Below are positions 1 to 64,000 of a DNA stretch of 64,000 nucleotides, one piece after another. This DNA comes from Taxawa tesnikishii (nom. ined.) (Eukaryota; Ascomycota; Dothideomycetes; Dothideales). A model generated the notes under the pieces. It did not search any database, was not told where the DNA came from, and saw nothing but the letters and a program-made list of their open reading frames with translations. The stretch's first letter is position 1, and every line of letters starts with the position of its first letter. Position numbers and translations under genes: made by a program. Location of the stretch: NCBI GenBank assembly GCA_030247885.1, contig JAPDRO010000023.1, positions 310,001 to 374,000 of the forward strand. The letters are read 5' to 3'.

Positions 1-2
1 AC

Positions 3-527
3 ATCTTCTACGGTGAACACCGCTTCGCCATCTTCTGCAATCGCCACATCAAGGACGCTCAGATGGGCGACTTGACCATCGTCCAGCGCCTCCACTCAAC
101 CACCCGCATGTTCCTCGAGTTCACCGAGAACGCCAACCTCGCTCGCATCAAGCACTTCGAGTTCCGCTTCACTGGCGCCCGGGTCGGCAGCCCTGGTGAC
201 TACGGCTACTGGCTGGCTACCTACCACATCGACCTCTACCCCAAAGCCGCGTGCGAGGCGCTAGCGTGCCGGTTTACACCTCTCCTGAGACCGGTTCCCC
301 AGCTGGCCGGAGGAAATTACGAGCACATCAACAGGCTCAACATGTTCAATTTTGCCATCGTCAAGGCGGGCGGTCAGCTCAGAGAAGTCCTGGAAGCACT
401 TGCAAGCAACGTCGGGGCGGGACACTTCGGTCGTTCGGAGCTGGTTGCGATGGCCAAGGCTCTTAAGGAGAGGATGGATTCTACTAACGCTGCCGGCTCG
501 GAGCTCAGAAAGTTCTTCATTCTGTGA
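3..527 (+). CDS. F-box-like family protein, 5'-truncated by window edge
   Basis: The reading frame is open from base 3 to a TGA at 525-527, so the N-terminus lies outside the window; at least 174 residues remain. The first visible segment (FYGEHRFAIFCN) is the 'coming-out-of-the-F-box' block seen in fungal F-box-like proteins, where a conserved Y/G/N stretch follows the LPxELR motif. The end carries GHFGRSELVAMAKAL, which closely matches the GNFGRNEMEAIANVF end of the next gene 760 bp downstream on the same strand, so the two are tandem paralogues. No intron is visible. The function is unknown; such proteins are usually assumed to be substrate adaptors for ubiquitin ligases, which is inference. 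Family membership is fairly sure, function is not. Confidence 0.7.
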   Translation: MFYGEHRFAIFCNRHIKDAQMGDLTIVQRLHSTTRMFLEFTENANLARIKHFEFRFTGARVGSPGDYGYWLATYHIDLYPKAACEALACRFTPLLRPVPQLAGGNYEHINRLNMFNFAIVKAGGQLREVLEALASNVGAGHFGRSELVAMAKALKERMDSTNAAGSELRKFFIL

Positions 528-1288
528 GGCTATGGGTCATGGCTTCCATGTGCAAAATTGGTCAGAAGTATGTTCAACGGAGAGGTGGCATGGTCGGAAA
601 AGCTGTTCAGTGGAAGGACGGGCTGATGGGTGGGTAAAAGCAAGTTCGGCAAGTTTTCTTTCAGTGTCTCCTTGCTTCATACACTTTCTTCCTCAAGCGG
701 TGGGCGCATGACTCACCTCGCTTCCTCAAACGCAAGGATAGCGCCTTGATGGTTCATCAAATCGCTCTTCACTCTCGTACGTTCCGTTCATAATGCTCAA
801 TGCTGATTTATAACTGAGATACTGCTCTGGTACAGATATAAGAAAGCAGTGAACGTCTGTTGCCTCACTTCAACTACACTGCAGCGGAGTGCGGCCATAA
901 GATCAACGCAGAGAGTGAAGTTCTGCAGTGCTACAAACCGTGGTTTCTGTCTCACCTCATTCCTCACTTCTCCCGGAAGATCTTGTGGCATTCCCGCTGC
1001 GAGAAGCTTTGAGAGATGCCGTAGCTTCCTTCAAGACCTCAAAAAACATCTATCCCCTCGCGCTCAGTCATAAGGTGAGAGGATTTCTCTGCCCGAAGAG
1101 ATCCACTTTCCCAGCTGAAGTCTTACGTCCTCTGAAGCTTGAGACTAGGCCAACAATCTATCCAACCATACAACGTTAAATGAGAGAGGAGAGTCAAGAC
1201 AGGTACGCCCGTCCTCAGAGCTCTTCAACAACAAGTTCAGCCCAAACGGCGTGCTGACAAGCAAGTTCTAGTTTCTCCAACACTCAAA
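528..1288. other. intergenic, no gene seen
   Basis: This is the spacer between the two tandem F-box-like genes. Only short overlapping reading frames without protein-like composition are present. It should hold the 3' end of the first gene and the promoter of the second. Confidence 0.5.
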
Positions 1289-2131
1289 ATGGCGTACTGG
1301 GAGTTGAAGTACGATCACCTCACCAGGAACTCTATAAAGCAGCTGCTAGAACAAAATGGACGTTCTACGCATTCCGCCAAAACCCCTAACGAAGTCGCAC
1401 TCATCGGACTCGAGCGTGGCCTATTGGACTACAAGAAGTATGCCATCCCGGAGCTCCGGAAGTTCGCCAAGGGACGCAATATCAATGTCCGTGGAATATC
1501 CAAGAAGTCTGAGATCATCAACCGTCTCGAAGATGACGACGGGAACAAGTCCTTCCCTCAGTTCCAAAAGCTCCCCCTCGAACTACGGCTCATGGTCTAT
1601 GAGTATTCTATGTCCAGATTGACGGACGACAAACATACCATCTCGGACTACATCCAACCCGCCGTTACTCGTGTTTCCCGCATGATCCGAAACGAGTCAC
1701 TGCCCGTCTTTTACGCCATCAATCGCTTTGCGCTGTTTGTTGAGTCCTCTCGGACCAACTGGTACAATTTGTGTTCAAAGATTGACATGGTCACACGTGC
1801 GTTTCTTGCGGTGACGAATGAGCAAAATCTCCGACACATCAGACACCTGGCTCTCGTCAGGATTGTTAAGCCGAGGCATCGTGCTGCGTTCCAAGAGGGA
1901 TGGATTGATGTGGATCTCAGCAGCAAACGCTGTGCATCCTGCCCCGTAACGACTAGTGCATCGTATCACCTCAGCTATGCAGAAAAGAACGGACAGGTCT
2001 CGGTACATGCAGACGTGTTGTCGACACTCGAAAACCTTGCTAGAACACCGGGTGTAGGAAATTTCGGCCGAAATGAGATGGAGGCTATTGCGAATGTCTT
2101 CGTTCAAGCCGTCATAGATCATTTTCGCTGA
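1289..2131 (+). CDS. SAP/HeH-like plus F-box-like protein
   Basis: A 280-residue single-exon protein. Residues about 10-45 and 50-85 look like two helix-extended-helix (SAP-like) motifs; the second is YAIPELRKFAKGRNI followed by KKSEIINRLEDDD. Residues about 90-110 hold FPQFQKLPLELRLMVYEYS, the F-box-like LPxELRxxIY block typical of large families in Dothideomycetes. After it come the VSRMIRNESLPVFYAIN segment and a C-terminal GNFGRNEMEAIANVF helix shared with the truncated gene upstream. SAP motifs are known to bind nucleic acid and F-box-like motifs recruit ubiquitin ligase partners; whether either works here is inference. The ATG at 1289 is the first in frame and directly precedes the first motif. 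Confidence 0.8.
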   Translation: MAYWELKYDHLTRNSIKQLLEQNGRSTHSAKTPNEVALIGLERGLLDYKKYAIPELRKFAKGRNINVRGISKKSEIINRLEDDDGNKSFPQFQKLPLELRLMVYEYSMSRLTDDKHTISDYIQPAVTRVSRMIRNESLPVFYAINRFALFVESSRTNWYNLCSKIDMVTRAFLAVTNEQNLRHIRHLALVRIVKPRHRAAFQEGWIDVDLSSKRCASCPVTTSASYHLSYAEKNGQVSVHADVLSTLENLARTPGVGNFGRNEMEAIANVFVQAVIDHFR

Positions 2132-3096
2132 TCTGCATTTCAGTTTCTCTTGGCAGCGTGGTCCGTTTGGACCTGCGATGAACACAGGAGGAGGGAAGGA
2201 TATCAGAACCCGAGCCCCAACATTGAGATACCGCGAAAGTGAAAGCGTCAGAGCAGGGATAGAACAACGTAACTGTGTTCCAGTGTTCCTGTTTCTCTCA
2301 ACAGTCATCCGACGCTCTGCGACTCTTTCACAGCATTCAAGATGCATGCATTGCTTGATGCAGCCTCTGAACACATCCGGTACACCAGGCTGCACATGCA
2401 AGCAGACGCGGAACATGGGACCCAGCAGGCAGGGAGGGTCGGCACAGCAATGCTTTTCTGAAGTTGTACATTTAGCACTATCCAAGATGCAAATGAGAAT
2501 GCACAGGCGTTCCAACCCACATTTTCTCCTAGATTAAGACACTTCTCTGCAAAGCTGAAGTGACAAACCCGTTACTGCTGGAAGAGACTGGTGGTCTGTA
2601 TGTGTAACCAGCTTCATGGCTCTACCAAACCATCACAGCCATTTCTGTGGATTGCGAGACGCCGTTCCTCTCTTAGGTACTTTTCAATTGTTGATTGCTA
2701 AGAACCCTCTACACCTCCCCATTCCTCGTCTCTCGCTTCACCGTTTCCGCACCGTCACACGGTCAACTAGTTCTCATCATGGCGTCAGTCTTAGCTTGAC
2801 CGTCCTGTGTTGTACCAACGTTGGACCACTGGACAAGTCCGAGAGTGAAGACACACATTTCGGAGCTGCCCCCACAAGCCACGAGCGAAAACGTCCAACG
2901 GTGATCCACGCGGGAAGAAGCGACGAAGCAGCGTCGCAGAGCCGCATTGCCAATCAGTACGTCATTCTGGAAACATTTCATATTGACACCCCTCGTGCCC
3001 CTCTACAAAAAGCTGCTCCGAATCACAACATCTCTTCTCCTCACTTTCAGGACCGTTCAATCTCAATCCTAATCTCCATTCCCAACTTCAATCGCA
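2132..3096. other. intergenic, no gene seen
   Basis: About 960 bp between an F-box-like gene and a dehydrogenase. Reading frames here lack recognisable motifs. The last 100 bp, rich in C and T and ending in AACTTCAATCGCA before the ATG, looks like a fungal promoter or leader. Confidence 0.4.
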
Positions 3097-4182
3097 ATGG
3101 CCGAGACACACCATTTCCAAGCTAACAAGCTCTTTGACGTCAAGGGCTATGTCTGCGTTGTTACGGGTGGAGGCACTGGTATTGGTTTGATGGCCACCCA
3201 GGCATTGGCTGCGAACGGTACACTATCGCCCCATCCAACCCCTCAGTATCTCATTTGAGATACGTTCCGTGCAGAAAAAACATGTTCTGGCCTCTAACAT
3301 GTCGTGGGCTTCAAATCCTGCGCCATACAAGACACCTTTCTCTTCACTGGTTCGTGGCTGACAACCTTGCCAGGTGCCAAGGTTTACACCATCGGTAGAA
3401 GAGAGGAAGCTCTCAAGAATGCCGCCGAAACTCACGACCCCTCTGGCGGTCAAATCATCCCTCTTCCATCATGCGACGTGACGAAGAAGGAGGATCTCCA
3501 GAACGCCGTCGAGGAGCTGCGAAAGAAGGAGAAGTACATCAACCTCCTAGGTACGTCCGCTTTCAGAAACGTTGTTCCACCAGTCTAACAAGATGCAGTC
3601 TGTGCTGCCGGCATCCCAGGCCCCAAGGCTCCCCCAGAGGAGGACGATGCCGATGACCTGAAGAAGAAGCTCTGGGAAGGCGAGTCCGTCGAAGAGTGGA
3701 GCCAGACCTGGACGACCGACGTGACATCCGTCTACTTCACCACCGTTGCATTCCTTCCCCTCCTCCAAGCCGGCATCGAGCCCCACGGCCCACTCAACCG
3801 CTTCGGTTCCTCCGTCATCACCATCTCCTCCATGTCCGGCATGATGAGGCACGCACAGGGCCACTTCGCCTACAACACGGCCAAGGGCGCCACGGTGCAG
3901 CTGACCAAGCTTATGAGCGCCGAGTTCCAGAAGACTTGGGTTCGCGTCAACAGCATTGCGCCTGGATACTTCCCTAGCGAGATGACGGTCAAGGAGTCGG
4001 ACGATAGGCAGAAGAGCGAGTTGAAGGCTGAGAAGGTGCAGGAGAAGGGACACGTTCCTGCCATGCGTGGCGGAAAGGATGAGGAGATGGGTATGGCGGT
4101 TCTGTTCTTGGCCAAGAACGAATACGTTAACGGTCAGATCCTTGCTGTGGATGGTGGTGTGCTGAACGTGCTCTCTTCTTGA
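3097..4182 (+). CDS. short-chain dehydrogenase/reductase (SDR)
   Basis: Three exons (3097-3217, 3374-3550, 3599-4182) give 293 residues; both introns are GT-AG and keep the frame. The protein has the SDR cofactor motif TGGGTGIG near residue 25, the catalytic serine in ISSMSG, and the YNTAKG catalytic Tyr/Lys pair, followed by the usual NSIAPGYFPSEMT loop and a C-terminal NGQILAVDGG. It is therefore an intact NAD(P)(H)-dependent oxidoreductase of the classical family. In fungi, relatives are often labelled 3-oxoacyl-ACP reductase (RhlG-like), but the substrate cannot be read from the sequence. An acidic/lysine-rich insert (PPEEDDADDLKKK) before the catalytic serine is longer than in minimal SDRs. 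No signal peptide, so probably cytosolic. Confidence 0.92.
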
Positions 4183-5720
4183 GCGGTGTTCCGAGAAGGC
4201 TTCATGTGCTCGTTGAAGCCGGGTTGATGAGAGGCCGTTTGCTGCGACGAAAGATTACGACAGACGATGATGATGAAAGATAATGGTTATGCCATGGAGA
4301 TGTAGAATGTTTTCAAACCCTGTCATGAATCGAACCGTTGGTTGCATTCGTGGGATGCTCTGTGCGTTGGTGTTGTGAAGTGTGTCTGTGAGGATTGTGT
4401 TGCTGTCGTAGATGGCCGTCTTTTAGGGCGGACGTCCTGCAAAAGTGTGCGGTTTGGTTGCAGACAAAAGGAAGAAGATCTTGGGGAGCGATCTGAAGAT
4501 TGGTATGCCCGCTTCTGCCTGCAGTCAATAAGACTTCTGCGTTGAACGTGGAAGTGAAAAGGAGGCCGACAATGGTACACGTACTAGTAGACTTTCAGGA
4601 ACCGAACGTGAGATGCGATACCAAACGCCCTGCCACATTGCCGTACCAGCAGCGATCGTGAGGTGCTTACTGCCCGAACTAGAGCAAATGTGGAGCGCAA
4701 GAGCAAAGCGTTCGGGCACATATACGTTCAGAACACGAGGAAGTAAAGCTATGATCCAACGTCGCAAGTCAATTCTTCGTGAACCGGATCGAGCTCTTGG
4801 AAAAAAAGGACGAGCACCAACCCCATTCAGCCCCTTCACACGCCTAGAAGAACCCACAAGGGATGCCGCCCACATGATCCATCGCGTCCATCCAACTGGC
4901 AAACGAGCTGTGGCAATTGTAGAACTCGAGTAAGTGGTACGGGCCCCAGCGCAACTCTAGACACTCGAGCTTGGCTGCAGTAAGCAGCTTCGAATGAGTC
5001 CAGTTTCCCGGACGCGCTTCCAAAGCCAGTCCATTGTTTGAGGCGTACCTCTTCTCTTGTGGGGCACCACTTACGATAGGTCGTGAATAGACATCTCGAT
5101 TGAAAGTCTCGAGAGGTGGTCCACTGCTGCCGAATATCAACCAACTGAACTATATAGCAAGTCGATCATGGGAAATCGGGCTGCGGAGTCGCGGCTTGCG
5201 GAAGCTAGAGACGGCCGCGCAGTGGACCGCTCTACACTGCGGGCCCTGCCCCTGAGCCTGGCATACACGCTGGAGCGCTCGAATTGAAACAGATAGCTGT
5301 ACTTACTTATAGTCGCTGATAGGAGATGCGAGTATTCAAGGTAATTTGTTGTCCTTCGCGGTACAGGGCCTCTGACTCGACTCTGGGAAGTAGATTGTTG
5401 GACGGCATGGGTGACAATCAATTTGGAATCCGAATTGTAATGGGTTATCGAGGGTCTCGTGATGTGGCTGTCAGAGCGTGAGAATGTTGCAGTACAAAAA
5501 GAGTACCTTTGAAGGGGAGGGCCGCGAATTTATATCTACAGTGAGCAAGCAAGAAGTTTTTACTTTACACTTTACGAACAAAGGTAGTTGAAGTTAGAGT
5601 TTAGAAACCAGAGTATGGAAAGCTTATTGAATGTAAAGTTTATCGCATACCGATCTACAAGCGATAGTTAGTCAAGCATCTCCTCAAATTAGCAACATGG
5701 CCATACAGCCATGAACTAGA
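4183..5720. other. intergenic, no gene supported
   Basis: A 1.5-kb gap between convergent ends of the SDR gene and RTT106. A plus-strand frame at 4613-4933 (106 residues) and a minus-strand frame at 5137-5421 are open but show no motif or intron that would support a gene. Confidence 0.4.
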
Positions 5721-7184
5721 TCATTCCTCTTCCCCTACATCATCATCATCTTCTTCTTCCATCTCTTCGCCGTTCTCATCATCATAGCCACCCTCGTCTT
5801 CCTCTCCGGTCTCAGAACCCTCGCCCTCACTCTCTCCCTCCGAGCCGGGGTCGTAATCTTCTTCCTCTTCGTCTTCCGCATCTTGCAACTCGCGCTCCGC
5901 TTTTTGCAACTCCGTTTCCTCTTCTTCCTCGTCCCCATTCTCCACGTGACCATTTGCCCCGGGCTCGCCCTTGACTTTCGGCGCATTGACGTTGAGTTTC
6001 TTCGCGCGACGCTCTGCGGCCATGGACGCGTCGTTGAGGTTATGGCGCTTGACGTAATCATCTATTCCGGCGTAATCTGCTTGGTCTAGCATCGAGAATT
6101 CAATGTCCTGTTTGGCCTGGTCCGGCGCGTTGGGCGTGATGGTGACGACCAGATTGAACGTGCGCTGCAGCACGGATGTGTATGAAATGGACTCGATAAG
6201 ATCGAACGTATATAGTCCCAGTGGCTTTTTGAATGCCCAAACAATTCCGCAGGACAAGAAGAACAGGTACCCTGATCATGTCAGCAAGCACATCAATCGC
6301 GATCGCTCTGAAATTTACCATCTTTGCTTCCCCTGTGCGCCTTGACATGGTATGCCTTCTCTCCTTTACGGTGACTCTGTGGTATGGCGCTCGCAAATTC
6401 CCTTTCATCCGGAAGTTGTATAGTGTTGCCCCACGCTTGCAGTCTCGAATCGAAACAGCGTGCTATACATGAGACATAAGTATCCTCTTCTTGAACCGCA
6501 ACCTCTTGACTTTGCAGCGTTTTAGGCGGGGTTTCCGGAACAGTGAAAACGATCTGATCGGGTACAGGATCTCCCCAAGAGTTGCCGGATGGCGGTCCGT
6601 CTTTGAGGAAGATAACGAAGTTTTGTTGTCTTTGTGTCTTCTCGGGAACTGGAAGACAGAACACCTGATCTGGAGTTGCGTGCGTTAGTTGGTAACAGAT
6701 CCTCGTCTGCAATGCAGCACGCATACCTATGTCCGTCCAGTCTACTCCATATTCCACTTTGCTTGTCTTTGGATCGGTGACTCTGAGCCCTCCTGCGTTC
6801 CCATCACCCACAAACTCCACTGTGTACTTCTTGCGCTGCGGCACAGAAAAGCTGACGTCTGTTACTACGCAAAATGGCTTCTGTGTCTGCCATGATCCCG
6901 CGCTCGTCGTGGCCGTAGTGGTAGGATGTACAGGTTCGTCGAGTTTGCGCTTTTTCGACTGGGGACCGTCTCCATTTATTGGAGGGTGGTGGGTAGTGCT
7001 TCGGCCGGTGATATACCTCGCAACATCGAGGAGGAGGTTCAACTGTCCTCTGTTCTCGTCTGTATTGATTAGCGACGGGCGCGATTTGCGAAAGAACGAT
7101 AGAATACATACTTGCGGCTTGAATGACACGCTCGCAAAGAGCAAGATCCCGGCTGAAAGCCTGGCGAATAAGTTCTCCTTCCAT
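5721..7184 (-). CDS. RTT106: histone chaperone Rtt106
   Basis: Three exons on the minus strand (7184-7112, 7059-6319, 6271-5721; introns of 52 and 47 nt) give 454 residues. A short helical N-terminus, a nuclear-localisation-like KKRK near residue 60, and a tandem PH-like core are followed by the diagnostic Rtt106 segment [18 protein letters not shown] and [14 protein letters not shown], which is rebuilt exactly when the second intron is removed. The last about 80 residues are almost all Glu, Asp and Gly, the acidic tail expected of this chaperone. Rtt106 binds H3-H4 (notably H3K56-acetylated) and deposits it during replication and in silencing; this is family knowledge. The start at 7184 was chosen because it leads in frame into [10 protein letters not shown] and through the first splice site. 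It is divergent with the next gene, start codons 302 bp apart. Confidence 0.95.
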
Positions 7185-7486
7185 GCTTCACTGTGTCCGT
7201 ATCCAGATGAAACAAACAATGTTGGTCGCGCGAGAAAGCGCGTCTTTCGAGTGATCCCGCGTCTCCCTGAACGTCATCAAATTGGGCTTGGCGTGAAGGT
7301 CCACCCCTGCCGGTCGGATTGCAACCCGCTTCTGCAACAGGGAACGAACATCAGACGTAACTATGACTTCCGGCGGCTGGACAGAGCGATTATGTATGAC
7401 ATTGCCGCTGCTGCTCTCGAGCTGCTCGAAACAGCTTCAATTGTCACCTATTTACTTGCTGTATCCCGTCTGAGTATTCAACAATC
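7185..7486. promoter_or_regulatory. shared divergent promoter region
   Basis: The 302 bp between the ATGs of RTT106 (minus) and the 6-phosphogluconate dehydrogenase-like gene (plus) must hold both promoters. No specific operator was recognised. Confidence 0.5.
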
Positions 7487-9156
7487 ATGGGCGGAGAAGA
7501 TGCAATCAAGACCTTCAAGCGCATCGGAATTGTGGGCGCCGGAAACATGGGCACCATGATGACCTTTGGCTTCGCCGAGCAAGGTCTCGATGTCTCCCTA
7601 TGGGACATCAAATCCGAGAACGTCGACCAGGCGATGGAGATGGCCAAAAATGTCAAGACGCTCAAAGGCAAAGTGAACGGCTACCACGATATCCACGAAT
7701 TCGTCAGATCGCTTGATGGTAACGAGCGAAAACTCTTTCTGTTCAGCATCACGCATGGCCCTCCAGCTGATTCTGTGCTTGACAAAATAAAGGACCAGCT
7801 GAAGGATGGTGATATCATTCTTGATGGCGGCAACGAACACTATAGGAACACGGAGAGACGACAGCGGGAGCTTGCACCCAGAGGCGTCAGCTGGATCGGC
7901 ATGGGTGTCTCCGGTGGCTATCAGTCTGCAAGGCTGGGTCCAAGCATGAGCCCGGGCGGAGACAAGAAGGCTCTTGATGCAGTGCTTCCAATTTTGGAAA
8001 AGTTTTCCGCCAAGGACGCAAAGACTGGAAACCCCTGTGTGGCGAACATAGGGCCTCGTGGCTCAGGTAAGTGTTTGCTGGAGAGCTTCCAATCTCATCA
8101 TGTTCTTGGAGTCGCCTATGACGACGATCAAAGAGGGAGGCAAAGGTACCGTGATGCCATGTCTAATTACAAACAGGTCACTATGTTAAGATGGTCCACA
8201 ACGGAATCGAAAACGGTATGCTGTCAACAGTGTGCGAAGCCTGGAGCTTGTTGACCAAATCCCTCGGACTTTCATACGACGAGGTCGGCAAGATCTTCGA
8301 GAGGTGGAACAGCGAGGGCGAACTCAGAAACACCTACCTGGTCCAGATTGGTTCGGAGATCTGTCAACGGAAGAAAACTCCTGAAGGCGACGAAAAAGGC
8401 GAGGGCAGAGGAAACGGCGGTTATGTCTTGGACGACGTGCTCGACAAGGTTGTCCAGGACGATGACAGCTCCGAGGGCACTCTCTTCTGGACTGTCATGG
8501 AAGCAGCCTATAGACACGTTTCTGCTCCCACCATCGCCACAGGTCAATTCTTCCGAGTTGCAAGCGGCGATCGTGACCAGAGAATGTGCGTTGCAGACAA
8601 ACTCAACGTCTCAGCTCCGAAGAAAGGTGATGTGACTGACAAAGAATCCTTCATCGAGAGTCTGCGAAGAGCAGTTTATTGCTCTTTTCTGTGCGCGTTC
8701 TGTCAGGGCCTTGAACTCATTGCCAGAGCTTCCAAGGACGAAGAATGGGGCGTCAACCTCGGCACCTGCATCAAGATCTGGCGGGCCGGTTGCATCATTC
8801 AAGAAGAATATATCGCAGATATGCTCGAGCCCATCCTCTCCTCGAAATCACCCATCATGAACATGAAGCTCATCGATGAGGTTTCAGCCGAGCTGCACAA
8901 AAACCTGCCAGCATTGAAGGATATCGTTCTGAAGGGTACTGAATGGGACAACTATATTCCAAGCATGTCCGCCAGCCTGGAGTACTTGAAGTACGTGGGA
9001 GGAAAGAAGTTACCTACACAGTTCATGGAGGCGGAGATGGACTTCTTCGGTGCGCACGCTTACGACAGACCGGGTGTCGAAGGCGAAGATCCCGGAAAGG
9101 CTTCAAAGGGCGCGCATCACTATGAGTGGCGACCGGCCAGGAGATCCAAGTTGTGA
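7487..9156 (+). CDS. 6-phosphogluconate dehydrogenase-like protein (divergent paralogue)
   Basis: Two exons (7487-8066, 8177-9156) give 519 residues, slightly longer than typical 6PGDH (about 470-490). The N-terminal Rossmann motif is GIVGAGNMG, then DGGNEHYRNTERR, the substrate loop GMGVSGG, and after the intron KMVHNGIENGM with the catalytic lysine. The C-terminal half has FFGAHAYDRPG, the expected DYFGAHTF-type end. Two points differ from the housekeeping enzyme: GEEGAR after the GVSGG loop is replaced by YQSAR, and the strongly conserved GTGKW is replaced by GTLFW, inside an insert rich in Asp/Gly near residue 275. It is probably a second 6PGDH-type dehydrogenase with changed substrate or activity, not the main pentose-phosphate enzyme. 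Family assignment is firm, substrate unsure. Confidence 0.9.
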
Positions 9157-9430
9157 AGAGCTCAATACGTGGCCTTGGCTAAGGCAGTGTCCGACCGAAT
9201 TCATCATACCTCGCGTAGCAGTTGCATCTGCTTCTTCACCATGCTCCATCGAACGGATCAGAATCTAGACATAGGTGCAAAGATCAAGTAACTTTTGTGC
9301 TTATATTGGGGTTGTCCAAATATCGCATCGCTTGACTCACTGCACTGTTGTGGTAGCGCGAAAAGGGTTTCAACACATCTTTTGACTTTCGATGTTTAGC
9401 TTAAGTAACCGTTCTTTGTACACTCGAGAC
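9157..9430. other. intergenic spacer between convergent genes
   Basis: About 270 bp of AT-richer sequence between the dehydrogenase stop and the end of a minus-strand gene remnant. No motif was recognised. Confidence 0.4.
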
Positions 9431-9815
9431 TTAACGCCTCTGACAGCATCCTTCCACTCCGTGCTCGTTGCGCGTCTTGTTCACCAGAATCCCACACAGC
9501 GGCATGCCTGCGCAAAAAGCCGCAATCCTGCCAAACCCATCGTAAGACTGTGCCCGGATCGTGCCATCGACGAGCCAGCCGCTCACCAAGCTCTCGTCCT
9601 AGCTTCGACCAGCTTCCCGCCAGCGTGAACAAGTCCATACGTTCGCAGCAATGCTTCTCCATAGGCGTTGAATTCCCAGCCCTGCAGTCAACGGCGTACT
9701 GCAGATACACACCCTTCTGCTTCTTCTCACTCCTTTCCGAATCCTTACCACTCGCCCAGACGAGCGACAGCAATTTAAACCCCTCCTCCTGAATCCCCGC
9801 AATCACACAAGTTGC
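9431..9815 (-). pseudogene. uncharacterised gene or gene fragment with two frame breaks
   Basis: Protein-like sequence runs on the minus strand from about 9815 to a TAA at 9431-9433. It starts IAGIQEEGFKLLSLVWASG, continues after a frame loss as GWEFNAYGEALLRTYGLVHA, and after a second one as GWLVDGTIRAQSYDGFGRIA to a Cys/Arg-rich end. Both changes fit loss of one base: near a CCC at 9680-9682 and a CC at 9598-9599 (plus-strand bases). The same kind of loss is seen in other genes of the window. Composition and aromatic/glycine spacing look like real coding sequence, but I do not recognise the family and cannot place a start codon. It lies about 110 bp downstream of the carboxylesterase on the same strand. 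It could be an undercalled intact gene or a decayed one. Confidence 0.35.
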
Positions 9816-9924
9816 CTAAATACGAACATCGGGTAGGATTGGGACAGTTTGAGGTCGTAAGACCACCTGTGTTCGCGCAAGAGGGGTGAGTCTCAAACAA
9901 CTCAGATGCCTCCCATATCAAACA

Positions 9925-12075
<2,151 letters not shown>

Positions 12076-12085
12076 GTTCTAGTCC

Positions 12086-12117
12086 AGCGGCGGCGGCGGC
12101 AGCAGCAGCAGCAGCAG
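12086..12117. repeat. CGG/CAG trinucleotide microsatellite
   Basis: A run of GGC units passing into about seven GCA units lies roughly ten bases upstream of the carboxylesterase ATG (minus strand), so it would fall in the 5' leader of that mRNA. On the transcript it reads CTG/CCG-rich and may form structure. Confidence 0.75.
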
Positions 12118-12841
12118 TGGAGGGAGGGACTGGATGCCGCACATGCCAGGCTCCTAACCCTTCTTATACAGGGCCTGGACAGGCATTTTGCCCGGTATTC
12201 CGGACTCGGGCAAACTCAGGCCGAAAAAGACCAGAGAGCGTGTTATAGGGATCGTCGCCCGGACAGGGCGTTCCGGTCATGACAATGTACCTGTCTACCA
12301 GTGCTTGTTTCTCCGTCGCGTCAGATGCGGGGGTGCGTGAGGAGTGGAAGCGGAGGTGGTTCGGCATTGACAAGCGTTTGCGCTCGCTCACCGAGTCAGG
12401 TGCGGGACATGCAAACAAGGTGCTCACGAGGTTCGCCCGTCTCGCATACCTACCGATGTTGTTGATCGAAGGGAGGATGGTTGGCGGGCACCGCGATGGC
12501 AGGAAATCCACAGCTTGAAGCGATGTCTGGGTACACAAGGTCATGATCGTTAAAAGTCGGGAACTCGACAGAGAAACAACACGAAAACAAAAGACTGCGC
12601 GGTGAGTGAATTGTCGTTCGAAAAGTTGTGCATTTTGACTGAAACTTGAGCTTATTTACAGACACAGGACAAGGCTTGCAACGCCAGCTAAAACGCCTAT
12701 ACAGTACAGGACAAAAAACCAAAAGCCAAAAGGAACCGCTGTCACCAAGGCATGAGCCTGACAGCCGGAAGCAGATCTACGTGTCTATATTGTCGAACAA
12801 GAAGGGGTATCAGTTTTCAAAGTCGAGCCGCAACAATCCGT
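12118..12841. other. intergenic, no gene supported
   Basis: The gap between the carboxylesterase promoter and the 3' end of cytochrome c peroxidase. A minus-strand frame at 12164-12544 is open but has no recognisable motif. Confidence 0.35.
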
Positions 12842-13972
12842 TCACTCGGAAGCCTTGAACCTGAACCTGCTGTCCTCGCCGGAGCTGAATGGAACACCGA
12901 GCTCGAAGAGCTTGCAGATGACATCGGAGAACTCCTTAAAGAATTGCTCGTTGTCCTTGGCGTAGCGCTCGACGTGTGGGCGGAAGCTCTTGTCCTGGAT
13001 GAGGGACATGTCGGTTGGCAGCATCATCAGGCTCTTGGTCTTGATGTCCTGGAACTGCTTGGGGCCGTCCCACTTGCGGCCAACCCACTTTTCCTCAAGA
13101 AGAAGCTTGTAGTAGTCGTTGGTCAGGACGGTTGGAGAGAAGGTCCATGGGCCGTCGAAGCCGGAGCGGTCGGTGTGGCAGCGGCCAAGAGCGTGGGCGC
13201 CGGACAGGGCAACGATCTCACGGTCCTCGAAGCCCATGCGGCCGAAGATGGCGCGCAGGTGCTTCTGGTCCTTGGCACCGTCTGGGAGACGACCGTCAGG
13301 AGTGCAAAAGGCGACGTCACGATCAGAGCGGCCCGGGCGCCATGGGATGACTGGGCCTTGCATCTCCTGGATGGCACAGACGGCGGAAAGGGTCCAGAGG
13401 TCGGAGTAGGAGATCCATGGGAACTTCTCCTTGACTGGCTCGAGGAAGTCGCGGGCAGCCTTGAGACCGGCGTTGGCACCGTGGTCACCCTCAGGAGGAA
13501 ACCTCATGGTGGCGCCGTTGCTGCCACCAGTACCGGTCGCAGCATCGTAGGTACCGCTTGCGTGCCAGCCGAGTCTGAGCAGGACCGGACCGTAGCTTCC
13601 ATCATCGTACTCGTCGTGTTCAACCAATCTCTTAGCGACCTCGTTGTAAACGGCCTGGTAGTCCTCGAAGGATGGAGTGAAGACGCCAGTCTTGGTGTTG
13701 AATGCGGCATCGCCCTTCAGCTTTTGGACCTCAGTGGTGCTGCCACCAGCGAGGAAGACGTAGCCGAGACCACCAGCAAGGGCGGCGGCGGCGATGCCAC
13801 CGTAGAGGGCGGTGTTGTTGCTCTTTGGGCCGGCGGCATCAGCGTAGCCACGGCGGGATTGTTGCCTGAAGGCGTTGCGAGGAACGGCGACGCGGCGAGA
13901 GGCAGTCTTGAGGGAGGAGGTTGCTGGGGTGGAGCGCAGAGCGCGGGTGAAGGTCTTGGCGACGGAGGCCAT
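12842..13972 (-). CDS. CCP1: mitochondrial cytochrome c peroxidase
   Basis: A single-exon gene of 376 residues. An Arg/Ser/Ala-rich presequence is followed by a hydrophobic segment at about residues 55-76 ([20 protein letters not shown]), the bipartite signal expected for the intermembrane space. The heme peroxidase core carries the distal Arg133, Trp136 and His137 in [10 protein letters not shown], the proximal His260 in [11 protein letters not shown], and the radical-site Trp276 in GFDGPWTF, diagnostic of CCP (class I peroxidase). The enzyme reduces hydrogen peroxide with electrons from ferrocytochrome c. Length matches the family (about 360-380). The strand is certain because the overlapping 417-residue antisense frame has no motif. 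All catalytic residues are present. Confidence 0.97.
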
Positions 13973-16225
13973 TGCGATGTGTGGATGCGAGAGATGTGTC
14001 TGTGAAACAGAGGGTATTCAAGCTTGATGGAGAGGAAGAAGAACAGATGGGAGGGTCAGATACAGAACGAGTGTTGATATGTGTTGTGGTGAGAGGCAAC
14101 GAGTGTTCGATATCGGGACGAAAAAGGGCCCTCTCTGGAGCACTGGCCAGGGCGCTGACAGAAGCCGCGAGAAACATTCGCTTGTTCGTTTGCGTGATGG
14201 GGGAACTTGTGTCGGGAGGACCCACCTGCCTTATCTCGGTCGCGGTTTTTGCGTGGCTGCCATAGTAGGGGACTGCGAGTAGCGGCACTCTAGACTGCTG
14301 TTTCTTACAAATAGCCCACTCGTCGCTGCGTGCAAGCTCGGCGCTGTCCAGTTTGTTTCTGCTTCCGCTTCCGCCATTCCCATCATTTTCATACGAGTGG
14401 CACCATCTCTATCAGCAAAAACTTCGCCTGACGTTGGATGACAGCTCAAGGTACCATGTACACAGTAGGCAGGTCCAGCCTGTGCGACACCCGATTCGCT
14501 GGCAAAACCGCGGCCCCTGGTCCTGTCACTGTCCTGCCACTGTCCTGCCACGCCCTGCCGGCGGATCTGCCGCCAGGCGTCTTGCATAATCTGATCATCA
14601 ACACCGCCGACTTCGCCAGCCAAGTTCGAATCCGGCAACCAACTCCGAAGCCGTCTGCTGAGGAATCATTCCGCGCTCACTCATTGCTGAAAGAAGGCTT
14701 GTCTCGCGCATCTGAACATTGCTACGTGATGTTCCTATGTATGTGATGCCACCTTCCCACACCTTACCGCCAAGTCGCCGGTCCTGTCTTTACTCCGCAT
14801 CTCTAAATTTCTGAGTCCTATATGCCGAAGGTATTCCGAAACGTGCCCGGTCGTTTTGCGCCGTCATCTGTCTTGTGCTTGCGTAAATTGTTAACTAGGC
14901 ATTCGATGGTCCATCTCTTCAATCTCCTGTCGTATGAAAGGTAAGTCAGATAGCAAGTGCCTGGCGAAAACACCACAAGACCTTTTCCAAATGCTGCTGC
15001 ATCGAGAAACCCCATACGTGTGTCCATCAAGATGGGTACATGTCACATGTCCTTAGTTCCTGCTACCTCTCTCTATTGACAACTGAAGCGAACTGCTGCC
15101 AGCAAGCACACAAACACTTCACTTCTATTTAACTTGAGCTTCGCTTGACATCGACATCTGTTTCAACCTGGCTTTACTCAAGCTTTACTCTCGCTTTACC
15201 TAGTCGTTTGCTTCCTGTTGTTCGTGGAATAGGGTAAAGGGTAGTGCAACTATCAGGAGCATCTACTACACGCAGCAACGAGCAGAGAGAAAGCTTGTTT
15301 GAGAGCCGCATGTCGGTCTCTGTGACAGGACGCAGGGCTTGAGGGTAACGTTTGGTTGTACGACGATCCAGAGAGCGCAAAGAGGCCCACTCGTGTGTTG
15401 AAGATGACATTCTCACTTTATATGCTCAAGAAGTCATTTCCAGCCTAATGGCTGGACATTATTTTCCGTCATGTTGCGCCGTCTTACTCCCATGCATAGC
15501 AAGCAATCAACACATATATGATTTGCTTGCGCCATCTCTAACGACTCATTTAGGCTTGCGCGCGCTACTGTACCGCTACTATACTGCCAATCTAGCACCA
15601 TGGCCTTGGAATGCTTGCACAACACTCACGGAGCTTGATTATGGCAGCACCTTGCAGCACTGTCCGTCGTTGACAATCAGCTTAGGGGCGCCTCGGTATC
15701 CGGCTAATAACCACGGCCCGTTACGGCGCAATCGGGGCAATCCGAGATCTGGAGTTCTGCATAGCTGACTTGCCTACAAGCCCCTGACGACTGTATACAG
15801 AAACAAGACATGCCTGGAAAGCAGGTACTATGGCACGATGGTTCTCTTTCAATACTCCGCTCGCTTTGCAGACAATGCATATCTGCGCTGTTTCATCAAA
15901 ACCAACGTTGGTCGATGTGTCGAAGTGTCTCGGTTCGGATGCGCGTGTAAGGCCACCCCCACAGCTTGGCTCCAGGGTATGATCAGCCACCAATGATGTG
16001 CCAACCCTGTCCCCGCATGGGGCAACGCATTTAAACAGATCAGCAACCCACTGGATCGGTGTTCTTTTGTGCGCGCGAGGTCGGAACGAAAATCCTACCG
16101 CATTGTACGAGTCATCTTCGCGATATACAAATCTTCGCGGTGCGCGCGAATCGTTTTTCAGTTCCATCGCAGCACAATCGCTGAAAGGGCCCGTCTGAGG
16201 ATTGACTCACACAATCGTCGCCATC
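13973..16225. other. intergenic, 2.2 kb, no gene supported
   Basis: This region separates the divergent starts of CCP1 and an MFS permease. The first few hundred bases should hold the CCP1 promoter. Open frames at 14438-14746 (plus) and 15721-16167 (minus) have no motif and no convincing splice structure. Confidence 0.4.
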
Positions 16226-18368
16226 ATGTTCGGTCACGAGAGTAAGTGCACTTTCTCAACTTTGCAAATGCCCGTACTGGCATACCTCTGCGTTTCTCCG
16301 TCTACACATCTTGAGGTGAATTGGAAAAACGCGCGCAGGTGGATTGCCTTTCCGCGCGCTTCACAACTTGTTCCTACACGCAACTCTTCACACTGCAGTC
16401 ACAGATACAGAATCTTCATGTATGCTAACCCACCGCAGAGAGGACGTCGCCGACATCCTCGTCCCTAGAACCAGACCACCGCTATCCCTATGCGCAAGGC
16501 CAAAACGACATCGAATACGATGACGACCTCCACGTACCCTGTCCTCCGCACACCACGGAGAGAAAACTGGTGGCGAAGATTGATCTAAGGGTCATTCCCT
16601 TCCTGTGTATCCTCTACCTCTTGGCTTTTCTGGACAGGTGGGCAAAATCCTTCCCGGGACAGAAATTTTTTCTGCGTTTGGTTGCTTTTAGCGAAACGGC
16701 AGAGACGTGGCTTGCCTGAAGCGGCTTGGCGGGATCCTGCTCATGACCCGTGACGAAGTACTGACAGCGGTACCAGGGTCAACATCGCGAACGCAAATCA
16801 GTTTGGCATGTCGCAGGAGCTCGATCTGCTGAAGGGTACACGCTACAACAATGCATTGGTCATTTTCTTCGTGAGCACTTCCCTCCCCATCCCCTCAGAC
16901 ACCCTCATTAACCATCTAGGTCCCCTATATCCTCTTCGAAATCCCGTCCAACCTTCTCCTGAAGCGGTTCAAGCCACACATTTGGCTTTCGGGATGCATG
17001 TTCATGTTTGGCCTCGTCACCATCTGCCAGGGACTGGTGCACAACTACTCGGGCCTCCTGACGACGCGCTTCTTTCTCGGATTCTTCGAGACGGGCATGT
17101 TTCCCGGCTGTTTCTACCTGATCGGGATGTGGTACAAACGCTCTGAGGCGCAGAAGCGGTATTCGTTCTTCTTCAGCTCGACCACGCTTGCTGGCGCCTT
17201 CGGTGGTTTGCTTGCTGCCGCAATCGGAAAGATGAACGGCATCCGTGGGTACCTTGGCTGGAGATGGTAGGCTTGTCGTTCTGGTCAGTTCCAGCGAGGA
17301 GCGATCGTTGATCGTGAACAGGATCTTCATTCTCGAGGGCTTGTTGACGTGCGTCGTCAGCCTGGCGTTCTTTTTCATGATCCCTGATTTTCCCGAAGAG
17401 GCCAAGTGGCTCACGGAAGAGGAGCGCGCATATGTCGCTGCTAGACTGCGTGCGGACCAGGGCAAATCGGCCAGGGAACGAAAGATTACCGGCACGGATG
17501 TAGCGAATGTCTTCAAGGACGTCAAGGTGATTTCCTAGACTATCTCTTGAGGCCTTCCAAAACCATTTCTGACGTTTCACAGGTCTGGCTCGGCGGTTTC
17601 ATGTACTTCGGCCTCATCGTCCCCGCCTACGGCTACGCATACTTCTCGCCCGGAATCATCAGGGCGTTCGGCTACTCTGCGATCCAAACCCAGCTGCACT
17701 CCGTCCCGCCCTGGGCTTGTGCATTCGGCATGGCCATGATCCTGGCCACCATCTCCGACAAAGCGAAACACCGAGCAGCGTTCGCCATCTTCGCCATCTG
17801 CATCTGCATTGCCGGCTTCGCAATCCTGATCCGAGTCCACAACCACAGGGATGTGCAGTACGCCGCGCTTTTCCTCGTCGCCATAGGTGCGTACTCCGCT
17901 ATGCCGATCATCGTGTGCTGGTAAGTCCGACCGTGTCGTTGACCAAAACCTCTCTCTCTCTCACACACGCTTTCCAGGTTCAACATGAATCTCGGCGGTC
18001 ACCACAGGCGCAGCGTCGGAAGCGCGTGGCAGGTCGCTTTTGGAAACATCGGAGGTACGTAGCCGCTCTTGGTCCCCGGGCAACAACTCGAAACACCGAG
18101 ATGTTAGGATGGAGAGCTGACACCACCACCCTTGGTAGGCATCATCGCCGTCTTCGCCTTCCTGAGCAAGGACGCGCCGAAGTACATCACGGGCTACAGC
18201 ATCTGCCTCGCCTTCACCAGTCTCAGCGTGGTCTCGTGCATCCTTTACTTCTTCGCGTGCAGCTGGCAGAACAGGCAGCGTGATCGCACGCCCACGGATA
18301 TCGGGCTGACCGAGTTCGAGAAGACGGAAATGGGGGACATGAGTCCTGAGTACCGATATCTATTGTAG
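16226..18368 (+). CDS. MFS permease, allantoate/nicotinate (Dal5-like, ACS) family
   Basis: Eight exons (16226-16241, 16439-16637, 16777-16870, 16920-17266, 17322-17526, 17583-17920, 17978-18054, 18139-18368) splice in phase to 501 residues. The cytosolic N-terminus starts MFGHEKRTSP; the first membrane helix ends in LAFLDRVNIANA, the signature of the anion:cation symporter family (Dal5, Tna1, Vht1 relatives). Further signatures are YILFEIPSNLLLKRFKPHIW, RFFLGFFETGMFPG and GWRWIFILEG around a central loop, then six more helices beginning VWLGGFMYFG. The protein is expected in the plasma membrane as a proton-coupled importer of a small organic anion or vitamin; the substrate is unknown. The length is typical (about 490-520). 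The tiny first exon of 16 nt is predicted from splice phase only and is the least certain part. Confidence 0.92.
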
Positions 18369-18650
18369 ATCCGGGGATCGGAGATGTGTGATCTTGCTCG
18401 CTTGCTTCCTAGCCCTGATTGATAGATTGTTGGACCGTGACTTCGCTCATGGCGCACCTGACAGAATGAATTCTCTTTCCCCTTCGAAGAGCTCAGGATT
18501 TTACAACGAGATGTGCCGCTTTGTTTCGTTATGCTCTTGGTCCGTGGACACTCGCTATATACCCTTCACCAGAGGACTGCAATTGCAGCGTGTTGAACAA
18601 AAAGGAGCCAAGATGAGTGCTCAAAACCAGCAACAACTAAAAAGTAAAAG
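18369..18650. other. intergenic, permease 3' region
   Basis: Nothing was recognised between the permease stop and the tRNA gene. Confidence 0.4.
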
Positions 18651-18749
18651 TGCATCAGCCGCGAATCGAACGCGGGGCCCATCGACCTCTAATCGTCCCG
18701 ATTGAGGATAAGATGGCAACGATGGATTTTACCACTAAACCACTGATGC
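18651..18749 (-). tRNA. tRNA-Gly(GCC) with intron
   Basis: Read on the minus strand, a perfect seven-pair acceptor stem (GCATCAG with CTGATGC) encloses a D-arm with GTGGTTTAGTGGTAAAAT, an anticodon stem CATCG/CGATG, and a T-arm of CCGCG-TTCGATT-CGCGG. The anticodon loop reads TTGCCA, giving anticodon GCC for glycine. An intron of about 28 nt lies one base 3' of the anticodon, the canonical position for tRNA splicing endonuclease. With the intron the gene is 99 bp. The 3' CCA is not encoded, as expected in eukaryotes. Confidence 0.95.
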
Positions 18750-19046
18750 TGTGTTGTAAGAACAATTGTATCTACATGTATATATTTATAAAACTAATCA
18801 CTGGCAGAACCGTCGACTGCTTGTAACAGCGGACGGGATGCTCAATCTCCAGCCGCATATGGTCACACGTGGCAGTTGATCTCGCACAAAATCATAGATA
18901 GTGTTGTTATTGTAGTAGGCAGGTTGAGTTCAAACTGGTATCGCTTCTTTTCGTTTCGTAACTCATAGTATCAATACAGAGCAAGCAAGCACACGCCATG
19001 CTCTATCCCATAGACATTAACCTCCACTCGCGACATTATCCCATCT
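18750..19046. other. intergenic, no gene seen
   Basis: AT-rich spacer between the tRNA and the end of a convergent dehydrogenase gene. It should contain the tRNA's upstream region and the dehydrogenase's polyadenylation region. Confidence 0.4.
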
Positions 19047-20043
19047 TTAACCGTTGACGACGACACCGCCGTTGGCGTGGATGGTCTGGCCACTGATGCT
19101 GGAACTGTCCATCGAGGCAAGGAAGACGAAGCAGGTGGCAATCTCCGAAGGCTGACTGGGACGTCCCATAGGCGACGTGAACTGCTTCTGAGCGTCCTCG
19201 TTCATGGTCGATGGAATCAGAGGCGTCCAGACGGGACCCGGGGCGACGGCGTTCACGCGAATGCCACGGCCAACGTACTGGTTCGATAGACCACGGGTGA
19301 AGGCCACGATGGCGCCCTTGGTGCTGGTGTAGTCGAGGAGGTCGGGACGGCCGATGTATGCGTTGATCGAGGCGTTGTTGATGATGGTGTCGCCCTTGTG
19401 CATGTGTGGGAGAGCGTACTTGGCCATGTAGAAGTAGCTGTGTCTCGTCAGCTGCCATGCAGAGATATCTGTGCCTGATATACGTACGGGTGGATGTTGG
19501 TGTTGAAGGTGAACTCCCACTGCTCCTCACTGAGGTCATGGATGTCCTCGATCATGTTCTGGTACGCGGCGTTGTTGACGAGGATGTTGATGCCGCCCAT
19601 CTTCTCCACCGCAGTGTCGACGACCTTCTTGCAGTCCTCCTTCTTCTTCAGGTCCACGGGCAGCAGGTGGACCTTGCCGCCGTACTGCTCGACCTTCTTC
19701 TTGGTCTCTTCAGCATCGCTCTGCTCGACTTCGAGGTATGCAATCAAGCTCTCAGCACCCTCCATGGCGAACATGATGGCGATGGCACGGCCGATACCGC
19801 TGTCACCTCCGGTGATGATGGCCTTCTTGCCCTCGAGCTTGCCAGCGGCCTTGTAGATTTGGTAGCCACCATCCTCGGTTGGAATCTTCTCGTCCTGAGG
19901 ATCAGGTCCTTTCATCTCACTCTGGAGACCGGGTGGCTTTTGGTCGCTGACCGGGATTTGGTGGCCTTGAACTGTTGTCAGTGCCGGTCATTCGTCAGAA
20001 GCGCGATCGACTTACCGGACTCGAATTGGCTCTTGTCAGTCAT
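19047..20043 (-). CDS. SDR oxidoreductase, glucose/ribitol dehydrogenase-like
   Basis: Three minus-strand exons (20043-20016, 19971-19488, 19437-19047) give 300 residues. A leader with QGHQIPVSDQKPPGLQSEM precedes the cofactor motif ITGGDSGIGRAIA, then NILVNNAAYQ, INNASINAYIG with the catalytic serine region, YTSTKGA with the Tyr/Lys pair, and the closing SGQTIHANGG. The extended N-terminus with PPG...PxP is the hallmark of the YdaD/YhdF-type SDR subfamily, which is common in fungi and bacteria and often annotated as glucose 1-dehydrogenase or a general-stress oxidoreductase; the true substrate is not known. The first exon is only 28 nt and depends on a 44-nt intron with good GT-AG ends. Confidence 0.92.
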
Positions 20044-21241
20044 CTTGGCTGATTTGTTTCGGACGGTTTCTGTGAGGAAGTGGTAGTAAACTGGTGATGA
20101 GGCTCAGAGTTGTAGCAGCAATGCGATGACTTTTGTTCAGAGAAGCTCGGTGTTGTGATGTAATGCGCACGATATGGTGGGGAGCACCTGCATGGATGGA
20201 GGGGCATCATGACGCGCAGGAGCAACATGCATCGAGCAAAACAGAACAATCGAACGCGAACAGTTCACTCGTCTCATCAAAAAGGCTTCCGCGGAACATT
20301 CTCCACACGACATTCGTGTGGTGACGGAAGGTTTGGAGCGCTGAGTGTGAGGGAGGCCAAGCCGAGAGTCAGACAGCCATATCTACTCTTCGCATCCTGG
20401 CACTGCCTGTCCGTGGCCTCCTCAAGGCATCATTGCTGTCCTCAGGCCCGGTCTTCTCTGGCCCTCAGATTGGAACGTTCTCCAGACGATATCGTAGGTG
20501 CATTGACTGTTCTCTTCCCATCAAGCAAGAGCTTGCAGAAAGAGACGGTCAGGAAATGAACCACTGCGGCGCGGACGCGGTCGATTGGCTCTCGGTTGCA
20601 AGGTATACCACGTAAGTTACTTTTGCACTGCTCTGATGAGTCGAAGGTCTCTCTGTTCGAACGATAGCAAGTCGGCCAGGGACAGGAGATGGGTGCGAAG
20701 GTGCAACTTCCAAAGCGAACGAGCAACAACTTCGATGACGTCGCGCAGACCTTGGCCTTGGTGGCCTGCGTGCCCGCGAAGTTTGGAGAACTTCCAGAAC
20801 GTCTTCTGCTCCATTGCGTCGCATCCTTCATCCTTCATCCTGCAAGCTGGAAACTCGCTTCAACTTCTGGCAAGCACCTCATCGCATGGACCTCGCGATT
20901 CCCGCGTCGAGATGCCTCGATGGCGTGTTCGCGTCTATCTGTTCCCTAATTCAGGGCCCTGTGCCCAGTTTGCGTCCCCTGCATGACGTCTCCCCAGACT
21001 TCTGTATTGTACGTAGGGCTGAGGTTGGACATCAATCCAAGTTTCGAGGGTAGGAAGATAGGCCAGATGCTCTTCTCTGTCATGCCAAGGCTCTCTCATT
21101 GATCTCCTATATAATCTGTTTGCATCCTTCTGTCCTCCGCATCTTCTGTCTTCACATACCAGCGCACCGCATCATTCAGCAACAAAGCAACAGATACTAT
21201 CAAAAGAAGAACATAAGCATATCTTCCGTCAATTCACCAGC
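20044..21241. other. intergenic, no gene supported
   Basis: About 1.2 kb between divergent genes. Several overlapping frames at 20433-20986 are open but unconvincing. The last 150 bp before the next ATG is C/T-rich with many CATC/ACATA motifs, like a fungal promoter or leader. Confidence 0.4.
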
Positions 21242-21705
21242 ATGCCTCATACACGCACAACCACCACCAGGGCTAAGCCTAGCCTTATGTCCCGTCTCCG
21301 AGCCCGCAACCACACCAGCCACAGCACGCACACGACGACTAAGCACTCGACCAACCCCTGACGGGTGCTCACACTACTACGCGCACGACTAAGGAGACTA
21401 CACACCCAACGCATCATACCACCACCTCTCGTCATCACAACACCCGTCGCAGTCATCGCACCCACGGCACCACCACCACGGCCGGCACAACCTCTGCCGC
21501 TCCTACACACCACCACCGTCGCAGACCAAGCATGGGTGACAAGGTCAGCGGCATGATGATGAAGCTGAGGGGTAGCCTCACCCGCAGGCCGGGACTCAAA
21601 GCGGCTGGTACGAGAAGGATGCATGGTGAGTTCTCATTCCTTGCCATGTCCGAAACGATGCTGACGACTTGTGCAGGTACCGATGGCAGAGGCAGCCACT
21701 ACTAG
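21242..21705 (+). CDS. small basic fungal protein, frame broken once
   Basis: The first 39 codons begin MPHTRTTTTRAKPSLMSRL, a Thr/Arg/His-rich start, and run into a stop directly after a CCCC at 21355-21358. One base out of phase, the same composition continues (TGAHTTTRTTKETTHP) to a strongly conserved-looking end, MGDKVSGMMMKLRGSLTR and AAGTRRMHG. That is followed by a 51-nt intron (21626-21676) and a last exon TDGRGSHY. From memory, this Thr/His-rich start with a GDKVSGxMMKLKGSLTR...TDGRGS tail is a conserved fungal family of unknown function. The change fits one lost base in the C run. Either the assembly undercalls that run or the allele is broken; a protein starting only at the internal ATG (21532) is also possible. 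Confidence 0.55.
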
Positions 21706-21964
21706 TCCGCTCTCCTCGCGAACAGCGAGTGATGGGCCTGAGAGCGGCTCATTTGAGTGTCGTGACGACTGGAGGATATGGGGAATAATGATGGGATGGG
21801 GCGAGTGAGCGTGCCGAATTATGTACTATGATACCACTGCGTTGTTTTTATAATCAATTTCTGTTTGAACAAGACATACAGATCTAGGTTCGTCATACCA
21901 ACCACCGTACTTCGGTCACTTTTTGGATCCCCTCTGAAGATCCGCTCACGTCCAATCATGGTCG
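21706..21964. other. intergenic spacer
   Basis: Nothing was recognised downstream of the small basic gene. Confidence 0.35.
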
Positions 21965-22411
21965 GTGGGGCTGTGCGACAACGGCGGCCAGATACCAGCT
22001 GGAACGTGTTTACCCGCTTTCTGGCTGTTCTTACCGCATCATTCTGGAGGTGGAGACAGAGGGACAGAGGCCATTCGCGAGGTACAAGAGGGTCTTATTG
22101 AACACGTACAATACTGCGAGGAGTGGGTGACTCGGAAAATGGGGGAATGGGGAACGACTATCCCGGACGATCCGCCTGGGTTTGAGTATGGAGCTATGGG
22201 ACGTAGTGTGTCAGAGGAAATGAAAAAGCAAGACAATCGAACCTTTGTCCCCAATTCTGATTCCGATAGCTGTTGCGTCGATTTAGTGCCACCGTCATCC
22301 GTTCCCATCTGCGGATGTATGCTTCCGAGCCTCCGAGAGAGCAGTCCCAACAGCTGGCTCAGATGCAGAAGGAACAATCCACGTCCGTGGCCCTCCACTC
22401 CGACGCACTGA
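21965..22411 (+). CDS. possible uncharacterised protein
   Basis: The open frame contains a stretch with good coding character (EAIREVQEGLIEHVQYCEEW, then MGEWGTTIPDDPPGFEYGAM). A continuation that also looks coding (RRFSATVIRSHLRMYASEPP, ending HSDALR) lies one base out of phase from about 22273. The join would need either an unseen intron or a lost base. I recognise no family, and the start codon is uncertain. This may be a real small gene or a remnant; the evidence is composition only. Confidence 0.25.
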   Translation: MGLCDNGGQIPAGTCLPAFWLFLPHHSGGGDRGTEAIREVQEGLIEHVQYCEEWVTRKMGEWGTTIPDDPPGFEYGAMGRSVSEEMKKQDNRTFVPNSDSDSCCVDLVPPSSVPICGCMLPSLRESSPNSWLRCRRNNPRPWPSTPTH

Positions 22412-22833
22412 GATAGGGATGTGGTAGTTAGAGACAGGAAGGGTGAATGCAATCTGCAGGCCACTCAAATTCCAATCTGTATGTTCATGCATGTCATGCC
22501 TTGATCTCGCCGCAAGCAGGACCAATTATCAATGAAGGCAAGGTAATCCTGTAGGCAGCGATGAAGGTACGGTCTGGGCCGAGCATCTTGTGAAACCGGG
22601 GTGGGATAGAAATGACCAGTGTTTGAAACTGCCATGATCGATGGGACGGTTTAGCCGCAAGACAAGGCGCGTTGTCGGCCCGGTTATGACGGCGGCGTAG
22701 ATACTGGGGGCGAAATCGTTTGACCAGAGTGGTCTAAAGACGGGTGATGAATATGCAGGAGTATAGGTGATGCAATGCTGTCGAACGCCGATGATTACTG
22801 GAGGGTATCGTCTCTCCGGTTGTGAGCTGATAC

Positions 22834-23715
22834 CTAGCGAACTCCACGCCATGATTGTCGTTCGCTGGCAACTCGTGAATCCCATGATCGGTCTTCGGTT
22901 TCATTAAGAGACCAGTGCTCGCCGCAAAAGATGTTCGCGATGCGGCAGATGTCGTCGGGATCGAGCTTGCTGCCCGCTGGCCGCGCGATGAAGTCAGCCA
23001 TGATTGGGTCGAGCTGAGACTTGGCGAATGCCATGATCCTGTCCTCGCCGCTCTTGTACGGTTCCAGCTTGAACCCAGAAAGGCTTTTGACACCGTCGGG
23101 ACCCTCAATGTAGCAGAACCAGAGATCGAGGCCCCGAGAAATCTCAGGCATGTATTCAAAGTTCTCCGCGTAGTCCTCGACGCAAAATCTAATCCACTGT
23201 ATCGCAGCAGCGGACTCCTCGCTCAAGTTCTCAAGCCACTCGGGAGTCTTATGGTACAGTCCGCTTAGACCAAGAGTGATTTTGCCCTCATCGTCTCTAA
23301 CTAGATCTGCCATAACGTAGAAGAAATTGAGGCAGTGGAAAAGACCAAACGTCTCGGCCCGGACGTGTTTCGATACCTGGCAAAGTTCCGGAATCACTTC
23401 TTTCTCAAGGCCGGCAAGCAGCAGCCGGTATACCATGTTGCGGATCTCAGCAGGCAAGTCCATGAAACGGAAGTTGTACTGCTCGTCGTCCAGTTCCAAG
23501 CACTCAACGTAATCCCTCTTCCGCATTGCGTGAGTGATACGCAGGCCCCGGTTGCGCATGAAGAGCCTCAGATCCGAAACAGTGTGAAGCCAGTAAGCAT
23601 TGTCTACGCGACTAGGCGTAATGGACAGAGGAGAGAGTCCAATCTTGCCCAGAGAGAGGTGAAGTTTCCTCAGTTGCGTCTCCCGCATGGTGCGCGCGTA
23701 GTCATTGCGTCCCAT
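22834..23715 (-). CDS. HeH-like plus F-box-like family protein
   Basis: A 293-residue single-exon member of the same family as the genes at 1289 and 28855. It has one helix-extended-helix-like motif (TVSDLRLFMRNRGLRITHAM then KRDYVECLE) around residues 45-80, the F-box-like FRFMDLPAEIRNMVYRLLL around 82-100, and then ELCQVSKHVRAETFGLFHC. The C-terminal helix DPDDICRIANIF matches the family's GRxExxAIAxxF ending. The middle is rich in acidic residues and Trp. The function is unknown; a ubiquitin-ligase adaptor role is inferred from the LPAEIR block only. The start follows the first in-frame ATG, 20 residues before a conserved MRETQLRKLHL stretch. Confidence 0.8.
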   Translation of the reverse strand: MGRNDYARTMRETQLRKLHLSLGKIGLSPLSITPSRVDNAYWLHTVSDLRLFMRNRGLRITHAMRKRDYVECLELDDEQYNFRFMDLPAEIRNMVYRLLLAGLEKEVIPELCQVSKHVRAETFGLFHCLNFFYVMADLVRDDEGKITLGLSGLYHKTPEWLENLSEESAAAIQWIRFCVEDYAENFEYMPEISRGLDLWFCYIEGPDGVKSLSGFKLEPYKSGEDRIMAFAKSQLDPIMADFIARPAGSKLDPDDICRIANIFCGEHWSLNETEDRSWDSRVASERQSWRGVR

Positions 23716-24844
23716 GGTTGCAAGCAGAAAGCGGTGTCCTGCCAGATCAGCAAATCCAGAGCAGTCGTGCAGGAACTTGAGCCGTTCCTCTGGTGTAGCC
23801 GACTTGAACGACTGACAGAGCTAGTGGGAAAGATTTTCTGGATCCAGGGTGCCGAAAGATCTTGCAATGCGGAGATTCTGTATTTGTGTCTTTCTTCACC
23901 TGTATTGGGGCTGTACATAGTAAGATGTCAGCTCAGAACTTTGGACGGAGAGATAGGCTGTGTTGCCGGTAGCTGCAATGGCTGAGTTGACGTACCTGTG
24001 AAGGGAAGCGACAAGCAAACGATGCTCGAATATCCAGGCTATATGAAGGTTCGCAGTGCACGGCCAGCTTTCCGACTGCTTTGCCGATGGTTTGCGAGGT
24101 ATGAACGGGATGACGTTGGGATGGGTGACCGAAGCAGGAACTGCTGAATGCAGGCCAGTGCTGGTACTTGGGCAGCGTTGTCGGAAAGAGAGTTGGTTTC
24201 GTATGGCTGAGATGAGAGATCTCTGCCTCCGTCTGAAGGGGCCAGCACATGCTCAGTGGTTCGCGAGAGTCGGTAGTAGCACAAAAGGTAATGTCCAAGT
24301 CGAGATGATTGGTGCAGAAGACGTTGCTCAAGGCCAGGTTGCGAAAGATAACCGTTGTTGGTAATCCAAGACCCTGCCACGTTAGTCTTCTATGGAAATA
24401 TCGGTGATGTGGTAAGGAAGAATGAAGAAGGATCAATACGACCAGTTCGTCGCTCGGTAGTTCTGAACACCAAGAAAGAGGACAAGAAGAGCTCAGTGGG
24501 ATCGAAGTCTTGCTTGAGAACTCTCGTGGGACGGGGAAGGCAGCAGATGAAGCAAGACCGTGCCGTCATGAAGGAAAGGGTTCACTGAAGCCCTGTCTGT
24601 TGAGTGGAGAGCTAAGATTAGTGCTTCTACTGAAAGAAGAGTGTAGGAAAGACTGCAATTGCTCAGTGAGGGCAACGATGTAAGAACCGAAGGTGTTTAG
24701 CCACAAGTGACGGAAAAGTGACTGTAAAACGAATACCTGCACATTATACAACACCAAGGTATCTACGGCACACTTGTGCTGACTTACGAAAACCCGAAAC
24801 GCCCTGAATGCCTATACAATCCATCATCCCCTCACCACATCCAC
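23716..24844. other. intergenic, no gene supported
   Basis: Promoter side of the F-box-like gene and 3' side of the DUF3405 gene. The minus-strand frame at 23933-24436 is open but shows no motif. Confidence 0.4.
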
Positions 24845-27334
24845 CTACTCACCAACCTGATGCTCATAAACCATATCCACCTGCTTGACCGGATGTAAAA
24901 GCATCGCCGGGAGACACATCCTCCCCTCTCCCGCCAACTCGGCCTCCTCACCGCCATCATTGTCGACCTTGTAACCCAACCACCTCTTCCAAAGATTCGG
25001 CGCAAAACCCGCGTGGTAGTACCACGTCGTACCCAAAAAGTTATGCTGTCTCTCATCACTGAACACGCTCGTCCTAGCCCCTCCACTCGCGCCATTGCGC
25101 CCGTTGTTGAAGATGGCCGCGAGGTAGGACGTCGGCCAGCGTCGATCGATGTACACGGGATGCGGCGCGTAGACGGCTTTGAGACCGTGATGCAGGGCGC
25201 AGGAACCGGGCCACATTTCGCTGAACATGGTGTGCCGCATGAGTGCTGTTTCTCGGTGCATCGTCTCCAGCAGTCTTCTGCTGAGACGACTCGCGGTTAT
25301 GATGGCGGTGCGGCGGGGCGGGAAGTTGCCGCCAGAGGTGTTGTAGCCCGTGACGTCCTCGGCCAGGATCCAGTTCGTGTGTGTGGGGTCGAAGAGGGGG
25401 TTGAACGTGATGAAATCGGCTTCCTCATCCACGCCCCAGACGTAGTCATCCTTTGCGTAGGTAGTAGGCGGTTTAGGGTCGTTTTCGCTCTCGATCACAT
25501 TGCCCTCGCCGCTAGGTGGGAGAGGGCCCCAGACGGGCACTTCGGGCTTCTCGTCCGCGTCGGAGACGGATTTGGGATCCGCGCCTGCGGCGATCTTGTT
25601 GTAGATGGATGATTTGTGCGCCGTGCCGTGCTCGGTCTGAACACGCACCATCTGCTTAAAGTCCTCCCAGCTGCCATGTTCCGACGGGACGTAGAAGCGG
25701 CTGTTGCGCTCCCAGAGACCTTTGCGAGGTTGCTTGGCCGCCCATTTGCCGACGCGGTCAAAGAAATGGTAAAAGTGGCCCGTATAGCGGATGTCCATCT
25801 CCCAGTGCCAGAAGAAGTCATACTCGGGATGCATGTGCGCGAAGTATTGCATAGGCATGTACGTTGATCGGTAGGCGCCGTGCACAGGGAGGTCGCGATA
25901 GAAGGATTCGGCGACACCGCCGTATATGAGACCCATCTGCCGTTCTGACCAGAGTGTGCCCATTCCGCGGAACTCTTCGGGCAGAGCGTTGTTCAAGACA
26001 CGCTGATATGTCTCGTCGTCACTCCATATTTGCATGTTGTCGTCCTTTACGTGAATCAGGAAGTGGACGGTGTACTCACCGCCAGACTGGATCGATAGTT
26101 CGTTCACCAGAGCACGCAGGAAGAAGAGGTCCTCAGCGTCATACTGGTAGTCCCACCACGTCCGGATGATTACCGCCGTCCTCGGTAACAGGTTTTTGCC
26201 CGACGGTGCACGCTTTCCGTTCTCCTTCTCCGTGTGGTTGGACGAACTATCCACTTCCTCTGCAGTGAGCGCTGCGCTCACAGACTGTTGTGAAGCAGGT
26301 GGTTCTCTGTCCGGACCACCCACACCCATGGTCTGGAAGAAGTGGTTGCGGCCCTTTGGCTTCTCCTTGAACCTGAATCTGTTCTTGTGCGCACAACGCT
26401 CCTGTGCCTCCGCCCACTTGACAGTCCTGTAGTCGATTTCCAGCTGATCTCCCCAAACATTGTCCGCACCCTCTCTATCTCCCTCCATTCCCGCACCGCT
26501 GCCTCCCCACTTTCTGCTGTATCCGTACCCGTAGGGGCCTAATCTGCCGTGGCGCTCAAAACAAATCTCGTTGTTGAGACCTAGCAGCTCGTACGAGCCA
26601 AAGACGGGGTCCGGCATGCCTCGAGGAACGCCGTGGTAGCTGTGGAGTTGCGGGACCTTGACCTTGTCCTTGGCATCCAAGAAACACTCCTGCATCGGCT
26701 CATACTTGTCCTTGTACGCATCCGATCCGTACTGTGGGTATGGGTTGAACTTGTCTCCCGGAGGCACAGCTCCCTCCCTCTTGTTGAACCCTTTATCCGA
26801 TGGCTCTTTCTGCTGCTCTTCCAACGCCTCCGCAGTACTCGTGTCTACTCCATTGTTATCCGGATCCGGGTACTCTGGCTTGTTATTTCTCCTCGACGTC
26901 AACGTCCTGATACCACCATGATATCTCTTCAAGAATGGGAATTCCTCCCAAGGTGCAGGTTTCGGAGGCGGCTTTCGGAAGCTGAGTTGGATGTTCTGTT
27001 CGGACACGAAATGCGATCGCCATAGCATGAGAATGAATATGATCAGGGTCGAGCCGAGTGCGAGAGTGAAGTAGCGGGAGAACCGCCGCCGCGGCATGGA
27101 AAAGGACGTCGAGCGCGCCTTTCTCGTGGCGGAAGAACTTCGTCGCAACATTGGCTGGTGGGATCCAGAGATGTCGCGTGAAGGGTAGCTGCCGTCCGTA
27201 GGCGAGGAATTGTAGGGTGAGTCATCGAATGAGGCGCGCTTTTCTGGATCTATGAACTCGCCGCTCAGCGCGGTATAGGCTTCTTTCCTCCGGCCACCTA
27301 TGTTGAGCGGATTGAAAGACCTCGTAGGCGCCAT
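24845..27334 (-). CDS. DUF3405 type II membrane protein (Golgi/ER glycosyltransferase-like)
   Basis: A single exon of 829 residues. A Ser/Arg-rich cytosolic N-terminus is followed by one membrane span at about residues 88-105 (YFTLALGSTLIIFILMLW) and a large lumenal domain, i.e. a type II topology. The lumenal domain carries the DUF3405 features: an early GSYELLGLNNEICFERHGR block, then AVIIRTWWDYQYDAEDLFFL, the acidic FWHWEMDIRYTGHFY with its WxxExDxRxTG core, and the late WYYHAGFAPNLWKRWLG. DUF3405 is widespread in filamentous fungi and is thought to be glycosyltransferase-like because of the DxR/ExD motif; no activity is proven that I know of. Many RRSSS sites in the N-terminus could be phosphorylated. 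Length is typical (about 700-850). Confidence 0.93.
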   Translation of the reverse strand: MAPTRSFNPLNIGGRRKEAYTALSGEFIDPEKRASFDDSPYNSSPTDGSYPSRDISGSHQPMLRRSSSATRKARSTSFSMPRRRFSRYFTLALGSTLIIFILMLWRSHFVSEQNIQLSFRKPPPKPAPWEEFPFLKRYHGGIRTLTSRRNNKPEYPDPDNNGVDTSTAEALEEQQKEPSDKGFNKREGAVPPGDKFNPYPQYGSDAYKDKYEPMQECFLDAKDKVKVPQLHSYHGVPRGMPDPVFGSYELLGLNNEICFERHGRLGPYGYGYSRKWGGSGAGMEGDREGADNVWGDQLEIDYRTVKWAEAQERCAHKNRFRFKEKPKGRNHFFQTMGVGGPDREPPASQQSVSAALTAEEVDSSSNHTEKENGKRAPSGKNLLPRTAVIIRTWWDYQYDAEDLFFLRALVNELSIQSGGEYTVHFLIHVKDDNMQIWSDDETYQRVLNNALPEEFRGMGTLWSERQMGLIYGGVAESFYRDLPVHGAYRSTYMPMQYFAHMHPEYDFFWHWEMDIRYTGHFYHFFDRVGKWAAKQPRKGLWERNSRFYVPSEHGSWEDFKQMVRVQTEHGTAHKSSIYNKIAAGADPKSVSDADEKPEVPVWGPLPPSGEGNVIESENDPKPPTTYAKDDYVWGVDEEADFITFNPLFDPTHTNWILAEDVTGYNTSGGNFPPRRTAIITASRLSRRLLETMHRETALMRHTMFSEMWPGSCALHHGLKAVYAPHPVYIDRRWPTSYLAAIFNNGRNGASGGARTSVFSDERQHNFLGTTWYYHAGFAPNLWKRWLGYKVDNDGGEEAELAGEGRMCLPAMLLHPVKQVDMVYEHQVGE

Positions 27335-28854
27335 TAGTGACTCGATGGAGTCCTGGCAACAGCTTTGGTCTTATCACATGCAGCAGCTGTCTGCACTCCC
27401 GCGGCAGGTTGTGTTAGATCCGGAGAATACTGGTGGAGCTTTTACGAGGCGCTCTTCTAGACTTCCGGGTAGAGGTTGTGCGACTTGAGATCCCGAAGCC
27501 ACGTCAGGAACGGTCAACCAACGGTCGGGCGTTGCGCAGGCTGTTGGAGCCGAAAAATCCTAAAAGAGCCAAAGGTAATAGCGTACGGCAGAAGAAACAT
27601 GTACAGGCGGATATATTTGATATGGGTGTTTAGGTATGAGAGTGGTTGTGTTGACCCTTGCCAATCCTTCTCCGCACACCAAGCCACGCGAACAGACCCG
27701 TTTCTGCAGCGACGGATGCACTGTCGATCTCGAGACAACTTCAACTCCTTTGCTGCAAACTTACCGTTGAAAGAAGCATTGTACATACGCTTCTCCGCGC
27801 CCGTGCAGGAGGTTGAGATGCGTTCGGTCGTGTACCCGTGGCTGAGGATGCCGGCGCCGCTGCAGGTACTCCGGCACTGCCGGTGGTCATACCGGCAGTA
27901 CTACCGGTAGCGTTCGTCAAGTCCCCATCTCTTCGCCTCTGGAGGCCCCGTATCCACCTTCAGGAGCCTGGGCCAGTGGATGGTCCCTGATGGGAGGTGA
28001 TTCGTAGGTCTATCAGCCCTCGTATTCCAAGTGAAGGTCCTGCATCGGAACTGTGCCGCTTCCCGATCACTATTCGTGTCTCCGCCGATACCTACCCTCG
28101 CCGCTATGCATGGCGGCGCTCCTCCAGCATCTCATTGCGCAGTCGAGAGGGGTGTTTGAGCAAAGGCACGGAAGAGCGGACATGGTTTGATGGCTGCCTT
28201 CATTTTTCTTTCGCTCTCCTCTTGCTGAGGTACGTCTCACGTAAGCTCACCCTATGTACTTTCAATGATCAACTGAACAAACCGACTGACTGCTATTGCC
28301 ACTCGGCTGCAAAGTTTCCTTCATATGTATGGCTAGCATCGAAACCAGTATGCCACAGCTTGTATCTGTATATTTGTCTATATGCGGACATGATAAGAAT
28401 GCTGCCGGCTTGTGGTAGAATTTGGCCAAGCAGTGGAATGGCCTGTTGGTGCACTTGTCTTGTTCACGCTGTGCGCGACTCTATAACTATCGACGCAGTT
28501 GAAGTCACGCTCATGAGAATGGCGCTTGATGCGCGGCAGTATGTCTTCTACTCCAATTTCACATCTCTCTTAATCAGTGCACATACTTCGCCAGTGACTG
28601 AGCCAGTAATCACGTCATCATGTCACCGCTCTTCATGCATTTGCTGCCTTGGAGTCGCACGACTTCTTTGCTCCCTCTCTCTAACTGCAGCATAACCCTT
28701 CTCCAAACTGCAACTTCCGACACCCCTTGTCGCGTCCATCTGCCATCATCTCGAGCTTGACGTCCACGTCTGGGCATCATACTCCAACCACCTACCTACA
28801 CACCTGGATCAGACAGAGCGAAGCAGCTTCAGCAACTCTAGTTGCGTCGCCATC
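27335..28854. other. intergenic, no gene supported
   Basis: A 1.5-kb region between the divergent starts of the DUF3405 gene and an F-box-like gene. A plus-strand frame of 232 residues at 27997-28695 is open but Cys/Ser-rich without motif. A perfect inverted repeat lies at 27876-27899. Confidence 0.4.
27876..27899. repeat. inverted repeat, 9-bp arms
   Basis: ACTGCCGGT at 27876-27884 and its exact complement ACCGGCAGT at 27891-27899 are separated by six bases; further CCGGTA and CCGGC copies flank it. It sits about 550 bp upstream of the DUF3405 start and could be a dyad binding site or a hairpin. Function not known. Confidence 0.6.
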
Positions 28855-29885
28855 ATGCCTCGAAGATATGAAGCTTCAGCCTTGTAAGAATCTTCTATGT
28901 CCAGTGTACCATAGCCTTTGCTCACATTGCTAGGTCCCCGCTCGACCTCACTATCCTCAAGAGGAGCTGCGGAGTATACTATCCGACGTTCACCAGGAAA
29001 GAGCTAAAAGCAGCATTGACATCTCATCATCTCAACCCATCCTTCCCAAAGAACAAGAAAGATCTAGTTAACCGTCTGGTGAAGCATCACAGCCAGCCGA
29101 TGGTCTATGAAGGCTTCGCCGAAACAGAACTCAGACAGTTCGTCAAAGACCGAGGTATCGATGAGAGAATCAAGCAAAAGAAGGATTTAGTGGCTCGTCT
29201 GGAGAAAGCCGACCGCGACAGACAATTCCCTTTCCTGGAGCTGCCTGCTGAGCTGCGGAACCGAATTTACCTGCTGGCTCTTGTCAGCAACTTCATCCTG
29301 GTACCCCCGACTCAACCTCCCCTATGCAATGTCTGCAGGCAGATCAGGTCGGAATGTCTGGCGATCTTCTACCACTCCAACACCTTCAAACTGATAGCGC
29401 CGGATACCACGCGACCATATGAGAGTGTCGTCTGCAATATCCGCATTGCGAGCAGCCCGCACCTCACACAACTAAACTGGTTGAATGCTCTTTCCATTAG
29501 CTCACAATCCTCTTTCCGTCGCTTTGCATTCTACCGCAACCGAATCATCGAATCCCCCTACGGCATGGCTTCCTCTTACCAAGCTATAGATTGCCTGCTG
29601 TTGACCTTGGATACCAACGCCCAAACGTACTTTGCCAAGCTCTCTTCTGGAGGACTTAGCGACAGAAAAGAGGCGGCATTCAGGCGAAAGCTCCACCCAA
29701 TTGAATGGAAACCGGAGACGCTGAAGATTGAGAATGATAACGCGGTTACCCAGCCGATCTTCGAACGTGGTCTTCAGAAGGCTATCAATGGCGGTCTGAC
29801 AGCGGATGCTATCGCATCAATGGCGCAAGAGGTTGGACAGTATTCGCTTCAAGAAATCGCGCGAGCCCAGGATGACGAGTGGTAG
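28855..29885 (+). CDS. double HeH/SAP-like plus F-box-like protein
   Basis: Two exons (28855-28883 and 28934-29885; a 50-nt intron) give 326 residues starting MPRRYEASALSPLDLTILKR. Two helix-extended-helix-like motifs follow: FTRKELKAALTSHHLNPSF with KKDLVNRLVKHH, and FAETELRQFVKDRGIDERI with KKDLVARLEKADRD. Next comes the F-box-like FPFLELPAELRNRIYLLAL and the family block LCNVCRQIRSECLAIFYHSN. The intron-spliced start was chosen because it extends the first HeH motif in frame through a good GT-AG pair and supplies an ATG, which the long second exon lacks. Related to the genes at 3, 1289 and 22834. Nucleic-acid binding and ubiquitin-ligase recruitment are both inferred from motif resemblance. 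Confidence 0.82.
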
Positions 29886-30424
29886 CCAGAAAACTACTGA
29901 GCATGACCTGTTTCGCACACGGCGCAACCCCTATGTCCGTTAGGATGCATTCATGCGGATGGTGACTCGTACTTTCTAGCGTAACTAACGGAATGCTATC
30001 ATACGGCAGCAATGGCGCTGCTGTACCTTCTGACATGCTGGCGGGTGATAACACTCCTGTTTTGCGACTTGCTGTACTAAATCGAACTTTCGAAAGCAAA
30101 TGAGACTTCCAAATCAAGCGGGCTACAACCCTCTTCGACTTCCAATGACGGAGCACCATCAAACGTAGCATAGTACACAGTGTGACAGTACTTAGCAGCA
30201 AACATCTTATCCAACCAGATAGTCTGGACAAGGCACCCTCAGCACTACCAGGCCGCTTCTTTTCAACGAACAAAGCCGATTCATCAACATTAAGAGCATT
30301 AGGTATGTATAACAACAACCGACCACCCAGGCCATGTGACCGTAGCCATGCAAACAAAACTCCGTAACCGTCATGCGGGTCTTTGGGCCGCCATAATCCC
30401 GTTCACGTCGTGAAATGTTACACT
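29886..30424. other. intergenic between convergent genes
   Basis: AT-richer spacer holding the 3' ends of the F-box-like gene and the SUR7-type gene. No motif. Confidence 0.4.
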
Positions 30425-31449
30425 TTACGCCTTCTTCCTACCGAACAGGCCTCGCTTCTGCGGCTTCTCGCTGATGCCGTTGGAAACGCCAGCCGTCTCG
30501 GTGGCGTAGGCCTTCTTGCTACCCTTCTTCTTGCCCTTTCTGACATCCCTCCTGCTCGCGCAGCAGCAGCACAGGCCCGTCTGGATCAACCAGGCCAGGA
30601 TGGCGGTACCGCTGGCGATCCACATGAAGACAAACATTTGCACGCCGATGGTTGCTCCGATGTTCAACTCGGTCACGGAGGTGAAGGCGTTGCGCATGAT
30701 GATGAACATGACTGTTGCGACGACGCTGGCTGCGGTGATGAGGAGAGCGCCGATGAAGGTGAAGAAGCCGATGATGAGGGCGGCCCAGCGGGAAGCGACG
30801 GAAAATGGAGTGATGAAGATTAGGAGGAAATTCAGACAGGTGCCGGCGAGGAAGAGGCCGAACATCCACTCGGAGACCAGTCGAATGAGATGGAGTATAT
30901 TCGTCACATTGGACGGCAGGGTGACTGGAGATTGGAGAGTTAGCATGGAAGGGAGGTAGAGGTGGATGAAGACGTACTGATAGCGCCCGCAAGCAGCTCG
31001 TTGAGTAGGATGGAAACAGGATCGAACCAGTACAGCGTTCTCGGAGCGGAGCAGCCAGTGACTCCTTGGCCATTGTATCCCTCGCAGAAGTCCCAGAGTC
31101 CGACTTGGTAGAAATCGTGCAAGCCCAGCGTCCTTGCGATCGAGTTCAGGAGCGTTGAATTGGGGATCGATGTCGGCGCGATGTTGGTCAGGTTGAGCTT
31201 GATGAAATAGGTGCTTCTCAATACGGGGTGATTGTAGGTGTTGCCAATCTCGACCAGGATCATGAATATTGTGCTGATGAGGAGCAGGAACGATGTGAAG
31301 AGTGAGAAGCAGAACCGTGTCCGTGTCGCCCGCTTGACGGTGGCTTTGTCAGGCTCGCCATATGCTGGTGTGAGGGTGCGGTCCGTCTCTTCTGATCTGA
31401 TGCCCCTGTCAGGCGAGGTGGGAGTGCCCTTCTTCTTACGACCGAACAT
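30425..31449 (-). CDS. SUR7/PalI-family plasma-membrane protein
   Basis: Two minus-strand exons (31449-30978, 30924-30425; a 53-nt intron) give 323 residues. A basic cytosolic start (MFGRKKKG) leads to a first span (FCFSLFTSFLLLISTIFMIL). A long extracellular loop follows, with the family's GLWDFCEGYNGQGVTGC segment, including the paired cysteines of the SUR7/claudin-like W-x-C signature. Three more spans follow (WMFGLFLAGTCLNFLLIFI, WAALIIGFFTFIGALLITA, FVFMWIASGTAILAWLI). The tail has CCCC then many Lys/Arg. SUR7 proteins mark eisosomes and organise plasma-membrane and cell-wall domains; PalI relatives sense ambient pH. Which branch this belongs to is not clear. Topology and signature support a four-span membrane protein. 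Confidence 0.88.
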
Positions 31450-32585
31450 AGTAGTGGTGGTGGCCGAGACGAGAGACTAGCGAATGGCTATCTGGTGCAG
31501 GACCGATGGCGTGGTCAAAGGAGGCCCAGCCAGAGAAAGGCGAGGTAAAGATGAAGATACGAGAGATGCACCAGACAGACGCAGCGGGTATGGATGAAGC
31601 GTGGGGATAAGACGTCTATGGAGAAAGGGAAGAAACGGAAAGGCGATACGGTTTTGTTACATGTTGGTGGGGGTAGTTTCTACACAGAAACGACGACATC
31701 ATTGCTCGGCATGAGCGGCCATGCATGCAGCTGCTGGCGTGTGTTTGCGCGTTGAGGTAGGCGCAGGCCCTTGTCCGCGGCGCGGCAGGTAGCGAATCAT
31801 AATTTTGGCAACAACGTCATGGTCAACGCGTTCGCCAAACGCCGATCCTCTGCCCGGTGGGCATCTCTGTCCGGCACACGGCAGCGGCGCCCCAAGTTAA
31901 AATCGACATGGAAAGAAGGCCAAATTTATCAATGCGTACACCCTGAATCGGTTTGATTTGGCAGTTGGGTGAAGAGATTGATTGAAGATCGGAGGATCTG
32001 CGCCACGCCGGCAGCAATCTCGGACCTTGACAGGAGACTCTCTTGACCATGTTGGCGGGGGTAAACAGATTTGACTGACCGAGGAAACACAAGATCGTGC
32101 CCTGTCTTGCCTGAGGATAGAGCTCTCGTCTTGACACGCGGCTTCCCTTCCCAGCAAGTAAGTATAGGCGAACCGTCATCCGACGGAGCGGTGGGCAGTT
32201 GCCGGCCGGTTCGTCCTCCGCCCTCCCACCAGGCCGGTAGTCTGATGCTTGAAGTCTCCTCCACTCTAGCGCCAGATGAGCCTCGTTCAAGCTTCGTAAA
32301 CCGCTGCTTCCGGCCTCCACACACGTCATTGTTGCTCGTGCGATAAACTACGTCTGCAGGTGCAGGAAGTTACAGGACAACAAAGTCCATCTAAACCTTT
32401 GTTTCCTCACCTTCCGGTGCTTTCGTCCCATCCCATCCCATCATTGTCCAGACATACATCAACATCTGCTACCCCGCCGAGTAGATTCAGAGACGCTTCG
32501 CTCAGGCAACCTTCACTCTTTTTTCGGCTTGGGCCTTCACTCCATACTGACCAGCATCTCACCTATTCCTTGCAACAACCTCACA
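31450..32585. other. intergenic, shared upstream region, no gene supported
   Basis: This lies between the divergent starts of the SUR7-type and PLC-like genes. Overlapping frames at 31823-32346 have no motif. The 150 bp before the plus-strand ATG is C/T-rich (CCTTTGTTTCC..., CATCCCATCCCATC). Confidence 0.4.
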
Positions 32586-34082
32586 ATGCTGTTCCGGAGT
32601 CTCTGGCTCGGCTGCTTGCTGGCCGCTGGCAGCAATGCTCAATCATCTGGCTCACCATCAACTGACACTGCCACATCGACACTTACCGACACCTCTACAT
32701 CCATCGCCCCCGACACACGCTCCATCTTGACGCTTTCCGGGACCAATGCAAACGCAGCATCGTCTTTCACCGGCACTTATGCTGCAGTGACCGGTCAGTC
32801 GACAGTACCGTCTTCCTTGCTGAGCAAGGCGTCGACTGCATCAGGCTCAAGCAGTCGGAGCGGATCCGCCAGCTCAGCAGCTCCAGGTACGACAAGCACA
32901 ATCACGCTTCTCGCAGGCGGTGGAGCTGGAATCGTCACACAACTCGTCATCAACGGAACTACGACCTCGACCTTGAGCAGCAACTCCACAGCGTCAAGCA
33001 TGTCTTCGGGGTCGTCCACCTCCACCGCCGCACAACCTACCAACACCCAGCCTTGTAATGGCTACCCCGAGTTTTGCTCCAGGAAATACAGCAACATCAC
33101 TGAGGTCTGCGCGCACAATGCCGCCTTTTCCATTTCCGGCAACTCTTTCAGCAACCAGGCCCTCAGCATCACTCAACAGCTGAACGATGGCATCCGCATG
33201 AGTAAGTGCTGGCTGCTGCCTCTTCGTCGAAACAAGCTCGCTAACACCATCACAGTTCAAGGGCAAGTTCACTATGAGAACAACACCATCTGGAACTGCC
33301 ACACATCCTGCAGCATTCTCAACGCCGGCACTTGGCAAGCCGAGCTTGAGGAGATTGCAACCTGGGTTCGCTCCCACCCTTACGATGTCGTGACCCTACT
33401 CGTTGGAAACTACGACTACGTCGATGTTGGCAACTTCACCGCGCCGCTCGAAGCTTCCGGCCTCATGCCATACATCTATACGCCACCTAAGGTACCCATG
33501 CGTCTCAACGACTGGCCTACACTTTCCGAGATGATCCTGAACCAGGACCGTGTCGTCGTCTTCATGGACTACCAGGCCAACCAAACCGCTGTCCCGTACA
33601 TCCTCGACGAATTCACGCACATGTTCGAAACCCCCTTCTCACCGACCAACGTCAGCTTTCCATGCACCATCCAGCGTCCGCCAACACTCACGAACCAAAC
33701 GACCGCGCGCGAGGAGTGGATGTACCTCGCCAACCACAACCTGAACGTCGAGGTCAGCTTCCTGGGCAACAGCATCCTCATCCCAAACACTGCCGATCTC
33801 AACGTCACGAACGCCGCAGGTCAACAGCTCGGCATGCTTGGCGCCATGGACTCTGACTGCACCGAGCGCTGGGACCGCCCGCCGAACTTCTTGCTCGTGG
33901 ACTATTATAACGTCGGCAGCGGATCTGTTTTCGAAGTCGCCGCCAGAGCGAACGGTGTCACATACACGGGCCAGTGCTGTGGTACCGCCGCGTCATCGCC
34001 TGCTGGGCGCCTCCGCATGTCGGGTCTGCTCTTGGGCTTAGCAGCGGGCAGCACTCTGTTGCTGCTGTTCTGGCAGGGTTAA
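32586..34082 (+). CDS. PLC-like phosphodiesterase (TIM-barrel), GPI-type surface protein
   Basis: Two exons (32586-33201, 33256-34082) give 480 residues. A signal peptide (MLFRSLWLGCLLAAGSNAQS) precedes a Ser/Thr-rich stalk to about residue 155. The catalytic-type domain then begins NGYPEFCSRKYSNITEVCAH and contains LNDGIRM/IQGQVHY across the intron, NCHTSCSILNAGTW, ELEEIATWVRSHPYDVVTLL, and QDRVVVFMDYQA. This is the fungal PI-PLC X-like family. Many NxS/T sites suggest heavy glycosylation. The last 20 residues are hydrophobic after a small-residue stretch, a likely GPI-anchor signal. These fungal proteins lack proven phospholipase activity, so the enzymatic role is inferred from fold. Confidence 0.9.
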   Translation: MLFRSLWLGCLLAAGSNAQSSGSPSTDTATSTLTDTSTSIAPDTRSILTLSGTNANAASSFTGTYAAVTGQSTVPSSLLSKASTASGSSSRSGSASSAAPGTTSTITLLAGGGAGIVTQLVINGTTTSTLSSNSTASSMSSGSSTSTAAQPTNTQPCNGYPEFCSRKYSNITEVCAHNAAFSISGNSFSNQALSITQQLNDGIRMSKCWLLPLRRNKLANTITVQGQVHYENNTIWNCHTSCSILNAGTWQAELEEIATWVRSHPYDVVTLLVGNYDYVDVGNFTAPLEASGLMPYIYTPPKVPMRLNDWPTLSEMILNQDRVVVFMDYQANQTAVPYILDEFTHMFETPFSPTNVSFPCTIQRPPTLTNQTTAREEWMYLANHNLNVEVSFLGNSILIPNTADLNVTNAAGQQLGMLGAMDSDCTERWDRPPNFLLVDYYNVGSGSVFEVAARANGVTYTGQCCGTAASSPAGRLRMSGLLLGLAAGSTLLLLFWQG

Positions 34083-35129
34083 GAGCGCGGCTGCTATTGG
34101 CGCGCATTGGGATGGTGTATTATCAGGCCGGATCGCATAGCATGGCGTTGGTGGATTGAAATCGATATGTAATGTCCCTAATGAACTTCGGTCGCGCAAA
34201 CAATGCCTCGGTTCACGCTCTCATCGTGTGTCTCTGGTGACGATAAGTGACCGTGGCAATGAATTCGATGCCCGCACAGAGATAGATTTACTCATGTTCA
34301 ACAGCCGCCGCGAGTGCCTCATGCGAACCTGCGATTGTTCCATCAGTTCAACTTCTTTGTAAGACGCGGACAACATCGCACCGTGTTCTCTTCGTTCGAC
34401 GATTCTCCCAACGTAATAATCGATATATAGTGCTACATGCTCTACGGAAGCAGCTCTGGACATGTGCAGACTGTCGCCACTGCCCGTCACCACCACTGCA
34501 GCCCGTTCACAGTCGTTCGAACAAACATCCCAAGACCATGGTCCTCACCGTTTTATGCGGGATTGCCGCCTTGCGACGTGACACCGCCACCTGTAGCCAC
34601 TTCTAGAAGCGCAAAGTCCTCTAGCGATGAATTGAATTCCTCTCCGGGATGTGCTACTGCCGTCTTTGCCCCCTCCCCGACCTCACGAACCTTCTTTTGC
34701 AGAGAAAGACAAAAAAAACAGACATTCCTTCAGACATGGAGCCTCGAAAATAACCACGCCCGGTTTATGACCAGCGGTGTTCCCGAGTAGCTAACAACGG
34801 TCGATCCTGTTTCCTATCGCCCCTATGATCGGAGCTGCTTCGTCGGATAAGTGGATGCCCAGTCGGCAAAGAAAGACGACGAGGATGGCGCGAAGGGCAT
34901 ACCTTGGCACCGCGGAAGAACAGATCGTTGTTTGAGGCCGAGCGTGCCAATTTTGGAGATACGATGCATCTGTGGGCTGGCATAAAGGAACTACGGGTGG
35001 ACGTGGCACTGGTGGAGGTGGACGTGATGGTCCATCTGTTATGCGTACCATTTCCGTTTTTCATAAAATCATATCACTCTAGGTACCCTACATCCACAAG
35101 TTCAGGCATGTACAACCGCGCCTCCTCGC
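34083..35129. other. intergenic between convergent genes, no gene seen
   Basis: About 1 kb, locally AT-rich near 34420, with no coding character. Confidence 0.4.
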
Positions 35130-38100
35130 TCACAGAAACCCCTTCACGGCCCTACTCACGCCCTCCACATCCTCAAACCCATGCCAATGCCCGACCTCCT
35201 TCAACCACTCGATCTTCGCGCCTGGGATCTCACCGGCCAGCTTCTCCGCATGCGCGGGCTGGCTGACCTTATCCTCGTCGCCGGCGATGATCAACGTCTT
35301 CGCTTTCAACGTCTTGAGATCGACTTCCAGATCCTTCGCTCCGGCCAGCGCGGTGCAGCCCTTGGCGTACCCCTCCGGATCCTGGCTCAGCAAGCACATC
35401 TGCGTCGCGGCCAGCGCCAGGGGTCGCTCCGTCTTCGTCTTGGCAGCAGTGCCAGCCGTCGCCACCTGAATGGCGACGTTACGCATGCCCTCGGCACGGA
35501 CGGTCGCGGCGCGCTTGATGCTGCCTTCCGCGCCGGCGCGTGGAAGCGGGCATGGCGGAGGGCCGAGAAGGATGAGACGTTGGACGAGGTCAGGGTGCTG
35601 CGAGGCGAAGAGTTCGGCGATGAGACAGCCCATGGAGTGCGCTACGATGGTGATGCCGTTCTGAGTGGGGATGCTCAGTTCGGGAAGCTTGATGAGCTCA
35701 TGGAGGTCTTCGGCATAGCTCTCAATGCTGATCTTACAAGTGGCCTTGGTCGGGGACATGCCGTGGCCTTCGAGGTCGAAGAGGAGCGAGGTGTAGTCGG
35801 AATTATCATCCTTGTTCAGTCCAAGGCTTGCCAGTAGCGGGGTGTAGTATGAGATGTTTCCGCCCAAACCGTGGATGAAAGCGATCGTTTGGGACCCGTT
35901 GCCAAACTTCTTGACGTTCAAACGTTTGCCGTTTGGTAAACTAGTAAGACCGACCCCGCCCATGGTGATCGAGAGGTTGCTGATTGGTATCACAGACTCC
36001 TTCTCGACGCGCTTCGTGACGTGGTTGACAGCGTCCGCTTCGGCGATGCGATTTCTTAACGTTCCGAGGCCGGTGACTGAAATCTCAACTACATCTCCAG
36101 ATTTGAGGAAGGTGGGTGGCTTCAGTCCGAAGCCTACACCGGCGGGGGTTCCTGTAGCAATCACATCACCCGGCCGCAGCGTTTGAGACTCAGACAAAGT
36201 CTTGATCAAGGTCGGAACTGAGAATATGAGGTCTTCTGTCGTAGCTTCCTGACGCTTCTCGCCGTTCACGTGGGTTGTAACCTTGAGCACCTTTGGCAGA
36301 GCTGAAGCCGGAACGGCGACGGGTCCCATAGGACAGAAGGTATCCGCCGACTTGCCTAGTACGGATCAGCATTATTCCAACACTTGGACTAAGACCGCCA
36401 CTGAAATCAGTCACGAAAGCATCCTCACTGGCAGTGCGTGGGGAATCATGACCGATAACAGCACCGACAGAACAGACAAACTTACCTATATAGAATTGCT
36501 TGTGATCTCTCTGCTTCTCACGTGCCGTGACATCGTTAATGATGGTGTAGCCCCAGACGTGCTGTTCAGCGTCTTCTTCCGAGATCTTGAAGCCGCCTTT
36601 ACCGATGATGACGCCGATTTCGCCTTCATAGTCAAGGGTTTCCGTAAATCCGGAATGCAGAAGAATATCTTCTTCGTTGGCGATGATGGAGGTTGCCCGC
36701 TTTGTGAAGATGACGGGATGCGATGGCATATCAATCTTGTCAGATGCATCGTAGCCCGATGCATTGAACTCTTTGGCATGCTCCGAGTAATTTTTGCCCA
36801 CAGCAAGCACATCTCTGCCACTGATTGGAGGAAGGATGTTGACACTGTTGCCGTCAGCAAGGGTCCTACGCGGGATCGCGGAAGTCGAAGGAGGTTCAAG
36901 CTTGATCACTTACCTTGTATCCAATGCGAATGGTTCGCCTCCAGCAACAACCTCATCAACACCAACTTCCAACACCTGGTACAGGTTCTCGATTGGAGTT
37001 CCGCTCTTGAAGGACAGAGGAGTAATGTTTCCCTTGTCGTGATCAAGGTGCCCTATGCGGGTCCTACCCGTTCCATCGTTGAGCGCGTAGGCCACAAAGT
37101 TCTGCATCTTCTCAATTCTTGGCTCCATGATGGGCGGCGGGGCCTCTGTCTTGATAAATTCTTTGTAGCTTGCTTTGTGCACACGACCGTTTATGACGAT
37201 CACGTTGAGCTTGTCGTGGTCTTGTAGAACAGCAATGTCTTTGATAGGATCACCGTCCACAAGAATGCAGTCTGCGAAGTATCCAGGTAATATCTTGCCC
37301 AGCTCATCCTCGCGCATAAACAGCTTTGCGACTCCGGCTGTTGCTGCGACGACCGACTCCATCGGGGTAAACCCTAGCAGCTTAACAAAGTGCTCCAGGT
37401 CACGTGCATAAGTTCCGTGAGGTGTCCACGCGAAACCGAAGTCTCCGCCTGGCAAAACTGTTATACCCCTTTTATGCATCTCCTTCAGACCTTTGATAGC
37501 GACATCGAGCTCTTTCTTGTATCCGACCTGCTCTGCTTTTTCGAAGGAGTATCCGTAGGCTGCGGCGTCGTACAGCGTCGCGATTAGCCAATTGATACCC
37601 GGCGCGACGATGTGCTTATGCTTGTTCTTCTCGAGCATGTCCATGCCCTCGTCATCAACTGGGGATCTTCGTCAGCCCTGAACTAGAGACATGCATCTGA
37701 CGGTAACTCACTCCACGAAGCATGATAGATGATATCTACCCCGTGCTGTGGGTTCAATCAGCGTCAATTTCGCTGGAGTTCGTTGATAGCAGGAGCATAC
37801 CTCGATGCACATCTTGACGCTGTCCCTCGCTCGCGCATGCGCACAGAGACGAACGCCCTGCCTGTGCGCTTCGTCCACACAAGCTGCAGTCTCCGCGTCA
37901 GAAAAGTAGCAGTCTTGGGCATCTCTTGTTTCTGTGATCTGCTCTCCAGACATGCTGAGCTTGATCTGATCCACACCGATATCAATGTGATGTCTGATGA
38001 CTTCTCTCATCTCCAGCGGACCTTTGGCGAATGCTGTGATTCCTGGTACGAGTTCGCCGTCCGGAACAGCCATCTCTTTGCCGTTCGCCAGGTATCTTGG

Positions 38101-38696
38101 ACCGGGGAGGTCTCCATTGTTGATCGCGTCACGAATGACACAGTCCAACCTTTCCTTTGCAGAAGCTGCGCCAAAGCACATTGTGTATCCTGAGTCAAGA
38201 TAGCATTGTGCTGATCGTGCGGAAAGGAGCGTATGCTCCTCGACACCCAGCTCACCCAACCTTCCAAGGTCACCGTTGTTCCAGGAGAAGTGAACATGTG
38301 CATCGCCCAGCCCGCTCATGAGTGTCCTGCCACGGCCCGGTATGTGGCGTACTTTTGGATCTTTGATCAGACGGTCAACGTCGGGAACATTGCCAACATA
38401 ACGTATGCGCTCTCCTGCCAATGCGTGTCAGTGCATAACTCATCTCAGCGTAACTTTGAAGATATACCTTCTATGTAAACATCTCCATGATATGGATCTT
38501 TGCCCGTGCTGTCGATAATGTTGACGTCGGTGAACAGTATCTTCGAATCTGATCTTGTACCCTTGATCTGATAATTCTTGGGTTTGAGCGAAGGATCGAA
38601 GTGTACATGATCGTGAGGATTCATAGAATCGACTTTGGTATGACCATTAATGCCATTGGTCATTCTGCCGCTGTCGCCGATCACGGAGGGTGCCAT
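35130..38696 (-). CDS. three-domain fusion: amidohydrolase + FAH-family hydrolase + alpha/beta hydrolase
   Basis: Six minus-strand exons (38696-38468, 38414-37801, 37745-37712, 37658-36914, 36865-36486, 36355-35130) splice in frame to 1075 residues. Residues 1-540 are a metal-dependent amidohydrolase: H116/H118 in GLGDAHVHF, the lysine in VDQIKLSMSG, LCAHARARDS, HGVDIIYHASW, the metal aspartate in LPGGDFGF. Residues about 545-768 are a fumarylacetoacetate-hydrolase-type domain: AVGKNYSEHAKEF, DYEGEIGVIIGK, INDVTAREKQ, GKSADTFCPMGP, GTPAGVGFG. Residues about 800-1075 are an alpha/beta hydrolase: FIHGLGGN, nucleophile about Ser908 in VAHSMGC, AGDEDKV, GHWHGF. The amidohydrolase and FAH parts join through a canonical 48-nt intron in exact phase, and the FAH part has no ATG of its own before its core, so separate genes are unlikely. 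Likely role: serial hydrolysis of an aromatic or amide breakdown product, inferred only. No targeting signal seen. Confidence 0.85.
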
Positions 38697-39395
38697 GATG
38701 AGACGAAAAGACTATCCTGCGCGTTGCGATTGCAAGAATGCGCTTCACAAGACGGGCAGCGGGAGCTCATATATTTCTGCGCACGATGGCAGGCGAGGGG
38801 TAAATGCTGCGGGCAAGCTCTTCTACCGGATAAGAGACAGCTGGTACGAGTGCGAAGGCTCGTACTTCAGATCATTCCCCATACGGATCTTTGGAGAGGT
38901 ACCGTGCTACTCCTCACGCGGTCTGCCACGCGGCGACTGAACCAACAAGCATCTGCCTTTGGGTCATGATCACCGCAGAGCGCAGAGCGGCACAGAACCG
39001 GCCACGTAAGTGGTACAGCCGCGTTGAACAGACTCCTGAGCAGCCTGTTAAGCCTGTTGCGGCGCTTTTCCGCATAGGATGATCGTTACTGTCGTGGTCC
39101 TCCGCAGTGTCGCCTTGTTAAAGGAGTACTGCCATTGGTCACTCCTCCGGATCCTTGGCGTCAGTCTGAGGGTGATGCTGCGGGGTAAGAAGATGGAGAA
39201 GCGGAGGGGAAACGCCACAAAAACGATGCGAACACTGCCGCAGGATCAACAACTAGCCGTTATTTCCGTGAAGGAGAATCTAGTAATCAATCAGAGAACT
39301 CGCCAGGTTCTCGGCTATCAATTAATAGCTCTTGAGAACACTGTCTTTTAGAACCTAGATGTTTTGTCATACAACGCTATGATAACCCGGAGACC
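38697..39395. promoter_or_regulatory. divergent promoter region, fusion gene and cytochrome b5-like gene
   Basis: About 700 bp between two divergent ATGs. Open frames across 38601-38969 are shadows of the first exon or lack motifs. No specific site was recognised. Confidence 0.4.
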
Positions 39396-40107
39396 ATGGG
39401 CTGGACTCGCAGTGCAAGAACAGGCACGCTCTCACAAGTAAGGACTCCTGTCGATTTTAGGAAGGAGAAGGACTCGGAAGATGCAGAACACGTAGAGGTC
39501 GTTGTGGACAAAACAAAAGACACCCAGTATCCCCTTCTTAGGGGAAACACAAAAGAATCGGATCTCCCTCTCATAGATGCAGAAGAGGTACGAAAAAGGG
39601 ACGGTAAAGGGTCGGCGCGACTCTGTAAGTGCTAAACATCGAGTATGAGTATGGCGTCTGGAGAACGGCTTTACTTACAAGACACAACAGGGATCGTTGT
39701 CGATGAAGTCGTATTTGACTGCACAGAATACGTCAGCGAGCATCCAGGAGGACGCAGCGTGATCGAAAACTTCGGTGGTCAGGACTGCAGCTGGCAGGTA
39801 AGTCGCATATCGACCTAAAGACACTGTTTTGAGCTGCTGACCAGTGACAACCTAGTGGTGGACGTTCCACAGTAGAAAAGAAATGAAGACTTTTGGGTTA
39901 GCATTGCGAGTGGGCCGGACTGAGGGGTTGAGAACAAATACAAGCAGCCTAAGAAATTCGGCACCCTGCGGACAATTGGCGATGAGTGGTAGTTTTATTG
40001 GAGACGCTCTACCACTCTCGCACACATCGCCAGGCGCTAGACTTAGCCATGCCAGTGCCAGTTGCGCTGAATGGCTGCTCTGGATTCAGCGTTCTGGTGT
40101 TGCTTGA
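39396..40107 (+). CDS. cytochrome b5-like heme-binding protein
   Basis: Three exons (39396-39624, 39691-39797, 39856-40107) give 195 residues. After a charged N-terminus and PLIDAEEVRKRDGKGS, the splice joins into a cytochrome b5 core: WIVVDEVVFDCTEYVSEHPGG with axial His94, then GGQDCSWQWWTFHS with the second His117, 23 residues on. The tail KEMKTFGLALRVGRTEG is the usual ending of short solitary fungal b5 proteins. There is no C-terminal membrane anchor; the last 60 residues are Ser/Arg-rich and poorly conserved in look. Such proteins carry electrons to an unknown partner. The core is certain; the N-terminal 50 residues and the last exon's end are less so. Confidence 0.82.
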
Positions 40108-40478
40108 TCGGGCTTTTGCTGAGCCAATGCCATCAGGCAGCCGAGTGAGGGAGTTTGGACGCGAACCCTATGAGCATGGGACAGAGGGAAAAATGAGCGC
40201 TGAACTTCGGAAGATCGGTCTCTTTGGAGCACGGGAACAGTCCGTAAGGGCGCCTGCACCGTATCGTGTGTTTGCGATGTTGTGAAGGCGAAGGGAAGGG
40301 ATGACAGCAAGGTGGCTTAGTCAGCAACGTGAAATGCCAAGGCTTGCAACTCTTAGGCCTCAAGGTCTTCCATCAACTTTACATATACTCCACAAGCGAT
40401 GCTATACCCTCAGCCAGACCATAAAGTAATCGCAGAGCTAGTCTGCTAGAGAAGGAAGAGCTTCGAGTGCATTTCATC
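40108..40478. other. intergenic spacer
   Basis: 370 bp between two plus-strand genes, presumably the promoter of the Alba gene. Nothing else was seen. Confidence 0.4.
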
Positions 40479-41017
40479 ATGGCGCTCGGCAGTGCCGCCC
40501 CAGCAGCGGATAAGCTTGCAGGAAAATACAACCTCATTCATCTCAGCGTGATATCATCAAGTCCCATCGCCAGCCGGACATCAGCAGTCATTCAGCATCT
40601 CACCACTCAGCCAAATGAGAATCCCAAACCCGCTCTGATCAGTGTTTCTGCCAAAGCACCAGTGGCCAACAAGCTCATCAGCATTATCGAAATAGCGAAA
40701 CGTGAGCTTGCCCGAAACCAAGCGAATATGTACCAGTACAGCGCTCTTTCATCTGAGACTGTCCCCTTGAACCAGTTGAAAGGAAGGATGAAGCGGAAAA
40801 CTGGTGATGGTGGGCAGAAAGGCAACAGAGACGTTGAAAGCGAGGAGGATGCATTTGAAACCATGGGCGAGAAGGAGCAAATCAGAGCCGTACCCGTCTT
40901 GACCGTGTATCTGAGCACTGTTCGCATTCAGGAGTTGAAGGAAGCTTACGGGTACGTCCTGCGATCTGTCTGGCCTGTGTGAGCTAATGGTGCTTTACTA
41001 GTGAGCAAGTGAGCTAA
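40479..41017 (+). CDS. Alba-domain nucleic-acid-binding protein
   Basis: Two exons (40479-40951, 41002-41017; a 50-nt intron) give 162 residues. The Alba core is clear: KYNLIHLSVISSSPIASRTS, PALISVSAKAPVANKLISII, EIAKRELARNQANMYQYSAL; then a lysine-rich insert with an acidic patch, and a closing strand AVPVLTVYLSTVRIQELKEA ending YGEQVS after the short last exon. Alba proteins bind DNA and RNA and in eukaryotes include the Rpp20/Rpp25 subunits of RNase P/MRP; which role applies here is unknown. The first in-frame ATG is at 40479. The last exon of 16 nt was chosen because it restores the YGEQ ending common in the family. Confidence 0.85.
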
Positions 41018-41204
41018 AGGAAGCACCGTTTGCGGCGATGGCTGTTCAATGTCTCGCCAACTGAGCCTCATCACTTGCCGCAACGGAGTCTCCGTTCACG
41101 GAATTGCTCCCCTTACGAGCCCTTGGCGGCGGGAGTTGATGTCCGGAGAGTCCTGGAAGCAAATGCGAGGAAGGATTCAAGCAGAATCCTAGAACATTCC
41201 GGGA
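41018..41204. other. spacer
   Basis: Short spacer downstream of the Alba gene; nothing seen. Confidence 0.3.
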
Positions 41205-41573
41205 ATGCTTTGTTGCTGGGTCAGGCGTGCCAGGTCTTTGTATGTCGAGAGGGGAAGGTATCCGTTGATAGGAGAAAATGACCGGAAGCCTGTATGGGAC
41301 GACACAATGCCTTCAAGATCAGACTGTCGAAACTGGAGACTCACAACAGCCCGTAAGCAAGTCCATGCGGAAAGTGCAGCAAGACTCCCTGGCCAGAACC
41401 AGTTCTCCAACCCCATCTTCAGGATCCTCAATCACGACGCCATAGCCTTCATAGCTTCCGCCATTGAGTGGCTGAAGCGCATCGGTAGAGAGAACTGCAA
41501 GTCAACCCGCTTCCTCGAGCTGGTCATCGAATGCCACCGCAAGGTCGATTGTTCTGTGCTCCTGCAGGACTAA
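41205..41573 (+). pseudogene. probable F-box-like gene fragment
   Basis: The frame ends with NPIFRILNHDAIAFIASAIE followed by WLKRIGRENCKSTRFLELVI, which resembles the segment after the LPxELR block in fungal F-box-like proteins. No F-box-like motif precedes it in any frame, and further protein-like sequence continues out of phase to about 41740 (LINSLLNCELQEECC). It looks like the middle of a decayed member of that broad family. There is no convincing start codon or splice structure. Confidence 0.35.
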
Positions 41574-42176
41574 CACGACCATCTCATCAACTCTTTGCTG
41601 AACTGTGAGCTTCAGGAAGAGTGCTGCTTCTTCCAGAACTGCTGCGCCTCTGGGCGTAAAGCCAAGGAACCACTGGGTCTGTTGCTGTCCACGCCATCTA
41701 CGGGCGAAACAGGAGTTTACGGAGGATGGAGATAGTGTGATAATGGTAGAGGATTCAAGAGACAGTAATGGTAGTAATGGAGAAGACGGCGGCGATTGCA
41801 TCGTAGGTGATGCGATGGACATCGATGGATAGGGCAATGCGGAAAACACGAACAATGATTACACTATCACCACGAACATATCCGGATAAGCGGTGTGGCA
41901 ATGGATACTCAAGAGTTGGTGCAGAGCTAGATAGCGAGCAAAAGGATGTCATGTGATGGTGGTTACGGAAGTGACAGTTTAAGATTTGAGGTCCGCTGGA
42001 TATTGAAAGATATGAAACATGCCGGTCATCGCCCGTGCTTGCATCCGTATCTTGTCTCTGGTGACGGCATCGCCATCAGTCATCCCGTCTTTCTTACCCT
42101 GTACATCCGTCATTGTCAAAACAATCTTCCGCAGTAAATCCAAAAGCCTGCCAGGCTCCCTCAGATTTCCTGAGCT
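41574..42176. other. intergenic, no intact gene
   Basis: Contains the out-of-phase tail of the fragment above and otherwise nothing recognisable. Confidence 0.3.
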
Positions 42177-42624
42177 CTAGACGGTCTTCCAACCGAGCTT
42201 GAAAGCTTGCGGGCAGAGTTGCTTGTTAATGGGCCTCCAGTTGTAAATTCTCAGCTCCAGCTGCTCGACCTCTCCGCGGTTCCAGCGAGCGTTTTGCTGG
42301 AGCCATCCAACTAACCCTTTGCTCAATACGACTGCATTTGAAAGGCCGCGGCGAGTGAATTGGAAGACACTCATAGAGGAATGCTTGCCGCCGTAAAGCA
42401 TTGCAGTGCGTTTACGATTGACCCGCTTGCACGTAGCCGCAATGGCAGGTTGGGGACCATTGTTGGAGTTTTGTCCTCCCGAGAACGACGGCGTGTTCGG
42501 GTCTCATGAGAAGGTGGCCGTAGATCATGTAGCGGAGTTCAGCATGTAGCTTGAGAAACCCGCCTGCAGCATGGGGGCGGCTCAAGATGCCGGAAGAGGA
42601 AGACGACCTGTTGTTTGTTTCCAT
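42177..42624 (-). pseudogene. short F-box-like protein, frame disrupted
   Basis: The minus-strand ATG at 42624 starts METNNRSSSSSGILSRPHAA and leads into GFLKLHAELRYMIYGHLLM, the F-box-like block. The frame stops at about 42412. In a different phase the expected next block follows: QPAIAATCKRVNRKRTAMLY, GGKHSSMSVFQFTRRGLSNA, and an end at 42177. The phase change equals one inserted or two lost bases somewhere between about 42430 and 42510; no GT-AG intron there would mend it. It is either a recent pseudogene or two base undercalls. Without SAP-like motifs it is a different branch from the other F-box-like genes here. Confidence 0.5.
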
Positions 42625-43440
42625 CGACTGTTCTTGGACGCGCAGAGAGTGTGCGATGGAGGCGGCGTAATGTTCGTGGATTATGCCGGGATCAGAAGGT
42701 TCAATTGAGGTGCATGCAGCAGCAACAGGTACGACAAGCGGTGAGATGCGATCAAGTTGAACCCATGCAGGAGGGGCTAAGAACACTATCGCGGTGATTA
42801 GAAGGTATTGCTGCCCATCTACGACACGATCCTACCTGAACCAAATGCGTTGGAGGAAGGGCAGAAGTTCCCGGTTCGGAAGCTGCGCAATGTCGTGACC
42901 CTTCCCTCTCAATGGAGGATGAGACCCCGAAGCCGGGAAGATTGTTGTGTTGAATTGCCCGCGACGGTATGGATTCTGTGGATGCAGAAGGCTCGAATGG
43001 CGCTGTCCAAGCCGATTGTCAAACCGGTCGCTATCGTGATCGCCGGGGCGCTGTAACAAACATTGCCAGCGTAAGTAAGTACGCAAGACACGGCGGGACT
43101 TGCGGACGGCAGCGATTACAGTGTGACCACGGTACAAGCGGAAGGAGGTGCGAATAGGTTTTCGCAGCCCTGTTCAGCGACTCACAAGCGTATCTTGACG
43201 TTTTCCGGAGGTATTGAGGGTGGTGACATGGGCTTGAAAGACATACATGACTTGAAGCAAAGATGGCGATGGCCAAGACTGCAAGGAAGTCATGACCGGG
43301 GTACCTTTGGCCAACTCATACTCGTGGTTGACATTGCCTGAGACACCTCGTGACCCTGCTTTAATGCGATAGCCCTCTATACCTGAGGAAGAAGAGCGAC
43401 GTGCACCTTACTCAAAACCTCTTGCCCATCGTCCTCACGC
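42625..43440. other. intergenic, no gene supported
   Basis: An open minus-strand frame continues upstream of the pseudogene to 42786 without a start. The rest shows no coding character. Confidence 0.35.
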
Positions 43441-44223
43441 TCATGTTGTGCCGGTGTTCTCTGTCCGTTCCACCAGTTCTGTTACGCCCAGTTGCCTCCC
43501 AACCTTCACCTTCCGCTTCTTTTCTTTCTTCCCCTCCCCGGCCTTGCCAGCGCTTCCAACTTCTCCTCCCTCATCTTTGCCCACGGTCCCTTCCTCCTCA
43601 TCACTGCTGTCGTCCATAGCTTCATCTCTCAGGTAATCCAGATCCATGCGCATGCTGTATGCGTCCTCCCCGTCAGCGTAGTACTTCGCTTCTGTGCCGA
43701 TGACCTTGAAGCCAAGCGTATCGCGGTAGAGAGCAAGTGCTGCGACGTTGGATACGCGGACGTGTAACGATACGTAGTGAGCGCCGTATGTCTCGAACAT
43801 TGCCCGTTCTGCGCTTCCGTCAGCACAATTCCTCCCACGGATGTGTTTGCACCATCATACGACTCTGGCGCATAAGCTTTTCCGCCAACCCAAGCCTCCT
43901 ATGTGTCCTCATCACACTGAGAGATGTGATATGTCCGTGCTGAACGCCATCTGTGGGCTCTTCCTCCATCTTCGCGAGAACATATCCGACGATCTTGGGA
44001 GGGTCGTAAGGCGTCTTTTGGGGGCGAGAGACCTAGATAGATGTCAACCAAGATGGTGTGTTCGTGGGCATCCCAACCTTACATCCACTGCAACGTAGCT
44101 CAATTGCGGCCAGCTGAGAGCATGGTACATGTAGTACTTGCAGAAGTAGTTTTCTGGCAGGTTTGTGATGTTGGTTTGCTGAACGTGGGGAATATCTGAA
44201 GGGCGCAACACGCGGATATCCAT
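43441..44223 (-). CDS. NAA10: N-alpha-acetyltransferase catalytic subunit (NatA, Naa10/Ard1)
   Basis: Three minus-strand exons (44223-44083, 44032-43861, 43808-43441; introns of 50 and 52 nt) give 226 residues. The start [20 protein letters not shown] and [19 protein letters not shown] are highly diagnostic for Naa10. The acetyl-CoA binding segment is [20 protein letters not shown] with the RxxGxA core, and the GNAT domain closes with [20 protein letters not shown] and [16 protein letters not shown]. The tail is acidic then Lys/Gly-rich, as in fungal orthologues. With Naa15 it acetylates N-termini exposed by methionine aminopeptidase (Ser, Ala, Thr and similar) at the ribosome. All exon joins are in phase, and length fits the family. 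Confidence 0.96.
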
Positions 44224-44967
44224 TTTGGTGATAGGGTGAGACTGATATCTAAAGTGGGTAGCTGTTTTGGCTGCAAGATCACAGCGTCCTGTATTTCATG
44301 CTATGAGGTCTGGAATTACCACATTCGAGCTGCATGCATGGGACATGTCGGCTGCCGAAGCTCTGGCCTTGGCGCGTCCTCTATCAATCACGTGCATCAA
44401 TCGCAGAACCATGAACAAGGCAAGACGCGGACGTACTGTGATCTCTGGACGCCAAGCCGTGTTCACGAACCCGCTCTCATATGTTTCGAAAAGTACGCAG
44501 ATTATGAACAGCGCTGACTGCCCGTGTCGTAGGTTGACGACATTGTTTCCCTTTAGGAAGGCAGCCGCTCCACCCTAACTTCCCGCCCTGCCAGCCATCT
44601 CCAGACGCTCTTCACACACCCCAAGCACTCACTTGATCTCTTCGTCTCCCACACAAACTTTCTATCATCCACATCCACACCCACAACACCGTCGTACCTT
44701 TCTTCTTCCCACTTTCGCACTACACAATTGCCTGAACCCATTCCATCTTGTCTGCAGAAGGGAGCCTCCTTTTCGCCGACAGTAGACACATAGCGCGCAC
44801 CAAGTGCTGCCGATACGTCTCCGCCAGCAACCTGCAAGTCTGCGTTTCACCGCATCCAAGCCCACATCGCAACCTGCTTGAGCATTGAATTGCACCTACA
44901 GTGTCACCGTAAGCAAGGAATTCTCCCACACTTCTTGTCAACATCGCTTACCTGTGCAGTCTTTCGA
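44224..44967. other. divergent promoter region, no gene seen
   Basis: Upstream of NAA10 on one side and of the large plus-strand gene on the other. The part after 44590 is strongly C/T-rich on the plus strand. Confidence 0.4.
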
Positions 44968-45109
44968 CACGACGAGAAAGCTTTCTGAGCCCAGCGTCGT
45001 TCGTCCTTTCTCACACGACGGAGAAGCTCTCTGAGCCTAGCGTCGTCCCTCTTTTTCATACGACGAGAAAGCTCTCTGAGCCCAGCGTCGTCCCTCCTTT
45101 TCCACACGA
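44968..45109. repeat. three tandem ~46-bp units, each a potential hairpin
   Basis: Three imperfect copies start near 44968, 45013 and 45059, with a partial fourth (CACACGAC) at the end. Each unit begins ACGACG and ends CGTCGT about 32 bases later, so it can fold back, and the centre is AGAAAGCTTTCT (a perfect 12-bp palindrome in the first copy) or a close variant. The array lies 90-230 bp upstream of the start codon at 45196. It could be a multi-site binding array or a transcribed leader structure. Confidence 0.8.
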
Positions 45110-45195
45110 CCGCAAGCGCGACGGGGAATCCCTTTGGGCTACCGTTACAGTTCACCTCACCCGAAAAATTCTCCCAACGCCTACCAACCTTCACC

Positions 45196-47587
45196 ATGCC
45201 CCTCCCTGGCAGACAACGTCCGAAGCTGCGTTTTCAAGCCTCTATCCCCGAGAAGATCATGTTTTCCACCGTGATAACCACCAGTAAGTGCACATCTTCC
45301 ATTTCCTTTTCCACTTCACCGTAACGAACGCTTGAGCTGATGTTGCGATGTAGGCACACTCGGCAAGAAGCATCGTCCAGTATCCGACGACGGCAACCGG
45401 CCCAAGAAGAAGACTTGCATCCACTCGGCCAGCAAGTCCCATGGATATCCACTGCTAATAGACAGGCCTGGTGAGTCATCATCCCCACCTCTTCATCTCA
45501 TCACACCTGTACTATAGTACCTTGAGCTGACTCTGCAATGTGTAGAAACCCTCAAACGCTCTGCTCCTCCGACCTTTGAGGCTAATCCGAAGCCTGAGAA
45601 GAGGGTCCGCATCGATCACGGCTCCCATCCGATCGATATCTACCATTGTGACGTCTGTTATGACACATGGTACTACGACCAATGCCTGTTCTCCTACCTC
45701 AAGACAAAGGTCAGTCTGAACGAGGAGGTCGACACCCGTGTCAACAATCCTGGGGAAGCCGCAGCGGTCGTGCAAGCCGAGCGGACCAGTAGCGACGGCG
45801 ACAGTGAGTCTCTCGAGGAGACAGCACAACTCCTCGAATCGGCGCTGTCACAATACCAGCCTGTAACGAAAGGCTCCGCAAGCCAGACGGCTGCCACTGA
45901 AGCTCTCACGCAAGGGCGGCCGCTTGCTCACAGCGGCCAACAGCCTGCCGCCAGCGAGGTGTCCTCGGAGATCGTACAGCAAGCCGTGGCGCCACCATCT
46001 CAAGGCGTCGCTAACATTGAGGATTCCGGCTATGAGTCGGATCTCATGGACGTCGAGGAGGACTTGCGGCCCGCTCCAGCCGGCAACGAGCAGCCTGGCA
46101 TCGCCCCTGCCCTCCCAGAATCCGGGCAGTCTCCGCAAAACGCGCTGTCCCAAGGCCTGTCGTCTGTGGAAGCCCCTGCAGTTCTCATGGAAGTGGAGCC
46201 GTCTTCCAAGCAGGTGGCGACCCGCCAGGATAGCGGCCAAGGGCTCGAGGAGGAGGCAAACAGCAGCGAGATGATGCTAGGCATCATAAACGGCCCTCGC
46301 ATTGCCACGGACCTTCCATCCGACCTGGCCATGGGCGACGGAGAGGGTAGCGACAACGACGGGCTTGGCGAGCCAGAGCCAATGCTGGAGGATGATCCCA
46401 ACGACAAAATGACGGACTACCTCGAGCCGCCTCCCGTCGCTGTCGGCGCTTCGCCTGTCGATAGCTCTCAAATCCAGCTTCCGCCGTTCGACGAAGATAT
46501 GGAAGAGGCGCCCGAGGATGACGGCGTCCCGACCCCACCAGCTGGCACTCCCACCCCTGTACCGTCCCGTCCAGAGCCTTCTGAGTGCGAGGAAGGATTT
46601 GATCAGATGGAACTAGGAGCTAGCGAGCCTTTCCAGATGGGGGCCGCTACCTACACCGAACAGGATACTGCCTGCACCGAACAGGCTCAAACATTAAAGT
46701 CCAGAGGCCTGGTACGCAAAGCCAGTACCAAGAAGCGTCGTGGTCGGGTCGACAAGCAGTCAGTTGGTTCCGCCCAGTCTGCTGCACGCAAGAGACACAA
46801 GCTCGGCGGCAAGTCCAGGATCAACTCTGTCAAGCCGGACGTCGAGGAGCAAGACACATCTCTGAAACCCCTGTTCAGTCCGGAGATGACTGAGGAAGAG
46901 AGAGTTGCCCTGGAAAAGAAGCTCAAAGCTCGTGTTATTGCAAACATGCGCGCGAGGAGTAGAGAGATGGAGAAGAAGATGGAAAGGAGAAGGGCCAAGA
47001 AGCGCGCTCAGCGCACTGTCCGCCGTCCATCCACACTCGGCAACTCAAGTCTTCCTACATTTGAAGACAACGTGGATGTCTCAACCTCGGTTCCTCTGGA
47101 AGACGAACCTGCTCAAGAAGACAAGGTCGCTCCACTGTCTCTAGCCCCGCTTTCCCTGGCCGAATTGCACGCGGCTCGTGCTCGGATCCTTGCAGGCTAC
47201 TCGGAAGAGGTGCGAGAGAACTGGTCGGGCCCGCTCGGGAATAACGTGGACATGAAGACGGCCCTTCATGAACTCGCTGGGGCCGCTGCCCAGCCTGCAC
47301 TCGATGAACCCGCCGAGGAAGAGCAGGAAAACGTGCAACCAGCAGCCCCTACACACCACGAGTCCTCCATTAGCGGAGCTGCCGAGGACGACGCGGTCAT
47401 CGTTGACGACCTTGTTCAAGAAGACGAAGATGAAGTCCCTTGGGAGCCTCCACTCAGTCTGGATGTGCTACGCGCGGCTCGTCGTGACATCCTCTCAAGA
47501 ATGAGCGAGGAGACGCGGGAGAATTGGTCAGGCCCATTCGGAGACAATACAGACATGAAGGCGGCTCTTCACTCAATTTTGAGATAG
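45196..47587 (+). CDS. large uncharacterised nuclear-type protein with duplicated C-terminal module
   Basis: Three exons (45196-45283, 45354-45470, 45546-47587) give 748 residues. The N-terminus has basic patches (RPKKKTC, KRVRIDH) and a Cys/His/Trp cluster IYHCDVCYDTWYYDQC that vaguely recalls a zinc-binding knuckle. A long acidic, Pro/Ser-rich middle follows, then a strongly basic part (TKKRRGRVDK, ARKRHKLGGKSR) and a charged coiled-coil (EKKLKARVIANMRARSREME). The end carries two copies of a roughly 45-residue module, each with PLSL, an ARxxIL turn, and EExRENWSGPxGxNxDMKxA, separated by an acidic linker. No known domain is recognised. Basic and acidic blocks suggest a nuclear or chromatin protein; that is inference. 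Probably lineage-specific. Confidence 0.75.
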
Positions 47588-49919
47588 CTCGGCAAGAATG
47601 TCAGCGTCTCGACCGACCAACAGTCCGGAATCACTGACGACGTATCAAAACAATCTTCACGGCCCACCACACCAGAACTCCAACGCAGCCTCGCCTCAAA
47701 CTCCGCCTCAACGTTCTTGTTGATTCTTCTTCGCCACCTGCATCGTCACATAACCCAGTCAGAGACTTGCAAGAGCTAGCATGTCTTATGAGTCCTTTCC
47801 CGAAGAAGCTGAAGAGGCGACCACCACAAACCTTCGCGCGAACACCAACACGCTCAAACAACTCTCACGACATGCATGTCTTCTCATTGCTGCGTCCCAA
47901 CTGTTCGCCTTTACCGCCTTTGCCGCGCGCTTCTTCTCTTTCCATGTCAGACTGTTGCTGTGGGGGCTCCAGCGATTGGTAATGACAACGACACGACGTG
48001 CCAAACCACCCGGGTGGGCGGACTCGGGTCAGTGTCGCGATCCTGGCCTGTGTGTCCAGTGATTGCCGGTTGTGAGGACGGCCCCGTGGTGCGGCTAACG
48101 CCCCTCGGTACTCGAGCAGCCGCAGTGTTGCAGGCCCGTCTAACGATGGGTTCCTGCCGGTTGGAACGATGCTCCCTCCATTTCTATGGAGGTTGGAAGC
48201 TCTTCCAAACCGCAATGAAGTTACAGGCCGCTTGCCAGCCAAGTGGAAGGATCCTGTCGAGGGTTAACAGCCGTGGCACGCAATGCTGATCCTAGAGGAG
48301 TGAGATTCTCTGGTTTAGATCTCTGCGGAGTCACGAGCTGCGGGGTCCGTTAGGGCTCGACGTTCTCTCTTCGGGTTAAAGCTACGATAGCTGCCGTCTC
48401 TGTAACACCTGATCGCCGTCGGTGGCCTTTGTGGGAGTCCCTCGAGAGGGTTCTCTCCAGTGCTGCTGACAAGTCAGGTTTCCTTATGGTCATCTGCCGC
48501 CGTCGAGCATTTGGGAATAACCCATTGACTCCGGTGCTGTGGAACCACCGTTCTAGCGCGTATGCGCGACGCACGGCCTGCCCTGACTGTCGCTTCAACC
48601 GTCCATAAGGGGCTCTCTGCGGAGAGTAGGACCCATAAGGGCCTTGAGTGCTGAAACCTACATGAAGGGAGGTAAGGACATTGGACACTGGACGCTGCAC
48701 CTCGGCCCGTCGATCCGGGGCGCGGCACGGCGTGTCGTTGCCACCCGATGAGCGCACTAACCTTGAGAGGAGGATCTCGATGATGCGGGCTGGCGCATAT
48801 CTGAAGGACAGTGAGGGTTTGCTTGTTGTTGCTGCGTTCCGCTTACTTCATCCCCCTTGCTGCGTCCTTTATTTCCCAGTCTGTGGCTTACGCCGTCGTC
48901 ATCTCAGCATGCCGATCAGAGTTGTCAAGTGGCGCTGGTGGACTGAGCGATGGATCGCGGTGCGAGCAGGGATGGGATGCCCGGATCATGCAACCCAAAG
49001 AAGCGAAGGAAGTTGAAGGTTGGCCAGTCCCTTCTCACTGTCGTACCAACAGACAGCCGCTGACACCTCGACAGCCAGTCAAGAGGATCGATCCCAATCG
49101 GCCACGGAACTCGAGTAGAGGCATTATTCCGTCAGCGATCGACCGCGACCAGAAAGAAGATACGACAACACCGCCGCTAGCCACAGCTTACCCTTTGAAC
49201 ACCGGTGTGCAACAAAGCGAAAAGGGACTCCGGTCTTGCTTCAGTGCTTAACCTAGTACATGCGTTGCTATCCGGTGGAAGGGGATGAGTCGACTCTCGG
49301 CGGCATTTGTCCAGTACTTCTTTCCTTCTGTCACTACAAACTGGAGTCTGAGATTTTCATGAGATGGATTGAGCGAGGTTTTGCGGTGGTTGTCTCTGGC
49401 TGGGTTCGAGAAGTTGATTTCGTTTCCAGTTCGCTAGATTTTCATGCATTGGTTGTTATGCATCGTCTGAGCGAGGAGTTGAGGAGTTAAGAGGTGGAGC
49501 GAACGCAGATCCCAGGATCATGATGCGAGGAGTTGTGGTGTTGGTCTGTGGCTGGGTTCGCAGGAATTGGGTCCTCATGTGCACTTCATCGAAAACCTTC
49601 TATGCACGATAGGGATACAGTAGTGACCCAATGCAATGCCTTTTCAAACAGATAACGAGCTCGCAGTATCTATGAGACGACGCCTCTGTGACCCATGAAG
49701 CAGAAGTAATGGAAGATCTCTATGATGAAGAGACGAAGTCTGAACAACCTTCACGCCGCATCTCCACGAACGCCAAGCCCCAGACCTCTTTCACATGCAG
49801 ACTACAGTTGTCCTCTGGGGAACGTAGCAACAACACAACTGCGGGCATGACACCATAACAGGAAAGCAAGTTCATTCAGGTCAGACCATTGGTGGAAGTA
49901 CAACAACCCAGCCGCGGCA
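47588..49919. other. 2.3-kb region without a supported gene
   Basis: GC-rich between about 48.0 and 48.8 kb, with no motif in any frame. The 146-residue frame at 48811-49251 starts with a hydrophobic stretch but then turns low-complexity. I considered decayed transposon sequence, but there is no terminal repeat, target duplication or enzyme motif to support it. Confidence 0.35.
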
Positions 49920-51035
49920 ATGGTATCCTGGCAAACGTATCACCTCAATCCCCTCCCCTCCAGGCCGCTCACAACTAACACGACCCAGCATCCAATCCCT
50001 CCTCATCTTCTTCGGACCGCTCCTCCTCCCCGCGCCCTCGCCTTCTACCGCTCCCTCCGCACCCCACCAACCGCACCAATCCCCTCCCAACCTCAACCTC
50101 ACGGGCGCTAAACCTCCTCTTCATCTCCGCCCTGCTCGCTCTCCTCTCCACCCTCCCTCGCTCGCGCCCGCAAACATCTTCCCAGCAACCCAATCCCGAC
50201 TGCAAGCGCCGACCAGCGTGCTCTTCACGCGACTCTCAGCTCTGCGCCCGCTCACCGCGCTCGACGAGCACCTCAAGCGCGCCTTCGAGGCCGCGGACGA
50301 GGGCCGCCACGGCCTGGACCTGCGGCTGCTGTACCTGCAGTTCGGGCCCGAAGTGGTGGCGCGGAACCCGCTCACGGCGCCCGGGACGGTGGACTGGGAC
50401 AAGGGAAAGTACGCGTACTACGCGCTTCCGCAGCTGCTGATGCCGCATCTGGCGCACCTGGTCGTGCTCGGGCTGGCCACGAGCGCGGGTCTGGCGGGCG
50501 CGGCGGCGGGCCGCTGGAGGACGTTTGCTGCGGTTGCGGGGCTCGCGGTGGCGGTTGCGGATCTCTGGTTGAGGCTGGGGTATGACGCTGGGGGAATGCC
50601 GCGGCGGCGAGGGTGGCCGAGATTGAGTCGTTTTGGTGGAAGGCCCGCGTGTATCGTGGCCTTGCTGTTGCGTTGCTCGATGCGGTGTTGGGGTGGATGG
50701 TCTATCTGACGGCTACGCGGCGGGCGTTTGTCCAACCGCCGCCGGCTTCGCAGAGGATTGAGGCGAGCGCGAGGAGGTTGGAGAAGGTGCTGGGCCAGGT
50801 GAGGGTGTTGGGGACGCTGCGCAATGCCATCTTCAGGGACAGGGGAATGAGGGAGAGGGTGAATGGGTATTGGACCCAGGAAAGTCAGATGATGAACAGC
50901 ATGTGCGAGGATCGCGAGGTGGTAGATGCGATGAACGCGGTACTGGGAAGAATAGACATGGGAAACGTGCAGAGAGGGGTAGATGCCTATGTGGATGGGG
51001 TATTTGGTGGTGGCGGCGAGGTTAGAACGCAATGA
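49920..51035 (+). CDS. conserved fungal membrane protein of unknown function, frame broken four times
   Basis: A short first exon (49920-49936, MVSWQ plus part of the next codon) is followed by an intron 49937-49988 with a CTAAC branch site. Then comes IQSLLIFFGPLLLP, ALAFYRSLRTPPT, NLLFISALLALLSTLP, SLAPANIFPATQSRLQAPTS, a long stretch through LDLRLLYLQFGPEVV and YYALPQLLMPHLAHLVVLGL, and after one more break VAEIESFWWKARVYRGLAVA to the end. From memory, a fungal family of about 300-350 residues has these blocks in this order. Each of the four phase changes is a loss of one base, at or beside G/C runs near 50028, 50103, 50155 and 50590. The coding character in between is intact, so this is a very recent pseudogene or, more likely, an undercalled gene. 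About four membrane spans. Confidence 0.6.
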
Positions 51036-51174
51036 TGTGAATACAAGGCATGCACTATACGCTCCATACGCACACCCTGAGTGGGGCACTGGGTATATCC
51101 TCTGGATGCCCATGAGCCGAAGTTATGCGCCGTCCCAAACGGCTTGTAGGAAGGGAATAACTAGCCAAGCATGC

Positions 51175-52516
51175 TCATGCAATGCCATATCCACCTGCAC
51201 TCGCCCCGAGCCCACCGACTGTGACCTGCAACAGGCTCGGGCTCCCGCTCGCCAGGCTCCCAGATTGGTCGGCCTCTCCATTGGCCAACACATCATCATA
51301 CGGAAATGCGTACTGCATCCAATATCAGCATTTGTCTCCAGCAACCCATCCGTGCCCGGGATCAAGAAAGACCATACGAATAGAAAAGTGGAATACTTAC
51401 ACCTCTCCCGTCCAACTCAGTCTGGTGGATGATCCTCGCATAATGGTTGGTCGGACTCGTCTGGTAATATCCACTCGCCGCCGGCTGGTTTGGCTGACTC
51501 AACAACGTACTCCTATTGAACGCCGCCGCCAATCTCGGCACCAGAACGCCCTGCTCGCTTCCCGTCACCGCAAACGGCCCCGTCGAACAGCTGAACACAT
51601 CTCTCGTGCTGGGCCTACTGAACGTCACCCCATTGGGGAACGTGAGCAGGTTGTTTTGCACCGTGGCGTCGAGGGTCCCAAAGCTCGCTTGAGTGTTGAC
51701 GGCGAGTTGTGTGCTGCCGTATTTCGCCCACACGGCGGCGACGTATGGTTCGTAGTAGTTTGCGAAGAGATTTGGGTTCAACAAAATGCCATTATTGGGG
51801 GAGAGGGCGCGAAGATTGTAGCCCTGTGTGGGGTGGCGTACGATGAGGGAGGACCAGCCTTGACCGTCTGCGGCGGTTTGCGCGGTCAGAGCGTTGCAGA
51901 TGGTGTCGCGAGCGCCGTGGGGGCCCCGGAGACGTGGGTGGTGGCGCCAGAAGTATCGCGGACTGTGAGTGCGATGGGCAGGGTGAAGAAGTCGACGTAG
52001 GTTATGTTCACGAAGAGTTCGGTTGTGTTGAAGGTGAACTCGCAGAAGTCCCTGGAAGATGGTGAGCGCTGCCTTGTAGTTACGCGTTAGGTGGATCTTA
52101 CCATTGAATGGCATGGTTTGGGTCTGAGTTGTTGGTGGGACTAGGGATTGCATCAGCTAGAGTGCGACATGGACAAGTCAAGACACTTTTGAATACCTTG
52201 GTTCTACGAGGCCGGGTCCAGGATTCAGTAGGAACGTAAGCCTCGCATCGACGCTGAAGTATATGCGAGCACCCGCAAGATGTGGGATGGTAGCTGTGAC
52301 AGTGTTGCCTTGCGCACCGAGCGGGATTGCGATATCCTGTGCTAATGCGGTACCTGTTGATGATGGAGATGAAGGGTAATAAGGCGTCTTGCCGTCCGAT
52401 CGGAGAAGGAACAGAGCGTTGTTGTTGTCGATGGCTTGGCCGATAATGTATGCGTACACGTTGTTACCGGGCCATTGGTTATGCAGTGCGATGTTTAGGG
52501 TGCTTGCGGTAGGCAT
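51175..52516 (-). CDS. GH64 beta-1,3-glucanase (thaumatin-like fold), one frame break
   Basis: Four minus-strand exons (52516-52197, 52140-52102, 52051-51401, 51312-51175) encode about 420 residues. Diagnostic stretches are LNIALHNQWPGNNVYAYIIG, IDNNNALFLLRSDGKTPYYP, FLLNPGPGLVEPS, the spliced SDPNHAIQWDFCEFTFN, DGQGWSSLIVRHPTQGYNLR, LNPNLFANYYEPYVAAVWAK and, after the last intron, YAFPYDDVLANGEADQSGSL. This is the glycoside hydrolase family 64 laminaripentaose-type enzyme, which cleaves beta-1,3-glucan. The third exon has one lost base near the G5C4 run at 51919-51927, just before RDTICNALTAQTA. The upstream in-frame extension has no ATG, and fungal homologues often lack a signal peptide, so 52516 is the start. 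Confidence 0.82.
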
Positions 52517-53505
52517 TCTTCTTGGTGGTGATGGCCTAGAATAGCGCGAGCTGAAAAGCAAATAGAGGTATGTGCAAGAACTGAATGCGGCGAGTAGGGA
52601 AGGCAATGAAAATATATACAATACTATATTCCTATTTTCTAAACCCGAACCAGGGATGGATCACTCCAGAAGAGAATATATAGACCCGCGGTATAACGGC
52701 GCGCGTGATGCAGGACAAGGCGAGTGGACAAACAAGTTGAGGAGCCACGCGATCGACCGCGCGTCATGGGCCGAGGGAACCCTTGCAAGCTAAGAACAGG
52801 GTGTGATATCACCTCCAAAAACTCGACAAATCGAAGACGGCATCTGAGAAAATGTGGTGGGATGCGCCAAACATCATGCGCCGTTCCGAAACATGCCACT
52901 GATGGCTGTGGGTATGCCAACTCACTGGTCAACTCTCGACGCGACAATCTTGGCGGGCGCGTGTTCGAGGCACAGGAACCACGTCAAGACGGACTCATTC
53001 CATCCCCTACAGGGTTCTGAGCTGTTCACCAAGCTTGACAAGAAATGCCTTCTTGTTGTTGTAGCAGGCAAGCCGAGTTTGCGTAATCGGTTGGCTGCCA
53101 GGTTTGCTATCAGGGCCGCTTCAACGACATGCAGAGTGGAACCGTCGACACGGAATCGTAGATTCTCTACGTTGATCGCAGAGCAGCAGGATAATCCGCT
53201 TCGCACAGCACGGATAATTGCACTGGGGTAGTCATTTGTTCAGAGCGGACGGCGGAACGAGCACTATAAGGCCATGTTGAATGGCTGGACTTAGTGTCTG
53301 GGAGCACCAAATGAGTATGGATGGACGACTTATCGTATGATGATCGAGATCTATTCTATAGATCTACCCAACGCCGACAAATGCAAGAGAACTTTTCGTG
53401 CGCCGTCCGATGGGTGCTGAGGCCGCTTTTGGGTCCATGTTCCGTTCAGTCGTAACCATAACGCCAGCGACACACCAATCCCACGCTCCTTTCACTAAAC
53501 GCATC
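52517..53505. other. intergenic, no gene supported
   Basis: Upstream of the glucanase and downstream of MYG1. Short frames only. Confidence 0.4.
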
Positions 53506-54698
53506 TTACATGTCAACTGCCTTCTTCGCCATCCCTAATGCACCCTCGAAAGTCTGGTTGCCTCCAATGAATCCACTAGCATGGACGAAGACACCGCCTG
53601 GAACACCCGACACCTTGCTTAGTTCTTCATCTCTGACCCCCTTCCATGCGTCAGGCAGGTCCTTCCTGTTCTCGAAGCTGCCGGCCTCCTTGCTGACGGA
53701 GCGAATGCGCGTTCTGCCCTGTGGGTCCTCCTCCTTCTCGGGGAAGAGGACGTAGAGGACGTTTCCCTCGGCATTGTTCTCTTTCTCAAGGTTGTAAAGG
53801 TGGTCGGCCCATGGCATACCACCGGAGATGACCATGATACGGCCCTTGCTATCGTACTTGTTGCGCTCGGCGAACGCTTGCTTCACGGCAGCACGGGCTG
53901 GCAGCCAAGCGTGGTACTTGTCCATCAATTCGCTGACGAACTGCTCACCAACGAACTGACTGGCTTTGAGGAAACGCTCATCCTCCTCGGCTTGTAGTTG
54001 CTCGGGTGACTTCTTGGCGGGATCGGTGCCGGTCGTGACGGAGACGCCCCCTGGTTGCTGACGCCCTCGGTGGAGAGCGACGAGGTCGCAGACGCAACAG
54101 GAGATGGGTGAGAGTAGTTGAGCCGGTTCACCACACTGGCCATGCTGAAGCCCTTCTCGGAGAACCTCCTCTCAATGCCAGCTTGACGGATGGCGTTGGG
54201 GTCGTAGGCCGAGATTCCGTTGTCGTTCGCATCGAAGGCCTCAACGAAATCGTCGTAGAGCTTCTCGTACAGCAATGTGACATCTTCTTGAGACAAACCA
54301 GGGCAACACTCTGCGATGATCCTCTTGCCGTAGTGCATGTATACCAGGCCGGCCGATGACAGCTTGGTGGAGTGATTCGGGAAGTTGGTGTTGAATTCCC
54401 TCTGGTGGTGGTCGTAGCGACGCTTTTCGTCCTCATAGGTGCCACCGACATCGACTACGGTATGGCAAGTGTTCAGCTTCTCTGCATCACGGGTGCGCAA
54501 GAGTGTGCTGTTTGCGTAGTCTGGAAGAAGGCGAAGAAGGTAGACGGCGAGAGCCTCGTCAGCGTGGAAATGGCCGTTGTGGGTGCCAATGAGAGGACCG
54601 GACATCTTGAGGCGCTTTGACATGTGGTTAGGGAAGCGATTGAAGGAGCGGTATGAGAAGGGACTGCGGTGGAGACGTGTTGCGATCGTTCTGTTCAT
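53506..54698 (-). CDS. MYG1: MYG1-family exonuclease (UPF0160), one frame break
   Basis: An Arg/Ser-rich start MNRTIATRLHRSPFSYRSF, a plausible mitochondrial signal, precedes the core GTHNGHFHADEALAVYLLRL. Next come VVDVGGTYEDEKRRYDHHQR with the DHH-like metal ligands, STKLSSAGLVYMHYGKRII, and EAFDANDNGISAYDPNAIRQ. The C-terminal half begins, out of phase by one lost base, near the five-C run at 54047-54051: GTDPAKKSPEQLQAEEDERF, SELMDKYHAWLPARAAVKQA, SGGMPWADHLYNLEKENNAE, GGVFVHASGFIGGNQTFEGA. MYG1 is a conserved 3'-5' RNA exonuclease of nucleus and mitochondrion. Because it is a highly conserved single-copy type of gene and both halves look intact, the break is more likely a base-calling loss than a true pseudogene. 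Expected length about 397. Confidence 0.88.
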
Positions 54699-55536
54699 GC
54701 GGCAGAGTGCAAGAAAGTTGGAGCTTTCCGTCCCGCCTTCCACCTTCGCTCTTTCTCGACAGGGTCTCGGCTCCAGCACAGTGGAGGGGATTGTCGGCCG
54801 TCGGACGCTAACTGCGAACAGACGGACACTAACTGCGAAGAGACAAGCGCAGGTCACTCTACCCCGTTTGATATGGTTGGCTGTTGGTGATTTCGCTCAA
54901 CGCCGATCGATTAGCACGTGAAAGTGCGACGAGCTGGCAAGTTGGCAGGATTCCCGCGTGTTTTGACGGGTTACACTACATCACTCTTGCCCTTGCTCGA
55001 AGAAATCTGCCCGCTACGTGCCGTGTTTCTCTATTGCCTAACCGGTGCGTCAGCGCTGACATTGCAAAAGGAGCATATAAGAGTGCACCGCCACACCTTT
55101 CCGAAGAAAAAAGGTTGCAGGGACAGGCATCCTAATCCTACTACACCAAGAAAGCACGCGACAAGCCTATCGTGAAACGAACAGCCACACGAGCGTACCG
55201 TTTACGGACCCTGGACTGGCCACGACAGCACGGTCTACAGTCTGCCTTGTACTGTATAGGAAAGCGCGTGTGGACCTTCCTAGAGACCAAGGGCCAGCGC
55301 TAGTAGTCGAAGCGCCGCATTAGTGAAGTGGGAAAGAGCGGTGTCCGGCAGAATTCATCTACTCTCCGCCGTACTTCAAAGACCACGACACACTTCCAGC
55401 ACGCCCTGAGAATTGGATCGCACTTCTGCTCAAAGACAAGTCTACGGTACGGCACGGCGCGTGTCGCTGGTTCTGGCATAACTGATCGTGGCCGACCTCC
55501 CGAGACGCAGTGTCCTCGGCGGTCTCTACAACTCCG
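54699..55536. promoter_or_regulatory. divergent promoter region, MYG1 and ICE2
   Basis: About 840 bp between two divergent start codons; no motif recognised and no supported gene. Confidence 0.4.
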
Positions 55537-56944
55537 ATGTGGTTAACACGGTTCCTTTCGGCGGCTGTGTTCCTGTTCAGCATCGTCTTTACCATACCTC
55601 TGGCTTTCGATGTCGGCGGCAGGACGTGCGGACTCGCTTTCTCGCTGTCTCTGAGCAGCTTCTACTTCTTCTACTCCCTGCTCCGGTTATCGACACCTGA
55701 AGAGTCACGGTTTCGCTATGCGTTGGTCAAGCTCGTTTCAGCATCACAATGGATTCTCATACCGACACTTATGATCTGGAGTCTCAACAAGTTCTCCATC
55801 GATGCGGACAACAGCAGCGGATGGGTCGAGAAGACATTCGGCGGGAGCAGAGCACAACATCATACCATCAAGGAGTGGATCTTTGGAAGAGAAGGGCTGG
55901 TCGAGTCGGCTACAATAGGCGGCTGGGACAAGATTCTACGATGGTCGACTCCGGTGTTCCAGATCCTCGAGGGCTTCTGCAGCCTGTTGGTTATTCAGGC
56001 TGCCGGTCAGATTACACGATATCTGGTGAACAGAGAGAACGGTGACGGCTGGATGGTAGGGACTCCAAAACATTCCCTATAGCGCAAGGCTGACTGCTAT
56101 AGATCGGCCTACTCATAACCTCAGCTTCAATCATCTCCAGCTCCATTTACTTCCTCTGGAGGATTACCACTTTCCCTGAGCTCAACTCCGTTGATGCTAT
56201 GCTCATCGGCATCGCTATTGCTACTGCAGTCATCCTTTGCGCTTGGGGAATTATCAGTGGAAGAGGAAACCCGGTGGAGAGCTCTTTGCTCGTATGTCGT
56301 CCCATCCCGGTCCACGCTGTGACTATTACTAATCCCGTCCAGTTCGCCTACATCACCCTCTGCATCTATCAAATCTTCACCGACTATCAGCCTTCCCACC
56401 CAGCAGATGTCGTGAGCGCCCCAGAACCGGATTTCCCACCCTTACCTCCGATTATCATGGCATCCTACTCAACCCTCATGCATGCGCTTTCAACGCTGCC
56501 ATCCGCCATTCACTCAGGGTTCAGCTTCCTTTTCGCAGCAATCATGACCATCACACCCTCCGTCATCATCTCGCTGGCCTACCGTCTCTTCGTCCTCTAC
56601 GCAGCTGCACGCATCATCCCCGCCATCCGTGAATCCGGCGCGCGCGCCTCTCCCAAGAACCATCGCTCGAAGACAGCGACGGCGTGGGTCAGCTTCTCGG
56701 CTTCCTGAGTTACTTCAGCCCCAGCATCCTCATCGCGGTCTACACCAGTCTTCTAATGCAACACTTTGCCTCCACATCCACCGATCACCCTGCAGAGTGG
56801 TGGACGAGTCAGGGCGGTGATGCCGGCAGCAATGTGTGGCGATGGGCGAACCTCGCCGGGACTATGGCGCTGTATGCCGTCGAGTTGTATCTGGGCAAGA
56901 GCAATGACGATGGGAGCTTGACGAGTCACTGGAAGATCGATTGA
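55537..56944 (+). CDS. ICE2: ICE2-family endoplasmic-reticulum membrane protein, one frame break
   Basis: Three exons (55537-56055, 56103-56291, 56343-56944) encode about 437 residues. The first span runs WLTRFLSAAVFLFSIVFTIP and continues LAFDVGGRTCGLAFSLSLSS, a strongly diagnostic ICE2 start. Other family blocks are RFRYALVKLVSASQWILIPT, FGREGLVESATIGGWDKILR, VFQILEGFCSLLVIQAAGQI, GRGNPVESSLL/FAYITLCIYQ across the second intron. The third exon loses one base near 56641-56650 in a GC-rich stretch, after which QEPSLEDSDGVGQLLGFLSY and WRWANLAGTMALYAVELYLG follow out of phase. ICE2 supports cortical ER distribution and lipid storage mobilisation in yeast. As for MYG1, an undercalled base is the simplest reading. 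Confidence 0.88.
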
Positions 56945-57856
56945 CGCAGAGACGTAATATTTGGATCTAAATTGACATACCTACGAAGGAGAGCAAGATT
57001 GCGATCAACGTCCGCCACAGGGTCCGCTGCACAACCAAGCAAGCGTCCCGAGTCGCAGAATACCACGCACTTCAGAAGAGGGGATGGAGGCGGCTCAAGC
57101 CGGGTCGGAACAGAGGGTGCAGACTCGGCACAAGATGCAATGCCGTACAACCGGCAGTAGAAGGAGTTGACTGAGATGGAGAAGGGGCGTACCTGTGCGA
57201 AAGAGCACTTGTAGCTATATCCGAAATACGTAGCAGGGGCAGGCATCGCGCTGGCCGCTGTTGAGCTCTGGTGGGTGCACCCAGGTAATGCACAGTACGA
57301 AGTTTGTATCAAAAGCAACATTGACCCCACACAACCATACCACCCTTAAATCCTTCTCAAAGGAAGTTTGGCCATCATGGGTGCTTGTTATGCGTCTAAC
57401 ACGCTGACGGTAGTGCTCATGGACCCATGCTCCGTGACTGCACTCGATGTTCAGAAACGTGCACGGCCCGGTCCCGTAACTGCTCACCGCTTCCATTATC
57501 AACGCGGGTTCCAGAATCCAATAATCATCGCAGCCTCCTGCCACCTGAAACCTGCCTCTGTTCTCCTCCGCACCAAACGAGATCCGGTCATGAACCCGTC
57601 CCTTCAACCTCTTTTCTTCTTTTTTCTCCTTTTTCCCTTCAGAACAGACAACCTTCTCACCCTTCGGGCGCCGCTCCTTTTTGATAACGGGGCTCCAATG
57701 ACATAACTGACCAAGCGCTGGATCTTCCCAACGGCGGGATTCGCTTGTTAAAAAGGATGCTCCACCGAGGATGGGTGTGTGCGCAGTCGAATATCTGTTC
57801 AGTGCAAATCATACATGAGTCTATAACCCCCGTCTAGTCTCCAAATCCTCCCTCTA
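56945..57856. other. intergenic between convergent genes, no gene seen
   Basis: About 900 bp with short frames only; it holds the 3' ends of ICE2 and glutathione reductase. Confidence 0.4.
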
Positions 57857-60141
<2,285 letters not shown>

Positions 60142-60510
60142 ATGGGTTCCCGCCTCTCCATGCCCCGCGGCCCAGCCGGCACCACCGAGATCTCCAACCC
60201 CAAAACCTCACCATGGCCGCGCAGACGACTCTCACCTCTGCACTCGCGCCAGCTCCTCGCGCCAATGGCCGCCTTCACCATGGCCTGCATACTCTTCGTA
60301 TACGCCCGCACCAGCATCAAAGTCGCCAAATCGAACGCGCAAAGGCACAGAGACAGAGATAGTGGTGGCGAGGGTCTGAATCTGTTGAATGAGAGTCGCC
60401 GCCGGCATGGGAGAATGGAGAAGCTGGATGAAGGTGGCACAATCAGTGAGTTGGCGAGAGGCGCGAGGAGCAGCTGCTTGGTAAAAGGAAAGATGCGAAC
60501 GAAGGGGTAA
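60142..60510 (+). CDS. small single-span fungal membrane protein
   Basis: Reads 122 residues as one exon. After a Ser/Pro/Arg-rich start, the span QLLAPMAAFTMACILFVYAR leads to TSIKVAKSNAQRHRDRDSGG and LNLLNESRRRHGRMEKLDEG. This block order (a span, then TSIxxAKxNAxxHRxxDGG and NESxRRHG) recurs, from memory, in a conserved fungal family of unknown function. After GGTIS the sequence GTGAGTTG is a plausible donor, and a frame rich in Glu/Lys then poly-Gly (to a TGA near 60621) could be a last exon, so the 3' end is uncertain. It is probably a mitochondrial or ER membrane protein by size and topology, which is inference. Confidence 0.6.
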   Translation: MGSRLSMPRGPAGTTEISNPKTSPWPRRRLSPLHSRQLLAPMAAFTMACILFVYARTSIKVAKSNAQRHRDRDSGGEGLNLLNESRRRHGRMEKLDEGGTISELARGARSSCLVKGKMRTKG

Positions 60511-60571
60511 AGGAGGGAAGGTGCTGAAGAGTGAGGAGGAAGACAAGTTGAGGGCTGCTATGGGGAGGAGG

Positions 60572-60595
60572 GGTGGTGGTGGTGGTGGTGGTGGT
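60572..60595. repeat. (GGT)8 microsatellite
   Basis: Eight GGT units. If the preceding small gene has a second exon here, they would encode a poly-glycine tract. Confidence 0.8.
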
Positions 60596-60621
60596 GGCTC
60601 TGCGCTGGGCCCGTCTTCGTG

Positions 60622-61707
60622 AAACGACATCAGTGGTAAAGGAGTAGCGATCGAGACCTGGACGGGTCAGGTTCGCTCAGGATAGTTCTGCTGCTGCTGC
60701 ACGGAGGTAGACGGTCGCGCCCGTGCATCCGGCGTGCAAGAAGATTCACCATGGATCATACGGCTGCTTAGGTACTCGCACGCTGGACGGTCGACACGCA
60801 TCGCGCGAGATAGCGCCGTTTGTTGTCACTCTTTTCGTTCTCGGTATCAACCAGCCATTGGTGATGAATATCAAGCAGCTTACATTGCGCCGTTCGACAC
60901 AGTCACGAACAACTCAAACACCCGAGCTGTCACTGGAGGCGAAAGTCTTCTCTAGCAGCACCAGAATGCAGCACCAGAATGCAGCACTCTTCGAAGAGGT
61001 TCGTACTTCACAAGGATTGCGCTTGGACTCGGGCTTGAGTTGCGATTCTATTCGCGAAGTTTTCATCGGATTCGCGACAAGATAACGATCGGATATCATT
61101 AGCCGACAAGAAAACCGTGTCTACATCTCGGAAGGGATTTCAAGTTTTGTGGTTTCAACGGGCAACCACTTTCTCCAGTCTCCACTAGGTCAGCAGCGCA
61201 TCAGGGCCACGAACATGGCCTTTTACCTCAGCCCGAGAGTTGCCTAATATTCAATATGAGACCCTGCTGATAGCAAGTGGTTCCCCTTCCTCGCACTGCA
61301 GTCTGCACACAACAAGGCGGCTTCTTTCCTCTTGAGTAACCGACAAGCCGTCTCGGTGCTCTCAACAGTTAGTCGCATTGACTGACTCACTGACTGACTG
61401 CTGTCGCGCGGCACCATCGTTTTCGCCTCGTCCGCATCGTACCACATATTCACACCAAACGTCTTGTGCTCGCTCAAGTACCGGCACGGCTCGCTCTTAA
61501 TTCCTGACACTATGATGGGCCTGACCGCTACGTCGCTGTTCAAATCACTTGCAGATCCGTACAGCATCCTCCAGTTGCTCCCCTCCAAAGCCCCTGTTCT
61601 CTGTTTCTTCTCGTTCTCTCTCTCTCACATGCCGTATCTCATTCGGCAGTCTTATAGCGAGGTCTCGTTGTGATAGCTTCAACCTTTGAGATCAAACGCT
61701 TGGCCCT
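60622..61707. other. intergenic, no gene seen
   Basis: About 1.1 kb. A 13-bp direct repeat (two copies of CAGAATGCAGCAC) lies near 60961-60986. Frames are short and lack motifs. Confidence 0.4.
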
Positions 61708-63135
61708 TCATCCCCGATCTCTACGCCCCAATCCGACCAACCTGCGCGGCCTCCAATCCTCCCTCGCCGCGGCCTCTAGGTCATCCACACTCACCATAGC
61801 CACACCCGCGTCGATCAGCATGCGCCACACGTTCTTGGGCACACCATAGAACCTCAACTTCAGCCCTCTGCTCCCGATAGTCTTCACAAGGCCGTCGAGC
61901 GCATCTTCACCCCAATGGAACTTCCTCCTGTACCAGCTCAAGTCCGCACTGGCGTACCAGCTCGTCGTGTTGTCGAACATGTCGGACTCGTACTGGCCGA
62001 GTCCGTACATCCCGATCCCGGCAACGCCTTGCCCGTGGGGCCGGGAGTTGAGTGGGCTTGAGATTGCCTCCTGCGCGGGGACGCGGGGAAGTAGGGTGGG
62101 CTGTTGAACGAGGGACTGATCCAGGCGGGGGCGTCGAAGAAGATGTCGCGGTTGTGTGGGTCGGCGACCACGAGGTCGAAGGGTGTGCTACCACTGCCTA
62201 TGACGGTGATGGGACCTGGGATCGTGTGGGTGCCGTTGAAGTGCGTCAGGTAGCCGCGGGAGCGGAGGTCGGAGAGTTGTCTCGAGACGTGGGGGAAGGT
62301 GTCGAAGCCGTCGGATTTGATGTCGATGAGCAATACAACCGTTTGTGTGGGGTCTTGCGAGTACAATCCCGTCCAACTCGAGCTGTTGCCGTGGTTGTTG
62401 CGTGCGTCGAGGAGCTTGAGAAGTGGGTCGATGTACAGGCTGTGCAGCGTCCGGTTAGGCGTCAGAGAGTCGACTGTGTGGCCGACATAAAGCTCGCCGT
62501 CAAAGAGCCAGACGTCTGCTTCGACACCGGTGCAGCCGGTGTGTAGAGCATCAAAGAGGGGTACGGGTTGCTTGTAGTCGTTGTGCGAGTGACAAGGGAT
62601 GGGCTTTATGTTCCGCGTGGGATCATCCTTGGAATAAGCTGAGATTCTGGGTTCGAGCCAAGATGGCACGCGGTTGACTGCTCTGACGTAGAGAACGGCA
62701 CTTTCGGTCATGGCTATCAGCTGGATGTATGGGATCTAAGACTGGATATCCGTACAGTACGCATGAAGTTGCCACGAGAGCGGTGACAATCAGCAGTCCC
62801 GCAGCTTTACATGCTCTCATTTTGATACTTTGCGGCGAAGAGTTTGAGGGAAGCCATGCCGGACGTCTGAGTGGCAGTGTCTGGACCAACCACCGTGGCT
62901 GTCCTCTATCCGAGTATCTTGTCGCCGTTCTCAGACGGCCATAGACGCCTAGTTTGTTAAACAGCCTGTTGAGGAGTGATGGCCGTGTCCGGGGAAGTTG
63001 GCTTTCCTCATCCATCATCGAAGCTGGTGCGGCAGCGCTCTCATCGGAAGGCGGGGAGCTCATCCTCAAATCGCTTATTCCAGGTACAGAAGATGCCATC
63101 CTGATTGACGTAGGTACTGCAGGGAAAAGTGCCAT
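61708..63135 (-). CDS. AIM6-like PLC-type phosphodiesterase, membrane-anchored, one frame break
   Basis: Two minus-strand exons (63135-62761, 62720-61708) encode about 462 residues. A cytosolic N-terminus of 100 residues and a span (AAGLLIVTALVATS) end at a short 40-nt intron, followed by the lumenal domain: PIPCHSHNDYKQPVPLFDAL, GCTGVEADVWLFDGELYVGH, TVVLLIDIKSDGFDTFPHV, PGPITVIGSGSTPFDLV, DIFFDAPAW. These are the marks of the PLC-like barrel in yeast Aim6 relatives, with the HND and EADV catalytic-type residues. One base is lost near the GGGG at 62077-62080 (plus strand); past it QEAISSPLNS and the domain's end WRMLIDAGVAMVSVDDLEAA continue intact. The yeast protein has no proven activity; the fold suggests phosphodiester hydrolysis. 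The 40-nt intron is shorter than others here, so that join is the least certain. Confidence 0.82.
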
Positions 63136-64000
63136 GTTGCATATGTCTTACGTCTCTTGGTAAGTTCTGGAGGGACCGTGCAATAAGTAACTTAGAAAGG
63201 CATCAAATTGGAGGAGATTACCAATACTTAAGGTGGAAGTATCCTGCTTGAGGTAGACAAAAGGCGCAAATAAGCTGCGCTAAGTGATCTGCAGAGACCA
63301 AGGAAGCAAGGAGCATGGAGGATTCAATTGGTAAAGGTGGGGTCTTCGTATAAGCCTCGTGTTATAGGCGACTTACCCCCTGTTGATATTTTACAACCCG
63401 CACTTTCATCATAACAGGAGATCATTATACGAGGACACGGCTTAATGCCATGAGGATTGAGAGGAACGGGCGATCTGGAACGGCTGCGTCCTTGTAGGAT
63501 TCGCGGGTAACGAACGCTACAGGAAAGCGTACGCGTTACGAAAGAGGTTAGGGAGTCGATAGAGTATAGCAAAGTCTATGACAGCAGAGCCGTGTAGTGA
63601 TCTCAAGTTTATTTTTCGTGTTGAATAGGAGAAGGCAGATGCAGGTATAGGAAGCGTCAAGCCGATGGCGTCACACAGTGAGATAGACGCCCTTGTTTCT
63701 ACTACCAAATACATCTGTTTCTCAGAACTCCAGCAACAACAACAACAACAACGACAGTGCGATTTATGCACACGCATAGCTAGTCTAGCTATAAACATTG
63801 TCATATTCGCCTCGAGCGGTGATGACCGTGAGAAAGACTACGGTGTTCTGATTCTCGGAAATCCAACAAACAGAGAGAGATGCATGCCATAGTTTACGCT
63901 TGCAAGTCTGTGCTTCATTACTCTGGATGTTTCTCGATGGTCCGTCACAACGTGCTGCCAGCGACTGTCAGAGGACGACACAGCGATCCAAATGTGTGAT
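63136..64000. other. intergenic, no gene seen
   Basis: The last 865 bp of the window. Contains a CAA microsatellite at about 63734-63752 and otherwise short frames only. Confidence 0.4.
63734..63752. repeat. (CAA)6 microsatellite
   Basis: About six CAA units after a CAG. Confidence 0.8.

What the first reader, a model, noticed from the sequence alone, without database searches (positions are those of the whole stretch)
35130..38696. Apparent three-enzyme fusion: amidohydrolase, FAH-family hydrolase and alpha/beta hydrolase in one chain
Seen: five GT-AG introns, all in phase, link three complete catalytic domains into 1075 residues. The join between the first two is a 48-nt intron with a strong GTAAGTGATC donor, splitting one arginine codon. 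The only stop between them lies inside that intron, and the second domain has no ATG before its conserved core. Known: amidohydrolases, fumarylacetoacetate-type hydrolases and C-C-cleaving alpha/beta hydrolases all act late in aromatic or amide catabolism. Inferred: the protein may channel one compound through three hydrolytic steps. All main catalytic residues appear present. I cannot say whether this architecture has been reported.
Basis: partly seen in the sequence, partly recalled or inferred. Interest (0 to 1): 0.75.

Follow-up and report, generated by a model that had tools for sequence, protein, structure and literature searches.

The report
Fungal three-enzyme fusion mirroring bacterial operon
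A fungal gene strings three different hydrolytic enzymes into one protein, and the same three enzymes are neighbouring genes in many bacteria, so they very probably work together in one still unidentified breakdown pathway.

Summary
The fusion holds at sequence level. On the minus strand, 38696..35130 gives six exons, one unbroken frame of 1075 aa (1068 with a likelier acceptor for intron 4) and the main catalytic residues of an amidohydrolase (AMH), a fumarylacetoacetate-hydrolase-family enzyme (FAH) and an alpha/beta hydrolase (ABH). AMH meets FAH inside one uninterrupted exon (about 37126-37107) and FAH meets ABH inside another (about 36036-35939), so neither join depends on a splice call.

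The three parts are relatives of three neighbouring bacterial genes. Of the 80 bacterial loci kept as closest to the AMH family, chosen without regard to neighbours, 73 carry FAH-ABH-AMH on one strand. In nine of these (Nocardia, Rhodococcus, Williamsia, Streptomyces) FAH and ABH are already one frame. The fungus holds the most fused state seen, with AMH moved to the front.

Best reading: one chain for the three hydrolytic steps of a compact catabolic pathway. Substrate and step order are unknown, and my searches found no description of operon or fusion. Bacterial origin is likely but unproven, because no fungal relatives could be searched.

The parts
35130..38696 (-). whole coding region of the AMH-FAH-ABH fusion gene (6 exons, 1075 or 1068 aa)
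   Evidence: splicing and frame; three Pfam domains; bacterial proteins align along it
38468..38696 (-). exon 1: about 50-residue N-terminal extension absent from the five bacterial AMHs aligned, then AMH start
37801..38414 (-). exon 2: AMH core with metal ligands H116, H118, K228, H269
37712..37745 (-). exon 3: AMH micro-exon (34 nt) with metal-ligand H289
   Evidence: (GVDIIYHASW matched)
36914..37658 (-). exon 4: AMH C-terminal half (D365), AMH-FAH join and FAH N-terminal region, one uninterrupted frame
   Evidence: C. occultum AMH aligns to 37126 (two other AMHs to 37174) and Nocardia FAH-ABH from 37116
37107..37126 (-). join between AMH and FAH; ATGs at 37128 and 37107
36845..36913 (-). 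intron 4, inside FAH: 36913-36845 (69 nt, CTGAC branch-like motif) likelier than 36913-36866 (48 nt); holds an in-frame TAA
36486..36865 (-). exon 5 (from 36844 if intron 4 is 69 nt): FAH core, H570/E573, metal ligands E621, E623, D652
36356..36485 (-). intron 5 (130 nt), inside FAH
35130..36355 (-). exon 6: FAH C-terminus (K669), linker of about 32 residues, complete ABH (S908, D1029, H1057), one uninterrupted frame

Best explanation
The gene encodes one protein of about 1070 residues that carries all three enzymes of a compact hydrolytic catabolic (or detoxification) pathway. In bacteria the same three enzymes come from neighbouring genes, usually beside a GntR/FCD regulator and with varying importers. 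SHOWN: the continuous frame, three complete domains with intact catalytic residues, relationship of each domain to a conserved bacterial FAH-ABH-AMH gene set, and bacterial FAH-ABH single-frame fusions as a partly fused state. INFERRED: the AMH domain (metal-dependent, carboxypeptidase/prolidase-like) cuts an amide or lactam; the FAH domain (metal-enolate type, nearest solved relatives YisK and EaFAH) cleaves or decarboxylates a 2,4-dioxo-acid-like intermediate; the ABH (enol-lactonase/esterase-like Ser-Asp-His enzyme) hydrolyses an ester, lactone or, less likely, a C-C bond. Order of steps, substrate and any channelling are unknown. The fungal gene most likely derives from a bacterial, perhaps actinobacterial, gene set, with introns gained and genes fused afterwards.
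For: Splicing and frame; Pfam domains. All 16 catalytic or ligand positions checked are present in the fungus; each is the same in all bacterial homologues aligned (88 for AMH, 81 for FAH, 80 for ABH), except E573 with one gap (80 of 81). 73 of 80 genome loci retrieved by AMH alone carry FAH-ABH-AMH on one strand, and 6 of 8 plasmid loci; median gaps over these 79 are 32 and 72 nt between aligned parts. In nine of the 73, FAH-ABH is one unbroken frame. Identity to the fungus up to 65% (AMH), 61% (FAH), 40% (ABH). A GntR/FCD regulator is annotated nearby in 7 of 8 plasmid loci and found in 5 of 7 ORFs scanned directly upstream in genome loci. Folds of bacterial homologues: FAH part nearest YisK and EaFAH, AMH nearest prolidase/carboxypeptidase/ochratoxinase structures.
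Against: No transcript evidence; the exact acceptor of intron 4 is open. No substrate or activity known; no NCBIfam model reaches its cutoff. The fungal domain order (AMH first) differs from the bacterial gene order (AMH last), so this is not a simple read-through of the operon. Seven of 80 genome loci and two of 8 plasmid loci lack the full arrangement. The 80 are the closest relatives and include related genera, so 73 are not independent events. No fungal genomes were searchable, so origin and conservation in fungi are untested. Trees leave the fungus on a long branch, unresolved when concatenated.
Confidence: 0.75

Rival explanations
1. Two or three ordinary neighbouring genes are joined on paper only; the real transcripts start or stop between the domains, for example an AMH mRNA ending at the TAA in retained intron 4 and an FAH-ABH mRNA starting at the ATG at 37128 or 37107.
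For: ATGs exist at the AMH-FAH join and a stop lies in intron 4. AMH was not found fused in the bacterial loci examined.
Against: Both joins lie inside uninterrupted exons. An AMH-only product would run about 64 residues into FAH before meeting a stop, and FAH homology lies on both sides of intron 4. Bacterial FAH-ABH fusions exist.
Confidence: 0.06
2. The fusion is expressed but the enzymes do not act on one compound; it is a chance or regulatory fusion with separate roles.
For: No substrate known; the nearest families are broad.
Against: The same three families lie together in 73 of 80 bacterial loci picked by AMH alone and are partly fused in nine of them, which independently argues for a shared pathway.
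Confidence: 0.12
3. The FAH-ABH half came already fused from a Nocardiaceae-like donor, and only AMH was added in the fungus.
For: FAH-ABH is one frame in nine genome loci and in all 8 loci that show the three genes among 14 from a sample of the G001 family, overlapping at least in part with those nine. Shared motifs such as GHWH and NYSEHA (by eye).
Against: The concatenated tree does not place the fungus with the fused clade. Holding them together costs 9.68 log-likelihood units, p-AU 0.071: not rejected, not supported. Linkers differ in length.
Confidence: 0.25
4. The architecture is old and widespread in fungi, inherited vertically and perhaps already listed in protein databases, and therefore not a recent transfer.
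For: Five introns show residence in a eukaryotic genome; GC3 of 0.62 lies just below that of six other window ORFs, 0.63-0.81. The fungal branch is long (1.16).
Against: AMH identity of 60-65% to many actinobacterial genes and an AMH tree position among Actinomycetota (support 85) favour a bacterial source at some time. Age cannot be tested here.
Confidence: 0.35

Closest known systems
Bacterial FAH-ABH-AMH gene set, usually with a GntR/FCD regulator (e.g. Corynebacterium occultum pCOCCU, Azospirillum argentinense AbAZ39_p4, Cupriavidus metallidurans pMOL30, Pseudonocardia)
   Same: The same three protein families, close together, with the same catalytic residues
   Different: Separate genes, AMH last instead of first; function not described in any source I found
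Bacterial FAH-ABH single-frame proteins (Nocardia, Rhodococcus, Williamsia, Streptomyces hygroscopicus)
   Same: FAH followed by ABH in one chain
   Different: AMH remains a separate downstream gene; shorter linker
YisK (B. subtilis, 8sut/8sky) and EaFAH (6iym), FAH superfamily
   Same: Nearest solved FAH structures by sequence and by fold of a bacterial homologue
   Different: Single-domain enzymes; YisK reported as an oxaloacetate decarboxylase (title seen in the reference list of PMC12176266); substrate here unknown
Zn-dependent arginine carboxypeptidase/prolidase/ochratoxinase group of amidohydrolases (3be7, 2qs8, 4c5y)
   Same: Fold (bacterial homologue) and metal-centre residues
   Different: About 21-29% identity among these; substrate pocket not compared
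3-oxoadipate enol-lactonase PcaD and related esterases (2xua)
   Same: Nearest solved ABH relative by sequence and among the nearest NCBIfam models
   Different: 109.5 bits against a PcaD cutoff of 255.85, so not PcaD
HpaG and bifunctional PcaCD/PcaDC proteins (as named by NCBIfam)
   Same: Catabolic enzymes fused in one chain
   Different: Two functions and other partners; all below cutoff here

Membership tests
Amidohydrolase superfamily (Amidohydro_1) | HxH...K...H...H...D metal-binding set (roles recalled) | tested here: met
   H116, H118, K228, H269, H289, D365, each the same in 88 of 88 homologues; Pfam 66.2 bits, cutoff 25
NCBIfam Xaa-Pro dipeptidase NF051886 | score above curated cutoff 500 | tested here: not met
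   179.4 bits; three bacterial homologues 201.6-216.4
FAH superfamily (FAA_hydrolase) | Glu-Glu-Asp metal site, lysine and lid His-Glu pair (roles recalled; lysine K123 of FAHD1 seen in PMC12176266) | tested here: met
   E621, E623, D652, K669, H570, E573; Pfam 228.2 bits, cutoff 23.9
Acylpyruvase/oxaloacetate decarboxylase (FAHD1/YisK function) | enzymatic activity on those substrates | not testable with these tools
   only sequence and fold similarity
Alpha/beta hydrolase fold | Ser-Asp-His triad and family profile | tested here: met
   S908, D1029, H1057, each the same in 80 of 80 homologues; Pfam 68.8 bits, cutoff 25.8
PcaD 3-oxoadipate enol-lactonase TIGR02427 | score above cutoff 255.85 | tested here: not met
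   109.5 bits
Meta-cleavage product (C-C) hydrolase BphD TIGR03343 | score above cutoff 462.15 | tested here: not met
   34 bits
Bacterial FAH-ABH-AMH set | all three families present and alignable | tested here: met
Bacterial FAH-ABH-AMH set | order FAH-ABH-AMH | tested here: not met
   fungal order is AMH-FAH-ABH
Horizontally acquired gene | nested in a bacterial clade with fungal relatives sampled | tested here: inconclusive
   within Actinomycetota in the AMH tree at modest support, unresolved when concatenated; no fungal relatives available

The most novel reading that the evidence does not exclude
A fungus took up a bacterial three-gene catabolic operon for an undescribed hydrolytic pathway and condensed it into a single 'operon-in-a-protein' gene. 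The changed order (AMH first) could come from fusion across the junction of a tandemly repeated operon. Bacterial FAH-ABH fusions would show the same tendency arising separately, which would suggest that handing an unstable intermediate between these active sites is selected for.
Probability: 0.4. Interest if true: 0.7.

Novelty: new variant of a known kind. Interest (0 to 1): 0.56.

Why it matters
Gene fusion plus conserved gene neighbourhood is strong indirect evidence that proteins share a pathway. Here both point at the same three hydrolases of unassigned function, in bacteria and in a fungus. That gives a defined three-enzyme pathway with a natural single-chain version, which makes substrate discovery and tests of channelling practical. 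It also offers a possible case of a bacterial operon becoming one eukaryotic gene, with a partly fused form surviving in bacteria.

Tried and rejected
No whole genome is held for the window, so copy number and the fungal species could not be examined. Close relatives of FAH or AMH in viral contigs: none found. Rfam: no hit in the window.

A catabolic gene cluster around the fungal gene: 20 ORFs, out of 90 largely non-overlapping ones of at least 100 aa listed, were scanned with Pfam. They gave DUF3405, SUR7, 6PGD, MYG1, a pyridine-nucleotide-disulphide oxidoreductase, weak DUF7730 and carboxylesterase matches, and otherwise nothing. The two nearest scanned ORFs (32280-34079, 40425-40979) had no family. 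A cluster is not excluded, since 70 were not scanned (some of these are the fusion itself).

Literature: ten answered searches. Nine looked for this fusion, the operon or a precedent; the tenth concerned YisK. None listed a paper on an AMH-FAH-ABH fusion or on this operon, in open-licence PMC text only. PMC10512309 (passages) lists amidohydrolase, FAH and alpha/beta hydrolase genes, among others, induced by lactams and lactones in Fusarium verticillioides, under separate gene numbers. PMC7842363 (passages) and PMC12176266 (passages) gave no match to the architecture. PMC12625717, PMC10138114, PMC4558063, PMC5371717 and PMC10825186 were seen in search listings only.

A substrate guess (tetramic-acid-like lactams, 3-oxo-acyl homoserine lactones) was considered from the chemistry and dropped: one search for tetramic acids with the enzyme names found nothing, and transporter types beside the bacterial genes differ.

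A common donor with the bacterial FAH-ABH fusions is neither shown nor rejected. The single-domain trees were cut in the output: I saw most of the FAH tree and the lower part of the AMH tree, not the ABH tree.

The 48-nt intron 4 was taken over from the finding and questioned only on re-checking; favours 69 nt. The seven residues in doubt (RTLADGN in the 1075-aa model, or their equivalent) lie before the catalytic FAH core, so the domain, residue and operon results do not change.
Full report
OBSERVATION. The stretch was read on both strands. Splicing the minus strand at the finding's five GT-AG introns gives exons 38696-38468, 38414-37801, 37745-37712, 37658-36914, 36865-36486 and 36355-35130, a 3228-nt CDS and 1075 residues. 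Pfam places Amidohydro_1 at 108-452, FAA_hydrolase at 560-771 and Abhydrolase_1 at 825-1062. Bacterial proteins aligned to the unspliced window by tblastn cover the same stretch and lose similarity at the introns. Donors of introns 4 and 5 are full GTAAGT matches, that of intron 3 matches five of six positions, and those of introns 1 and 2 (GTATAT, GTATGC) are weaker.

INTRON 4. Introns 1, 2, 3 and 5 each have CTGAC or CTGAT starting 14-17 nt before the intron end. The 48-nt form of intron 4 has no such motif; the 69-nt form (36913-36845) has CTGAC at 13. Four acceptors (36866, 36845, 36821, 36815) keep the frame, giving 1075, 1068, 1060 and 1058 aa. Mean local alignment scores to 19 bacterial FAH or FAH-ABH proteins are 803.7, 802.6, 795.6 and 793.9, so homology does not decide between the first two. 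I take 69 nt as likelier. The fusion does not depend on this.

WHERE THE JOINS ARE. The Corynebacterium occultum AMH aligns down to window 37126 (residue 419 of 422); two other AMHs stop at 37174. A Nocardia FAH-ABH protein aligns from 37116. Both lie in exon 4, which has no stop. The FAH-ABH join (FAH matches end at about 36036, ABH matches begin at about 35939) lies in exon 6, also uninterrupted. The AMH has about 50 extra N-terminal residues compared with five bacterial AMHs.

CATALYTIC RESIDUES (1075-aa numbering). AMH: H116, H118, K228, H269, H289, D365, each the same in 88 of 88 bacterial homologues. FAH: H570, E621, E623, D652, K669 the same in 81 of 81, E573 in 80 of 81 (one gap). ABH: H829, S908, D1029, H1057 the same in 80 of 80. 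Their roles are recalled from the families; the role of lysine K123 of FAHD1 was read in PMC12176266 (passages).

BACTERIAL COUNTERPART. tblastn in plasmids found good places of all three parts close together in the same records. I fetched eight plasmid regions. Seven have FAH, ABH and AMH within about 5 kb; in L002 a DUF1636 gene lies between ABH and AMH, in L006 a regulator on the other strand lies between FAH and ABH, and in L007 FAH is on the other strand. L008 has only AMH. A genome scan with the AMH alignment A1 gave 513 confirmed relatives, of which the tool kept the best 80. Of these 80, 73 have FAH-ABH-AMH on one strand; with 6 of the 8 plasmid loci that makes 79, median gaps 32 and 72 nt between aligned parts. 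The other seven are L060 and L074 (AMH at the contig edge), L076 (no match in the 2.2 kb held upstream), and four proteobacterial MAGs, L075, L078, L079 and L086, of which L078 has a weaker FAH on the other strand. Neighbours played no part in choosing the 80, but they are close relatives and many come from related genera, so 73 is not a count of independent events.

PARTLY FUSED BACTERIAL FORMS. In nine of the 73 (L062, L064, L065, L066, L068, L069, L070, L077, L083) FAH and ABH are one unbroken frame. A sample of 301 genomes of the family of G001 (the genome of L062) had 13 genomes with a match at E <= 1e-120. Of the 14 loci, 8 (L089-L095, L097) show FAH-ABH-AMH and all 8 are FAH-ABH fused; L096, L098 and L102 are cut short upstream, L099 and L100 show AMH only, L101 shows AMH then ABH. 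L091 is the genome of L062, and others may repeat. In 396 genomes of that phylum only G001 itself matched; in 398 of the phylum of G004, 6 matched including G004, and 4 of their 6 loci show all three genes. These searches score only a few candidates a genome, so misses are possible. The set looks patchy, as expected of an accessory catabolic trait. I tested FAH-ABH and ABH-AMH for bacterial single frames in the loci and FAH-ABH alone in those; no ABH-AMH frame was found.

NEIGHBOURS. A GntR/FCD-type regulator is annotated nearby in 7 of 8 plasmid loci. Of seven ORFs scanned directly upstream in genome loci, five are GntR/FCD (L011, L061, L066, L081, L087); that of L015 is a short-chain dehydrogenase and that of L012 has no family. 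ORF clustering found one mainly upstream group in 68 loci, whose members I did not all scan. A downstream ORF group occurs in 21 loci; the one scanned, in L028, is DUF1636, which also lies between ABH and AMH in Azospirillum. Transporters nearby vary: MFS (L001, L003, L061, L087), branched-chain-type ABC (L002, L085), sugar-type ABC (L004), amino-acid permease (L062).

EVOLUTION. The single-domain trees and a concatenated tree of 35 rows leave the fungus on a long branch. In the AMH tree it falls among actinobacterial rows (support 85; single support values, so apparently the quick method, its header being cut). In the FAH tree and the concatenated tree it is unresolved; its highest identity is 56% over 864 columns (Actinomycetospora succinea). 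Grouping it with the FAH-ABH-fused clade is not favoured (lnL 9.68 lower) and not rejected (p-AU 0.071). Introns show residence in a eukaryote. GC3 is 0.62 (AMH 0.57, FAH 0.58, ABH 0.76) against 0.63-0.81 in six other window ORFs. Transfer from bacteria is the likeliest source, but without fungal relatives its age, direction and frequency stay open.

STRUCTURE. Models were made of bacterial homologues only: the fused FAH-ABH of L062 (mean pLDDT 83.5, pTM 0.56) and the AMH of L034 (79.9, pTM 0.81). Nearest PDB folds: YisK and EaFAH for FAH, esterase 4uhc and enol-lactonase 2xua among those for ABH, prolidase/carboxypeptidase and ochratoxinase for AMH. The low pTM of the fused model gives no support for a fixed domain arrangement.

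FUNCTION. No NCBIfam model listed for the three parts reaches its cutoff. The committed reading is one chain for a three-step hydrolytic pathway: amide or lactam opening by AMH, cleavage or decarboxylation of a dioxo-acid-like intermediate by FAH, ester/lactone (less likely C-C) hydrolysis by ABH. The order and the substrate are inference.

NOVELTY. The families, folds and chemistry are known in outline. The AMH-FAH-ABH chain and the operon it mirrors were not found described in nine full-text searches of open-licence PMC. Protein databases with fungal entries could not be consulted, so the architecture may already be listed there as an automatic annotation.

Noticed in passing
L062, L064, L065, L066, L068, L069, L070, L077, L083 (about 4200-6056 in each); L089-L095, L097: FAH and ABH are one unbroken frame in Nocardia, Rhodococcus, Williamsia and Streptomyces hygroscopicus: a natural two-enzyme bacterial fusion.
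   Followed up: yes
L028:7256-7843 (+); L002:8469-8864 (+): A DUF1636 gene accompanies the FAH-ABH-AMH genes in distant bacteria and may be a fourth member of the set.
   Followed up: partly
L001:5319-6206 (+): Corynebacterium occultum has a second FAH gene with its own GntR gene just upstream of the set.
   Followed up: no
window 36913-36908 (-): The donor of intron 4 (GTAAGT) contains an in-frame TAA and the intron length is a multiple of three, so retention would yield an AMH protein with a FAH stub; possible regulation by splicing.
   Followed up: no
window 35130-38696 (-): GC3 differs within the fusion: AMH 0.57, FAH 0.58, ABH 0.76, which might reflect different histories of the parts.
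   Followed up: no
window 24848-27370 (-): An 841-aa open frame whose C-terminal two thirds match DUF3405 (735 bits), a family of unknown function.
   Followed up: no
window 32280-34079 (+): A 600-aa open frame resembling a secreted, Ser/Thr-rich PLC-like phosphodiesterase (recalled resemblance); no Pfam match at 0.001.
   Followed up: no
window 10551-11381 (-): Weak carboxylesterase match (29.1 bits, cutoff 27) in an open frame that covers only part of the family.
   Followed up: no
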